Positions 1 through 51,057 of a stretch of DNA of 51,057 nucleotides are shown here, piece after piece (the stretch's first letter is position 1; each line of letters opens with the position of its first letter). Below the pieces are notes generated by a model that was given only the letters and a program-made list of their open reading frames with translations, was not told the origin of the DNA and made no database searches. A program made the position numbers and the translations under genes. Location: the NCBI GenBank assembly GCA_013177995.1, contig JABLXN010000025.1, positions 1 through 51,057 of the forward strand. Reading direction: 5' to 3'. The DNA comes from Brevinematales bacterium (GTDB lineage Bacteria; Spirochaetota; Brevinematia; Brevinematales; Thermospiraceae).

Positions 1-53
1 TTAGGGGATAGTTTTAGAGGTTATTGGGTATTGAGTTAGTGGATGATATTTTT

Positions 54-94
54 GTAACTTTACGAACTTTATGAACTTTATAAACTTTACAAAC
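54..94. repeat. 9-bp tandem repeat (AACTTTAYR)
   Basis: The core AACTTTA recurs at 56, 65, 74 and 83 with an exact 9-bp period. The same repeat, read as RTAAAGTTY, flanks two of the 202-bp mobile elements (around 140-158 and 362-374, and around 14462-14475 and 14677-14687). It therefore exists at several loci and served as an insertion target. No gene is seen in positions 1-158. Confidence 0.75.
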
Positions 95-158
95 GGATGT
101 GTTTTAGCCGCCAATGGTGGGATTTGTAACAGTTATCAAGTTGAAAGTTATAAAGTTT

Positions 159-361
159 GAGACCCTTGCACGGATGTTTTCTTTGCCTGTCTGGGTCAGG
201 GGCTATGCCCCTGAAACCCCGATTTTTCTGTTTACAAGGGCCGTTTTGTCTTTTTTATTCAAAAAAATTGGTTTATTTATTACAGCACGGAATATTTTGA
301 TACTAATTTTTGTTTCTTTATTACTTTTTTGAGACCTTTTGCACATTCGTGCAAAGGTCTC
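159..361 (+). mobile_element. 202-bp MITE-like element, copy A
   Basis: It starts GAGACCCTTGCACGGATG and ends with a palindrome (331-361) whose last half is the inverted copy of that start. A central CAGGGGC/GCCCCTG hairpin is present, with one base changed in the loop. The exact 5-bp direct repeat AGTTT lies on both sides (154-158 and 362-366), so this is a target-site duplication. An open frame runs through it, but it shifts between copies and is not treated as a gene. Confidence 0.9.
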
Positions 362-422
362 AGTTTGTAAAGTTGGGAGATCAGCAAGATGGTGAGGGGA
401 TATTGTTGTGGTCCTGGTGGAG

Positions 423-520
423 GGCTATTTCCTTGTTTCAGCTAACGAGGGGGCTTTGCTGAGACAGGGGAATAGCCGGGGGTGGGAATCGTATTTTTTC
501 GCTGAAACAGGGTGATAGCC
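423..520. repeat. Second hairpin repeat family, copy 1 plus an extra arm
   Basis: Arms 423-442 and 458-477 are inverted copies of each other (17 of 20 positions; all three differences keep G-U pairing). The arm has the form GGCTATTNCCYTGTTTCAGC. A further right arm lies at 501-520, and weaker fragments follow to about 600. The same hairpin recurs at 14213-14265 and, spread out, at 23239-23454. It resembles REP/BIME-type intergenic repeats. No protein gene is seen between 362 and 631. Confidence 0.75.
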
Positions 521-598
521 CTGGCCTTTGTGTCCCGGGCAATAGCCTTCTGTGGTTGAACCATCCCCATAGCTTTGTTCCTGTGGTGGAGCCATATC

Positions 599-618
599 TA
601 AAAAGCCCCTATGGGGAA
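599..618 (-). terminator. Possible terminator after the DUF4956 gene
   Basis: Read on the minus strand, a short CCCC-ATA-GGGG hairpin is followed by CTTTTT, 15 nt past the stop codon of the DUF4956 gene. The stem is only 4 bp, so the call is weak. Confidence 0.4.
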
Positions 619-631
619 ACAAGAAGCTCTC

Positions 632-1357
632 TCATGGTTTTCCTTTGATGAGAACAGAGGCCTGAGAATCACCGAAGGCAGCGAGGAGACTCTCATACAC
701 CTCTTTGAGAACGGTGCCATTTTCCACAAAGATCTGGTATTCCACGAGCCAGAACTTTTCATTTTTGCCCTTTCGATCATCCTTTTTGAAGGAGGCTTCC
801 ACCACAAGGAGACGATAAAGAATCCCCTTTTGCTGGAATAAGACCTCACACTGGTTTTTGATGTATTCATAGGGGAGATCAGCCTCCACCTGTACCACGA
901 CCTCTTCCATTCTCTCCCGGGCATGGACAATACGGGAGAAAACATAGGTTCCAAAGGAGATCACCACAAAGGTAACCACAGCTAAAAGATAGGCATTGAC
1001 ACCGAATAACACACCATTGACCACCCCAAAAAGGATGAAGGTGACATCGGAGAGATCTACATTGAACGATCGAAAGCGAACAATAGACAGCACGCCAAAA
1101 ATCCCAAAAAAGGCAGCCACCTGACCACCAGGCATTTTCATGAGAACGGTCATCAGTACAGAGAGGACAGGAATTGTCAGGGCAAGAGAAGAAGACATAG
1201 GCCGACGCAAAACAAGTTTATACACCCAGAAAATCAAAAAACCAGAAAACATGGAAAGCACAATATTCACCATCGCGGAAAGAGATTGCAGCTGTTGGCC
1301 GTGACCAATCCCATCAACAGTGAGAAGTCTCAAAAAAGACTCAAGAACTCCATTCAT
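632..1357 (-). CDS. DUF4956 family membrane protein
   Basis: This 241-residue protein has an N-terminal half with about four hydrophobic segments (roughly residues 25-50, 58-75, 80-95 and 105-140). A soluble tail with an alternating alpha/beta look follows (about 150-241). The segment FGIFGVLSIVRFRSF, just before a hydrophobic hairpin, is typical of the DUF4956 family. An AAAGGAG ribosome site lies 9 nt upstream of the ATG. In many bacteria DUF4956 genes sit beside CotH-kinase and VTC-domain (polyphosphate polymerase-like) genes. Here the CotH gene is immediately upstream (46-nt gap, same strand), but no VTC gene is present. The molecular function is unknown. It probably works with the neighbouring CotH lipoprotein at the envelope, which is inference from context. 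Confidence 0.82.
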   Translation of the reverse strand: MNGVLESFLRLLTVDGIGHGQQLQSLSAMVNIVLSMFSGFLIFWVYKLVLRRPMSSSLALTIPVLSVLMTVLMKMPGGQVAAFFGIFGVLSIVRFRSFNVDLSDVTFILFGVVNGVLFGVNAYLLAVVTFVVISFGTYVFSRIVHARERMEEVVVQVEADLPYEYIKNQCEVLFQQKGILYRLLVVEASFKKDDRKGKNEKFWLVEYQIFVENGTVLKEVYESLLAAFGDSQASVLIKGKP

Positions 1358-1403
1358 ATCATCAAACTCCTTTCACCACACTTTGTTGGAAGCAAAATTT
1401 TCT

Positions 1404-3434
1404 TCATGGGACAATAACATAGCTATTCAGATAATCAATTGTCCTTTGTCTGGGATTATGAGGATCGGCATACCACTGTCCTCCCCATTCTGTTCCATCA
1501 GAGAGACAGAACTTGTACTCATACGTTCCAGGAGAAAGAGAAGTAGTGAGTTCATACCATGAACCGGTCCAACTCATACGATAGGCGGCATTGGTTTGCC
1601 AGCCATTGAAGCTTCCTCTCACATACATGTTGGTAGGACCACTTATCCCGGAGGGTTTGAATCTGAAAGTCACTGTATTCCCTACCACCAGAGGACTCAC
1701 GACACTGTTATCATAAAAACGCACTAAAGAAGAAACCTCTTCGTTTGTGCTGTTATCTGAGAGCGTACACACCGCCTTGATTTGATACATACCTGGTTCA
1801 GGAAACCCAACAGAAAACAAAAAGGATGAGGCCTTGTCAGTGGTACTTCCTATGGGCGTCTCCTGGAAACTGTACACCGAATCCCATCTCACTAAAAAGT
1901 AAGATACACTCTGCACCGAAGAGATATCTCCCTCGAGACGAAGTGTCAGTGTTGAACTTGCGGTAGAGACATGGTCGCTATAGTTTTCTACGGGAGAAAC
2001 AAAAACAACCCTTCTTGCTGTTCCTATCTCAAAGTCTGAAGGATTTTGTCCCAATTGAGAGGCTACATTGGACGTTCTTCCATAAAAGAAGTTTTTCACT
2101 CTCATGTCTTCATTCATTCCCCAGGCAACAGCCCCAAAGGCGGTTTTTGCCCTCTCATAACGCGTTTTGAAAACGCTATACCGGTAGAGAGGACGAGATG
2201 GTGACATGAATTCAAGGAGGTACTGCCTATAGGTGTTGGAGTATGCCGGGATAGCAAGAATTTTTGTGACCAGGGGAGCCCCTTTCCCGTGCATATTCCA
2301 CCAGCTAAACACGCTTAGCTCCTGCATATTGGTGGGATACCATCCCCTTCCCAGTCCATGGTCATAATCATAGGGTACAAAACGAATGAGGCCATCATTG
2401 CCAAAGTAGAGATAGTAGTTGTTTCCAAGGGCCCAGTAGTCATCAGGATTACCCAGCAGTTGGTTTACCGCCAAAAACCGCAAGAACCTGTCCACATCAA
2501 ATCGAGCCTCTAAATACTGTTTGAGAGCCTCTCCACTGAGACTATTGAGTTTCTGAATAAACTCCTTGAGATCACTGTAGTTATCTCCTGCAGGGAGATT
2601 GTTCTCTCTATCATAGGTGGGGTTATACCCTGTTTTCCAGTCTCTTGTCCCGATAGCCAAGGGATTGACTATACTTTCATTTTCTAACGTGGCGGGACCA
2701 TCCATTTGCCAGAGACATTTGTAGATATTCCCATCATTGGCCTGTTTTCCTAATCTCTTGGTGAAAAACTGCTTGTCCACAGGTTCAATAGCCGTGTACA
2801 CCCCACAGTCATACCTCACCCCATCAATCACCAAGATAAGATGCACAAGCCCTGTTCGGGGAGCAAAAACACCAGCGTCATTCAAAAGACTGTAGGAATA
2901 ATGTTCCACGATATGGGTGGGATCATCAGCAGGCCATTTGAGGTTAAGGGCATCCACATCGACGAACTTTTGTTTGCTGAGTTTTTCGTACTCGGGACTT
3001 CCCGGGGCATAGGAAAACGTCTCATCAAACTTCACCTTGAGATGAGCCCGATTGATTACACTTCCCCCACTGAGGGTAAAATTTCTCCTCGTGGTATTCC
3101 CACGTGTGCGTACTCCCACCGTTTCTATCACCGTATTACCAGCCGGTCCCTCATAACGGAAGGTGGCTGGAACGTAATCCCCTCCTGTTCCCTGACCGGA
3201 AGCGGTATCATAGCGGTGATCCGTATTGTAACAGAGCCTATCCCAGGCCTCCTGAGTAAAAACAATCTCAATCTTTTGGTAGGTGCTTTCTGAGAAGAAA
3301 GCCTGAAATGAGGCAGAAAATCCCTGACTATCATCCTTTTGGGCATCACTATATCGTGCTCTATCTCCCTGAAGGGTACAGGAGAATACTCCCACCACTA
3401 CGGCAACACAGAGAAAACCTCTCATCCATCTCAT
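1404..3434 (-). CDS. CotH kinase-family lipoprotein with C-terminal CBM48-like domain
   Basis: This is a 676-residue exported lipoprotein. The signal peptide ends in the lipobox-like VFSC (Cys about residue 19). Residues about 50-400 match the CotH protein-kinase-like family: an early beta-rich part with VRTRGNTTRRNF, then the core NNYYLYFGNDGLIRFVPYD leading into YDHGLG, where the acidic residues are metal or ATP ligands in characterised CotH kinases. Residues about 475-580 look like Ig-like beta-sandwich. The last 90 residues (VRGSFNGWQ, then EYKFCLSDG) look like a glycogen-binding E-set/CBM48 domain, so the protein may touch a surface polysaccharide. An AAGGAG site precedes the ATG. It lies upstream of the DUF4956 gene and downstream of two barrel proteins, separated from them by a mobile element. 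Kinase activity is not proven for this branch. Confidence 0.85.
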   Translation of the reverse strand: MRWMRGFLCVAVVVGVFSCTLQGDRARYSDAQKDDSQGFSASFQAFFSESTYQKIEIVFTQEAWDRLCYNTDHRYDTASGQGTGGDYVPATFRYEGPAGNTVIETVGVRTRGNTTRRNFTLSGGSVINRAHLKVKFDETFSYAPGSPEYEKLSKQKFVDVDALNLKWPADDPTHIVEHYSYSLLNDAGVFAPRTGLVHLILVIDGVRYDCGVYTAIEPVDKQFFTKRLGKQANDGNIYKCLWQMDGPATLENESIVNPLAIGTRDWKTGYNPTYDRENNLPAGDNYSDLKEFIQKLNSLSGEALKQYLEARFDVDRFLRFLAVNQLLGNPDDYWALGNNYYLYFGNDGLIRFVPYDYDHGLGRGWYPTNMQELSVFSWWNMHGKGAPLVTKILAIPAYSNTYRQYLLEFMSPSRPLYRYSVFKTRYERAKTAFGAVAWGMNEDMRVKNFFYGRTSNVASQLGQNPSDFEIGTARRVVFVSPVENYSDHVSTASSTLTLRLEGDISSVQSVSYFLVRWDSVYSFQETPIGSTTDKASSFLFSVGFPEPGMYQIKAVCTLSDNSTNEEVSSLVRFYDNSVVSPLVVGNTVTFRFKPSGISGPTNMYVRGSFNGWQTNAAYRMSWTGSWYELTTSLSPGTYEYKFCLSDGTEWGGQWYADPHNPRQRTIDYLNSYVIVP

Positions 3435-3495
3435 TGTTTGCTCCTTACCTAAAATATACGAAAAAAATCCTGATGAGTGAAATGATTAATGATTT

Positions 3496-3699
3496 GAGAC
3501 CCTTGCTCGAGTATATTCTTCCCCTGTCTCGGTCAGGGGCTACGCCCCTGAAACCCCGCTTTTTCTGTTTACAAGGGCATATTTGTCTTTTTTATTCAAA
3601 AAGAGAGGATTTTTTATTATGATAAAAGATATTTTTATGCTATTTCTCTTTTTTTTTATAACTTTTTTTGAGACCTTTGCACATTCGTGCAAAGGTCTC
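3496..3699 (+). mobile_element. 202-bp MITE-like element, copy B
   Basis: It begins GAGACCCTTGC, carries the CAGGGGCTACGCCCCTG hairpin and ends in the 30-bp palindrome (3670-3699). The exact direct repeat GATTT flanks it (3491-3495 and 3700-3704). It sits between two minus-strand genes, splitting what may once have been one transcription unit. Bases 7-13 of its left end are slightly decayed. Confidence 0.9.
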
Positions 3700-3727
3700 G
3701 ATTTTTGAGAGAATTATTTCAAAACCT

Positions 3728-4726
3728 CTACCATTCAAACAGAATCTTGGCCCCAATCTCGTGTGGCATGAGGGAGGGTTCATTGATCCAGATACGGTCC
3801 AGAACATACCAGGGCCACTCATACCAGAAACGAATCTCCCATTTCTTCCCCACCACCCTTGCCTCTAAACGAGAAGAGAGAAAGTGGAGTTGATCATACG
3901 CCATTGAGGGATCATCCACAGGTACTTTGACATCAAACTGGTGACGTAGTACCTTGACGACAGGCACGAAGACCTTCCATGCGGTATATCGTATTTCGAG
4001 ATCACTATCCGTACGGAAGCGATGAACCAGCGAATTGTAGGTATAGCGAAATTCGCTTTCTACCTTTCCTCTCCAGAGGTTTTTCTCCTTCTCTGAGAGG
4101 AAACGTCTCCAGAAAGCCAAGGTTGTTTTGTGATCTAAGATGAAACCTGTATTTCCTTCTATCCTGTTGGATTCCATAATGTCGTAGCCCACAAAAAGAG
4201 AGGCTGCTATATCAAGACCCTGTCTTTTCTTCTCATCAACGAAGGAAAGACTTCCTTCAGGCATGGTTCCTACGGCTAAAAGAGTATGGGAAGAAGCCAT
4301 ATCCTTGTCTGGATATACCAGAGTCCCTTTGGCATTGTACTTGTCATAATCTCTGATTGCCACTGGTAAGAAGAAAGAAAAATCTCCGCTCAGGAATTTT
4401 CCTTTTCCAGCAAGACCGAAAGCGCACTCCATTTTCTGCCAGTTGTAAAAGAAAACCCCTTTGTCGGAGGTATCCCATTGCCATTCTCCCGCTACTTTCC
4501 CGTAGATGCCACCAAGAAGAGAGGTTTTCTTTCCCCAGAAAAACACTCCTCCCTCTATGTTTGCCTCTATCTCGGGATAGTTTCTTGCAAGAGATATCTG
4601 CGAAGAGTCGTTGGTAGAAAAAACACTACCTGTTTTCCACCCTACCTCTCCCTTCAGCTCAAAAGCGCGGGTATAGGCCATCCCCGCACTGAGAAAAATC
4701 CCCACGATGACGGTCCACCTTTTCAC
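3728..4726 (-). CDS. Putative outer-membrane beta-barrel protein
   Basis: This 332-residue protein starts with a signal peptide (charged MKR, then a hydrophobic stretch ending near AYTRA). The rest alternates short amphipathic strands rich in Tyr, Trp and Phe with turns. It ends ...KILFEW, an aromatic C-terminal residue as expected for BAM-dependent barrels. I do not recognise a specific family. The start is a GTG at 4724-4726 with AAGGAG 7 nt upstream; a nearby ATG at 4730 is out of frame. It lies 22 nt behind another barrel-like gene and is probably co-transcribed with it from the promoter at 5436-5464. A surface or periplasmic-facing role is inferred; no substrate can be named. Confidence 0.7.
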   Translation of the reverse strand: MKRWTVIVGIFLSAGMAYTRAFELKGEVGWKTGSVFSTNDSSQISLARNYPEIEANIEGGVFFWGKKTSLLGGIYGKVAGEWQWDTSDKGVFFYNWQKMECAFGLAGKGKFLSGDFSFFLPVAIRDYDKYNAKGTLVYPDKDMASSHTLLAVGTMPEGSLSFVDEKKRQGLDIAASLFVGYDIMESNRIEGNTGFILDHKTTLAFWRRFLSEKEKNLWRGKVESEFRYTYNSLVHRFRTDSDLEIRYTAWKVFVPVVKVLRHQFDVKVPVDDPSMAYDQLHFLSSRLEARVVGKKWEIRFWYEWPWYVLDRIWINEPSLMPHEIGAKILFEW

Positions 4727-4748
4727 TCATATCTCCTTGAGACACGTA

Positions 4749-5390
4749 TTAGAAGTATATACTCACTCCTGCTCTGAAGCCAACCTGCCACCAGAGAATC
4801 ATATTGAGCCATACGGGTGGTTTTTCTGAAAAGTTCTTAAAAGCCCCATAGTCCCCAAAAACCATGGTGGTATCGGCGGCGATATCAAAACCTACAAACT
4901 GGTTGATGGGAAGGCGAAAACCAGTGGCGGCCTTTGCCGTAAAAGCAGGATCGCTGAATACCATATTCATGGCGTCAAGGAGTTCTTTATCTCCAAAGGC
5001 TGAGATGAAGGAGATGCCTGCTCCCACACTTCCATACAAACCCTTGCCACCAAATACCACCTTGCCAAGAACGGGTATCTGGACAATCCCTACACTCTTG
5101 CTCTGCCCTGTGGTTGGGTCCTTGCCAGAGGCGGTGAGAAGTGGTTGCCAGGATACCTCAAGCCCAAACTGGGTTTTCTCTATACTTCCCCAGAGAACCT
5201 CTACGCCAAAGGAGAATCCTCCCCCGGCAATCGAGGCATCCGCATTGGTTGGGGTATCGAGTTCTGAGACAAAAAGTTGTCCCAGTACCCAGTTATTGTA
5301 TCCACCGTAGATACTCACCATACCCATATTGGCTGCCCAGAGTGAGACCACCATACACATCCCACTGATAACGAGAAACCTTTTCTTCAT
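4749..5390 (-). CDS. Putative small outer-membrane beta-barrel protein
   Basis: The protein has 213 residues with a signal peptide (MKKRFLVISGM, cleavage near LWAAN). Gly- and aromatic-rich alternating strands such as GGGFSFGVEVLWG and GLYGSVGAGISF follow, and the C-terminus is SIYF with a terminal Phe. This is the pattern of a small outer-membrane barrel of roughly eight strands. No family name is recognised. AAGGAGG precedes the ATG, and a near-perfect sigma-70 promoter lies upstream. It is the first gene of the minus-strand envelope cluster. Confidence 0.72.
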   Translation of the reverse strand: MKKRFLVISGMCMVVSLWAANMGMVSIYGGYNNWVLGQLFVSELDTPTNADASIAGGGFSFGVEVLWGSIEKTQFGLEVSWQPLLTASGKDPTTGQSKSVGIVQIPVLGKVVFGGKGLYGSVGAGISFISAFGDKELLDAMNMVFSDPAFTAKAATGFRLPINQFVGFDIAADTTMVFGDYGAFKNFSEKPPVWLNMILWWQVGFRAGVSIYF

Positions 5391-5435
5391 AGAGCCCTCC
5401 TTTTCAAAATTTTCTCTTTTTCATTTCTCTTTACT

Positions 5436-5464
5436 ATCATATCATCATCTTGTTTTTTTGTCAA
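5436..5464 (-). promoter_or_regulatory. Consensus sigma-70 promoter for the barrel-protein genes
   Basis: On the minus strand TTGACA (5459-5464) is followed after 17 nt by TATGAT (5436-5441), some 45 nt upstream of the start codon at 5390. Confidence 0.8.
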
Positions 5465-5501
5465 GCGAGAAGCCTTTTCTTGAGAGAAAATTTTCCATTT
5501 T

Positions 5502-5531
5502 GAGCCCCTTGCACATTCGTGCAAAGGTCTC
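5502..5531. repeat. Solo 30-bp palindrome related to the MITE ends
   Basis: The left half reads GAGCCCCTTGCAC and the right half GTGCAAAGGTCTC, joined by ATTC. The left half has CCC like the 5' end of the 202-bp element rather than CTT like its 3' palindrome. This suggests an internally deleted element in which two ends were joined. ATTTT lies directly left, and ATTTT lies one base to the right. It sits 5 nt past the stop codon of the kinase gene. Confidence 0.65.
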
Positions 5532-5536
5532 TATTT

Positions 5537-8500
5537 TTATATTTTTCGTACAAGGACAAAGGTTACATCATCTTTTACCTCACATTGTTTGATAAACTCT
5601 GTGATTTTTTCCTGGATAACAGTGAGGCTCTCCTTCCCCCATTTCTGAAGAATCTCCTTGGCTTTGTCTCCTACCATTTCTCCGTCAAGACGAGCTTCGG
5701 TCAGCCCGTCGGTGTAGAGACATATGATATCACCCGATTCAACCAGAAACTCTTTATTACTTTCCTGACGACCGAGAGAGTCCTCTATGCCTAACCAGAG
5801 TCCATCCGTTGAGAAAACCTCTACCAGCTGTGTTCTCTGCCGGAACACCCAGATATCCTGGTGTTGTCCTCCATACACAACCTTTCCATTCTCCCACATC
5901 TGAAGAGCGGTAATGGTGACATACTTGAAATCCTCAACAAAAATATTTCCAATATTGTAGGTGATGGCGAGGTTGGCAAGCCGAAGAATCTCGGTGGGGA
6001 GACGCTGAGGGTTTTCTCTCACAAGAACCTGAAGGGCTGTCTGGGTCATGGCCATGACCTGACCAGAAGCAAACCCATGACCAGAAACATCGCCAATCAT
6101 TACCCAGCCAGGAGAGGTATCTATCACATCGTAGTAATCTCCTCCCACCTCGTCAGCGGTTTTCATAAAACCTACTACCTCATAGCTAACAAGAGAGGGT
6201 TTCTTTGGCAAAAGTCCGATTTGCATGTCTTTGGCAAGGTGCATCTCGGTTTCAAGTCGGGTTGCATCTTTCACTCGACTCAGAAGATCCACATTCTGAA
6301 GGGCAATAGAAGCCTGAGCTAAGAGTATACGGAGGGTGCCTATCCGTTCTCTGGTAAACATACCGGGGCCCATATTATTCTCAAGATAGACAAGACCTAC
6401 CCGGCGGCCTACCCGATACACAGGAACTACCAAAAGAGAGCGTACCATCTGTCTGATAATGTAGGGATCGGTGGCAAAAAGAGACTCTTCCTGGGCGTCT
6501 TCAACCAGCAGTTCCTCATCCTTTTGAAGGGCATACTGAATCACCCTTTGGGGCATATCCGTGTACTCTTCAAAAGCCAGGGATACCACTTCTGCTTCCT
6601 GCTCTGGGTTTTTCACCGCCCTGACGAGAAGCCTGTCCTCCTTCTCATAGAGAAATACTCCTTTTTCAGCTCCAGCATTTTCTACCACCATGGTGAGAAT
6701 ACGTTTCAACAGAGCATCCACTTCTGTCTCTCCCATGAGGGCTTCGCTGGCTTTGACCATGGTGACGAGGTCAACTGTCTGGGTTCCTGTGGCGGTAAGG
6801 GTATGGTGGGTGGTACTGTCTTCTCTTGAGGAAACCTTTGCCAGGAGGACAGGATAGCAAGAACCGAGGTGTCTCACCTTGGCTTCTGCTCCCCAGCGTT
6901 TGTACAGTCGAAAAGCCTGAAGTCTATCCTGTTCGGCAAGAAGCCTCTCACCATGTGATTCCCAGAAATCGGCCCGGCGTTCAAAGGCAATGGCTTCATA
7001 CAATCTGTAGCCGCTTTGATGGGCGGATTCTATGGCTTTCCCATAAAAATGGAGAGCCTTCCATGGTTTTCGCAGAACCAGAGATCTTTCGGCGCGGATG
7101 AGATACCAACCAGGGGTATAGTTTTCTGAAGAAAGTTTTGCCCACAGACGATAGAGATGCTCTGCCCGAGAAAGCCATGAGAGGAATTCTCGTTTGTGTT
7201 TTCCTACCGGGGTTTGGGCCAGTTTTGCAGCGGTAAGTCCCATAAAAAGCACATAGAGAAAATAGGCCGGTGTGGAGCGAGTTGATATGTCATACTCTAC
7301 GGTGGTTTTTCCTATCCGATAGGCCACCTCGTATTTATCAAAAAGATAGGCTAAAATGAGTTTATAGAGTGTCAAGTACCGCAGAGCAAAGAAGTCCTCT
7401 TCCTTTTCATGAATAGGACGAAACTCACTTTCTCGATACCATTCTCCCTCTATACTTGTAGGGTCATCCGAAGGAGTCACAAGGTTATCCACAAATTGAA
7501 GACAAAGCCTTGATACCCTTTCCTGACTGGTTTGCCCCAATCCCTGGATGGTGAGGACATTCTGGCGGATATATTCTTTGCCGAGGGCAAGAGAAGAACT
7601 CACCTGCCACTGATGAAGACTCATCACCATCAGGGCATAGGCGGCATATTCCATATCCCCACGTGAGACGGCGATATCATACACACGGGTAAGCCTCTCT
7701 GGTATCTCATGCTGAGAATGAACCCAGAAGTAAAGAAACGAATAGTAGATAAAATAGTTTCCTGCCATATTTTTTGTATAGCCTAACTTCTCCATAAGGT
7801 AGAGTCCTAAATCTGCCACCATGTTGCCGCGTTTTTTGTCTCCAAGACCGGCAAACACAATTCCGGTGGCAATCAAAAAGAAAGGCGTTTCTGGAAAAAA
7901 ACCCTTAACAAGAGACAACTTTACCCCAAAGAGATTCATATAGACATTCAAAAAGGGAGAGGTAAAAAAGGCTAACGGAGAAAAGGAAAAGAGAAGCCTT
8001 GCCTGTTTAGCGGCAAGAGGGTCCTTATTCACTGGCATTTTTTGAAGTCTTTTTTCAGAGAGGGTGCCTATTGTGAGCCTTATCTCAGCGAGAAGGGGGA
8101 TAGCCTTTGCCAGTAAACCATGCTTTGGTATAGGAAGAGAGAGAAGAGAAGAGAGATGAAAGAACAGGCTGGTGGCCTCTTCATATTTTTCCTGACTACC
8201 TAAGGCTTTCATGAGAAGAATCCAGAGATCAAAGCAGACCAACTCATCATATCCCGCTTCCTTGAGTTTTTGAAGGTTTTTTTCCAAGGTATCATAATGA
8301 GCCGTGTAATAAGAAGCCTCTGCATACGCCTCATAGAACCTCAAGAACCATTCCCTTTTTCCTGTTGTAGCCACAAGAGAACTGACCTGTGAAAGGGTTT
8401 CATACGACGCAGCAAAAGCCCCTGATTGTTTGTTTTGTTCTACCACCCGCATCACAAGGGAGAGGATCATTTCTCCTTCTTCTTCAGGCTGGGCGCATGA

Positions 8501-10615
8501 TAACCCCTTGAGTACATGATCCAGGACGAAGTATATTTTGTCCTCAAAGGTTTCTATCCCCTGCTGGAGAAAATACCTCCCTACTAAGTAATGGGAGAGG
8601 CATCTTTCCTTTTCGGTAAGGGCCAGGTACACCGCCTCTCGAGTTTGAGGATGACTCCAGACAATCATGCCTGTCTGAAGGGAGAGCAGTTTTTTCTCTA
8701 TCAAGGGGTCAAGAAGAGAAAGGGTTTCTTCCTCCGACACTCCTATCACGTTTCCCATCATTTCTAAGGTGAAGCGATTCCCGATACAACTGGCCAGTGC
8801 CACTAACCGACGACTATCCTCATCGAAGCTTTCAAGGATCTTTTGCACCTCCTGGCCACTTTGAGCACTCTGATAGGTGAGGATCTCTTTCTCTTTCCAT
8901 TTCCAGCCCCGATAGCCGTCAAAAAAGACAAGTTCCTCTCTGACTAATTCTTGCATGAGAGTTTCACACTGAAGTGGATTACCCTTTGTTTTTTCCAAAA
9001 AGATCCTTGCTAATTCCAGCACTTCCTCAGGTTTTTTCGCGAAGAGATCGGCAAGCCAGAGGCTAATCTCTTCTTCTGCCCATCCCTTCATCTCAACAAG
9101 ACGATAGGGAACTTTTTCAAACCATCGGGAAAAGGCTTCCCACTCGGAAACGCTCCCTTGAAAGACGGTGACTATCCCGATATAAGAGAGGTTCTGCCTT
9201 GCAAGATAGAGAAAGAGAAGTCGGCTTTCCTGATCGGCCCACTGGATGTTATCAAGGATGAGCCAGAGAGGTCTTTTTCTTGAAACGATGATTTGCAAAA
9301 ACTCACCAAAAACATACAAAAGCCTATGCTGAGCAGCCTCAGGGTCTAAGGTTTCTATGTCCCCTTTTGGCACAAAGACCTTTTCCATTTCGGGCAAGAT
9401 AAGGGTGAGAGCCTTTCCCTGGTCGGCTATTCTCTCCCAGGCTTCCTGAAGAGCCTTTTGTTCACTCACAGGAAGGATATAAAACTGTTGAAGAATATCA
9501 TAGAGAAATTGCCTGAGACCATGGTAGGGTGTGGATTGTCTTTCTCGGGAGAATCCTACCTTGACTCTCCACATGTCACGACTCTGGTATTCAGCTTCGA
9601 TGGTCTCAAGAAGGCGTGTCTTGCCAACGCCTTTTTCACCCACAAGCGCAACATGCTGGAGGCTTCCCAAGAGGCTTCTTCTCATCATTTCATCAAGGGT
9701 TTCTTTTTCTTTGCTTCGGCCGTAGAGTTTTCGAGAGAATTGAAGTTTTGGAGAGAAGTCTCTCTCCCCTAACGGGAATTCTTTGCATTCTCCTTCTTTT
9801 TGGTACCTCTGATAGGCCTTGTGAAGATCATAGAGAAGACCATAGGCACTCTGGTAACGTTTTCCAGGGTCTTTTTCCAAAAGTTTCATGATGATAGCCG
9901 CAAGAAGAGAGGGACAACTGGAGATTTTCTCAGGGCTTTGTGGCTTTTCTGCAAGATGGGCATGGACCCACCCGGCCATATCCTTTGCCTCAAAGGGGCG
10001 TCGGCCGGAAATCATCTCATAAAAGACCACGCCAAGGGAGTAGAGATCACTTCGCTGATCCACAGAAAAGGAGGTTCGTCCCGTCTGTTCTGGAGACATG
10101 TAGGGAAGACTCCCCTCCAGGATATTTCCCATCACGGTTCCGGCTATCTGAGAGATCCCAAAATCAGTGAGACACACCCTTTTCTGAGAGATGAGGATAT
10201 TGCTTGGTTTGAGGTCGAGATGAAGGATACCACGCTTGTGTACCTCGGCTAACGTTGAAACCACATGCAGGGCTATCGGGAAAAAGAGCTTGAGTGGTAC
10301 ACCACTGGGGTACTTTTCTAAGTATTTCTGGAGGGTGACTCCTTCAAATCTTTCCATCACCAGCGCAGGGACACCATCGATTTCTCGTAGATCATAGATT
10401 CTGACTACTCCATCAATATCAAGTTCTCGAAGCATTCCATATTCACGACGAAGGCGAAATACCTCCTCTGGTCTGGTGGACACAACCTGGAGGGTTTTGA
10501 TCACGACGTCTCTTCCATCAGAGAGACGCCGACCTAAAAAAATACGTGATTGCCCCGTTTCAGCAAGGGGTGAGAGAATCTCATAATCCCGTTTGAGAGG
10601 TTCAAGGGTGCGCAT
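5537..10615 (-). CDS. Ser/Thr kinase - STAND-type ATPase - GAF - SpoIIE phosphatase fusion
   Basis: This is a 1692-residue cytoplasmic signalling protein. Residues about 10-285 are a Hanks-type kinase: VVIKTL supplies the lysine, HLDLKPSN the catalytic loop, DFGIS the metal-binding Asp, and SPEQTGR the APE region. The usual HRD is HLD here, so the Arg is missing. Residues about 315-700 form an AAA/STAND-like ATPase with Walker A GEKGVGKTRLLE and Walker B LWLILDN. A long helical TPR-like region follows. A GAF domain lies near 1275-1430 (GAEKGVFLYEKE). The end is a PP2C/SpoIIE phosphatase with EVGGDYYD, IGDVSGHG, YTDGLTEA and KDDVTFVLV. Kinase-ATPase-GAF fusions of this sort usually end in a histidine kinase or cyclase; here the output is a phosphatase. 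It probably controls an anti-sigma-antagonist switch. The targets are unknown. Confidence 0.9.
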   Translation of the reverse strand: MRTLEPLKRDYEILSPLAETGQSRIFLGRRLSDGRDVVIKTLQVVSTRPEEVFRLRREYGMLRELDIDGVVRIYDLREIDGVPALVMERFEGVTLQKYLEKYPSGVPLKLFFPIALHVVSTLAEVHKRGILHLDLKPSNILISQKRVCLTDFGISQIAGTVMGNILEGSLPYMSPEQTGRTSFSVDQRSDLYSLGVVFYEMISGRRPFEAKDMAGWVHAHLAEKPQSPEKISSCPSLLAAIIMKLLEKDPGKRYQSAYGLLYDLHKAYQRYQKEGECKEFPLGERDFSPKLQFSRKLYGRSKEKETLDEMMRRSLLGSLQHVALVGEKGVGKTRLLETIEAEYQSRDMWRVKVGFSRERQSTPYHGLRQFLYDILQQFYILPVSEQKALQEAWERIADQGKALTLILPEMEKVFVPKGDIETLDPEAAQHRLLYVFGEFLQIIVSRKRPLWLILDNIQWADQESRLLFLYLARQNLSYIGIVTVFQGSVSEWEAFSRWFEKVPYRLVEMKGWAEEEISLWLADLFAKKPEEVLELARIFLEKTKGNPLQCETLMQELVREELVFFDGYRGWKWKEKEILTYQSAQSGQEVQKILESFDEDSRRLVALASCIGNRFTLEMMGNVIGVSEEETLSLLDPLIEKKLLSLQTGMIVWSHPQTREAVYLALTEKERCLSHYLVGRYFLQQGIETFEDKIYFVLDHVLKGLSCAQPEEEGEMILSLVMRVVEQNKQSGAFAASYETLSQVSSLVATTGKREWFLRFYEAYAEASYYTAHYDTLEKNLQKLKEAGYDELVCFDLWILLMKALGSQEKYEEATSLFFHLSSLLSLPIPKHGLLAKAIPLLAEIRLTIGTLSEKRLQKMPVNKDPLAAKQARLLFSFSPLAFFTSPFLNVYMNLFGVKLSLVKGFFPETPFFLIATGIVFAGLGDKKRGNMVADLGLYLMEKLGYTKNMAGNYFIYYSFLYFWVHSQHEIPERLTRVYDIAVSRGDMEYAAYALMVMSLHQWQVSSSLALGKEYIRQNVLTIQGLGQTSQERVSRLCLQFVDNLVTPSDDPTSIEGEWYRESEFRPIHEKEEDFFALRYLTLYKLILAYLFDKYEVAYRIGKTTVEYDISTRSTPAYFLYVLFMGLTAAKLAQTPVGKHKREFLSWLSRAEHLYRLWAKLSSENYTPGWYLIRAERSLVLRKPWKALHFYGKAIESAHQSGYRLYEAIAFERRADFWESHGERLLAEQDRLQAFRLYKRWGAEAKVRHLGSCYPVLLAKVSSREDSTTHHTLTATGTQTVDLVTMVKASEALMGETEVDALLKRILTMVVENAGAEKGVFLYEKEDRLLVRAVKNPEQEAEVVSLAFEEYTDMPQRVIQYALQKDEELLVEDAQEESLFATDPYIIRQMVRSLLVVPVYRVGRRVGLVYLENNMGPGMFTRERIGTLRILLAQASIALQNVDLLSRVKDATRLETEMHLAKDMQIGLLPKKPSLVSYEVVGFMKTADEVGGDYYDVIDTSPGWVMIGDVSGHGFASGQVMAMTQTALQVLVRENPQRLPTEILRLANLAITYNIGNIFVEDFKYVTITALQMWENGKVVYGGQHQDIWVFRQRTQLVEVFSTDGLWLGIEDSLGRQESNKEFLVESGDIICLYTDGLTEARLDGEMVGDKAKEILQKWGKESLTVIQEKITEFIKQCEVKDDVTFVLVRKI

Positions 10616-10640
10616 ATAGCCCCCTTTTTTGTTCTGCTAT

Positions 10641-10669
10641 ATCGTAGCAGGAAAGGGGAAAAAAGTCAA
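10641..10669 (-). promoter_or_regulatory. Sigma-70 promoter for the kinase fusion gene
   Basis: On the minus strand TTGACT (10664-10669), a 17-nt spacer and TACGAT (10641-10646) lie just upstream of the AAGGGGG ribosome site and the ATG at 10615. Confidence 0.65.
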
Positions 10670-10692
10670 TAGCCTGAGAGCATTGTATAAAT

Positions 10693-10895
10693 GAGAGCCT
10701 TGCACGGGTGTTTTCTTCCCCTGTTTGGGTCAGGGGCTACGCCCCTGAAACCCCGCTTTTTCTGTTCACAAGGGCTTATTTGTCTTTTTTTTTATGAAAA
10801 AAATAGGCTTGTTTATTATGGAAAGAAATATTTTTATACTACTTTTTGCTTTTTATTACTTTCTTGAGACCTTTGCACATTCGTGCAAAGGTCTC
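10693..10895 (+). mobile_element. 202-bp MITE-like element, copy C
   Basis: Full-length copy starting GAGAGCCTTGCACGGGTG (one change in the terminal repeat), with the central hairpin and the terminal palindrome 10866-10895. The exact direct repeat TAAAT flanks it (10688-10692 and 10896-10900). Confidence 0.9.
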
Positions 10896-10907
10896 TAAAT
10901 ATGAAAT

Positions 10908-11316
10908 GAGACCCTTGCACGGGTGTTTTCTTCCCCTCTTTAGGTCAGGGGCTACGCCCCTGAAACCCCGCTTTTTCTATTTCCAAGGGCTTGTTTGTCT
11001 TTTTTATTCAAAAAAATAGGGTCATTTATTACTGCAAAGAATATTTTCATACTATATTTTGAGACCCTTGCACGGGTGTTTTCTTCCCCTCTTTAGGTCA
11101 GGGGCTACGCCCCTGAAACCCCGTTTTTTCCATTTACAAGGGCTTATTTGTCTTTTTTTGTTCAAAGGAATAGTTTTATTTATTACGTTAAGGAATATTT
11201 TTATACTATTTTTTGTTTTTTACCACTTTTTTGAGACCTTCGCACATTCGTGCAAAGGTCTCATTTTGTTTTTCACCACTTTTTCGAGACCTTTTGCACA
11301 TTCGTGCAAAGGTCTC
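10908..11316 (+). mobile_element. 202-bp MITE-like element, copy D, interrupted by copy E
   Basis: The left part (10908-11060) has the normal start and central hairpin but stops short. The missing right part, including the terminal palindrome, is found at 11268-11316, beyond a second complete element. Joined, the parts give about 202 bp. The outer flanks are the exact repeat GAAAT (10903-10907 and 11317-11321). The 160 nt between this element and the methyltransferase gene hold no gene. Confidence 0.9.
11061..11262 (+). mobile_element. 202-bp MITE-like element, copy E, nested inside copy D
   Basis: A complete copy in the same orientation as its host element, with terminal palindrome 11233-11262. 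The exact 5-bp repeat ATTTT flanks it (11056-11060 and 11263-11267) within the AT-rich part of copy D. This is direct evidence of transposition after copy D was in place. Confidence 0.92.
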
Positions 11317-11478
11317 GAAATGTCTTTTTGCCAGAAGGGGCCTGTTTGCACAATGGTTTCGAAAAGTAATTTTTTTTGAAAGCAAAACACAAATAAGTCC
11401 ATTTCAACGAAAACATAAAGTTTCAGAGATCAAGTCTCTCCTCTAAAAAAGTCAGAAGAGCAGTTTGTAATAGACTTT

Positions 11479-12384
11479 TTATGTTTTTTCAAATAAATTT
11501 TGTGACTTTTCTTTCCAACAAGCTATTCTTTTATTGGCAAGGTTAATGTAGTCTTCGTTAATTTCATATCCCACATAATACCTCTTGGACATAAGAGATG
11601 CCAAAGCAGTTGTACCGCTGCCCATGAAAGGATCAAGAACAATATCTCCTTTGAAAGAATAAAGTTGAATCAATCGATACGGAAGTTCTACTGGAAATGG
11701 GGCAGGGTGTCCTACTCTTTTGGCACTTTCTGCGTGAAATGTCCAGATAGATTTAGTCCATTCTATGAATTGGTCTCTTGTTATAGTATCTTCTTTATTT
11801 CCTTTATCTCGTTTATAATTCCCTTTTGAAAAAACTAAAATATACTCGTGAACATCTCGAAGGGTGGGATTGGCGGCACTTTGCCAGCTTCCCCAGGCTG
11901 TAGAGGGACTGGCACTAGAGGCCTTGTTCCAGATAATCTCTCCTCGCATGTAAAAACCTATTTCAATCATCATTCGTGAAATGTAATCAGAAAGTGGAAT
12001 ATATGGTTTTCTTCCTAAGTTGGCGACATTAACACAAGCCCTTCCCCCATTTACCAAAACGCGGTAGGTTTCTCTGAATACCTTTTCTAGGAGATGTAAA
12101 TATTCTTCAAGAGAGAGATCTTGGTCATATTCTTTTGAAACGTTATAAGGAGGAGAAGTTATCATCAAATGAACTGAACAATCAGGGATTTCTTTCATAT
12201 GTTCTGCTGAGCCAAGAATAATGGTATTAAGGTAAGATTCTGGAAACAAGTTTTCTTTATTTTCTACTATTTTATGAACCTTTAGTTCTTTGTAAAGTTT
12301 AGAATTGTAAAAACGTGTACTATCATGATTGATACGTCCAGGTGTTCCAAAAGCGCTGGTTTCGGTTCCTTTTTGTCTTTTCAT
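11479..12384 (-). CDS. Type II DNA methyltransferase, probably N4-cytosine specific
   Basis: This 301-residue beta-class amino-methyltransferase has catalytic motif IV TSPPYNV near residue 77 and the later AdoMet motif I DPFMGSGTTALASL near residue 255. SPPY favours N4-methylcytosine over N6-methyladenine (TSPPY versus DPPY), but the recognition site cannot be read from the sequence. The ATG at 12382-12384 overlaps the stop of the nuclease gene as ATGA and has GGGAG 5 nt upstream. An earlier GTG at 12390 is possible but has no good ribosome site. The pair is visibly richer in A/T than its neighbours and is bordered by mobile repeats, which fits acquisition by transfer. Its job is to protect host sites from the partner nuclease. 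Confidence 0.88.
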   Translation of the reverse strand: MKRQKGTETSAFGTPGRINHDSTRFYNSKLYKELKVHKIVENKENLFPESYLNTIILGSAEHMKEIPDCSVHLMITSPPYNVSKEYDQDLSLEEYLHLLEKVFRETYRVLVNGGRACVNVANLGRKPYIPLSDYISRMMIEIGFYMRGEIIWNKASSASPSTAWGSWQSAANPTLRDVHEYILVFSKGNYKRDKGNKEDTITRDQFIEWTKSIWTFHAESAKRVGHPAPFPVELPYRLIQLYSFKGDIVLDPFMGSGTTALASLMSKRYYVGYEINEDYINLANKRIACWKEKSQNLFEKT

Positions 12385-13256
12385 GAACACTCCCTCAGAT
12401 ATTCGAGAAATTTTATAGCCTTTTCTTCTTCATCACTTGAAAATTCATTAGCCAGACGTATAATTTCTCCTAATTTCTCTTTAGGAATCATGGAAGAAAA
12501 ATATAAAAGTTTCATGTTTAAAATCTTTGTTAGATATCCTTTGAGCATATTTATATTTTCTATAGTTAAAAAGCCTTGTTTAGGGGTTTCTTTTATGTAG
12601 TGTTTTTCCGTTGGATTTGGATATAACGACCAGAAGCCTTGAATGACTCCGCAACTTTTGAGAAAATCTACTTTTTCTTTATAGCTTTCGGAAATAGGAC
12701 TATTGCCTAAAACTATAATAGGAATAGAAGCGGATGCTGGGCTAGATACCCTGATCGCGATAGCCTTCCCCATGGCTTTAAGCATACTATCAGAGCGTAA
12801 AAGAGAAGGATTTCCTTGATGAGAGGTATAATCACCTATATATTTTATTTTATTGCTTTGATGATCATATTCGTAATTTGAAACAATACTCATTTTGATT
12901 TCAAAGATAAGCTTTATATTCTCAGGTTTTTGTATTGTTTCCGACGAAGTACAAAAGGCCAAGTCAGCTGGAGATTGTTTGGTGAGGCCAATCTCTTCAC
13001 AAACAACTCCATTTATAGCATAAAGGGAATTTTCTTTTGCAAGTGGAGATAAAAGTTCTTGACACCATTTTTCTGTAAAATCTCCAATCAAGGCATTTCT
13101 ACTTTGAAGAGTTTGCCCATTATTCTTCGTATCTTTTGGAACATAGGCATAATACTTTTGTCCAATGTAATAGAAAAGTTTTTCTGGAGAATTGTTTTTT
13201 AATGCTTCTTGAAAAAAAGAGATTTCTATTGCTGTATTCCAGAGAGAGTTTGACAT
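12381..13256 (-). CDS. Type II restriction endonuclease (PD-D/EXK-like)
   Basis: This 291-residue protein is directly upstream of the methyltransferase and overlaps it by 4 nt. SPADLAFC followed about 25 residues later by LIFEIKMSIVSNYEYD fits a PD-(D/E)XK active site (Asp of PAD, Glu and Lys of EIK). The GDFTEKWCQELL segment near residue 58 could supply the upstream acidic helix. I cannot name the isoschizomer family. The nuclease is translated before the methyltransferase from one mRNA, so tight coupling is expected; no separate controller (C) gene is visible. The start ATG has GAGGAG upstream and its own promoter. Confidence 0.75.
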   Translation of the reverse strand: MSNSLWNTAIEISFFQEALKNNSPEKLFYYIGQKYYAYVPKDTKNNGQTLQSRNALIGDFTEKWCQELLSPLAKENSLYAINGVVCEEIGLTKQSPADLAFCTSSETIQKPENIKLIFEIKMSIVSNYEYDHQSNKIKYIGDYTSHQGNPSLLRSDSMLKAMGKAIAIRVSSPASASIPIIVLGNSPISESYKEKVDFLKSCGVIQGFWSLYPNPTEKHYIKETPKQGFLTIENINMLKGYLTKILNMKLLYFSSMIPKEKLGEIIRLANEFSSDEEEKAIKFLEYLRECS

Positions 13257-13275
13257 GTGTTTTTTCTCCTCTTCA

Positions 13276-13305
13276 TATTATATTCTTATTTCATAGAAAA
13301 AGTCA
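13276..13305 (-). promoter_or_regulatory. Promoter of the restriction-modification operon
   Basis: On the minus strand TTGACT (13300-13305), an 18-nt spacer and a perfect TATAAT (13276-13281) lie about 20 nt upstream of the nuclease start. It overlaps the 57-nt gap to trmI, so trmI transcripts could also read in. Confidence 0.7.
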
Positions 13306-13313
13306 AAGTCTTT

Positions 13314-14105
13314 TCAAATCCAGTACTCCGGTCCATACTCTGGGGCCGGGCTACTCACCTTCTGGGCAAAGAAAAGATAGCCTGTATGTCCAATCATACG
13401 GTCAAAGGGACGGGTGAGGAATTCTTTCACACGGATTCCACGGGTCCACACCTCCATGGTGCGGATACGAACAAATCCCGTTTCTTCCAGTCGTTTCACG
13501 GTGGTTTGTACCTGTTCAATATTGGGGGAAAGAAATCCTACATGTCCCCCAGGACGAAGGGCCTGCCACACCTGAGGGACAATCACCCAGGGTGTGGGAA
13601 TGTCCACAAAGACGGCGTCCACTCCCTCTATGCCAAACCCCCCTTCGGCTACAGGATCCTTCAGAATGAATTCTACCCTCTCTGGTTTGCCAAACTTTTT
13701 CACATTGGCGATGGCCATTTCCTGGTGCTCAGGTCGTCTCTCAAAGCTATACACCCTTCCCTCACTTCCCACAATACGGGAGAGAAGTACCGTAAGCGAA
13801 CCAGAACCAGAGCCAATCTCTATCACCCTGGAACCACTCTCAATTCCGAGCTCTAAGAGAATGATTCCCGCCTCTTTGGGGTAAATGATCGTGGTACGCC
13901 GTTTCACCTTCATCATCAGGTCGGCAAGTGAAGGCCGAAGGACGTAAAAGGCCACACCCTTGTTGGTTTCTATACGATCTCCGAATTCAAGATTTTCTGG
14001 AAAGTGAAGGGTTCCATAATGCGTGGAAAAACACCCCCCTGGTTCATACGGAAGGAAGTACGTTTGTTCGTCGTGGTAGAGATAGAGCCATTCGCCCTTT
14101 TGCAT
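13314..14105 (-). CDS. trmI: tRNA (adenine-58-N1)-methyltransferase
   Basis: The protein has 263 residues. It methylates N1 of A58 in the T-loop of tRNAs using S-adenosylmethionine and usually acts as a homotetramer. An N-terminal beta domain (residues 1-65) is followed by a Rossmann methyltransferase fold with AdoMet motif EIGSGSGSLT near 95 and the acidic FERRPEH near 117. DIPTPW near 162 is the family's catalytic D-x-P-x-P-W. The ATG at 14103-14105 has AAAGGAG 6 nt upstream; a longer frame to 14201 lacks a ribosome site. The modification stabilises tRNA and is common in thermophiles. It stands alone between the restriction operon and a repeat-rich gap. Confidence 0.9.
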   Translation of the reverse strand: MQKGEWLYLYHDEQTYFLPYEPGGCFSTHYGTLHFPENLEFGDRIETNKGVAFYVLRPSLADLMMKVKRRTTIIYPKEAGIILLELGIESGSRVIEIGSGSGSLTVLLSRIVGSEGRVYSFERRPEHQEMAIANVKKFGKPERVEFILKDPVAEGGFGIEGVDAVFVDIPTPWVIVPQVWQALRPGGHVGFLSPNIEQVQTTVKRLEETGFVRIRTMEVWTRGIRVKEFLTRPFDRMIGHTGYLFFAQKVSSPAPEYGPEYWI

Positions 14106-14212
14106 GTCTGCTCCTTTCTGTTTGTTTCCCCTATATTGTAAAGGAAGAAACGAAAAAAATACAGAACTTCCCTCTTTGGGAGGGGAGAGGCTTTTTTTCA
14201 AGAAGGGAGAAG

Positions 14213-14265
14213 GCTATTACCCTGTTTCAGCTACAAAACGAGAGGCTGAAACAAAGAAATAGCCA
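14213..14265. repeat. Second hairpin repeat family, copy 2
   Basis: Arms 14213-14232 and 14246-14265 pair at 17 of 20 positions around a 13-nt loop. The arm GGCTATTACCCTGTTTCAGC differs little from copy 1 at 423-477, and both loops contain ACGAG. Confidence 0.78.
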
Positions 14266-14377
14266 TCGCTCCTGCCACGGTACAATATGCAAGAAGTCCA
14301 TATTAGGGAAACAATCTCCACGGGTTGGTGAGAGAATGCCTGTTCTTTCTCCACCTCTTTTTTTTCTGTACCCTACC

Positions 14378-14819
14378 GGGCCGCTTTTGCGGTCGTATAC
14401 TCCTGGTCTTGTAGCGGGAAAGTCCTTCCGAAGTGAGGGTACGTATCAGTTGAAAGTTGAAGGTTTGTAAAGTTTGAGACCCTTGCACGGATGTTTTCTT
14501 TGCCTGTCTGGGTCAGGGGCTACGCCCCTGAAACCCCGATTTTTCTGTTTACAAGGGCCGGTTTGTCTTTTTTATTCAAAAAAATTGGTTTATTTATTAC
14601 AGCACGGAATATTTTGAACTAATTTTTGTTTCTTTATTACTTTTTTGAGACCTTTGCACATTCGTGCAAAGGTCTCAGTTTATAAAGTTGGTTGCAAGGC
14701 TCAGGAGGACGAGTTGTGGTTGCCGAAGTCTCAAGGACGAGGCAATGTCGCCCACGGAGGAAGGACTTCCCCTGGATGGAAGGAGAGGATATTTTTCTCC
14801 TTGCCCGCAAAAGCGGCCC
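14378..14819. repeat. 15-bp perfect inverted pair bracketing MITE copy F
   Basis: GGGCCGCTTTTGCGG at 14378-14392 is repeated exactly in inverted orientation at 14805-14819. Each arm is also a small hairpin by itself (CCGC-TTTT-GCGG). The pair encloses the mobile element at 14476-14676. Whether it is an older element disrupted by the MITE or a coincidence of two small hairpins is open. Confidence 0.55.
14476..14676 (+). mobile_element. 202-bp MITE-like element, copy F
   Basis: Full copy nearly identical to copy A, with terminal palindrome 14647-14676. The exact repeat AGTTT flanks it (14471-14475 and 14677-14681). The flanks are again the 9-bp RTAAAGTTT tandem repeat, so copies A and F sit in the same kind of sequence. 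Confidence 0.9.
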
Positions 14820-14890
14820 ATTGTCCGTCCGAGGTGCATGCGTAGCATGCGACGAGGACAATACCTCTTTTGCCCCACGCGGGAGCGTTT
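14805..14890. other. GC-rich foldable segment upstream of the EF-G gene
   Basis: Outer arms ATTGTCC/GGACAAT (14820-14826 and 14856-14862) enclose an inner GCATGC-GTA-GCATGC hairpin. Bases 14864-14890 match 22940-22966 in inverted orientation at 24 of 27 positions. The segment lies upstream of the predicted promoter at 14919-14947, so it is probably not part of the EF-G leader. No gene is seen between 14677 and 14978. Confidence 0.5.
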
Positions 14891-14918
14891 CTACCCAAAT
14901 ATTTTTCCCAAAAAACTC

Positions 14919-14947
14919 TTTACAAAAATTCGAACCAGTGTTAAGAT
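14919..14947 (+). promoter_or_regulatory. Probable promoter of the EF-G operon
   Basis: TTTACA (14919-14924), a 17-nt spacer and TAAGAT (14942-14947) lie about 30 nt before the start codon. The -10 box has two mismatches, so the call is moderate. Confidence 0.5.
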
Positions 14948-14978
14948 AATAGGTGAAAAAACGCATCGGGAGGATGGT

Positions 14979-17084
14979 ATGGGTAAAATTTATGAACCCA
15001 AACGGATCAGGAATGTGGCTCTTTCAGGGGCACCAAATGCTGGAAAAACAACCCTTGCGGAGGCTCTTCTTTTTGTGAGTGGACAGATTCCGACGATGGG
15101 ATCTGTGGACAAGGGGACAACCGTGATGGACTTCGAAGACGAAGAGATAGCCAAAAAGATGTCTCTCCATACCTCACTTGCCTATACCGAATGGAATAAT
15201 GTCAAAATCAATCTCCTTGATACCCCTGGTATTCCTGATCTCGTGGGAGAGGTGCGAAGTGCTTTTCGTGCGGTTGAGGGGATCATTTTTGTGGTTTCCG
15301 GAGTGGATGGAATTACGATTGACACGGAAAAAGATTGGCATTTTGCGGATGATTATCAGATCGCACGTATCGTCTTTATTAATCAGATGGATAAACCTGA
15401 AGCAGACTTTTTTGGCATTGCGGAGGACCTTGAGAAGAAATTCAAAAAACCCGTTATCCCTCTCGAGTTGCCTCTTATAGAAAATGGGAAATTTGTAGGA
15501 ACCTTTGATCTTGTTTCTTTGGAATCGGTGTTTTCATCCGGCAAAGAGATCAAGCGCACAGGTGATATTCCCTCTTCTCTCAAAGACAAAATAGGGAGTT
15601 ATCGGGAGAAACTCTTTGATGCCGTGGCTGAAACAGACGATACCCTTATTGAGAAATACCTCAGCGGTGAAACCCTGACCCCAGAAGAGGTGGAGAGAGG
15701 ACTTCGAAGTTGTACGATGAACAACAAATTTATCCCTATCTTTTGTGGAAGTGCCCTTCATTGTATTGGCATTCAACCCCTTTTGGATGTGATCGTGCAG
15801 TTTTTGCCTTCTCCTCTTTATGTGGGTGAGGAGATAGGAAAAGATCCCAACCATCCCGAGCATACCATCAAACGCCACCCGGATCCTGAGGAACCCTTTT
15901 CGGCGTTTGTCTTCAAGACATACGTTGATCCCTATGCAGGCAAGCTCTCTTTTGCGAGGATTCTCTCTGGAAAGATTCGTATGGGAGATGAGATTCTCAA
16001 TGTGAGAGCCAATGCCAGGGAGAAGATTGCCCACCTCTATATGATAAACGGGAAAAACCTCAAAGAGATCGAAGAACTGGAAGCAGGAGATATTGCCGTT
16101 TTTGCCAAGCTGGACTCGCTGCATACAGGAGATACCATTACTGAGCCAACGAAACCACTGCTTTATGAGCCGGTGAGATTCCCAAGTCCTTCGTATTTTT
16201 TGGCCATTCATGCCAAGGATCGCAAACTCGAAGACAAATTGGCCGAAATCTTTCACCAGATTCATCTCCAGGATCCTACGTTTACCTATGAGTATAATGA
16301 TATCACCAAAGAGATGGTGATTTCCTGTATCGGGGAAATCCAGGCCAAGCATATTTTGGATTATATTCAGCACCACTACAAGATTGAGTTTGAGACACGT
16401 GTTCCCCGTATTGCTTACAAAGAGACCATCACAGCCAAGGCTGAAGGGCATTATAAACACAAGAAACAGACAGGTGGACATGGACAGTATGGGGAGGTGT
16501 ATTTGCGGGTAGAACCTCTCAAGCGGAATGAGGGATTCCTTTTCACGGAGAGTATCTTTGGAGGGGCTATTCCCAAAAATTATGTGCCGGCTATTGAAAA
16601 GGGATGCCGTGAAGCCTGCGAGAGTGGGGTGATTGCTGGTTACCCTGTGGTGGATATCAAGGTGGATGTGTATGATGGTTCCTATCATGAGGTGGATTCC
16701 TCGGACATGTCATTCAAGATTGCGGGTCTTCATGCCATGAAACTCGCCATTGAAGCGGCTAAACCTGTTCTTTTAGAGCCTATTGCCAGAGTACGGGTGT
16801 ATGTTGATGAGGATGCCATCGGAAGTGTTATGGGAGATCTCTCTAACCGACGGGGGAAGGTTCAGGGTATGGACAAGATCTCTGAGGACGTTACGGTGAT
16901 CAATGCCTTTGTTCCCTATGCGGAAATGCTTGCCTATGCGCCTGCTCTCAATGCCCTGACAAGCGGAAGGGGACGCTTTGATATGGAGATCAGTCACTAT
17001 GATATTCTTCCTCAGAGTGAATATGAGAAGGCAAAAAAGCAGGCTGAACAGATGCGAAAAGAACAGGAAGAAGCCAAAGCATAG
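14979..17084 (+). CDS. Divergent elongation factor G-like GTPase (FusA paralogue)
   Basis: This 701-residue protein has the full EF-G domain order. The GTPase motifs are non-canonical: G1 GAPNAGKTT instead of AHIDAGKTT, G3 DTPGIPDLVGE instead of DTPGHVDFT, and G4 NQMDKPEAD. Domain IV is intact (GHGQYGEVYLRVEP, then GGAIPKNYVPAIEKG), and the C-terminus has the EF-G fold V region. The His to Ile change after DTPG removes the residue that promotes GTP hydrolysis in canonical EF-G. This fits the second-EF-G group (FusA2-like), whose roles differ from ordinary translocation. The ATG at 14979 has GGGAGG 5 nt upstream; an in-frame extension back to 14664 runs through a mobile repeat and is rejected. 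It heads a seven-gene plus-strand operon. Confidence 0.82.
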   Translation: MGKIYEPKRIRNVALSGAPNAGKTTLAEALLFVSGQIPTMGSVDKGTTVMDFEDEEIAKKMSLHTSLAYTEWNNVKINLLDTPGIPDLVGEVRSAFRAVEGIIFVVSGVDGITIDTEKDWHFADDYQIARIVFINQMDKPEADFFGIAEDLEKKFKKPVIPLELPLIENGKFVGTFDLVSLESVFSSGKEIKRTGDIPSSLKDKIGSYREKLFDAVAETDDTLIEKYLSGETLTPEEVERGLRSCTMNNKFIPIFCGSALHCIGIQPLLDVIVQFLPSPLYVGEEIGKDPNHPEHTIKRHPDPEEPFSAFVFKTYVDPYAGKLSFARILSGKIRMGDEILNVRANAREKIAHLYMINGKNLKEIEELEAGDIAVFAKLDSLHTGDTITEPTKPLLYEPVRFPSPSYFLAIHAKDRKLEDKLAEIFHQIHLQDPTFTYEYNDITKEMVISCIGEIQAKHILDYIQHHYKIEFETRVPRIAYKETITAKAEGHYKHKKQTGGHGQYGEVYLRVEPLKRNEGFLFTESIFGGAIPKNYVPAIEKGCREACESGVIAGYPVVDIKVDVYDGSYHEVDSSDMSFKIAGLHAMKLAIEAAKPVLLEPIARVRVYVDEDAIGSVMGDLSNRRGKVQGMDKISEDVTVINAFVPYAEMLAYAPALNALTSGRGRFDMEISHYDILPQSEYEKAKKQAEQMRKEQEEAKA

Positions 17085-17097
17085 GGGATAGAAAGAG

Positions 17098-18102
17098 ATG
17101 GCCATACGATCACGTCGAACGACGCCAGCGGTGTTTCCTTTTAGCCTTTTTTTGAAGTTGCTTTTAGCGATTATTTTGATTCTTTTTTTGGCGTTGGGAG
17201 TAATGGGAACTATTCTTGAGGATGAACTCAAAACGGTTTTTGGGAGAAGTCTTCTCCAGGAAGGTATGGTTGTTCGGCTTCTCCGCCTCATGCAGGTGAT
17301 GGGATTTGCAGGGACGGTGGTAACGTTGGGTACCTTTTTTTTAGTGTATATTCGCGGGCTTACCCATTATCAGAGGCTTTATGAACGAACGGTCGGGATG
17401 GTCAAAAACGAGAATATCTATCAGAACCTTTCCATGGTGACCTTTCCCACCGAAGATATTTTGGGCAATCTTGGGAGTGTGCTCAATCAGTTTATGAAAC
17501 AGATAACCTACTTCGACCAGTTGAAGACCAGTGCTCTCAAAAGACTTCAGGAGAGGTTTGAATTTGTGGCGGATCTCTGTCCTCTTCCTGTACTTCTCCT
17601 TTTTCTCAAGAAGAGTTTTCCTACCCCGGTACTCTCCATTCGATATGCCAACAAGGCCTTTCTTGATCTTTTTGCCAAAAAGGGAGAAGACGAGTATTTT
17701 GATATAGAGGGTTTAAGCGTCGAGGTTTCTGATACGGAAGAAGAGTTGTCGCTTTCCAGTATGGGGGAGAGGTTTGAACGAATGTATCAGGCAGAGATGG
17801 CAGAGATTACGCTTCTCACGAAAAAGATACGCTACATGGTCAATCAAACGTTGGCTTCTCTTTCTCCACAGGTTTTGACAGAGAAGCAGGAGATAGTGCC
17901 TCTTCACGAGAGTAAAGAGAAGCCAGGGGTGGTCATCTGTAAACATATTGAGTTTTATCCTTTTCTTGATATTATCAAGGGGGAGGATGGTAAAACAAAT
18001 CGTGTGGTGAAAGAGGTTCTCCTTGTGTTTCGAGAATATGAAAAGCCAAAAGAGGGGCTTTTTTCCTCTTTCAAAAAAAGAGAAAAACACGAAGAATCAT
18101 GA
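17098..18102 (+). CDS. Membrane-anchored PAS-like protein of unknown function
   Basis: This 334-residue protein has two N-terminal membrane segments (about residues 16-40 and 63-87) framing a short external loop. A HAMP-like helix follows (about 88-150), then a soluble domain containing SIRYANKAFLDLF, which resembles a PAS-fold signature. A charged C-terminus ends the protein. No histidine kinase, cyclase or methyl-accepting domain follows, so it looks like a sensor without an attached output. It starts 13 nt after the EF-G gene and ends 16 nt before the UPF0182 gene. The function is not known; PAS assignment is tentative. Confidence 0.6.
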   Translation: MAIRSRRTTPAVFPFSLFLKLLLAIILILFLALGVMGTILEDELKTVFGRSLLQEGMVVRLLRLMQVMGFAGTVVTLGTFFLVYIRGLTHYQRLYERTVGMVKNENIYQNLSMVTFPTEDILGNLGSVLNQFMKQITYFDQLKTSALKRLQERFEFVADLCPLPVLLLFLKKSFPTPVLSIRYANKAFLDLFAKKGEDEYFDIEGLSVEVSDTEEELSLSSMGERFERMYQAEMAEITLLTKKIRYMVNQTLASLSPQVLTEKQEIVPLHESKEKPGVVICKHIEFYPFLDIIKGEDGKTNRVVKEVLLVFREYEKPKEGLFSSFKKREKHEES

Positions 18103-18118
18103 GTAGGAAGATATCTCT

Positions 18119-20491
18119 ATGAGACGGGTGTGGCTCTGGGCGCTTGGGATTCTCCTTCTAGTAGGGTTGAGTGGTGTGGGGGTCTGGATGGGGCTCCCTT
18201 TTCTTGTTGATTACTGGTGGTACAGGGATATAGGGGCATCCTCTCTTCTCTGGAGAAAGTTTGCCTGGTATGGCCTGTGGATGGTGGCGGCTTTCTGGGT
18301 GCCATGGGTGGGAATGTGGCTCTGGTTTGGGGTTATCCGCAGGCGATGGGATGGAAGAATGGTGTTTCTCTCGCTTTTGTTGGGATTGGTTTCGGTAGTG
18401 GTGGTGTGGTGGTTTCGAGAGAGAACGCTTGCTCTTCTTGTTCCTCCTTCTCAGGTGAAGGAGTCTCTTCTTCATCTCGATGTGATGTGGTATGTGTCCT
18501 GGCTTCCCTTCTGGAGATTTGTGGTAGGGTATGGAGTGTTTTTTTTCGTTGTGTTGAAAGTGATAGATGCCTTTCTGATTGCGGGGGGAAAAAGGGACTG
18601 GGTGGGTCTCTCTCTTCTTTTTCTCATCCTTTTTGGATGTGCTTTGTTGGGGATGCTTTTTTCTTTTGAGATTTTTGTCTGGCAACCGAACAAAAGGCTT
18701 GGGGTGGGTTTTTCGGATTTCTATGGGACTTTGCTTGTGTGGTGGATAGCGGTCGGGGTCTTTACGGGGCTTGGGATTTTCTGGATAGTGCTCGTTTTCT
18801 TGGGTAAATTGAAACTCAACCGTCTTTTGATTGAGGGGGGTGTGGGTCTTATTCTCTCTCTTTTAGTTTTCTTTCTCTGGCCGTGGGGGCTTGCTGAATT
18901 CTACGAAAAGCCCAATGAACTTCGGGCACAGCGTCGTTTTATTGAGGCAAGGCGAATAGCTACACGGGAGGCGTTTGGGCTACGGTATGAACCCTTTGTT
19001 TTTGAACCGACACTGGAAAGCCTTGCTCATGTGAGAGTATGGGATGCTATTCCTTACCTCCAAAATATCAAGCAACTGCAAACCATACGAAACTACTTTG
19101 ATTTTTTTGATGCGGATGTGGATTTCTATGAGATTTCCAACCAGCTGGTCCAGGTGTTGATTGCCTGTCGGGAACTGACGCTGGATAACTTTCTTCCTGA
19201 GGTCAAAAGCTGGGAGAATATGCATCTTCGCTACACACATGGGTTTGGGGTGGTGGTTTCCCCGGCTGAGAAAGCGACACCGGAGGGGCTGCCTATCTTC
19301 TGGGTACGAAATCTCTCCCTGGAAACCGATGTGCCGGAACTGAGGCTTTCTCGGCCACAGATCTATGTGGGGGAATCCGATCTGCCCTACGCTCTTGTGC
19401 GTACGGAAGTCAGGGAGTTTGAGTACACGGATTCCACCAATAGGGTAGAATCCGTCTATGAAGGAACCAATGGGGTGAGACTTTCCTTTTTCAGGAGGGT
19501 GGCTTTTGCGAGGGCTTTTGGAGAGAAAAATATTGTTCTCACCCGTTATATCACCCCCCAGAGTGGGGTTCTCTGGAAAAGAAGGCTTCTTGCTCGTCTT
19601 CAGGCCTTAGTACCAGAACTTGCCTATGACCCCGATCCCTATCCTGTCGTTGTTGATGGGGAGATTTTCTGGATTGTGGACGGCTACACGACGACAAAAC
19701 GCTATCCTCTCGCAGAGAGGTATTCCTCTCGCTGGGGTATAGTGAATAGTATCCGCAATTCTGTCAAGGTGGTGGTCTCTGCCTATACAGGAGATGTGAT
19801 CTACTATGTAGTTGACCCTCATGATCCCTTGGTTGCTCCTCTTCGCTTTTTTTGGGGGAGACTTTTTTCAGATGAGATCCCTGAAAAGTTCAAGAAACAT
19901 TTTCGCTATCCCTATACCCTGTTGGCGCTTCAGGCGGAGGTTTTTGGGCGTTATCACATGGATAGTCATGAAAGTTTCTACAATGGAGATGATGTGTGGA
20001 CAGTTCCTGTGGTGAGACAGGGGGCTACCAATCTTCCCTACGAACCCCTTTATCTTCTCTTGGAAGCAGGAGGGAAAAGGATGGCCGGGGTTTTTGTGCC
20101 CTTTACCCCCATGTACAGGCAAAATCTTTCTGGCTGGCTTTTTGGAATATACGAAAATGGCTTGAAGCTCTATCAATATGTTTCTTCCAGAACAGAAAGT
20201 ATTCCCGGTCCCTCTCAGGTAGAAGCGAAATTGTACCAGAATGATGAGCTTGCCAAGCTTTTTACCCTCTGGGGGCAGAGAAATGCAGAGGTCTCTTTGG
20301 GTGTGGTACGTTACCTTCCTCTGGGCAAGGATGTGATGGCGATTGTTCCTCTCTATCTGAGTTCTCAGTATAATCCTATTCCCCAATTGACGCTTGTGAT
20401 AGCCTGGTACAGGGATAGGGTCTATTTTGGCAAGACCACAGGGGAACTTATTCAGGCTTTGAAGCGAGAGGGAGGGTTATCCGGAGAGTAG
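18119..20491 (+). CDS. UPF0182 family integral membrane protein
   Basis: This 790-residue protein matches the layout of the UPF0182/COG1615 family. About seven transmembrane helices fill residues 1-270, including tryptophan-rich DYWWYRDIGASSLLWRKFAW. A large extracytoplasmic domain follows with conserved-looking NIRNY-type and VDGYTTTKRYPLAERYS segments. RPQIYVGESDLPYALV and GKDVMAIVPLYLSSQ are also typical of the family. It is found in actinobacteria, cyanobacteria, clostridia and spirochaetes; no biochemical role is established. It lies tightly within the operon (next gene 2 nt after its stop). Confidence 0.88.
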   Translation: MRRVWLWALGILLLVGLSGVGVWMGLPFLVDYWWYRDIGASSLLWRKFAWYGLWMVAAFWVPWVGMWLWFGVIRRRWDGRMVFLSLLLGLVSVVVVWWFRERTLALLVPPSQVKESLLHLDVMWYVSWLPFWRFVVGYGVFFFVVLKVIDAFLIAGGKRDWVGLSLLFLILFGCALLGMLFSFEIFVWQPNKRLGVGFSDFYGTLLVWWIAVGVFTGLGIFWIVLVFLGKLKLNRLLIEGGVGLILSLLVFFLWPWGLAEFYEKPNELRAQRRFIEARRIATREAFGLRYEPFVFEPTLESLAHVRVWDAIPYLQNIKQLQTIRNYFDFFDADVDFYEISNQLVQVLIACRELTLDNFLPEVKSWENMHLRYTHGFGVVVSPAEKATPEGLPIFWVRNLSLETDVPELRLSRPQIYVGESDLPYALVRTEVREFEYTDSTNRVESVYEGTNGVRLSFFRRVAFARAFGEKNIVLTRYITPQSGVLWKRRLLARLQALVPELAYDPDPYPVVVDGEIFWIVDGYTTTKRYPLAERYSSRWGIVNSIRNSVKVVVSAYTGDVIYYVVDPHDPLVAPLRFFWGRLFSDEIPEKFKKHFRYPYTLLALQAEVFGRYHMDSHESFYNGDDVWTVPVVRQGATNLPYEPLYLLLEAGGKRMAGVFVPFTPMYRQNLSGWLFGIYENGLKLYQYVSSRTESIPGPSQVEAKLYQNDELAKLFTLWGQRNAEVSLGVVRYLPLGKDVMAIVPLYLSSQYNPIPQLTLVIAWYRDRVYFGKTTGELIQALKREGGLSGE

Positions 20492-20493
20492 CT

Positions 20494-20880
20494 ATGGATG
20501 AACAGGAAAGGGTAGCGTTGATCAGGCAGGGAAATACCTTCATGCAGGAGAAGCGATACAAGGAGGCCTTAGCCTGTTTTGTGAAGGCTGGCTATCAGGA
20601 TGGGCTTGTGAGGATTGGGGATGTGCTCTATGACCAGAAGAATTATGTAGGTGCCCTGAAAGTGTACCTCAAATCAGGTCATCCCCAGAGAATACAGGCC
20701 TGTGCGGAAAAGATCGCGGCGATTGTTCATACGTGGCTTGAAGAGGACAAGACAAAGCCAGCAGAAGGGGAAGTGAGACCATGGAAACCTGTGGTTCTCA
20801 GTGTCAAGGATCTCATGAACCTTGGATCACAGCAAAACGGAGAAAGCCAAGAGAAAAAAGGAGATAACCATGATTCTTGA
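20494..20880 (+). CDS. Small TPR-like helical repeat protein
   Basis: A 128-residue protein with two to three short helix pairs (QGNTFMQEKRYKEALACFVK and DQKNYVGALKVYLKSG) resembling TPR units, followed by a charged, probably disordered tail. No signal peptide or membrane segment is present. Its end overlaps folD by 11 nt, so the two are translationally coupled. A scaffold role is only a guess. Confidence 0.6.
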   Translation: MDEQERVALIRQGNTFMQEKRYKEALACFVKAGYQDGLVRIGDVLYDQKNYVGALKVYLKSGHPQRIQACAEKIAAIVHTWLEEDKTKPAEGEVRPWKPVVLSVKDLMNLGSQQNGESQEKKGDNHDS

Positions 20881-21718
20881 TGGAAAGGTAGTGGCAAGCG
20901 CACGAAAAGAAGAACTCAAGAAAGTGCTGCAGGAATTTCCGAAGCAGCTACATTTAGCGGTGATTCTGGTAGGGAATCATCCTGCCTCTCGTTCGTATGT
21001 GGCCTCAAAGGAACGGGCCTGTCATGAGGTGGGGATAGACTCCCAGGTGATACGGCTTGATGAGGGAATTACCACCGGAGAACTCAAAGAGGTTATCATC
21101 TCTCTCAACAGGGACGAGAGGGTTGACGGTATTCTTGTGCAGACTCCTCTGCCGGATCATATCAATGAACAGGAAATTCTTGAAACCATTGATCCCTCGA
21201 AGGATGTGGATTGTTTTCACCCCTACAATGTAGGGAGACTCTTTTTGGGGCAGCCTATTGTCCAGCCCTGTACTCCAAAAGGAGTGATGGAGATCCTGAG
21301 GTACTATGGTATAGAGGTTTCTGGCAAGAAGGCGGCGGTTATTGGCCGAAGTAATATTGTGGGAAAGCCCATGGCGGCTCTTCTCTTGCAGGCCAATGCC
21401 ACGGTAACGATTTGTCATTCTCGAACACAGAACCTGGCTGAAGAGGTGAAACAGGCGGATATTGTGGTGGCGGCGGTTGGAAAACCGCGTATGATTACTC
21501 AGGAGATGATAAAACCCGGGGCTATTGTTATTGATGTGGGGATCAATCGGGTGGATGATCCCACGACAGACAAGGGATACCGGTTGGTGGGGGATGTGGA
21601 TTTTGAGGGGGTGAAAGAGGTAGCCTCAGCTATTACCCCCGTCCCGGGAGGAGTAGGACTCATGACAGTGGCGGAACTTCTCTGGAATACCTATACCCTT
21701 GCCAGGTGCCGTTCATGA
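20870..21718 (+). CDS. folD: Bifunctional methylenetetrahydrofolate dehydrogenase/cyclohydrolase
   Basis: The 282-residue enzyme interconverts 5,10-methylene-, 5,10-methenyl- and 10-formyl-tetrahydrofolate in the cytoplasm, feeding purine synthesis and fMet formation. Visible landmarks are SYVASKERACHEVGI (catalytic Tyr and Lys), VDGILVQTPLPDHI, DVDCFHPYNVGRL, the nucleotide-binding GRSNIVGKPMAALL, and the closing ITPVPGGVGLMTVAELL. The ATG at 20870 has AAGGAG 7 nt upstream, inside the end of the preceding gene. Length is normal. purB and purM, other users of the pathway, lie elsewhere in the window. Confidence 0.96.
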   Translation: MILDGKVVASARKEELKKVLQEFPKQLHLAVILVGNHPASRSYVASKERACHEVGIDSQVIRLDEGITTGELKEVIISLNRDERVDGILVQTPLPDHINEQEILETIDPSKDVDCFHPYNVGRLFLGQPIVQPCTPKGVMEILRYYGIEVSGKKAAVIGRSNIVGKPMAALLLQANATVTICHSRTQNLAEEVKQADIVVAAVGKPRMITQEMIKPGAIVIDVGINRVDDPTTDKGYRLVGDVDFEGVKEVASAITPVPGGVGLMTVAELLWNTYTLARCRS

Positions 21719-22407
21719 AGACGGGGACGTTGTATGTGGTAGCCACGCCCATTGGAAACCTTGAGGATATCAGTGTTCGGGCGCTCGAGACCCTGAAAGG
21801 GGTGGACAGGATAGCCTGTGAACATCCTGATAGACATAGAAAGCTCCTCACCCACTTTGGTATTCACAAGCCAATTTTGCAGGTATCTGCTGCCAATGAA
21901 GCCAATAGTGCTCGTGGTATTGTGGAACTTCTGTTGAGGGGGGAGACTATTGCCCTTGTTTCGGATGCAGGTACTCCAGGGATCTCTGATCCGGGAAAGT
22001 ATGTCGTAGAACTTGCCAGGGAAAAGGGTATTCCTGTTGTTCCCATTCCCGGTCCCTCAGCTTTGACAGCCATTCTTTCTGTCTTAGGGGAATCTCCAAA
22101 GGATGTGGTGTTTGTGGGTTTTCTTCCTAAAACCCCTGGAAAACTGCAGAAGATATTGCGTGCCTATGAGAACCTTGAGATAACGTTTGTAGCCTTTGTT
22201 TCTTCGTTTCAGATAAAAAAATTTCTCCAGAAACTAAACGAAACGTGGGGAAATGTCGAAATACTAATAGGCAGAGAGATCACCAAGGTACATGAAACCT
22301 GGCTCTCTGGCAGAGTAAGCGACATCCTTTCGGGAGATCTGCCAGAGGAGGGCGAATGGACCATAGCCATTAAAAAATGGGCTCGAGAAAAAGAGACAAA
22401 AGGCTAA
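21715..22407 (+). CDS. rsmI: 16S rRNA (cytidine-1402-2'-O)-methyltransferase
   Basis: The 230-residue enzyme methylates the ribose of C1402 in 16S rRNA together with RsmH. The family start TLYVVATPIGNLEDIS is clear, followed by the tetrapyrrole-methylase fold landmarks EHPDRHRKLL, LVSDAGTPGISDPG and PIPGPSALTAILSVLG. It ends soon after EEGEWTIAI and so lacks the C-terminal helical extension of longer (about 280-residue) homologues. The ATG at 21715 overlaps the folD stop as ATGA; a GTG at 21706 is less likely. Confidence 0.93.
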   Translation: MKTGTLYVVATPIGNLEDISVRALETLKGVDRIACEHPDRHRKLLTHFGIHKPILQVSAANEANSARGIVELLLRGETIALVSDAGTPGISDPGKYVVELAREKGIPVVPIPGPSALTAILSVLGESPKDVVFVGFLPKTPGKLQKILRAYENLEITFVAFVSSFQIKKFLQKLNETWGNVEILIGREITKVHETWLSGRVSDILSGDLPEEGEWTIAIKKWAREKETKG

Positions 22408-22432
22408 AGTGTCGGTGATCGAAAGCCGATAA
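22405..22432 (+). promoter_or_regulatory. Sigma-28 (FliA) type promoter for flgM
   Basis: TAAAGTGT (22405-22412) and GCCGATAA (22425-22432) match the flagellar sigma-28 consensus TAAA/GCCGATAA, with 16 nt between TAAA and GCCGATAA (usual 15). It begins on the rsmI stop codon and ends 18 nt before flgM, which has AGGAGG in between. Confidence 0.8.
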
Positions 22433-22450
22433 ACATAACAGGAGGACTGT

Positions 22451-22735
22451 ATGGAAATTCGTGGCGTAGATCCTCTTCGTGGAGTAACACAGGACACCAA
22501 GATAAATAAGGTCCCAAGAAGAGACGGACGTGATACCTCGGATGAGGTTGAGATTTCTGAAGAGGCGAGGCAATTAGCTGAGGCGGCAAAGATTGAGGAC
22601 GTGGTGAGACAGACACCGGATATTCGAGAGGAGAGAGTGGCTGAAGTGAAAGCTAAACTGGAACGAGGTGAATACAATACGGAAGAGGTCTTTGAGACGG
22701 TAGCTGAAAGGATCATGAAGGCTCTTGGTCTCTAA
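22451..22735 (+). CDS. flgM: Anti-sigma-28 factor FlgM
   Basis: This 94-residue acidic protein has a disordered N-terminus and a helical C-terminal half with DTSDEVEISEEARQLAEAA, then REERVAEVKAKLERGEYN. That is the FlgM signature for binding and inhibiting sigma-28 until the hook-basal body is complete and FlgM is exported. It has its own sigma-28-like promoter, giving the usual negative feedback, and can also be read from the upstream operon. A strong terminator follows. The organism is therefore expected to be flagellated, although no structural flagellar gene is in the window. Confidence 0.88.
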   Translation: MEIRGVDPLRGVTQDTKINKVPRRDGRDTSDEVEISEEARQLAEAAKIEDVVRQTPDIREERVAEVKAKLERGEYNTEEVFETVAERIMKALGL

Positions 22736-22754
22736 GAGAAAGATAGATAAAAAG

Positions 22755-22778
22755 GCCGTCCGCAGGGACGGCTTTTTT
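22755..22778 (+). terminator. Rho-independent terminator after flgM
   Basis: A GCCGTCC/GGACGGC stem with loop GCA is followed by TTTTTT, 20 nt after the flgM stop. It closes the operon that began at 14979. Confidence 0.9.
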
Positions 22779-22939
22779 ATTTATGTGGTTTATGGATAAT
22801 ATCTTATCCCTCCGCAGGATGTATGTCGTTCCACACTCATACAGAATGGTTATCTTCACACAAAAACTGAATACTTGTTCAACCATCTTTTCTCTTTCAG
22901 TTTTAGGCTCTTTTTGTTACCCATCTTCTTTCTTTTACG

Positions 22940-23234
22940 AAGCGCTCCCGCGCGGGGCAAAAGGGGCTCCGCCCCTTTTGAAACCCCGGCCCCGCCCCTG
23001 CGGCGGTTTCTGTAGCCAACGACCTTCATCCCCCTGGCGGGCTGGAAGAAAAGCCTGTAGCCCCGCTCTCTTCCGTAGCCCCCCGGGGACAGCCCTCCCT
23101 GTCTGACCCCGGGCTTCCTCGCCACCTCCTGTGGCTCGGACAGTGGTGAAAAGACGATGGCTTCCATTACCAGCCCGCAGGGCACGTGTCCCCTGCAGGG
23201 GCTTCTCTCAGGTGGCACCGCGGCAGGGGCGGGG
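22940..23234. ncRNA. GC-rich foldable island, candidate structured RNA or folded mobile remnant
   Basis: This block is far richer in G/C than its surroundings. Its ends pair: 22989-23006 with 23217-23234 (17 of 18 positions). Inside, 23036-23045 pairs with 23170-23178 (one bulge). A hairpin CCCGGGGACAG/CTGT..CCCCGGG spans 23082-23113 and GCCAC-CTCCT-GTGGC spans 23121-23135. The 3' side offers alternative hairpins (GCAGGG/CCCTGC, or the palindrome CCCCTGCAGGGG at 23190-23201). A left flank (22961-22980) forms AAGGGGC/GCCCCTT. I do not recognise it as RNase P, tmRNA, SRP RNA or a group II domain, and the strand cannot be decided. The long minus-strand frame through it is an artefact of high G/C. 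The surrounding 22779-24104 stretch holds no supported protein gene. Confidence 0.45.
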
Positions 23235-23238
23235 AAAA

Positions 23239-23454
23239 GGCTATGACCTTGTTTCAGCAAAAGCCAGAGGTTAAACGTCTAACCTCCCCTATCCAGAACA
23301 AAACCACAGCTCTTGCCATGTTTCAGCAACACCCCAGCTCTCCACTTCTCTCACACAAAAGACCTATAACACACCACAGGACATACAAATACACACAACT
23401 CGTTTGAACAAAAGAGAAAGCTATCCCCCATCAGGCTGAAATAGGGGAATAGCC
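23239..23454. repeat. Second hairpin repeat family, spread copy
   Basis: A left arm GGCTATGACCTTGTTTCAGC (23239-23258) and a right arm GCTGAAATAGGGGAATAGCC (23435-23454) belong to the same family as 423-477 and 14213-14265, but here they are 176 nt apart. A partial left arm at about 23419-23428 next to the right arm gives a shorter local hairpin. The left arm begins 5 nt after the GC-rich island. Confidence 0.6.
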
Positions 23455-23550
23455 ATATCTTGCCGTCATGTTTTCAAGCACGACTCTTTTTTCAATAGGC
23501 ATCATAACAGAAAGCTTTTGTGTTGTTTCCTTTCCCTGTTCATAAGAAAT

Positions 23551-23751
23551 GAGACCTTTGCACGAATGTGCGAAGGTCTCAAAAAAGTAATAAAAAAATA
23601 AAAATAGTATAAAAATATTCCTTATCATAATAAATAATTCTACTTTTTTGAATAAAAAAAGACAAATGGCCCTTGTAAACAGAAAAAGCGGGGTTTCAGG
23701 GGCGTAGCCCCTGACCCAGATAGGGGAAGAAAACACCCGTGCAAGGGTCTC
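23551..23751 (-). mobile_element. 202-bp MITE-like element, copy G
   Basis: An inverted full copy: the terminal palindrome is 23551-23580 and the GAGACCCTTGCACGGGTG end is at 23734-23751. The exact direct repeat GAAAT flanks it (23546-23550 and 23752-23756). Confidence 0.9.
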
Positions 23752-23753
23752 GA

Positions 23754-23793
23754 AATGTGGAAATAGGTATTCAGTTTCATATGTGGAACGACA
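23754..23793 (-). repeat. 40-bp block shared with 50794-50833
   Basis: Read on the minus strand it begins TGTCGTTCCACATATGAAAC and matches 50794-50833 at 39 of 40 positions. A weaker version lies near 22822-22860. It touches MITE copy G here but is 14 bp from copy J at the other locus, so it is a separate repeat. Confidence 0.75.
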
Positions 23794-23832
23794 ATCCCTC
23801 CGCAGGATCTATAGCTTCCATGCCCTTGAAAT

Positions 23833-24033
23833 GAGACCTTTGCACATTCGTGCAAAGGTCTCAAAAAAGTAATAAAGAAACAAAAAGTAGTATCAAAATG
23901 TTCCTTGTTGTAATAAATAAACCAATTTTTTTGAATAAAAAAGACAAACCTGCCCCTGTAAACAGACAAATCGGGGGAGAGGGGTGCAGCCCCTGATCCA
24001 AACAGGGGAAGAAAACACCCGTGCAAGGGTCTT
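23833..24033 (-). mobile_element. 202-bp MITE-like element, copy H
   Basis: An inverted copy with palindrome 23833-23862. The last base of the outer end is changed (GGTCTT), and the central hairpin has drifted to GGGGAGAGGGGTGCAGCCCC. The exact repeat GAAAT flanks it (23828-23832 and 24034-24038). The drift marks it as an older copy. Confidence 0.87.
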
Positions 24034-24038
24034 GAAAT

Positions 24039-24067
24039 TTGATTTTTCTCTTTCTCCTGTTTACAAT
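24039..24067 (+). promoter_or_regulatory. Promoter of the TPR-ligA operon
   Basis: TTGATT (24039-24044), a 17-nt spacer and TACAAT (24062-24067) begin directly after the target duplication of MITE copy H and precede the start codon at 24105. Confidence 0.65.
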
Positions 24068-24104
24068 ACACTGGTGGAAAAGCGTAGAGGTGCAGGAAGA
24101 GTGA

Positions 24105-25244
24105 ATGAAAAGAGGATGCGGGCTTCTTTTTTTTCTTACATGGGGGATAGCGGGGTTTTGTCAAGAGGAGAATATGGTGGCCCCTCTTCTTCAAAAAGGC
24201 TACTATTTAGATGCTTTTCAGTACACCCTTCAGCGAGATATTCATTATACCAATCTTTCGCTGATGCTTCTTGCTTCACGGGTGGTTCTCTTCTGGGGGT
24301 CTTCCACGAATGGAGAGTATTTCTCTCTTTCAAATAGCTCGGGGGAAACAAGAACCTATTACTTTCCCGTGGCTCTTGTTCTTGAACCGTTTACCAATGT
24401 TTCTTTCACCAATGAGGTTTTGTGGGAACTTCTCGCGCGATACTATGATCGAGGACTCCACGAGAATTGGTTTACCCAGAGGGAAGAGGGGGCAAGAAGA
24501 CTTTTAGATTCTCTTCAGCAGTATATGGTGTTGAGTAAGAAGCCCGACCCTTCTCTGGTCGCAGGACAGGTGCCAGCTCTTTTTCTTCTGGGGCAAACCA
24601 ACCAGGCCATGGAGGTAGCCACCAATCTTTTTCGACGTTATACACGGGAATCGAGAGTGGTCTATGTGTATGCTGATCTTCTTCGAAAAACGGGAAATAG
24701 AACTGAGGCCCTGAAAACTATTCAGCAGTATTATCCCTATGTGAAAACTCCTTCTGACAAGATTCTTTTTACCCTTCTCTCTGGTCGGCTCTATCTTGAA
24801 GAGGGGAATGCCCGGGAGGCTCTCTTTGTCTTAGAGAGGGCTCTTTATTTTTCTACCAATCGAGAAATACTGGAGAATATTTTGGATGCCTCTCGTCAGG
24901 TCAACGATTGGCAGAGGTTTACAGCAAGGGCGCTTCTTCTTCTGTCACTAAATCCAGAGGATGTCTCTCTTCTCTCTCTGATAGGAAGGTTTTTCATCCT
25001 TTCTAAACAAAGGGAGTGGAGTGAGGTGTTTTTTGAAAGGGCTTTAGATGAATATGGTGAGAGTCATTTTCGTCGGGGAATGTTGTACTTCTATTGGGGG
25101 GAGGTGTATAGAAATCTTGCGTTTCCGCAGAAGGCCCTCTGGGCTTATGAAAGGGCAAAAGAAGCCCTGCTATTAGTGAATCCCGTTCCGACGGAGAGTT
25201 TGGCCACTATTGAGATGATGATATATAGGGTGAAAACGCCATGA
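24105..25244 (+). CDS. Exported TPR-repeat protein
   Basis: The protein has 379 residues with a signal peptide (MKRGCGLLFFLTWGIAGFCQ, cleavage about residue 20). Helical repeats follow; the clearest TPR-like units are LLGQTNQAMEVATNLFRRY, LRKTGNRTEALKTIQQYYP, YLEEGNAREALFVLERALYF and YRNLAFPQKALWAYERAKEA. A periplasmic scaffold role is likely. AGGAAGAG precedes the ATG. It is the first gene of a plus-strand operon. Confidence 0.72.
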   Translation: MKRGCGLLFFLTWGIAGFCQEENMVAPLLQKGYYLDAFQYTLQRDIHYTNLSLMLLASRVVLFWGSSTNGEYFSLSNSSGETRTYYFPVALVLEPFTNVSFTNEVLWELLARYYDRGLHENWFTQREEGARRLLDSLQQYMVLSKKPDPSLVAGQVPALFLLGQTNQAMEVATNLFRRYTRESRVVYVYADLLRKTGNRTEALKTIQQYYPYVKTPSDKILFTLLSGRLYLEEGNAREALFVLERALYFSTNREILENILDASRQVNDWQRFTARALLLLSLNPEDVSLLSLIGRFFILSKQREWSEVFFERALDEYGESHFRRGMLYFYWGEVYRNLAFPQKALWAYERAKEALLLVNPVPTESLATIEMMIYRVKTP

Positions 25245-25248
25245 AGGG

Positions 25249-25578
25249 ATGGAAAAAGGGATGATCAAGGTACTCAAGCAATTTCTCTGGATTGCAGGTA
25301 TTGGGGCTGCCTTCTTTTTGCTTTTACAGACGGTGATGCCCACCTGGCTTGCCCTTCTCTGGTCAGGGGGATTTGCTGGCTGGTTGGGAGTGGTGATCCT
25401 GTGGCTCTATATTACCCATCAGATTCACTGGCTTGAAGATAGGGTGATTCACTGTCCCCAGTGTCATCATGTGGTGGATATGACCTTTTTAGATGGCAAA
25501 CCAGCCTTTCAGCGAAATTGTCCCTACTGTGGGTGTGATTTATCGAGTCATTATCATCGACTGCGAGGTGAAAAGTGA
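25249..25578 (+). CDS. Small membrane protein with a zinc ribbon
   Basis: This 109-residue protein has two transmembrane helices (about residues 9-28 and 32-55). A cytoplasmic tail carries CPQCHHVVDM and, 20 residues on, CPYCGCDL; the CxxC pairs would bind one zinc ion. The start could also be the in-frame ATG 12 nt later. Its stop overlaps the next ATG by one base. The function is unknown. Confidence 0.6.
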   Translation: MEKGMIKVLKQFLWIAGIGAAFFLLLQTVMPTWLALLWSGGFAGWLGVVILWLYITHQIHWLEDRVIHCPQCHHVVDMTFLDGKPAFQRNCPYCGCDLSSHYHRLRGEK

Positions 25579-25967
25579 TGTTTACCAACCTTCTTGTTGT
25601 CTCTCTTCTGACCCAGCAGCTTGTCTTTGCCCTTGCCCTGACAGAAGAGGAACAGAGAACAGGGATGATGTACAGAACCAATTGGGGAAACTGGGCGGGG
25701 ATGATTTTTGTCTTTCCGAAGCCACAACAGGTGGCCTTCTGGATGAAAAATACCCCTCTTCCCATGCCCATTGTGTATGTGGATGAGGATCTGTCAGTTC
25801 TTGAGATACACGAAGGGGCTCCTTTCAGTACCTACACTATGGTATCTCGTTCTGCACAGGTGCGCTATGTGCTCGAACTTAATCCCGCTACAACCAATAT
25901 CATCTGGAGGCATTATGGTATTTTTCGTAAACAACTCAAAAAAGAGTTAGTGAGGAGGAAATTATGA
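25578..25967 (+). CDS. DUF192 family exported protein
   Basis: This 129-residue protein has a short N-terminal signal or anchor. The DUF192/COG1430 core includes EEQRTGMMYRTNW, GMIFVF, FWMKNTPLPMPIVYVD and YVLELNPATTN. The FWMKNT-P-MDI-type segment is diagnostic of the family, a small beta barrel found across bacteria and archaea with no settled function. The next gene starts within its stop codon (ATGA), so translation is coupled. Confidence 0.88.
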   Translation: MFTNLLVVSLLTQQLVFALALTEEEQRTGMMYRTNWGNWAGMIFVFPKPQQVAFWMKNTPLPMPIVYVDEDLSVLEIHEGAPFSTYTMVSRSAQVRYVLELNPATTNIIWRHYGIFRKQLKKELVRRKL

Positions 25968-27469
25968 GAAGAAACGTGATGGTGGTGAGTCTTTTGTGGG
26001 CAACTTTTGCCTGGACCCAGGAGGCTTTTATCTATCAGGATAGAGTGGTTATCGAGAAAAATCTTGATCAGGCGACATCTGTGATGATCCCGGTAGGGGC
26101 TATGAATGTAGAATTTCAGCCTGTGATATCCATTACCTTTGAAAAGGTTACCAACCTCTATCCTGAAGAGGTGATGGGGTATGCCAAGGAGTATATGAGT
26201 CTCACCAATGAGGTGGCTCAGAAACGAAAGAAACTCCAGCAACAGGAACAGAAGCTCTCCTCTCAGATAGAGAGGACAAAACTCTATCAGGATCTTTTGC
26301 GTGGTCTTGCGAATAATCAAGGGGCAAAAACCTCGGAACTGATGGAAAAATACGAAAGGCAACTTTCCTTGGCTGAAGAAACTCTCCGCCAGATGCGGGA
26401 GGATATAGAGAGTCTTCGACAGGATATTGGCTCTACAGAAGCCAAAATCCAGGAGATCAATCGTTTTTTGGCTCAGAGAGTGATCCCGATGAGGGTGGTG
26501 GAATTTTCTCGTCCCTATCGGGGGCTGCTTCGCTATAGTCTTTCAGGTGGCTGGAAAATTCGTTATACCCTTTCTGCAGAGAGGGAAACTCTTCGGGCCG
26601 ATGTGGAGATTGTTTCTTCTCAGGCGTTTTTAGAACAGGTATCCTCTCTCTGGATCATAGGTTTTCCTTATGGAAGTCAACAGATGGAGGAGAGGCTTCC
26701 TCGTTTGCGACTCTATCTTCAGCGGTATGCCCCGCGGAGTCGTCTTACCAAAGCTGCGGCACCTGCTATGGCAAGAGAAGAGATGCTGAGTGAAGTGGAT
26801 GAGATGGCTCTGAGTACTCCACCAGTGGAAACTACCGAAGGACAGGGAACGGTCTGGCATCTCACCAATCGCTATGTTCTCTCAAAAGAGACAAGGGTCT
26901 CTCTCTGGGAACCAAGAAAAGTTGGCATTGTCAACTCCTATTTTGCGCTTGCTCCTAAGTCCAGCTGGGGATGGTATGCGATCACTCTCTCCAATACCCT
27001 TCCTTATACGCTGATTCCAGGAGAGGTGATCATAGAATCGCAGGGTAAAACACAGAGAAATATCCTCAGTCGAAGTGTGGTTCCCCATACGAGTTATCAA
27101 TTCCCGGGGATGGAGGTACGGGACATTGAGGTGAGGCGAGAATTGGTCCGGGACTATCGGGAGAATCCCACCATCCTGCGTTCTACTATTCTTTACGAAA
27201 AGGTGTGGAAAATCACGGTCAAAAATCGACTCAACAAAACCATTTCGCTTGCCCTCTGGGAGAGGATTCCTCTTCCAGCGGAGGATAAGATTGTTTTGAA
27301 GAACGTGACAGCCACTGATAAAACCCAGGCAGAACTCCGGACTATTCAGACCAATGATGGGCTACTCAAATGGGATCTGCTTCTTCGACCAGGTGAAGAA
27401 AAAATTCTTTCGCTTGGTTATACTATAGAATATCCAAAAGATACCGAGTATTACGAACAGGAGGAATAA
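25964..27469 (+). CDS. Exported DUF4139-domain protein with coiled coil
   Basis: The 501-residue protein has a signal peptide (MRRNVMVVSLLWATFAWTQ). A short beta-rich N-terminal part (DUF4140-like) is followed by a long coiled coil (about residues 80-165, many Glu, Gln, Lys and Leu in heptads). A large beta domain with RYTLSAERETLRADVEI and TLSNTLPYTLIPGEVIIES, ending KILSLGYTIEYPKD, fits the DUF4139 family (mucoidy inhibitor A-like). These proteins are usually periplasmic; no enzyme activity is known. It sits between the DUF192 gene and an aminotransferase gene. Confidence 0.8.
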   Translation: MRRNVMVVSLLWATFAWTQEAFIYQDRVVIEKNLDQATSVMIPVGAMNVEFQPVISITFEKVTNLYPEEVMGYAKEYMSLTNEVAQKRKKLQQQEQKLSSQIERTKLYQDLLRGLANNQGAKTSELMEKYERQLSLAEETLRQMREDIESLRQDIGSTEAKIQEINRFLAQRVIPMRVVEFSRPYRGLLRYSLSGGWKIRYTLSAERETLRADVEIVSSQAFLEQVSSLWIIGFPYGSQQMEERLPRLRLYLQRYAPRSRLTKAAAPAMAREEMLSEVDEMALSTPPVETTEGQGTVWHLTNRYVLSKETRVSLWEPRKVGIVNSYFALAPKSSWGWYAITLSNTLPYTLIPGEVIIESQGKTQRNILSRSVVPHTSYQFPGMEVRDIEVRRELVRDYRENPTILRSTILYEKVWKITVKNRLNKTISLALWERIPLPAEDKIVLKNVTATDKTQAELRTIQTNDGLLKWDLLLRPGEEKILSLGYTIEYPKDTEYYEQEE

Positions 27470-27472
27470 CCA

Positions 27473-30708
<3,236 letters not shown>

Positions 30709-30790
30709 TTTTCTCAAGAGAGATCCTCTCAAGGTGCCAGGGGCGTTTTCTTGAAAGAGGGTTTCCTTGGCACAAGCTTTTTTCAAAAAA

Positions 30791-30866
30791 TGCACAGCAT
30801 TTTGCACATTTTGCACAGAGTTTTGCACAAAAAGAAGTGCCATCCAGCGGGAAAACTGGTTGGCAC
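30791..30866. repeat. TGCACA repeats and hairpin between ligA and htpG
   Basis: TGCACA occurs at 30791, 30803, 30812 and 30824 (spacings 12, 9, 12), mostly as TTTTGCACA. An inverted repeat follows: GTGCCATCCAG (30837-30847) with CTGGTTGGCAC (30856-30866), one mismatch, 8-nt loop. The two flanking genes converge here, so the hairpin may serve as a terminator, although no strong T-run follows. Confidence 0.5.
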
Positions 30867-30887
30867 GTTTTGCGGGTGGATGTTCTT

Positions 30888-32738
30888 TTATACTTTTTCG
30901 GCCATCTTGAGAAGCACCGTGTTGAACTTTGCCGGATCCGGCAGTGGTGTTCCCTCGGCAATCAGGGCATACCCGAACAAAAGATGGGCAATATCGGCAA
31001 GCCTTTCGTCGTCCTTGTTCTCTGCATAAATTGATTTGAAGCGTTCATAGAGGGTGTGCTTGGGATTTATCTCAAGGGTACGCCTTTCATCACCAAAGGG
31101 ATATTTGTCCCCTAAAATCTTTCGCACATGAGGACTGAATTCAAAGGCTTTGGTGATCACACAGGAGGGGGAATTGACCAGTTTTGTGGAGAGTTTCACC
31201 TCCCGCACATAATCGGAGAGAAGGCTTTGCAGTTTTTCTATAACCGGCTTTTCCTCCTCTGAGACTTCAGGGTTTTTTTCTTCTATGGCTTCTTTGTTGA
31301 GACAGCGGAATTTTTTGCCCTGGAACTCATGCACAGCACTCATCATGAACTCATCAATGGCCTGGGTGAGGAAAAGCACCTCATACCCCTTGTCGGCAAT
31401 GGCTTCCAGATAAGGGGAATGTTCGAGGGTTTTTCGAGATTCACCGGTGAGGTAGTAGATCTCTGTTTGACCTTCCTTCATTCGTTTGACATACTCTTCA
31501 AGCGTCACCGGTTCACTTCCCGCTGAAGACTCAAACAGGAGCAGAGAAAGCAGTTTCTCCTTATTTTCATAATCTGCACCGATCCCTTCTTTGAGAATCA
31601 TACCAAACTCTTGCCAGAATTTCTTGTATTTTTCTCTCTCCTTTTGCTGCATGTCGGAAAGGGTATCAAGCACCTTTTTCACCAAGCGCTTTCGGATCTG
31701 GAGAATGGTTTTGTCCTGTTGAAGCATCTCACGGGAGATATTCAGAGAGAGATCGGGAGAATCCACAACCCCGGCGACAAACCTGAGATAGCGGGGAAGC
31801 ATCATGTCCACATTTTCCTGAATAAGCACACGCTTCACATAGAGGTTGACTTTTGGTTCAAAGGATTGATAGAAAATATCAAAGGGGACCCGGGAAGGGA
31901 TAAAAAGAAGCGCCTGAAACTCCACTGTTCCCTCTCCCTGGATGGTAATGGTGGAGAGAGGGTTCTCCCAGTCGTGGGTGAGGTGCTTGTAGAATTCATG
32001 GTACTCTTCTTCTGTGACCTCAGAGGATTTTCGTGTCCAGATGGGTTTCATGGAGTTGAGGGTTTCGTCCACCTCTTTTTTCTCTTTGTTTTCTTCTTTG
32101 ATCACCTTCATCTTGATCGGATAGGCAATGAAATCAGAGTATCGTTTCACAATTCTTTTGATCACATGTTCGGAGGTAAAGTCCTCTATGCCGTTTTCTT
32201 CATCCACGGGTTTGAGGTGGATCAGGATTTTTGTCCCGATGGACTCCTTTTCTGTGGGTTCAATAGTGAACTCTCCCTTCCCATCAGAAACCCAGTGATA
32301 AGCCTCTTTTTCGCCAGCCTTTTTGGTGAAAACCTCTACCCGATCGGCTACCATAAACACGGAGTAAAATCCCACTCCGAATTGTCCGATGAGATCAGAG
32401 GCTGAGGCATTTTTTTCTTTCATCTGCTGGAGAAACTCTTTGGTGCCAGAACGGGCAATGGTTCCGAGGTTATTGACCAGTTCGTCATGGTTCATCCCTA
32501 TCCCTGTGTCCTCAATAGTGAGGGTCCTTTTTTCAGGGTCTGGGGTCAGTCTGATTTCAAATACGTGCCCTTCTGGAACAAGATCTTTGTTCGTGAGGGA
32601 TAGAAGTCGAAGTTTGTCAAGCGCATCAGAAGCATTGGAAATAAGCTCCCGGAGAAAAACCTCTTTCTGTGAATAGATCGCATGGACCATGAGGTCAAGA
32701 AGTTCACGGCTTTCTGCTTGAAACTGATAGCGTTCCAT
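30888..32738 (-). CDS. htpG: Hsp90-family chaperone HtpG
   Basis: This 616-residue cytosolic ATP-dependent chaperone has an N-terminal GHKL ATPase with FLRELISNASDALDKLR, DTGIGM and GQFGVGFYSVFMVAD. The middle domain has LYVKRVLIQENVDMMLPRYL followed by the conserved GVVDSPDLSLNISREMLQQ with the catalytic-loop Arg. The C-terminal dimerisation domain follows and is of normal length. It is transcribed alone from a sigma-70-like promoter. No CIRCE element is seen. Confidence 0.97.
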   Translation of the reverse strand: MERYQFQAESRELLDLMVHAIYSQKEVFLRELISNASDALDKLRLLSLTNKDLVPEGHVFEIRLTPDPEKRTLTIEDTGIGMNHDELVNNLGTIARSGTKEFLQQMKEKNASASDLIGQFGVGFYSVFMVADRVEVFTKKAGEKEAYHWVSDGKGEFTIEPTEKESIGTKILIHLKPVDEENGIEDFTSEHVIKRIVKRYSDFIAYPIKMKVIKEENKEKKEVDETLNSMKPIWTRKSSEVTEEEYHEFYKHLTHDWENPLSTITIQGEGTVEFQALLFIPSRVPFDIFYQSFEPKVNLYVKRVLIQENVDMMLPRYLRFVAGVVDSPDLSLNISREMLQQDKTILQIRKRLVKKVLDTLSDMQQKEREKYKKFWQEFGMILKEGIGADYENKEKLLSLLLFESSAGSEPVTLEEYVKRMKEGQTEIYYLTGESRKTLEHSPYLEAIADKGYEVLFLTQAIDEFMMSAVHEFQGKKFRCLNKEAIEEKNPEVSEEEKPVIEKLQSLLSDYVREVKLSTKLVNSPSCVITKAFEFSPHVRKILGDKYPFGDERRTLEINPKHTLYERFKSIYAENKDDERLADIAHLLFGYALIAEGTPLPDPAKFNTVLLKMAEKV

Positions 32739-32771
32739 TATTCTCTCCCTTTCTACAGAGTTTTTATATTA

Positions 32772-32801
32772 AATATACAAAGGGAGAAAGGGAAAAGTCA
32801 A
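32772..32801 (-). promoter_or_regulatory. Promoter of htpG
   Basis: On the minus strand TTGACT (32796-32801), an 18-nt spacer and TATATT (32772-32777) lie about 35 nt upstream of the start codon. Confidence 0.6.
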
Positions 32802-32843
32802 TTGAAAGCTAAGGAAAAGGCTCACGCTCTTGCACGGATAAAA

Positions 32844-33044
32844 AAGACCCTTGCGCGGATGTTTTCTTCCCCTATCTGGGTCAGGGGCTACGCCCCTGAA
32901 ACCCCGCTTTTTCTGTTTACAAGAGCTTATTTGTCTTTTTTTATTCAAAAAATAGGCTTTTTTATTATGGGAAGAAATATTTTTATCCTGTTTTTTGTTT
33001 TTTATTCCTTTTTTGAGACCTTTGCCCATTCGTGCAAAGGTCTC
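32844..33044 (+). mobile_element. 202-bp MITE-like element, copy I
   Basis: Complete copy with slightly decayed ends (AAGACCCTTGCGCGGATG; palindrome 33015-33044 with one mismatch). The flanks are TAAAA and AAAAT, so no exact duplication is visible. A partial extra copy of the left end (CTCTTGCACGGAT) lies at 32827-32839. It separates htpG from the divergent paralogue pair. Confidence 0.82.
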
Positions 33045-33064
33045 AAAATTGTGACAAATGCCTA

Positions 33065-33093
33065 TTGACATCAAACGCGTTTGTCCGTATGAT
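33065..33093 (+). promoter_or_regulatory. Consensus promoter with an operator-like palindrome in the spacer
   Basis: TTGACA (33065-33070), a 17-nt spacer and TATGAT (33088-33093). The spacer contains the perfect 12-bp palindrome CAAACGCGTTTG (33072-33083), well placed for a repressor. It drives the two paralogous envelope genes. Confidence 0.75.
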
Positions 33094-33126
33094 AAAGGCG
33101 AACAAGATACAATAAGGAGGATACCT

Positions 33127-33675
33127 ATGATACCCAAAGGACAATCCCTTGTTTGGGGCTTTCTTGTTATGCTTCTTTTAGGAGGTGGAAACGTATGGGG
33201 CAAGACGAACTTTCAAAACCTTTTAGGGCTTCATGCGGGATATACCACAGGCGGTGGTTTGTTTTATCGACATTACGTGGGAAAAAACTTTGCATGGCAG
33301 GTGAGTTTTTTTCCAAGCTATCAGCAGGAGCCGCCGTATTTTTCTTCTGAGGAGAGTAAACTTCTCTTTCTCTGGGTGGGAACTATGGAACAGTGGTTTT
33401 TGCATTTTACTCAGTTGAATACCACGGCGATGAAGGGGATGCTTTTTGTCTGGGGTGGAGGAAGCTTTGCGTACCAGTATACCTCTATGCCATACGTTTT
33501 AGAAAATAAGAGAGAGGTCTATCGAGTTTCTTTGGGTGGTGGGCCTGGTTTTGAGGTGGTTTTTTATGATCATTTTGTGGTTACAGTAGCGGGAGGATAT
33601 GCGGCGGCGGTCGATATGCCAGGAGGCTTTATGATGAATTTTACTTTTGAGGCCTCTTCTGGCTACAAATTTTAG
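33127..33675 (+). CDS. Putative outer-membrane protein, paralogue 1
   Basis: The 182-residue protein has a signal peptide (MIPKGQSLVWGFLVMLLLGGGNVWG) and then glycine- and aromatic-rich strands, beginning LGLHAGYTTGGGLFYRHY and ending SSGYKF with a terminal Phe. It looks like a small beta barrel. The ATG at 33127 has AAGGAGG 6 nt upstream; an earlier in-frame ATG (33058) lies upstream of the promoter and is rejected. It is related to the next gene along most of its mature part. Confidence 0.7.
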   Translation: MIPKGQSLVWGFLVMLLLGGGNVWGKTNFQNLLGLHAGYTTGGGLFYRHYVGKNFAWQVSFFPSYQQEPPYFSSEESKLLFLWVGTMEQWFLHFTQLNTTAMKGMLFVWGGGSFAYQYTSMPYVLENKREVYRVSLGGGPGFEVVFYDHFVVTVAGGYAAAVDMPGGFMMNFTFEASSGYKF

Positions 33676-33685
33676 GAGGCAATTT

Positions 33686-34390
33686 ATGAGAGGATTTTCG
33701 TTTCTTTTTTTGGGAATGTTTCTTTTTTCTGGTTCTCTTTTCGGACAGGGGACTGTGAAGACCACTGTTCTTGATACTCAGACGAATACGATGGAGGAGA
33801 ACATCACCACAACCAATGTATCCTCATTGCCAACCAATGAATCTATAACTTTAGAATTTCAAGAGACTAACACTCATCCATCTCCTCGTTCCATCTCCAA
33901 TTCTCTTCCTTCGCCGCAGGAGACCTACCATCATATGTTAGGGGCTCATTATGGAGGGGCTTCGGGGGCAGGGCTTTGCTACAAATACTATTTTTCTGGA
34001 CCTTTTGCCCTTCAATTTTCTTTTGTGCCATTCTACATGTCGGGGGAAAATAACTCAGCGGTAGGATTTCTCATAGGGGGAGTGTTCGGGCAATGGTTTC
34101 TCCACGATTTTTCCCATCCCCTCACCAGTTTAGAAGGACGATTCTTTGTTTGGAGTGGTATGAAAGCGGGCGTCTATTTTGGAACACCGGTTTCTTATTA
34201 CACTTATTATGAAACTACCACAGATTATGAGTTTGCCGGAGGAGGAGGGATTGGTTTTGAAACCTATTCTATCAAGAATATTGTTTTCACGTCGGCTGTG
34301 GGTTATTTCTTTCAGTTTACTTCCCAGGCGCGTTTTGTGAATAGCTATTTTCCCCTTACCTTTGAGTGGACCCTTGGATACCGTTTCTAA
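33686..34390 (+). CDS. Putative outer-membrane protein, paralogue 2
   Basis: The 234-residue protein has a signal peptide (MRGFSFLFLGMFLFSGSLFG), a Thr/Asn/Ser-rich linker (about residues 20-75) and a barrel-like domain. LGAHYGGASGAGLCYKYYF aligns with the same point of the upstream gene, and it ends TLGYRF. The linker is missing from paralogue 1. AGGAGG precedes the ATG. A tandem duplication is the simple explanation. The function is unknown. Confidence 0.7.
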   Translation: MRGFSFLFLGMFLFSGSLFGQGTVKTTVLDTQTNTMEENITTTNVSSLPTNESITLEFQETNTHPSPRSISNSLPSPQETYHHMLGAHYGGASGAGLCYKYYFSGPFALQFSFVPFYMSGENNSAVGFLIGGVFGQWFLHDFSHPLTSLEGRFFVWSGMKAGVYFGTPVSYYTYYETTTDYEFAGGGGIGFETYSIKNIVFTSAVGYFFQFTSQARFVNSYFPLTFEWTLGYRF

Positions 34391-34425
34391 AAAAAAGAGC
34401 CACCCACTGGGTGGCTCTTTTTTTT
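34391..34425. terminator. Bidirectional terminator
   Basis: GAGCCACCC (34397-34405) pairs with GGGTGGCTC (34409-34417) around a 3-nt loop, with an A-run on the left and a T-run on the right. It works for the plus-strand paralogue pair and for the minus-strand glutamate synthase operon, whose last stop codon overlaps it. Confidence 0.92.
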
Positions 34426-35722
34426 ATTCTTTTGCTAACAGTTCTTTGAAGGGTTTTCCGTACACAAAGGAGCGGTAGCTTTTGGGAAGATCGACAAATG
34501 AAAAGTCCCTGCGAAGAAGTTTATCCTTGTACTTGGAGACAGGGACATCCTCATAGATCAGGCCTTTTACAATTCCAGCCCGGGTGATATCGTTCACAAA
34601 TACCGCTCCCATGATGCGGTTATCCTTGATCACAAACTTGCGATAGGTGATGCCATCATCGTAGAGTTTTTCAAGAATTTCGTAGTCGGAAGGATTTTGA
34701 GGGTTGGTTTCTCCATAGGAGATGGTATAGAGATCCTCAAAGTAGAGCGAATTCATAGGAATCGAGCCATCGTATTCAAGAGGTTTACTTACCATGGAGA
34801 GTCCTGCAAAATACCCCATTTTGCGCGCAACAGGCCAGATGGCGATAATCATGTTTTCTTTGGTGAGGAAGTTGTACCCCTTGGCCACGTCACCTGCTGC
34901 ATACACATCCGGGAGATTGGTTTGCATGTAGCGGTTAACCTCAATACCACGGTTTACCGTGATCCCGGCTTCTTCTGCGAGCTTACTTTCAGGAGTTACC
35001 CCGATGGAGATATACACTAAATCGGTATCAATAACATCCCCTGTGGAGAGTTTTACCTGTCTCACTTTGGTATCACCAAGAATTTCGGTGACGCTGGCGT
35101 TGGTATAGATACGAACGCCATGCTTCTGCATCTTCTCAGCCATGAGGCGGGAACTTACGGGATCAAGGGCACGTCCAAGAATGATGGGGGCAAGCTCAAC
35201 CATCACCACTTCTACTCCAAGATGGACAAGGGCTTCGGTTGCCTTGAGTCCAATGAGACCACCACCAATCACCACAGCCCGCTTGGCCCCTTTTTCCAGG
35301 ACCTGTTTTCGCATCTCCTTGGCTTCGTCAAGGTTAAAAAAGTGCATAACCCCAGGAAGTTCTTTGCCTGGCATGGGGGGACTAATGGGCTTTCCACCCG
35401 TGTTAATGAGAAGATGCTCATACCCTATTTCTTCGCCTGTGGCCAACTTGACGGTTTTGGACTTGGCGTTGATGGCCACTACCTCAGCGCCGGTACGAAC
35501 GGTTACCTTTCTGGATTCACTATAGGCACTTCCACGATAGAAGATACCCTCTTCGTTAATCTTACCCATAGCGTAATCCACGATGGCGGGCCTTCCGTAA
35601 GCCACATAAGGTTCTTTTGTCAGAGCAAGGATAGTCCCATCTTTGTCGTATTGGCGAATAGCCTCTATCATTCCAATGGCCCCGGCTGAATAGCCGATGG
35701 TGAGATACTTTGCTTTTGTCAT
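34424..35722 (-). CDS. FAD/NAD(P)-dependent oxidoreductase of the split glutamate synthase operon
   Basis: A 432-residue pyridine nucleotide-disulfide-type reductase. The first FAD motif is altered (TIGYSAGAIGMIEAIR instead of GxGxxG). The second nucleotide site is intact (AVVIGGGLIGLKATEAL), and YAAGDVA near 275 closes the FAD pocket. The active-site region lacks a redox CxxxxC, so it resembles NADH oxidase or rubredoxin reductase-like proteins. Being last in the operon, it probably passes electrons from NAD(P)H to the ferredoxin-like subunit upstream. The same gene association occurs in Thermotoga-type glutamate synthase clusters. The electron path is inferred. Confidence 0.83.
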   Translation of the reverse strand: MTKAKYLTIGYSAGAIGMIEAIRQYDKDGTILALTKEPYVAYGRPAIVDYAMGKINEEGIFYRGSAYSESRKVTVRTGAEVVAINAKSKTVKLATGEEIGYEHLLINTGGKPISPPMPGKELPGVMHFFNLDEAKEMRKQVLEKGAKRAVVIGGGLIGLKATEALVHLGVEVVMVELAPIILGRALDPVSSRLMAEKMQKHGVRIYTNASVTEILGDTKVRQVKLSTGDVIDTDLVYISIGVTPESKLAEEAGITVNRGIEVNRYMQTNLPDVYAAGDVAKGYNFLTKENMIIAIWPVARKMGYFAGLSMVSKPLEYDGSIPMNSLYFEDLYTISYGETNPQNPSDYEILEKLYDDGITYRKFVIKDNRIMGAVFVNDITRAGIVKGLIYEDVPVSKYKDKLLRRDFSFVDLPKSYRSFVYGKPFKELLAKE

Positions 35723-35734
35723 AGGTTATTCTCC

Positions 35735-36265
35735 TTAGTCGATGAGGTTGAGATCTTCACCGGCAGTGTACTCGTGATAGGAACCACGAAGAGGACTTTC
35801 TTTTGGCAGTTCGGCGTCCCTATCCTCAAACACAAGGGCATCGTTGGGGCAGGCCTGAACACAGGCTGGTCCCTCGGCTCGACCCTCACAGAGGTCGCAT
35901 TTATCGGATACCCGCAGCCCCAGTTCCTGGTCAACACGAGTGGTGATAGATCCCTGAGGACATGCCATGATACACATCCAGCAGCCAATACAGCGGTCCT
36001 GATCTACCTTGACAAGCCCCGTTTCCTCATAGCGCCACATGGCTCCTACGGGACAGGCCTCCACACATTCAGCGTGTTCACAGATACGACAATTGGCAGA
36101 AAAGGAGAGGGGACCTCGCATCTGGACTTCTATTTTGGAATTGACCTTTGGCTTCTCTGAAAAGGCTACAAAAATATTTTTCGACTTTGAGTGTTCAAGG
36201 ATACAAGCAACCTCACAGAGGTGGCAGGCCACACAGTATTCTTCTCTTGGATAGACTCTTTTCAC
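35735..36265 (-). CDS. Polyferredoxin-like 4Fe-4S electron-transfer subunit
   Basis: The protein has 176 residues with four iron-sulfur motifs: CVACHLCEVAC, CRICEHAECVEAC, CIGCWMCIMAC and CDLCEGRAEGPACVQAC, each followed by Pro. It can bind four 4Fe-4S clusters, as in DmsB/HycB-type subunits. The start is a GTG with GAGGAGG upstream. It lies 14 nt after the synthase core and 12 nt before the flavin reductase and most likely wires the two together. Confidence 0.85.
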   Translation of the reverse strand: MKRVYPREEYCVACHLCEVACILEHSKSKNIFVAFSEKPKVNSKIEVQMRGPLSFSANCRICEHAECVEACPVGAMWRYEETGLVKVDQDRCIGCWMCIMACPQGSITTRVDQELGLRVSDKCDLCEGRAEGPACVQACPNDALVFEDRDAELPKESPLRGSYHEYTAGEDLNLID

Positions 36266-36279
36266 GGCTTCCTCCTCAT

Positions 36280-37812
36280 TTACATACCGATACCGGCCAT
36301 TTTGAGGCCAAGAACTTCCATCTCTTCTTTTGTCATACCAACAGCCCGGAGTCGTTCCCTATTTCCCCGGAGACTCTCAATGGCGTTGAGACCCATACTT
36401 CCCAGCACTTCTTTCATCTCGATCTGCCATGCCCGCAGCATATTGGAGACGCGTTCTGTGGCGATTTCGGGATTCTGGCGTTTGGCCAAGAAAGGATCAT
36501 TGGTGGTAATACCCCATGCACAGCGACCGGTGTGACACTGCTGACACATGGTACATCCTACCGCAATGAGAGCAGCGCTGGCGACATACACGGCATCAGC
36601 CCCAAGAGCAATTGCCTTGAGGGCATCAGCGGCACTCCGGATACCACCTGCGGCCACGAGTCCTACATTTTCTCTGATACCTTCCTGGCGCAGACGATCG
36701 TCAACCACCGCAATAGCTATTTCAATAGGAATACCTGTATGCTCTCGCACAATAGTGGGGGTTGCTCCTGTTCCTCCACGATAACCATCCACCACAATCA
36801 CATCAGCTCCTGCACGGGCGATACCAGAGGCAATAGCGGCAATGTTATGCACAGCGGCCACCTTTACACTCACAGGTTTTTCGTAGCGCGTAGCCTCTTT
36901 CAGGGCATAAATGAGCTGACGAAGATCCTCAATTGAATAAATGTCATGGTGAGGAGCAGGAGAAATGGCATCGCTTCCCACCGGGATCATACGGGTCTTG
37001 GAAATCTCTTCAAGTACCTTTTCACCGGGGAGATGTCCACCAATACCTGGCTTGGCTCCCTGCCCAATCTTGATTTCGATCGCTCCACCAGCCTTGAGAT
37101 ACTCCTCATGTACTCCAAAACGACCAGAAGCCACCTGCACAATGGTGTTTGGACCATACTTGTAGAGACTGCGGTGAAGACCACCCTCACCGGTACTCCA
37201 GTAGGTCCCATAAGCTTGGGCTGTAGCCGCCAAGGCCTTTTGGACATTGAGGTTAATGGATCCAAATGACATTGGACCAAAGATAATAGGAATATCTAAC
37301 TTCATCAAAGGAGAAAGCTTTGTAGAAAGCTCCACCTTGGTCGCATCAGGCGAAACAGGTACTTCACGACCACGATTTCCCATGTAGGTACGAAGTTCCA
37401 TGGGTTCTCGAAGGGGGTCAATAGACGGGTTCGTCACCTGACAGGCATCGAAAAGCATCCTGTCAAAATAGGTAGGCTGTGTTGACATATCATTTCCCAT
37501 CCCTGTGAGTCCAATAGCCCCTGTCTCCGCATTGAGATAGATATTGCGGATTTCTCGTTTTGTCCAGTATCCATGGGGACGAAACGCACTGGGATTGGGT
37601 TGAATAGAGATGGCGTCGGTAGGACAATAGGCCTCACAGCGATGACACCCCACACACTTGCTGTGGATAGAATCTATCTTTTCTCTCTCAGCATCCCAGA
37701 AGTTTGCCTCAAAAGAGCACTGTGTCACACAGCCCTGACACTTGATACAGCGCTCCTGATCTCTTACCACCCGAAAATCATAAAAATTGGTAACCGTTGG
37801 TTGATACAGCAT
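36280..37812 (-). CDS. gltB: Glutamate synthase, FMN/iron-sulfur core (archaeal/Thermotoga-type GltB)
   Basis: The 510-residue subunit reduces 2-oxoglutarate plus ammonia to glutamate. An N-terminal two-cluster ferredoxin domain (CIKCQGCVTQC and CVGCHRCEAYC) is fused to the FMN-binding TIM barrel with IIFGPMSFGSINLNVQKALA, GEGGLH and VDGYRGGTGATP. CTMCQQCHTGRCAWGI supplies the 3Fe-4S ligands. The amidotransferase and GXGXG domains, fused in the large bacterial GltB, are separate genes here. AAAGGAGG precedes the ATG. Spacing of 14-17 nt to both neighbours shows one operon. Confidence 0.92.
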   Translation of the reverse strand: MLYQPTVTNFYDFRVVRDQERCIKCQGCVTQCSFEANFWDAEREKIDSIHSKCVGCHRCEAYCPTDAISIQPNPSAFRPHGYWTKREIRNIYLNAETGAIGLTGMGNDMSTQPTYFDRMLFDACQVTNPSIDPLREPMELRTYMGNRGREVPVSPDATKVELSTKLSPLMKLDIPIIFGPMSFGSINLNVQKALAATAQAYGTYWSTGEGGLHRSLYKYGPNTIVQVASGRFGVHEEYLKAGGAIEIKIGQGAKPGIGGHLPGEKVLEEISKTRMIPVGSDAISPAPHHDIYSIEDLRQLIYALKEATRYEKPVSVKVAAVHNIAAIASGIARAGADVIVVDGYRGGTGATPTIVREHTGIPIEIAIAVVDDRLRQEGIRENVGLVAAGGIRSAADALKAIALGADAVYVASAALIAVGCTMCQQCHTGRCAWGITTNDPFLAKRQNPEIATERVSNMLRAWQIEMKEVLGSMGLNAIESLRGNRERLRAVGMTKEEMEVLGLKMAGIGM

Positions 37813-37829
37813 GCTTTTCCTCCTTTACC

Positions 37830-38660
37830 TTAACGGTCACGAACTGACCGTGTAGCGGGATAACCGTTCTCTTCATACGAAGAAGGGACCAACTGTTTTC
37901 GATTGGTCAGTGTATGCCAGCCTGGCACATAATGTTTTCCATAGGGACGCTTACTCACCGGAATAAGCTTGGTAAAAGGCACCTTCATAATCTCTTTCAT
38001 ATCATAACCAAACTCTTTGCAGAAGTTTTCAAGAAGGGGCCTCAGGATCTTCTCATCCTCAGCATCAAGGTCAAAAGGTTTTGCTTCCTTCCCCAACGTG
38101 GAGGGATCGACCTTTCCACGGATGTAGATCCTTCCACCGTGCATACCCGTGGAGAGATAATCTCCCGTAATTGGTTCACCCTTCTGAGCAGTAAGCCCTA
38201 AAAGAACAAGTATGCCTCCAGCCATGTACTCACCAAAGAAGTCTCCGGCGCAACCGCCGATGACAGCCTTGGGAACAAAATCCATATACTCTTTCATGTG
38301 AATACCGACACGGTAACCCACATCTCCCTTGATATAGACCTCACCACCGCGCATTCCATAAAAAAGCACATCCCCTGCATCCCCGTGGATAAAAATCTTT
38401 CCCGCATTCATGGTGTTTCCCACCCCATCCTGGGCGTTTCCATATACCCGGATGGTAGGACCGTTCATAAAAGCCGCAAGATCATTTCCAGGAGTGCCAT
38501 AAACCTCGATGAGAATATCCTCTCCACGAAGGCCATCTCCGATGAAGCGCTGTCCAAGCACGTTTTCTATTCGAAAGTGCTTTTCTCCCTTCTGGATGGC
38601 TTCATAGATTATCGTATTGAGTTCCCGATAGTGAAGGTTCTTTGCATCTATCACTTTCAT
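37830..38660 (-). CDS. Glutamate synthase GXGXG-domain subunit
   Basis: The 276-residue protein is a right-handed beta-helix of the GXGXG type, corresponding to the C-terminal domain of the large bacterial GltB. Repeats such as GDGLRGEDILIEVYG, GNTMNAGKIFIHGDAGD, GMRGGEVYIKGDVG and GMHGGRIYIRG are plain. It is structural, holding the synthase and amidotransferase parts in place. The ATG at 38660 with AAGGAG 6 nt upstream is preferred over an in-frame ATG at 38681 that overlaps the previous gene. Confidence 0.9.
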   Translation of the reverse strand: MKVIDAKNLHYRELNTIIYEAIQKGEKHFRIENVLGQRFIGDGLRGEDILIEVYGTPGNDLAAFMNGPTIRVYGNAQDGVGNTMNAGKIFIHGDAGDVLFYGMRGGEVYIKGDVGYRVGIHMKEYMDFVPKAVIGGCAGDFFGEYMAGGILVLLGLTAQKGEPITGDYLSTGMHGGRIYIRGKVDPSTLGKEAKPFDLDAEDEKILRPLLENFCKEFGYDMKEIMKVPFTKLIPVSKRPYGKHYVPGWHTLTNRKQLVPSSYEENGYPATRSVRDR

Positions 38661-38670
38661 CGCTCTCTCC

Positions 38671-39774
38671 TTATTCTTCATAGCCTTTCAGAAAGGCAAA
38701 TACCGGTTCTCCAGCCCGTGGATGCCACACCCTATCTAAGTCTGGTTGAATCAGTCTGATGGAAGATTCCTCACTGGAGACATAGACAGAGTCACCCTTG
38801 TAGCCAACGACCATGGGTCTCAGTTTTCCTCGATCGGCAATAGCCATAAAACCACCCTCAAAGCCAATAATAAAGGCAAAAGGCCCATTGAAAAGAAGCC
38901 CACCATACGAAGCCCGGAGGCGGATATGGAGATCCTTCTCTTCAGGTGGTAGTTTGTCAATATCCTTCCAGAAACGGGAAGCAAAAACGGCAGCCACGGC
39001 CTTCCAGGGAAGCTTATGACGGCGACGAAGGAGATCTACCCCGTACGCCACCACCTCTGTATCCGTTCTCATCGAACATTCATAGCCAAAGCTCTCAAGA
39101 TAGCGTCTGTTGATTCCATAAGAAGAGATTTCCCCATTGTGAACCACAGAATAATTCAGCATGGTAAAGGGATGGGCACCACCCCACCATCCCGGCGTAT
39201 TGGTTGGGAAGCGGCTATGGGCGATCCAGGTGTGGGCCTTGTATTCATCCAGTCGGAAGAAGTCCCCAATATCGTGGGCTTCACCAACCCCTTTGAAAGC
39301 CCCCATGTTCTTTCCACTGGAAAGAACAAAAGCCCCATTGATATACTTGTTGATATAAATCACCTTTTCCCGGACGTAGTCATCCGGTTCCTGAAATTGA
39401 AGATAGGTTTCAGGAATCTTACAGAAATATCGATAGAAAAGGGGAGGATTTTTGATATTTTTGTTTGGTCGTGTGGGGATCTGTTCCTCAAGATCGACGG
39501 CAAAGCTTGTTTTGATGAAAGTTTCTGTTTCTTTGCGGGCGTCGGTATTGTCGTACATCATGTGGATAGCATAATGGTCCTTGTACGACTCATACAGACC
39601 ATACACCGCAAAACCACCACCAAGCCCGTTGCCTCGTTCCCGCATGTGCTCAATAGCACGAATGATGTTGTTGCCATCTTCTTTTCGGCCATCCCGGTGA
39701 ATAAACCCGATGAGACCACAACCAGATGTGTCTTTTTCCCCGTAGGGAATGACATCCTCGTAGGTATAGGGCAT
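38671..39774 (-). CDS. Glutamate synthase class II glutamine amidotransferase subunit
   Basis: The 367-residue Ntn-type amidotransferase releases ammonia from glutamine for the synthase core. The nucleophile is the Cys in SGCGLIGF at about residue 19, so an 18-residue propeptide must be removed to free it, as in GltB and PurF families. WIAHSRFPTNTPGWWGGAHP and VVHNGEISSYG match the glutamine-binding Arg and the oxyanion Asn-Gly of class II enzymes. It is the first gene of the operon, with AAGGAG before the ATG. Confidence 0.9.
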   Translation of the reverse strand: MPYTYEDVIPYGEKDTSGCGLIGFIHRDGRKEDGNNIIRAIEHMRERGNGLGGGFAVYGLYESYKDHYAIHMMYDNTDARKETETFIKTSFAVDLEEQIPTRPNKNIKNPPLFYRYFCKIPETYLQFQEPDDYVREKVIYINKYINGAFVLSSGKNMGAFKGVGEAHDIGDFFRLDEYKAHTWIAHSRFPTNTPGWWGGAHPFTMLNYSVVHNGEISSYGINRRYLESFGYECSMRTDTEVVAYGVDLLRRRHKLPWKAVAAVFASRFWKDIDKLPPEEKDLHIRLRASYGGLLFNGPFAFIIGFEGGFMAIADRGKLRPMVVGYKGDSVYVSSEESSIRLIQPDLDRVWHPRAGEPVFAFLKGYEE

Positions 39775-39813
39775 AGTATTTTCTCCTTACCTTTTGAAAG
39801 TGAAAGGATATAC

Positions 39814-39842
39814 AGGATAAAGACAAACAAAAAATCTTGCAA
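39814..39842 (-). promoter_or_regulatory. Probable promoter of the glutamate synthase operon
   Basis: On the minus strand TTGCAA (39837-39842), a 17-nt spacer and TATCCT (39814-39819) lie about 40 nt upstream of the first start codon. The match is moderate. No clear promoter was found for the divergent icd gene. Confidence 0.5.
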
Positions 39843-39883
39843 ATTTTTTAGGGGTGTTTCTTCAAAAAGAAGCATGTTTTTTT

Positions 39884-39913
39884 GAGACTCCTACACAAAT
39901 GGGCAACGCTCTC
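39884..39913. repeat. Decayed palindrome resembling the MITE end
   Basis: A 30-bp stretch starting GAGACTCC and ending GCTCTC follows the length and outer bases of the solo palindromes but has lost about half of the inner matches. It may be a relic; chance is not excluded. Confidence 0.3.
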
Positions 39914-39975
39914 ATTTCTTGCAAAAAATCCTTTTTTGCTTCATCATATACCGGACTTTTTCATGGAGGAAGCCG

Positions 39976-41202
39976 ATGTTGTTCAAATTGTCTATCCCTT
40001 CTGATGGAGAAAAAATCACTGTTCAAAACAACCAGCTTGTAGTCCCTGATAGGCCTATCATTCCTTTCATTGAAGGTGATGGGACAGGGCCTGATATCTG
40101 GAAAGCTTCTCAGCATGTCTTTGATCAGGCGGTGGCCAAAGCCTACGGTGGAAAACGCAAAATCGTCTGGATGGAGGTGTATGCCGGTGAAAAGGCAAAC
40201 GCGTTGTACGGCACCTATCTTCCAGATGAGACCGTAACCGCTATTCAGGAGTACTATGTGGCCATCAAGGGGCCTCTTACAACGCCTGTTGGAGAGGGTT
40301 TCAAAAGCCTCAATGTTACCCTCAGGCAGGTTCTTGACCTGTATGCCTGTATTCGTCCTGTGAAGTACTACGAAGGAACTCCATGTCCGGTCAAAAACCC
40401 GGAAAAAGTAGATATGGTGATCTTCCGTGAAAATACCGAAGATGTGTATGCCGGGCTTGAATGGGCTATAGATACCCCAGAAGCGAGGGATATCATTGCC
40501 TATATTCAAACACGCACGGGAAAAACCATTCGGCCGGATTCCGGTATTGGTATCAAACCGATGAGTCGTTTTGGAAGCGAACGTATCATGCGCAAGGCTC
40601 TTCAGTATGCCATTGCCAACAAACGAAAATCCATCACCATTGTTCACAAAGGGAACATCATGAAATACACCGAAGGGGCCTTCAAAAACTGGTGTTATGA
40701 TTTTGCCAAAAGAGAGTTTGGGGACAAGGTGGTTTTTGAGTCGGAACTTACCGGTCCTACAGACAAGATTGTGATCAAAGACAGGATTGCGGATAACATG
40801 TTCCAGCAGGCTCTTCTTCGACCAGATGAGTATGATATTCTTGTGACCATGAATCTCAATGGTGACTATCTTTCGGATGCTATTGCGGCTCAGGTAGGGG
40901 GACTTGGTATGGCCCCTGGTGGAAATATCGGTGATTTTTATGCTGTTTTTGAGGCCACCCATGGAACAGCCCCAAAATACGCTGGTCTTGACAAGGTCAA
41001 TCCCGGTTCAGTGATCCTCTCCGGCAAGATGATGCTTGAATACCTTGGCTGGACAGAAGCCGCCGAACTCATTGAAAAGGGCCTTCAAAAAACGATTGCC
41101 AGTGGGGTGGTTACTTATGACCTTGCCCGCCAGATGTCAAACGCCCGGGAGGTCAAAACCAGTGAGTTTGCCAAGGCTATTGTTGAAAATATGGGAGCAT
41201 AA
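39976..41202 (+). CDS. icd: NADP-type isocitrate dehydrogenase
   Basis: The 408-residue TCA-cycle enzyme converts isocitrate to 2-oxoglutarate and CO2. Substrate serine and arginines lie in [48 protein letters not shown] and [20 protein letters not shown] are family landmarks with the metal-binding Asp residues. [12 protein letters not shown] is the nucleotide loop. The ATG at 39976 with GGAGG upstream is chosen over one at 39919 that lacks a ribosome site. It is divergent from the glutamate synthase operon, which consumes its product, so joint control is plausible. Confidence 0.95.
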
Positions 41203-41205
41203 TCT

Positions 41206-42630
41206 ATGGCACTCTACCAGAATCCCCTTGAAACTCGCTATGCCTCTCAGGAGATGCTTGAAATCTTCTCAGAGGAAACGAAATTTCTCACCTGGCGAGA
41301 TTGCTGGATAGCCCTTGCCGAAGCAGAAAAGGAACTGGGGCTTCCCATTACAGAGGAACAGATTGAAGACCTCAAAAAGAATCGTGATAATCTCAACCTT
41401 GAACGGGCCCGTGCCATCGAAAAAGAAATTCACCACGATGTCATGAGTCATATCAGGGCTTATGGGGAAGTGGCTACCAAGGCGGCGGGGATTATCCATC
41501 TTGGGGCTACCTCGTGTTTTGTGACGGACAATACCGATGTGATCCTCTGGAAAAGAGCCCTTCTTCTTATCCGAAAACGTCTTGTCTCTGTGATTCGTAC
41601 TCTCCGAAACAAAGCCTGGGAGTATCGTCATCTTCCTGTCCTTGGTTATACCCACCTCCAGCCAGCTCAGCCTACCACTCTGGGCAAACGAATCAGTCTC
41701 TGGCTTTATGATTTTGCGCTTGATCTGGAGGATCTGGAGTACAGGCTTGATCATCTCATGCTTCGTGGGGCCAAAGGAACAACGGGGACTCAGGCCAGTT
41801 TCATGGAACTCTTTGAAGGAGACAGAGAAAAAGTACGTGAACTTGACAGATTGGTGGCCAAAAAACTTGGTTTTGAGAAGGTTGTTCCTGTGTCAGGGCA
41901 GACGCTCACAAGAAAGATAGACGTGTGGGTTCTTGAGGTTCTTTCCCACATTGCCCAGACGGCTCATAGGGCTTCCAATGATATTCGGCTCATGCAGCAC
42001 TCCTGGCAGGTGGAGGAGCCCTTCGACAAAAAACAGGTTGGCTCTTCGGCTATGCCCTACAAACGGAATCCTATTTTGGCAGAACGTATCACTGCCCTGG
42101 CTCGTTATGTGATAAACAATGTGCAAAACGCCGCCTATACCTATGCCAATCAATTTCTTGAGAGGACACTCGATGATTCCGCGAACCGGCGTCTTTCTAT
42201 AGCGGAAGGATTTTTGGCTACAGATGCTATTCTCATCCTTTGTCAGAAGCTTTTTTCCGGCATGCAGGTCTATCCCGAGGTGATTCACCGCATCATGATG
42301 CAGAATCTTCCCTTCTATGCTACGGAAAACATCCTGATGGAGGCTGTGAAGAGAGGAGGAAACCGTCAGCATCTCCATGAGGTTATTCGGGAATATGCGA
42401 TGAAGCAGGTGGCGGCTGTGAGGGAGGGTAGGGATTTTGATATGCTTCAGGCTCTGCGGGAATCTCAGGAGTTCAATCTTCCTGATGAAGTCTGGGAGAA
42501 GATCTCTGATCTTTCCCAGTATGTGGGGCGTGCTCCCTGGCAGGTGGAAGAACTTTTGGCTGAGTATATAGATCCCCTTCTCGAGAAATACCAAACGGAA
42601 AGTGATATACAGGCCGATATCAGGGTATAA
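41206..42630 (+). CDS. purB: Adenylosuccinate lyase
   Basis: The 474-residue enzyme cleaves SAICAR to AICAR and adenylosuccinate to AMP plus fumarate. The fumarase-superfamily signature GSSAMPYKRNP with the catalytic Ser loop is at about residue 280. LGYTHLQPAQPTTLGKR carries the catalytic His, and HLGATSCFVTDNTD binds substrate. It starts 3 nt after icd and is probably co-transcribed with it. Its stop is 1 nt from the stop of the convergent CapA-like gene. Confidence 0.95.
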   Translation: MALYQNPLETRYASQEMLEIFSEETKFLTWRDCWIALAEAEKELGLPITEEQIEDLKKNRDNLNLERARAIEKEIHHDVMSHIRAYGEVATKAAGIIHLGATSCFVTDNTDVILWKRALLLIRKRLVSVIRTLRNKAWEYRHLPVLGYTHLQPAQPTTLGKRISLWLYDFALDLEDLEYRLDHLMLRGAKGTTGTQASFMELFEGDREKVRELDRLVAKKLGFEKVVPVSGQTLTRKIDVWVLEVLSHIAQTAHRASNDIRLMQHSWQVEEPFDKKQVGSSAMPYKRNPILAERITALARYVINNVQNAAYTYANQFLERTLDDSANRRLSIAEGFLATDAILILCQKLFSGMQVYPEVIHRIMMQNLPFYATENILMEAVKRGGNRQHLHEVIREYAMKQVAAVREGRDFDMLQALRESQEFNLPDEVWEKISDLSQYVGRAPWQVEELLAEYIDPLLEKYQTESDIQADIRV

Positions 42631-42631
42631 C

Positions 42632-43729
42632 TTAAAAGACAATCCTCCAGAAAGGAACCCATCCTTTTCTCTCAGGTTGAAGGCTCCAGTTGGTTCCCCG
42701 GAGAAGAGAACGGTTGCTGACGATTTCCCAGACCTCTTCACTTTCCTTTCCTGAAGCTATGACGGTCTGGAAGGTATTGGAAAGCCTGTAAAGCGGAAGA
42801 AGGTAAGGGGTGGTTTGTATTTTCCCTTCTTCCTTCGTAAGGTCAAGGACAACGGCTATTGCGGGGCGGGCTTCTTTTATTCTCCATTGAGGGAACAAAA
42901 AATTTCCGACGCTATAGAAAATGGGTTTGCCTTTGTATATTTCAAAGGCTTGAATAATATGGGGGTGATGTCCGACAATGACATCTGCCCCGGCATCAAT
43001 GATAGCATAGGCATTTGATACCTGTTCTGAATGTAGAGGGGGAACCACATACTCCCATCCCCAGTGGACAAAGAAAAGAAGATACTCTACCTCTTGGCTG
43101 AGGTTGCTCACCATCGAGACAATCTTTTTCCAGCGAAGCCCTGCAGTTCCTGGTCTTTTGGCTGTGGCCATCAGCTCCTCAGGTTTTTGAAATCCTGCAC
43201 AGAGAATACCAATGGTTATTCCTATCTGGGTTATGATGACAGGGCGTATAGCCTCTTCCCAGTTTTTTCCTGCGCCTGCAAAGAGAAGACCATAATTTGT
43301 CAGGTGTTCTCTCATCTCAAGCATGGCGACACTTCCATAATCCATGGCATGGTTATTCGCAAGAGAAACGACGTCAACGCCGGCATTGGTGAGCCAGTGA
43401 AGGACGGAAGGGGGACTTCGAAAGACATGGGTCTTGGTTTGGGGCGTACCATTGGTGGCTATGGTGGTTTCTAAGTTGACAATAGTAAGATCAGCTTCTC
43501 TCATGATGCCTTTGACAAAAAAGAACGGATCTTTTCCCTCAGCGAGGGTTTTTTCTATTTCCCAAGAGAAATTGACATCTCCTCCCAAAAAAATTCGTAG
43601 GGAGTTGGTTTTCTTCTCTTGAGAGGGTGCTTCTGGTATGATTTTCTCTTGTCTCACCAGGCTCTTTTTTTCTTTGTCGCATCCTGAAAGTATCATTCCG
43701 GCCAAAAGAAAACCTGCCCACCACTTCAT
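42632..43729 (-). CDS. CapA-like lipoprotein (PGA_cap metallophosphatase fold)
   Basis: This 365-residue protein carries a lipoprotein signal (MKWWAGFLLAGMILSGC, Cys about residue 17). The CapA/PGA_cap domain has IFLGGDVNFS, VNLETTIA, SLANNHAMDYG and VGHHPHIIQAFEIYKGKPI, the conserved Asp, Asn and His residues of this calcineurin-like family. CapA proteins act in poly-gamma-glutamate anchoring or related cell-surface chemistry. No capB or capC gene is nearby, so the substrate is unknown. The ATG at 43729 with CGGAG upstream is preferred over one at 43750. Confidence 0.88.
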   Translation of the reverse strand: MKWWAGFLLAGMILSGCDKEKKSLVRQEKIIPEAPSQEKKTNSLRIFLGGDVNFSWEIEKTLAEGKDPFFFVKGIMREADLTIVNLETTIATNGTPQTKTHVFRSPPSVLHWLTNAGVDVVSLANNHAMDYGSVAMLEMREHLTNYGLLFAGAGKNWEEAIRPVIITQIGITIGILCAGFQKPEELMATAKRPGTAGLRWKKIVSMVSNLSQEVEYLLFFVHWGWEYVVPPLHSEQVSNAYAIIDAGADVIVGHHPHIIQAFEIYKGKPIFYSVGNFLFPQWRIKEARPAIAVVLDLTKEEGKIQTTPYLLPLYRLSNTFQTVIASGKESEEVWEIVSNRSLLRGTNWSLQPERKGWVPFWRIVF

Positions 43730-43790
43730 TTTACTCCGTTCTCTTGTCATTTTTCTCTCATCTCTATTCTTTGCAGGAGATTGAATAGGA

Positions 43791-43824
43791 ACAAAAAAGC
43801 CTTTTCCCGAAAGGGAAAAGGCTT
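43791..43824 (-). terminator. Terminator after the ATP-binding regulator gene
   Basis: AAGCCTTTTCCC (43797-43808) pairs perfectly with GGGAAAAGGCTT (43813-43824) around a GAAA tetraloop. On the minus strand the stem runs into TTTTTTGTT. It lies 20 nt past the gene's stop. Confidence 0.92.
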
Positions 43825-43843
43825 TCTGTATGAGTGCCTCGTT

Positions 43844-44470
43844 TTATACGTATTTTCTGTATTCAGCATTGTCCGGGAAGTAGCGGACAGCGACACACCG
43901 ATTTCCCCTTTGATTGTAGAGAAATCCTCCATTCCAGTACTCAAGGGCAGCGAAAAGGGCATTTCCACCGTCCATTTCTGTGGATTCTGGTCCCTTCCAC
44001 GCTACCAGATCGGCAAAATGCTCAAAGTCCTGGCTCACGAGACATATGGTTCTATCAATGGCGAACTGATTCCATTCGTTCATCAGGGCAAATCCATTTC
44101 CCTCGTCCTCAACGATGACCTTGGCCCTTTTGTTGAAGTCAAACCATACCTTGATTTTCTTGTTGGGGTCCATCTTGTTTCCGTGTTCGATTCCATTTTT
44201 CACCAGCTCACTTATCTGCTGTTCAAGGAGGTTGACCTCTTTATAAAGATCTGGAGCGTACTGAATGATGTATGAAGTATAGGCACGCACCTTGGAAAAA
44301 TCACTGGGAAATTCCTTGTAATACATCCCATGCGTATTGAAAAGGGCATGATTATCATCAACCTTTGCTAATTGCTTGACCTGAATCTCTCGTCCATCCT
44401 CAAGTTTGAGAAGAAGGGTATTCTCATTCTTGCGACCAATAATCTCATACCTGTAGAGGCTTTCTCTCAT
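43844..44470 (-). CDS. ATP-binding protein with histidine-kinase-type ATPase fold
   Basis: A 208-residue protein. The N-terminal 70 residues are beta-rich, like a PilZ-type or small regulatory domain (YEIIGRKNENTLLLKLEDGR); this is only a resemblance. The C-terminal half is a GHKL ATPase: N-box QISELVKNGIEHGNK and G1 box VIVEDEGNGFAL. There is no phospho-acceptor His domain, so it resembles RsbW/SpoIIAB-type anti-sigma kinases more than a sensor kinase. A sigma-28-like promoter lies upstream, which points to a motility link. It could be a partner for SpoIIE-type phosphatases such as the one at 5.5 kb, but that is speculation. Confidence 0.72.
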   Translation of the reverse strand: MRESLYRYEIIGRKNENTLLLKLEDGREIQVKQLAKVDDNHALFNTHGMYYKEFPSDFSKVRAYTSYIIQYAPDLYKEVNLLEQQISELVKNGIEHGNKMDPNKKIKVWFDFNKRAKVIVEDEGNGFALMNEWNQFAIDRTICLVSQDFEHFADLVAWKGPESTEMDGGNALFAALEYWNGGFLYNQRGNRCVAVRYFPDNAEYRKYV

Positions 44471-44501
44471 CTGATATCCTCCCCATTGAACGTCATCTAT
44501 A

Positions 44502-44529
44502 CTATCGGCATGTAGGGCCTTTTTTCTTA
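44502..44529 (-). promoter_or_regulatory. Sigma-28 (FliA) type promoter for the ATP-binding regulator
   Basis: On the minus strand TAAG (44526-44529), 16 nt, then GCCGATAG (44502-44509). The -10 box and the 16-nt spacing equal those of the flgM promoter at 22405-22432; the -35 has one mismatch. The box ends 31 nt before the start codon, which has GGGAGG upstream. Confidence 0.65.
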
Positions 44530-44595
44530 AATAGTATAGCCACTTTTTTTGGTTTTGTCAATGAAAAGAGGGAAAAAGAAGGAGAAGGGAAGGTT

Positions 44596-45504
44596 TTATT
44601 GAGAAAGTTTCTCTTTCAAGAGGAGCATTTCCTGGGGTAATTCGATGACAAAATGGAGTTTTTCTCCAGTGATCGGATGGGCAAAAGAGAGTTCCTTGGC
44701 ACAAAGGGCAATCCCCGGGAGATGGTACTGGTTGGCATGGCGGGAGTAGAGAGGATCTCCAGCGATAGGATGGCCGATATGAGCCATGTGAACACGGATC
44801 TGGTGTGTTCGGCCGGTGTAAATACGCACCTCGACAAGGGCGTGGTTTTTGAGATACTCAAGAACTCGATATTCTGATAAGGCTGGTTTCCCTGTGGAAA
44901 CGACAGCCATTTTTTTTCTGTTGGTATTGCAGCGACCAATAGGGGCGTCAATGGTGCCACTTGCCGGCGGATGGCCTTTGACGATAGCCTGGTAGATCTT
45001 GTGGATGCGATGGTTCTTGAAATCTTCTACAAGCCGGTGGTGAGCCCTATCCGTGAGAGCTACAATGAGAAGACCTGTGGTGTCTTTGTCGAGCCGGTGA
45101 ACGATTCCAGGTCGTTCCTTTCCCCCAACCGAAGACAGATGATCTCCTAAATGATAGAGAAGACCATGCACAAGCGTGCCCTCTTCATGACCTTTGGAGG
45201 GGTGGACCACAACCCCATAGGGCTTGTTGATGACGGCGATGTGTTCGTCCTGATAGACCACAGAAAACGCCACCGGTTGGGGTTCTAACTCTAAAGGCTT
45301 GGGATCCGGGATTTCCACTGTAATCACGTCCCCTACCTGCACTTCATGACTCAATTTTTCTTTTCGATTGTTGACAGTGATGGGGATATCCTGTGATTTG
45401 AGCCCGCTTCTTGTTATGGCATAGCCCTGTTGTTGGAGATAGTCGGCGACGATTTTGTCAAGTCTCCCCTTTGTGGGGGAAAGAAACTCCACTCGTGTGG
45501 GCAT
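44596..45504 (-). CDS. rluD: RluD-family 23S rRNA pseudouridine synthase
   Basis: The 302-residue enzyme has an N-terminal S4 RNA-binding domain (about 13-75) and a catalytic domain with HRLDKDTTGLLIVA, whose Asp (about 142) is the nucleophile. TGRTHQIRVHMAHIGHPIAGD is the second signature. It isomerises uridines in 23S rRNA; the exact position (RluD 1911/1915/1917, or an RluC-like site) cannot be fixed. It follows rlmN by 2 nt on the same strand, so two rRNA modification genes are joined. Confidence 0.88.
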   Translation of the reverse strand: MPTRVEFLSPTKGRLDKIVADYLQQQGYAITRSGLKSQDIPITVNNRKEKLSHEVQVGDVITVEIPDPKPLELEPQPVAFSVVYQDEHIAVINKPYGVVVHPSKGHEEGTLVHGLLYHLGDHLSSVGGKERPGIVHRLDKDTTGLLIVALTDRAHHRLVEDFKNHRIHKIYQAIVKGHPPASGTIDAPIGRCNTNRKKMAVVSTGKPALSEYRVLEYLKNHALVEVRIYTGRTHQIRVHMAHIGHPIAGDPLYSRHANQYHLPGIALCAKELSFAHPITGEKLHFVIELPQEMLLLKEKLSQ

Positions 45505-45506
45505 GG

Positions 45507-46610
45507 CTACAGTCTGATCTCCCGATTTTTCCAGAGAAGGCCTAATTGGCCACAGCCGGCGGCAATTTTTCTCCCTCGACTCTTTCGGAGGGTGGCATGG
45601 ATACCGGCTTCTTTCAAAAAGAGAAGAAAGGTCTTCACCCTTCCCTGCGAGGGGGTTTCGAGGTCAATACCCTCGACAGGATTGTAGGGGATAATATTGA
45701 GAAGGTATTTGAAGGGAAGCAGAAGCTTTCGTAAGCCCTCAGCGTCCTCTCTTCGGTCATTGACACCGGCAATGAGGATGTATTCAAAGGTAATTCTTCG
45801 TCCTGTGGCATCCTGATATTCCCGAAGGGCTTCCATGAGGTCATCGAGGGGGTTGGTTTTGGCTATTGGCATGAGACGTTCTCTTCCTATCCGGAAGGGA
45901 GAATGGAGCGAAACAGCCAGCCGGACGGGTTGATTCCACTGGGTAAATTCTCGAATGCCCTCAATAATACCGGCGGTAGAAATGGTGATATGGCGGTAGC
46001 CAAGGTTATAGCCCTTGGGATGGGTGAGGGTGCGAATGGCTTTCTGGACGTTTTCCCAGTTGAGGAAGGGTTCTCCCATCCCCATGAAAACGATATTGGA
46101 GATTTTTCTCGGTGTGGTAAGAGAAAGCCCAAAAAGCCCGGGATGTTGAAGGATAAATTCTTCGGCAAGAATGACCTGGGCGAGGATTTCATCTACTTCT
46201 AAGTTTCTAGCAAAACCAAGCTTTCCCGTCGCACAGAAGACACATCCAAGGGGACACCCCGCTTGAGAGGAGACACAAAGGGTGAGTCGTTTTTTGGGGT
46301 CGTCGCTTTCCTCGGTAGCCTCATCCTGTTTGAGGATGACTGCCTCTATATGATGACCGTCCAAGGTTTCAAAAAGAAGCTTGACACTTTCTTCCTCTTC
46401 GAGGCTGTCTATAATGCGGAGGGGAAGAAGTACCAGATCATTCTGGAGTTCGTCTCGCCACTTCTTGGGGAGATCCGTCATTCTTTGAATATCGGTGATG
46501 AACTTTGTCCATACCCACGTCCATATCTGATTGGCCCGGTGGGGTGGTTGGCCTATCTCTTCCATCAGAGAGCGCAATTCCTCAAGCGAAAGATTGAGCC
46601 ATCGTTTCAT
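45507..46610 (-). CDS. rlmN: Dual-specificity 23S rRNA/tRNA adenine-C2 methyltransferase
   Basis: The 367-residue radical SAM enzyme methylates A2503 in 23S rRNA and A37 in some tRNAs. CPLGCVFCATG supplies the three cysteines for the 4Fe-4S cluster. NIVFMGMGEPFLNWENV and LAVSLHSP are family motifs, and a Cys near the C-terminus (AAGCGQL) acts in the methyl-Cys chemistry. The ATG overlaps the ppa stop by 4 nt. Confidence 0.95.
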   Translation of the reverse strand: MKRWLNLSLEELRSLMEEIGQPPHRANQIWTWVWTKFITDIQRMTDLPKKWRDELQNDLVLLPLRIIDSLEEEESVKLLFETLDGHHIEAVILKQDEATEESDDPKKRLTLCVSSQAGCPLGCVFCATGKLGFARNLEVDEILAQVILAEEFILQHPGLFGLSLTTPRKISNIVFMGMGEPFLNWENVQKAIRTLTHPKGYNLGYRHITISTAGIIEGIREFTQWNQPVRLAVSLHSPFRIGRERLMPIAKTNPLDDLMEALREYQDATGRRITFEYILIAGVNDRREDAEGLRKLLLPFKYLLNIIPYNPVEGIDLETPSQGRVKTFLLFLKEAGIHATLRKSRGRKIAAGCGQLGLLWKNREIRL

Positions 46611-47272
46611 ACTAACCTGCCCGATGAGCGAGCGTGCTGTATCTCTTCTCCGTAGAGGGCAAGGTAATCCTCATGGGCACGCCGGATCACCTCATGAGCC
46701 TCGCCTACTCCATACACGTGGGTAATCTCACAGCGGTTGTCTTCATTGTCCGGGGCGTTTTTGTAGGTGAGAAAATAGTGAACAATACGATCCAAAAGAA
46801 GGGGTGGGAGATCGTTGATATCTTTGTACATTTCATAGACAGCGTCCTTTACCATCACAGCCACAATCTTGTCATCGGCTTCCCCATGGTCTATCATCCG
46901 GATGCCACCGATAGGGCGAGCATGGAGGAGAATGTCGCCGTGAAAGAGGGCTTTTTCTGAGAGGACACAGATATCAAGGGGATCCATATCCCCTACCACC
47001 TGGGAACGGCCTGTTTTTTCCCGGCAGAAGGAGGCTGTTTTTTCTCCACAGAGTGTCTGAGGGATAAACCCATAGAGCATGGGAGGGATACTGGAGTAGA
47101 GCTGTGGCCTATCGACCTTGAGCATACCTGTTTCCTTGTCCAGTTCATATTTCACGGTATCAGAAGGGACAAGTTCAATGTAAGCGGAGACCACATTGGG
47201 ATATTCTTCTCCAATACGTACCCCATGCCAGGGATGAGCGCGAAAAACACAGTATGGGCTTTTTTCTTTCAA
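46607..47272 (-). CDS. ppa: Inorganic pyrophosphatase
   Basis: The 221-residue soluble family I pyrophosphatase hydrolyses PPi to drive biosynthesis. VVGDMDPLDICVLSE is the Asp-rich metal signature, and DKIVAVMVKDAVYEMYKDINDLP is also typical. The best start is a TTG at 47270-47272 with AAGGAG 6 nt upstream. A longer frame also starts with TTG (47323) but has no ribosome site. The protein is longer than the usual 170-180 residues of E. coli-type enzymes. It heads a ppa-rlmN-rluD operon. Confidence 0.88.
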   Translation of the reverse strand: MKEKSPYCVFRAHPWHGVRIGEEYPNVVSAYIELVPSDTVKYELDKETGMLKVDRPQLYSSIPPMLYGFIPQTLCGEKTASFCREKTGRSQVVGDMDPLDICVLSEKALFHGDILLHARPIGGIRMIDHGEADDKIVAVMVKDAVYEMYKDINDLPPLLLDRIVHYFLTYKNAPDNEDNRCEITHVYGVGEAHEVIRRAHEDYLALYGEEIQHARSSGRLV

Positions 47273-47336
47273 GGTATACTCCTTCAAAAACGTGTCTATT
47301 AGTGTAAGGAGAAAAGAGGGCAAAAATCAACTTCTT

Positions 47337-47366
47337 CAGACCTTTGCACATCGTGCAAAGGTTTCG
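47337..47366. repeat. Solo palindrome related to the MITE ends, decayed
   Basis: CAGACCTTTGCACA meets TCGTGCAAAGGTTTCG; it is one base shorter in the loop and has changes at both outer ends compared with the palindrome of the 202-bp element. No body of the element remains, and no target duplication is seen. Confidence 0.6.
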
Positions 47367-47409
47367 AACAACGAGAAGTTTTTCTGTAACACTCCTCTTC
47401 TCCCAGCGT

Positions 47410-47438
47410 TTGCTTTTTTCCTCGAAAAGCCTTACAAT
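47410..47438 (+). promoter_or_regulatory. Promoter of the ferritin-like/VIT1 gene
   Basis: TTGCTT (47410-47415), 17 nt, TACAAT (47433-47438), about 30 nt upstream of the ATG. Confidence 0.6.
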
Positions 47439-47469
47439 CGTAGAAAAACAAAAACCGGAGTAGGGTTCT

Positions 47470-48330
47470 ATGGGGAAAAAATACCTGAAAGCTCTTCTTG
47501 CTATTCAGAGAAATGAAATGACGGAATACGTGGTGTACAAAAAGCTTGCCGCCATGGTAGAAGAAAAGAATGCCAAGGTGCTTTCTCAGATTGCTGAGGC
47601 GGAAAAGTCCCATGCCCTGTACTGGCAAAAGAAAACCGGAATTGAAGTCAAGCCAGACATGAGAAAGGTGTTTTTGAGGGTTATCTTGGCCAAGATGTTA
47701 GGAATGACCTTTGTACTCAAATTGATGGAAAGGAATGAAGGGACGGGTTCAAGGCACTATGCAAAACTCTCGGAGATTTTCCCTGAAGCCAAAAAAATAG
47801 GAGAAGAAGAGGAGCTTCATGAAAAATCACTTTTGAATATGCTTGATGAAGAGAAATTACGCTATGTGGGTTCTATTGTTTTGGGGCTCAATGATGCCCT
47901 TGTGGAGTTGACAGGAGCCCTGGCGGGTTTTACCCTTGCGTTGAGGGATGCAAAGCTTATCTCCATAGCCGGACTTGTCACAGGGGTGTCGGCTGCTTTT
48001 TCCATGGCAGCTTCAAACTATTTGGCTTCAAAGGCCGAGGGGGAGAAGCATCCCTGGAAAGCGGCCCTTTATACCGGTGGGGCTTATATGCTTACCGTGC
48101 TTTTGATGATTCTTCCCTATCTTTTGCTCAGTAATAGTTTTGTCAGTCTGGGTGTGATGATTTTTGTGGTGATAGGGATCATCGGCCTGTTCAACTACTA
48201 CATCTCTGTGGCCAAGGATATGGATTTTAAAGAGCGATTCTTTGAGATGAGTCTCATAAGTCTTGGGGTGGCGACCTTTTCCTTTTGTTTGGGCTGGGTG
48301 CTCAAAATCTTCTTTGGCGTGGATGGCTAA
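47470..48330 (+). CDS. Ferritin-like domain fused to VIT1/CCC1-type metal transporter
   Basis: The protein has 286 residues. Residues 1-130 are a rubrerythrin-like four-helix domain with spaced Glu and His (QRNEMTEY, EAEKSHALYW, EEEELHEKSLLNML). The rest is a VIT1-type membrane domain of about five helices, beginning VGSIVLGLNDALVELTGALA, the signature of iron/manganese transporters. The architecture equals the membrane-bound ferritin (MbfA) group, which exports or detoxifies Fe2+ and Mn2+. It is a single gene with its own promoter. Confidence 0.87.
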   Translation: MGKKYLKALLAIQRNEMTEYVVYKKLAAMVEEKNAKVLSQIAEAEKSHALYWQKKTGIEVKPDMRKVFLRVILAKMLGMTFVLKLMERNEGTGSRHYAKLSEIFPEAKKIGEEEELHEKSLLNMLDEEKLRYVGSIVLGLNDALVELTGALAGFTLALRDAKLISIAGLVTGVSAAFSMAASNYLASKAEGEKHPWKAALYTGGAYMLTVLLMILPYLLLSNSFVSLGVMIFVVIGIIGLFNYYISVAKDMDFKERFFEMSLISLGVATFSFCLGWVLKIFFGVDG

Positions 48331-48363
48331 CACGGGTGAAATGAGGCACTCTCATGATAAAAC

Positions 48364-48392
48364 TTGAAAAAACTTTCTTTTTTCGTTATGCT
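48364..48392 (+). promoter_or_regulatory. Promoter of the exported TPR gene
   Basis: TTGAAA (48364-48369), 17 nt, TATGCT (48387-48392), 24 nt before the ATG, with AAGGAG between. Confidence 0.6.
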
Positions 48393-48415
48393 ATTTTTGA
48401 TGAAAAGGAGAGAAT

Positions 48416-49171
48416 ATGCCTCAAGAGATTATAAAAATAGTTTTTTTTGCTTTTTTCGTGATGAGTATAGGTGGTGGGTGGGCTCAGGAAGCAGAAAGTG
48501 GCGCAGGTGAACAGTCGGTGGTTTCTCAGGAGACGGTGGAACCTTCTCCTCAGCCTGTTGAGACGCCACAGAGTCCTACGCCGCCATCCACTTCAACTCC
48601 AGTGTCAACACCTACACCAGTGATATCTCCCCGTCCTGCTTCAGGAATCGGGAGCGAAGAGCGTCTCTTGCAGGCCATTCAGGCCAATCCGACAGATAGG
48701 AATGCCTACAATCGGCTTTTGGATTATTACAGGGCTCAGAAGAGAACCCAGGATCATCTCAAGATTCTCATCAAAGCCATTCAAAATATAGGGGGAAATC
48801 TCACCTATTATCTGTGGATGGGGGATGATTATATGGAGCTTTCTGATTATTCCAAGGCTCTCATTTCGTATCAGTATGCTCTCAAAGAGGCTCCAACAAA
48901 TCCGGCGGTGTATCTGAAGTTGGGGAATGCTCATTTGCTTCTCAAGAATTATTATAGCGCTGAGACGGCTCTTCTTGCGGCTCTTTATTATGGAGAAAGG
49001 TCTGGGAAGATCAATATCCCCTTTGCGTATCGTTTGCTTGGAGAGTGTTATGAGGGGGTCAAAAATTATGTCGAGGCATTGAAGTGGTATCAGAAGGCTT
49101 ATAGGCTTTCTCCTACGCAGGAGTACAAGGTCCTTGTGGATAGGGTTCAGGCTCAGGCCACCAATCAGTAG
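48416..49171 (+). CDS. Exported TPR protein with Pro/Thr-rich linker
   Basis: The 251-residue protein has a signal peptide (MPQEIIKIVFFAFFVMSIGG, cleavage after WAQ). A Pro/Thr/Ser-rich linker follows (about residues 35-75), then three or four TPR units such as MELSDYSKALISYQYALKEA, LLKNYYSAETALLAALYYG and GVKNYVEALKWYQKAYRLS. It is probably a periplasmic scaffold tethered at a distance by the linker. No neighbour defines its partner. The 158 nt after it hold nothing recognisable. Confidence 0.72.
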   Translation: MPQEIIKIVFFAFFVMSIGGGWAQEAESGAGEQSVVSQETVEPSPQPVETPQSPTPPSTSTPVSTPTPVISPRPASGIGSEERLLQAIQANPTDRNAYNRLLDYYRAQKRTQDHLKILIKAIQNIGGNLTYYLWMGDDYMELSDYSKALISYQYALKEAPTNPAVYLKLGNAHLLLKNYYSAETALLAALYYGERSGKINIPFAYRLLGECYEGVKNYVEALKWYQKAYRLSPTQEYKVLVDRVQAQATNQ

Positions 49172-49329
49172 AAATTGGCATTTGTTTTCTTTCAAAGCCG
49201 AGCCGTGGGCTGAAAGGAAAAAGAGGAGGGGAGTTTTGAGAGGGGCGTTCAAAAATCTTTCTCAAGGAGTTCTTTCACTTTTGCACGATGGAATGAGTGG
49301 TACTGAAGGGGACAAAAGCCTTTGGACTT

Positions 49330-50487
49330 CTACTGATATACGAACTCTCCATACGGCGTGAGGAGAATCACTTCGTTTTTCCCTGAAGGGGAAGATTCGA
49401 TTTTGCCGACGATTTTTCCTTCGATATGGTATTTTTCTCCTATGGTGAGGAGGGAGGGGGCGATTTCTTGAGGAACATAGAACTCTATCCTGTGGCCCAT
49501 ATTGAAGACCTGATACATCTCTTTCCATTCGACACCGGTTTTCTGGATAGCCTTGAAGAGGGGAGGTACAGGGAAAAGGTTGTTTTTCACATAGCGAAGG
49601 CCATGGCCGAAGTTTTTGCATTTGGCCTGTCCGCCACCGGTACAGTGAACGATGCCGTGAATATGTTCCCGAAACGAAAGGAGAATCTCTTTGATAAGGG
49701 GAAGATAGGTGCGGGTAGGGGAGAGGAGGGCTTCACCGATGGTGAACTCACTTTCGGGGAGGGGATCATCAAGTCGATAGGGGCCTTGATAGACCAGGTC
49801 TTGTGGAACGGTGGGAGAGTAGCTTTCTGGATAACGGGAGGCATACTCATGAGAGAGGAGTTGATGCCTGGCCAACGTGAGGCCATTGGAGGCAATTCCC
49901 GAGTTGGGTTTGTCTTCGTAGAGAGCCTGTCCCGTTGAGGAAAAGCCCACAATCACATCTCCGGGTTGCATGCGCATGGTGATGATCTCGGTTTCTTTCA
50001 ATGTGGCGACTGCCGTGGCATCAACGATGAGGGTTTGGACAAGGTCTCCTACATCAGCCGTTTCTCCACCACTCATGGTACACACAATGCCATAAGGCTT
50101 CAGGGAGGCAAAAAAGCGCTCATACCCGTGAATGATGGCTTTGATGGCTTCACCGGGGATTCGGTGGGCGTTTCTTCCAATGGTATTGGAAAAGAGGAAG
50201 GGACCTACCGCTCCCACACAGGCCATATCATCTGTATTCATCACGGCGGCGTCCTGGGCAAGACCAGCATACCACTGGTTGTCTCCCGTTTCCTGTGCCA
50301 TGAGGTACGCAATACTTGACTTGGTGCCACTTCCATCGGCATGCATGAGAATGTAGCTACCATTCTCAAAAGGGCTACGAAGGATTTTGCAAAAACTTCC
50401 AGGGAAGGCTCCCTCATCTATCCCTTTGAGGGCGGCGTGAACATCCTCTTTGGTGGGGGAAACTCCCCTCTGACGATATTTTTCCAT
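49330..50487 (-). CDS. purM: Phosphoribosylaminoimidazole (AIR) synthetase, divergent form
   Basis: The 385-residue ATP-dependent enzyme closes the imidazole ring (FGAM to AIR) in purine synthesis. The core motifs are present in modified form: HADGSGTKSS (usual GTDGVGTK), MNTDDMACVGA, SGGETADVGD, SSTGQALYEDKPNSGIASNG (a longer loop than the usual SSGLHSNG), and HCTGGGQAK. YQVFNMGHRIEFYV replaces the common FNMGIGM. It is longer than the approximately 345-residue E. coli enzyme. The ATG has GGAG upstream and a perfect promoter. It lies far from purB but in the same pathway. Confidence 0.87.
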   Translation of the reverse strand: MEKYRQRGVSPTKEDVHAALKGIDEGAFPGSFCKILRSPFENGSYILMHADGSGTKSSIAYLMAQETGDNQWYAGLAQDAAVMNTDDMACVGAVGPFLFSNTIGRNAHRIPGEAIKAIIHGYERFFASLKPYGIVCTMSGGETADVGDLVQTLIVDATAVATLKETEIITMRMQPGDVIVGFSSTGQALYEDKPNSGIASNGLTLARHQLLSHEYASRYPESYSPTVPQDLVYQGPYRLDDPLPESEFTIGEALLSPTRTYLPLIKEILLSFREHIHGIVHCTGGGQAKCKNFGHGLRYVKNNLFPVPPLFKAIQKTGVEWKEMYQVFNMGHRIEFYVPQEIAPSLLTIGEKYHIEGKIVGKIESSPSGKNEVILLTPYGEFVYQ

Positions 50488-50516
50488 GCTTTCTCCGCTA
50501 CTTTTGGTGAGTATTT

Positions 50517-50545
50517 ATTATAAGAAAGGGAAATGTTTCTGTCAA
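50517..50545 (-). promoter_or_regulatory. Perfect sigma-70 promoter of purM
   Basis: On the minus strand TTGACA (50540-50545), 17 nt, TATAAT (50517-50522), both boxes identical to consensus. No purine riboswitch fold was noticed in the short leader. Confidence 0.85.
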
Positions 50546-50579
50546 AAGGAGGGGATATGAACCAGAAGAAAAATTTTTC

Positions 50580-50780
50580 GAGACCCTTGCACGGGTGTTT
50601 TCTTCCCTTGTTTGGGTCAGGAGCTACGCCCCTGAAACCCCGCTTTTTCTGTTTACAAGGGCTTATTTGTCTTTTTTATTCAAAAAAGTAGAATTATTTA
50701 TTATGATAAGGAATATTTTTATACTATTTTTGTTTTTTTACTACTTTTTTGAGACCTTCGCACATTCGTGCAAAGGTCTC
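50580..50780 (+). mobile_element. 202-bp MITE-like element, copy J
   Basis: Complete copy with ends GAGACCCTTGCACGGGTG and palindrome 50751-50780. The flanks are TTTTC and TTTCT, so no exact 5-bp duplication is seen. Its body is closest to copy G (23551-23751). Confidence 0.87.
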
Positions 50781-50793
50781 TTTCTTTTTCTCT

Positions 50794-50833
50794 TGTCGTT
50801 CCACATATGAAACTGAATACCTATTTTCACATT
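50794..50833 (+). repeat. 40-bp block shared with 23754-23793
   Basis: It begins TGTCGTTCCACATATGAAAC and matches the inverted copy at 23754-23793 at 39 of 40 positions. Its last base is the first base of the -35 box of the promoter that follows. Confidence 0.75.
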
Positions 50834-50897
50834 TGACAAAGAAGGGGCAACGAAGGGATAATAAGGAGGAACTATGAAGAGGAGTCAACTATTATAA
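50833..50897 (+). pseudogene. Promoter, ribosome site and first codons of a gene cut off by an insertion
   Basis: TTGACA (50833-50838), 18 nt, GATAAT (50857-50862), then AAGGAGG and ATG at 50874. Only seven codons (MKRSQLL) follow before TAA. The opposite strand from 50894 onward encodes the end of an IS110-type transposase. The simplest reading is a normal gene start interrupted by the insertion sequence; the lost gene cannot be named. Confidence 0.55.
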
Positions 50898-51057
50898 ATT
50901 CACCTCCTGAGGGAAGGATGTAAGGCGGAGGGGGTCGAAGGTAGTTTGATGAGAGAGCATGGCGTAGAGGAGGCGAAGGAGTTTGTGAGCCACGCAGAGA
51001 TTGGCCTTTTTAGCAACACGGGATTGAGCAAATTTGAGGTTAAAATACTCACCGAAA
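50892..51057 (-). CDS. IS110-family transposase, C-terminal fragment at the window edge
   Basis: The last 54 codons are visible on the minus strand, ending with TAA at 50892-50894. The peptide includes QSRVAKKANLCVAHKLLRLL and AMLSHQTTFDP, typical of the C-terminal end of IS110/IS116/IS902 transposases. The rest lies beyond the window. IS110 elements move as circles guided by a bridge RNA from the non-coding end upstream of the transposase, which is not included here. Almost no sequence separates the stop codon from the broken gene start, so the right end of the element must be very short or overlap it. Confidence 0.72.
   Translation of the reverse strand, partial: FGEYFNLKFAQSRVAKKANLCVAHKLLRLLYAMLSHQTTFDPLRLTSFPQEVNL

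Follow-up and report, generated by a model that had tools for sequence, protein, structure and literature searches.

Background

CsrA controls flagellin production in other bacteria, and in Bacillus subtilis the hag leader, which is under CsrA control, is laid out with a hairpin site and the Shine-Dalgarno sequence, the same arrangement that we describe below for the flagellin leaders of a spirochaete genus. The SELEX consensus for CsrA is RUACARGGAUGU, and the repeats of CsrB read CAGGA(U/A/C)G (PMC7652899). Plasmid-borne CsrA/Rsm regulators take over host behaviour (PMC9928087). For the spirochaetes, FliW has been proposed as a CsrA antagonist, and homologues of csrB and csrC have been reported missing in Leptospira (PMC8668096). 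Among mobile elements, the IS1202 family, which was split from ISNCY, is characterized by ends of the form 5'-TGT; in one of its subgroups the target duplications are 16-28 bp long (PMC10132070).

The DNA analysed here, referred to as the window, is a stretch of 51,057 nucleotides from a Brevinematales bacterium (contig JABLXN010000025.1). The genome is that of a spirochaete; among named organisms, its FolD protein is closest to that of Spirochaetes bacterium GWF1_49_6, at 57% identity. An original prediction, made from the letters alone, had pointed to a GC-rich island at 22940-23234, closed by an 18-bp stem, as a possible structured RNA of no recognizable class. The GC peak is real, at 0.65-0.69 over 22950-23250 compared with approximately 0.39-0.45 on either side. 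The segment 22940-23280 folds better than 100 of 100 dinucleotide shuffles on both strands (z -3.55 on the plus strand, -3.43 on the minus strand). Rfam returned no match at the gathering threshold and nothing relevant in the element at E<=1, in agreement with the statement that no known class applies. The interpretation of the island as a decayed protein gene was rejected: its open reading frames (ORFs) belong to no Pfam or PHROGs family (a lone match with an E-value of 0.32 was regarded as noise) and their frames are shifted by insertions and deletions among copies.

Results and discussion

A transposable element surrounds the island

The proposed unit was too small. Rather than a solitary gene, the island is the centre of a non-autonomous transposable element of 970 bp (22824-23793), at both ends of which the homology among copies stops. 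The element is bounded by a perfect 12-bp pair of terminal inverted repeats, TGTCGTTCCACA on the left (22824-22835, plus strand) and TGTGGAACGACA on the right (23782-23793, minus strand), and flanked by a target-site duplication whose left copy, ATCCCTCCGCAGGAT (22806-22820), is identical at 15 of 15 positions to the right copy (23794-23808). Approximately 200 bp of this length are owed to a later nested insertion, a second repeat of about 205 bp that starts TGAGACCTTTGCAC (23550-23751); it is missing from a clean copy of 758 bp (L011) and so does not belong to the original element. A 22-codon micro-ORF following AAGAAAGAAG (22856-22924, minus strand) is intact in the window copy and broken in most others, where start or frame is lost, and is thus probably not a gene.

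A blastn search with 22930-23250 against the organism's own genome (2,381,186 bases in 57 contigs) produced 51 matches with identities of 75-98%; roughly 25 of the matches are long. Across the genome there are 36 left ends of the element and 48 right ends, and many copies are truncated, nested or mosaic. Target duplications of 14-30 bp, mostly 15-19, accompany 10 of the 21 complete elements, compared with 2 of 420 swapped flank pairs that gave any score >=9. By crude ORF calls, the flanking genes are divergent for 10 of these 21 elements, co-directional for another 10 and convergent for none; upstream regions thus seem favoured for insertion or survival of the element.

Three elements of approximately 1.37 kb with identical ends are present in the same genome, and the two that were examined encode an ISNCY/IS1202-like transposase, which is intact in L080, as a DDE protein of 404 aa, and is represented in L076 by a reading frame of 354 aa. 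The transposase is confined to these separate elements; no autonomous version of the core with protein-coding content was found. The window element, whose ends are shared with a transposase-bearing partner, is therefore a non-autonomous, MITE-like derivative; its inverted repeats and target duplications, together with the partner transposase, demonstrate its mobility. The best NCBIfam model for the transposase is ISNCY_2 (E 2.5e-37, 128.9 bits), under the curated cut-off of 250, followed by IS481 (121.6 against a cut-off of 224), and Pfam recognizes a weak rve core. Akin to the long-duplication group of IS1202, the system has 5'-TGT ends, unusually long duplications (14-30 bp), terminal repeats common to the transposase-bearing element and a 404-aa DDE transposase in the partner; unlike IS1202, the window element carries an RNA and no transposase, and the partner's transposase scores under the ISNCY_2 cut-off. 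The fit to IS1202 is good, though short of formal membership.

A relationship to HEARO/omega RNAs, also raised in the original prediction, found no support. The present system resembles them in joining a large, GC-rich structured RNA to a mobile element, but it differs in having no Rfam match, a DDE partner transposase of the ISNCY/IS1202 type instead of IscB/TnpB, inverted repeats and long target duplications.

Architecture of the RNA core

Read from the minus strand, the structured core (model R1) comprises 239 nt at 22993-23231, or 22990-23234 with the full outer stem, and matches its covariance model with 258.5 bits; its assignment further draws on the covariation and on the asymmetry between G-U and A-C pairs presented below. 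The outer stem, P1, pairs its 5' strand (23217-23234) with its 3' strand (22990-23007) at 17 of 18 positions, so that the closing stem that had been proposed is real, with its left arm displaced by one base. Within P1, stem P2 joins GCGGGCTGG (5' strand, 23170-23178) to CCAGCCCGC (3' strand, 23038-23046); in the sister species the same stem is GTGAGCTGG/CCAGCTCAC. Two adjacent hairpins follow on the minus strand: P4 (23117-23139), CCGAGCCAC-AGGAG-GTGGCGAGG, which presents a CsrB-like CAGGAKG loop, and P3 (23081-23114), with the loop C-ANGGAK-G. P2, P3 and P4 correspond to nested stems already suspected and are conserved; the remaining one, at 23177-23201, varies among copies and is weakly supported.

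The stems of both hairpins change in a paired manner. In P4, G-C is replaced by A-U in two copies (L018 and L025), and an alignment of 21 cores from the own genome contains three paired versions of the P3 stem (GCCCGGGG/CCCCGGGC, GACCGGGG/CCCCGGTC and GCTCAAGG/CCTTGAGC), to which the sister species adds a fourth; nearly all are paired. When both species are compared, pairing reaches 97-98% in helices 1 and 2, with a double change at 6 pairs. On the 3' side of the core lies a perfect hairpin (CAAAAGGGGCGGAGCCCCTTTTG; 22958-22980, minus strand), and in the same place the sister species has AAGGGGGACT/AGTCTCCCTT after GGGGTTTCAA.

Homologues, covariation and the strand under selection

Although its 18 input copies all came from the window's own genome, the covariance model recovers end to end all seven diverged copies present in G002, the genome of a sister species within the genus, with E-values of 1e-17 to 1e-28. 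The first matches to G002 were short and weak and turned out to represent a full homologue, in which P1, P2, P4 and P3 occur in the same order around a nearly equal inner length of 140-143 nt, with different stems. Convincing matches were confined to 2 of 393 genomes of the phylum, and the third genome of the genus, G001, gave no match to the RNA. Outside the genus, the matches in G033 and G189 were dismissed as an unrelated GC-rich repeat array and an unrelated GC-rich stretch, respectively, and G252 contains a partial match of 34 bases. The exact P4 pattern had no matches in collections of genome and viral contigs, in which near records may be masked. With dozens of homologues in the genome and seven in the sister species, compensatory changes among them, and no Rfam class or protein family that fits, the expectation of an unknown structured RNA was borne out, and its status as an RNA family not in Rfam is well supported by the sequence comparisons.

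In a joint alignment of 27 copies (26 distinct) from the two species, 95.6% of the cells are paired, compared with 38-51% for slid structures; 18 base pairs show a double change, and 77 cells are double-changed, compared with 16.5±3.3 after shuffling and 2-15 for slid structures. This alignment was fitted to the model and hence leans towards the structure, whereas MAFFT versions misplaced the sister-species P2 or P3 by one base. A MAFFT alignment of the own-genome copies, free of structure bias, yields 16 double changes against 3.6±1.4 in shuffles, a count that, being taken within a single genome, partly reflects shared ancestry.

A real RNA tolerates G-U pairs and not A-C pairs. On the minus strand of the own-genome copies, 12 pair columns contain G-U and a single one contains A-C, compared with 26 C/T and 41 A/G among unpaired columns (Fisher p 0.0005). 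With both species included, the values are 21 and 7 for the pair columns and 22 C/T and 51 A/G for the unpaired columns, a bias in the opposite direction (Fisher p 9e-5). This preference for G-U over A-C points to pairing selected at the level of a minus-strand RNA, rather than of a DNA hairpin or palindrome.

Invariant GGA loops resemble CsrA sites

While the stems change, GGA is invariant in the loops of both hairpins, P3 and P4, in 27 of 27 copies. The P3 hairpin of G002, AAUAC-AAGGAU-GUAUU, contains the CsrA SELEX consensus RUACARGGAUGU exactly (AUACAAGGAUGU) and has precisely the layout of a generic CsrA site, GGA in a hairpin loop with AC/GU paired under a loop of six bases. In the own species P3 is C-ANGGAG-G, where N takes all four bases; it conforms to CANGGANG in 16 of the 18 modelled copies, has a mismatched pair adjoining the loop in most copies, and has a shortened loop in L033 and L034. 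P4, CCAC-AGGAK-GUGG, resembles the CAGGA(U/A/C)G repeats of CsrB, and its own-species loop, AGGAG, also resembles a Shine-Dalgarno sequence. A single csrA gene (PF02599) is present in the own genome and in each of its two congeners.

Perfect GGA pentaloop hairpins are concentrated in the elements: in 263 kb of sequence enriched for elements, 50 of 52 fall within elements of the type described above (type 1) or their type-2 relatives, and the opposite strand of the 21 complete elements has none. GGA hexaloop hairpins of the flagellin-leader type are otherwise rare: 100 kb of the window contained 6, and 98 kb from the sister species contained 2. Each type-1 RNA offers two strong GGA sites and most type-2 modules one, fewer than the approximately 18-22 of CsrB. 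The likeness to CsrB, CsrC and RsmX/Y/Z consists of GGA-loop hairpins matching CAGGANG or CANGGANG, together with the presence of csrA in the genome; the differences are the lack of a match to the Rfam sequences or models, two strong sites in place of about 18-22, a single long closing stem, the multicopy occurrence on a transposable element, and the confinement to a single genus of spirochaetes. Judging from these motifs, the element RNA is probably CsrA-binding. The carriage of the repeat on a transposable element, the minus-strand RNA and the two invariant GGA loops pointing to CsrA lay beyond the sight of the original prediction.

Flagellin leaders and type-2 modules

Several flagellin leaders of the genus (three genomes read) contain GAAGAC-AAGGAU-GUCUUC, GAAGAC-ACGGAU-GUCUUC or CCCAC-AAGGAU-GUGGG. 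This hairpin lies approximately 34-36 nt ahead of the start codon, just upstream of the Shine-Dalgarno sequence AAGGAGG at -12. The strict hairpin was not seen in 2 of the 6 readable leaders. The leaders in L240, L239, L238 and L242, in which CANGGAUG forms a hairpin near -35 and AAGGAGG follows at -12, are themselves probable CsrA sites in the genus. The element RNA shares with the flagellin leaders, both of this genus and of hag in B. subtilis, the short-stem hexaloop hairpin C-ANGGAU-G; it differs in that their second site is the Shine-Dalgarno sequence, whereas the element RNA has two hairpin sites and, in its own genome, no adjacent start codon.

Modules of a second type (L038 1479-2785, L044 1399-2146 and others) have the same element ends and outer stem around a different GC-rich interior. 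Their GGA pentaloop hairpin combines a nearly fixed AGGAG loop with three paired versions of the stem (GGTGC/GCACC, GGCAC/GTGCC and GACAC/GTGTC). The type-2 module is probably a second structured RNA. Possible type-2 relatives in the window are located at 14267-14422 and 576-683.

Context in the sister species and transcription

The two species harbour the RNA in different contexts. In G002 the module stands immediately in front of 5'-truncated gene copies, an arrangement found at two distinct joints. The adjacent genes share the strand of the RNA, and the module ends in GGGAGGAGG, a few bases ahead of a possible GTG start. Arrays of 5'-truncated copies of long genes, each then followed by a small lipoprotein-like gene, occupy G002 L115-L118 (384-408 kb, 1628-1637 kb and 2166-2182 kb); most of the truncated copies are preceded by the RNA. 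Neither Pfam nor NCBIfam gave a match to these arrays, which have the look of cassettes displaced from a polymorphic gene for a surface protein or toxin.

Within the clean copy L011, no sigma-70-like promoter was detected on the strand of the RNA, so transcription would need to start outside the element. Only 4 of the 21 complete copies lie downstream of a co-oriented neighbour, and read-through would therefore serve few copies.

Proposed function and alternatives

We propose, with about even confidence, that, within a non-autonomous IS1202-like element, the island is an RNA gene or a leader module whose P4 and P3 loops would bind a CsrA dimer, so that transcripts bearing the module hold or titrate CsrA. 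The minus-strand read folds into the long closing stem P1, the inner stem P2 and the adjacent hairpins P4 and P3 presenting GGA, and a CsrA dimer could bridge both loops, which lie about 31 nt apart from GGA to GGA. More than 20 full type-1 RNAs and more than 20 further type-2 hairpin copies in the own genome might jointly form a dispersed CsrA sink and a regulator linked to insertion. Whether the dispersed copies titrate CsrA or exert a leader-type control over adjacent genes, as the G002 arrangement suggests, is the more speculative step; in the sister species the module would be the upstream leader of the truncated genes. On a broader scale, the elements may have seeded the chromosome with some fifty CsrA-binding modules, such that copy number, read-through and insertion before genes set the level of free CsrA and tie new genes to the flagellar and carbon circuit, a scenario that we advance only tentatively.

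A structured RNA with a different task is an unlikely explanation, in which the GGA loops contact the 16S anti-Shine-Dalgarno sequence, a different protein or some other segment of the RNA, and the molecule serves the element, for example as a leader controlling the readout of adjacent sequence. AGGAG is a perfect Shine-Dalgarno core, the G002 module stops just before its possible GTG start, and the long P1 and the conserved hairpin after GGGGTTTCAA exceed the needs of CsrA. The G002 loops, AGGAU and AAGGAU, are nevertheless poor anti-Shine-Dalgarno partners, yet they match the flagellin-leader hairpins; the own-species loops have no start codon at Shine-Dalgarno spacing, and the one variable loop position (CANGGA) is the position that is free in CsrA sites. 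It is rather improbable that the element is a selfish passenger, a MITE that spread with a formerly functional RNA and no longer serves the host, with the structure kept up only among recently active copies. Such a history would suit its presence in only 2 of 3 genomes of one genus, the many truncated, nested and mosaic copies, the lack of a promoter and the mostly broken micro-ORF, and the absence of complete copies from convergent gaps (0 of 21) is what plain insertion preference predicts; the compensatory and G-U changes, however, signify that pairing was selected during divergence to approximately 75% identity and across species. Very improbable, in our estimation, is a device acting at the level of DNA, in which single-stranded DNA would extrude the hairpins to signal recombination or transposition, and paired changes would arise via palindrome correction. 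The core does lie inside a transposable element and, in G002, coincides exactly with the breakpoints of the truncated genes, but palindrome correction should favour neither G-U over A-C on one strand nor the retention of one-strand GGA loops while the stems change, and the transposase acts on terminal repeats that are 150-550 bp from the core.

Whichever function applies, the analysis adds an RNA family missing from Rfam, with dozens of diverged natural copies whose covariation fixes the fold. Should the proposed binding of CsrA hold, this would be, to our knowledge, the first MITE-like DNA element carrying a CsrA-binding RNA; the element RNA would be a counterpart to the plasmid-borne CsrA/Rsm regulators, and the spirochaetes would gain a candidate RNA antagonist of CsrA.

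Other repeats in the window

The repeat of about 205 bp found nested in the studied element belongs to a family that starts TGAGACCTTTGCAC-N4-GTGCAAAGGTCTCA, ends near CCCGTGCAAGGGTCTC and inserts into other repeats, including this element. Its copies in the window are at 156-365, 3493-3704, 10693-11266, 14473-14680, 23546-23759, 23828-24041, 32845-33045 and 50576-50786. At 50794-51057 lies the right end of another copy of the transposable element, running off the end of the window, and many contigs of the assembly also terminate in these repeats. Beside the core, a motif GGCTATGACNTTGTTTCAGCAAA(A)GCC is repeated at 23240-23265 and 23309-23334 of the window and at several places in L038; its RNA-strand form, CTTTGCTGAAACAAAG, can fold into a small hairpin.
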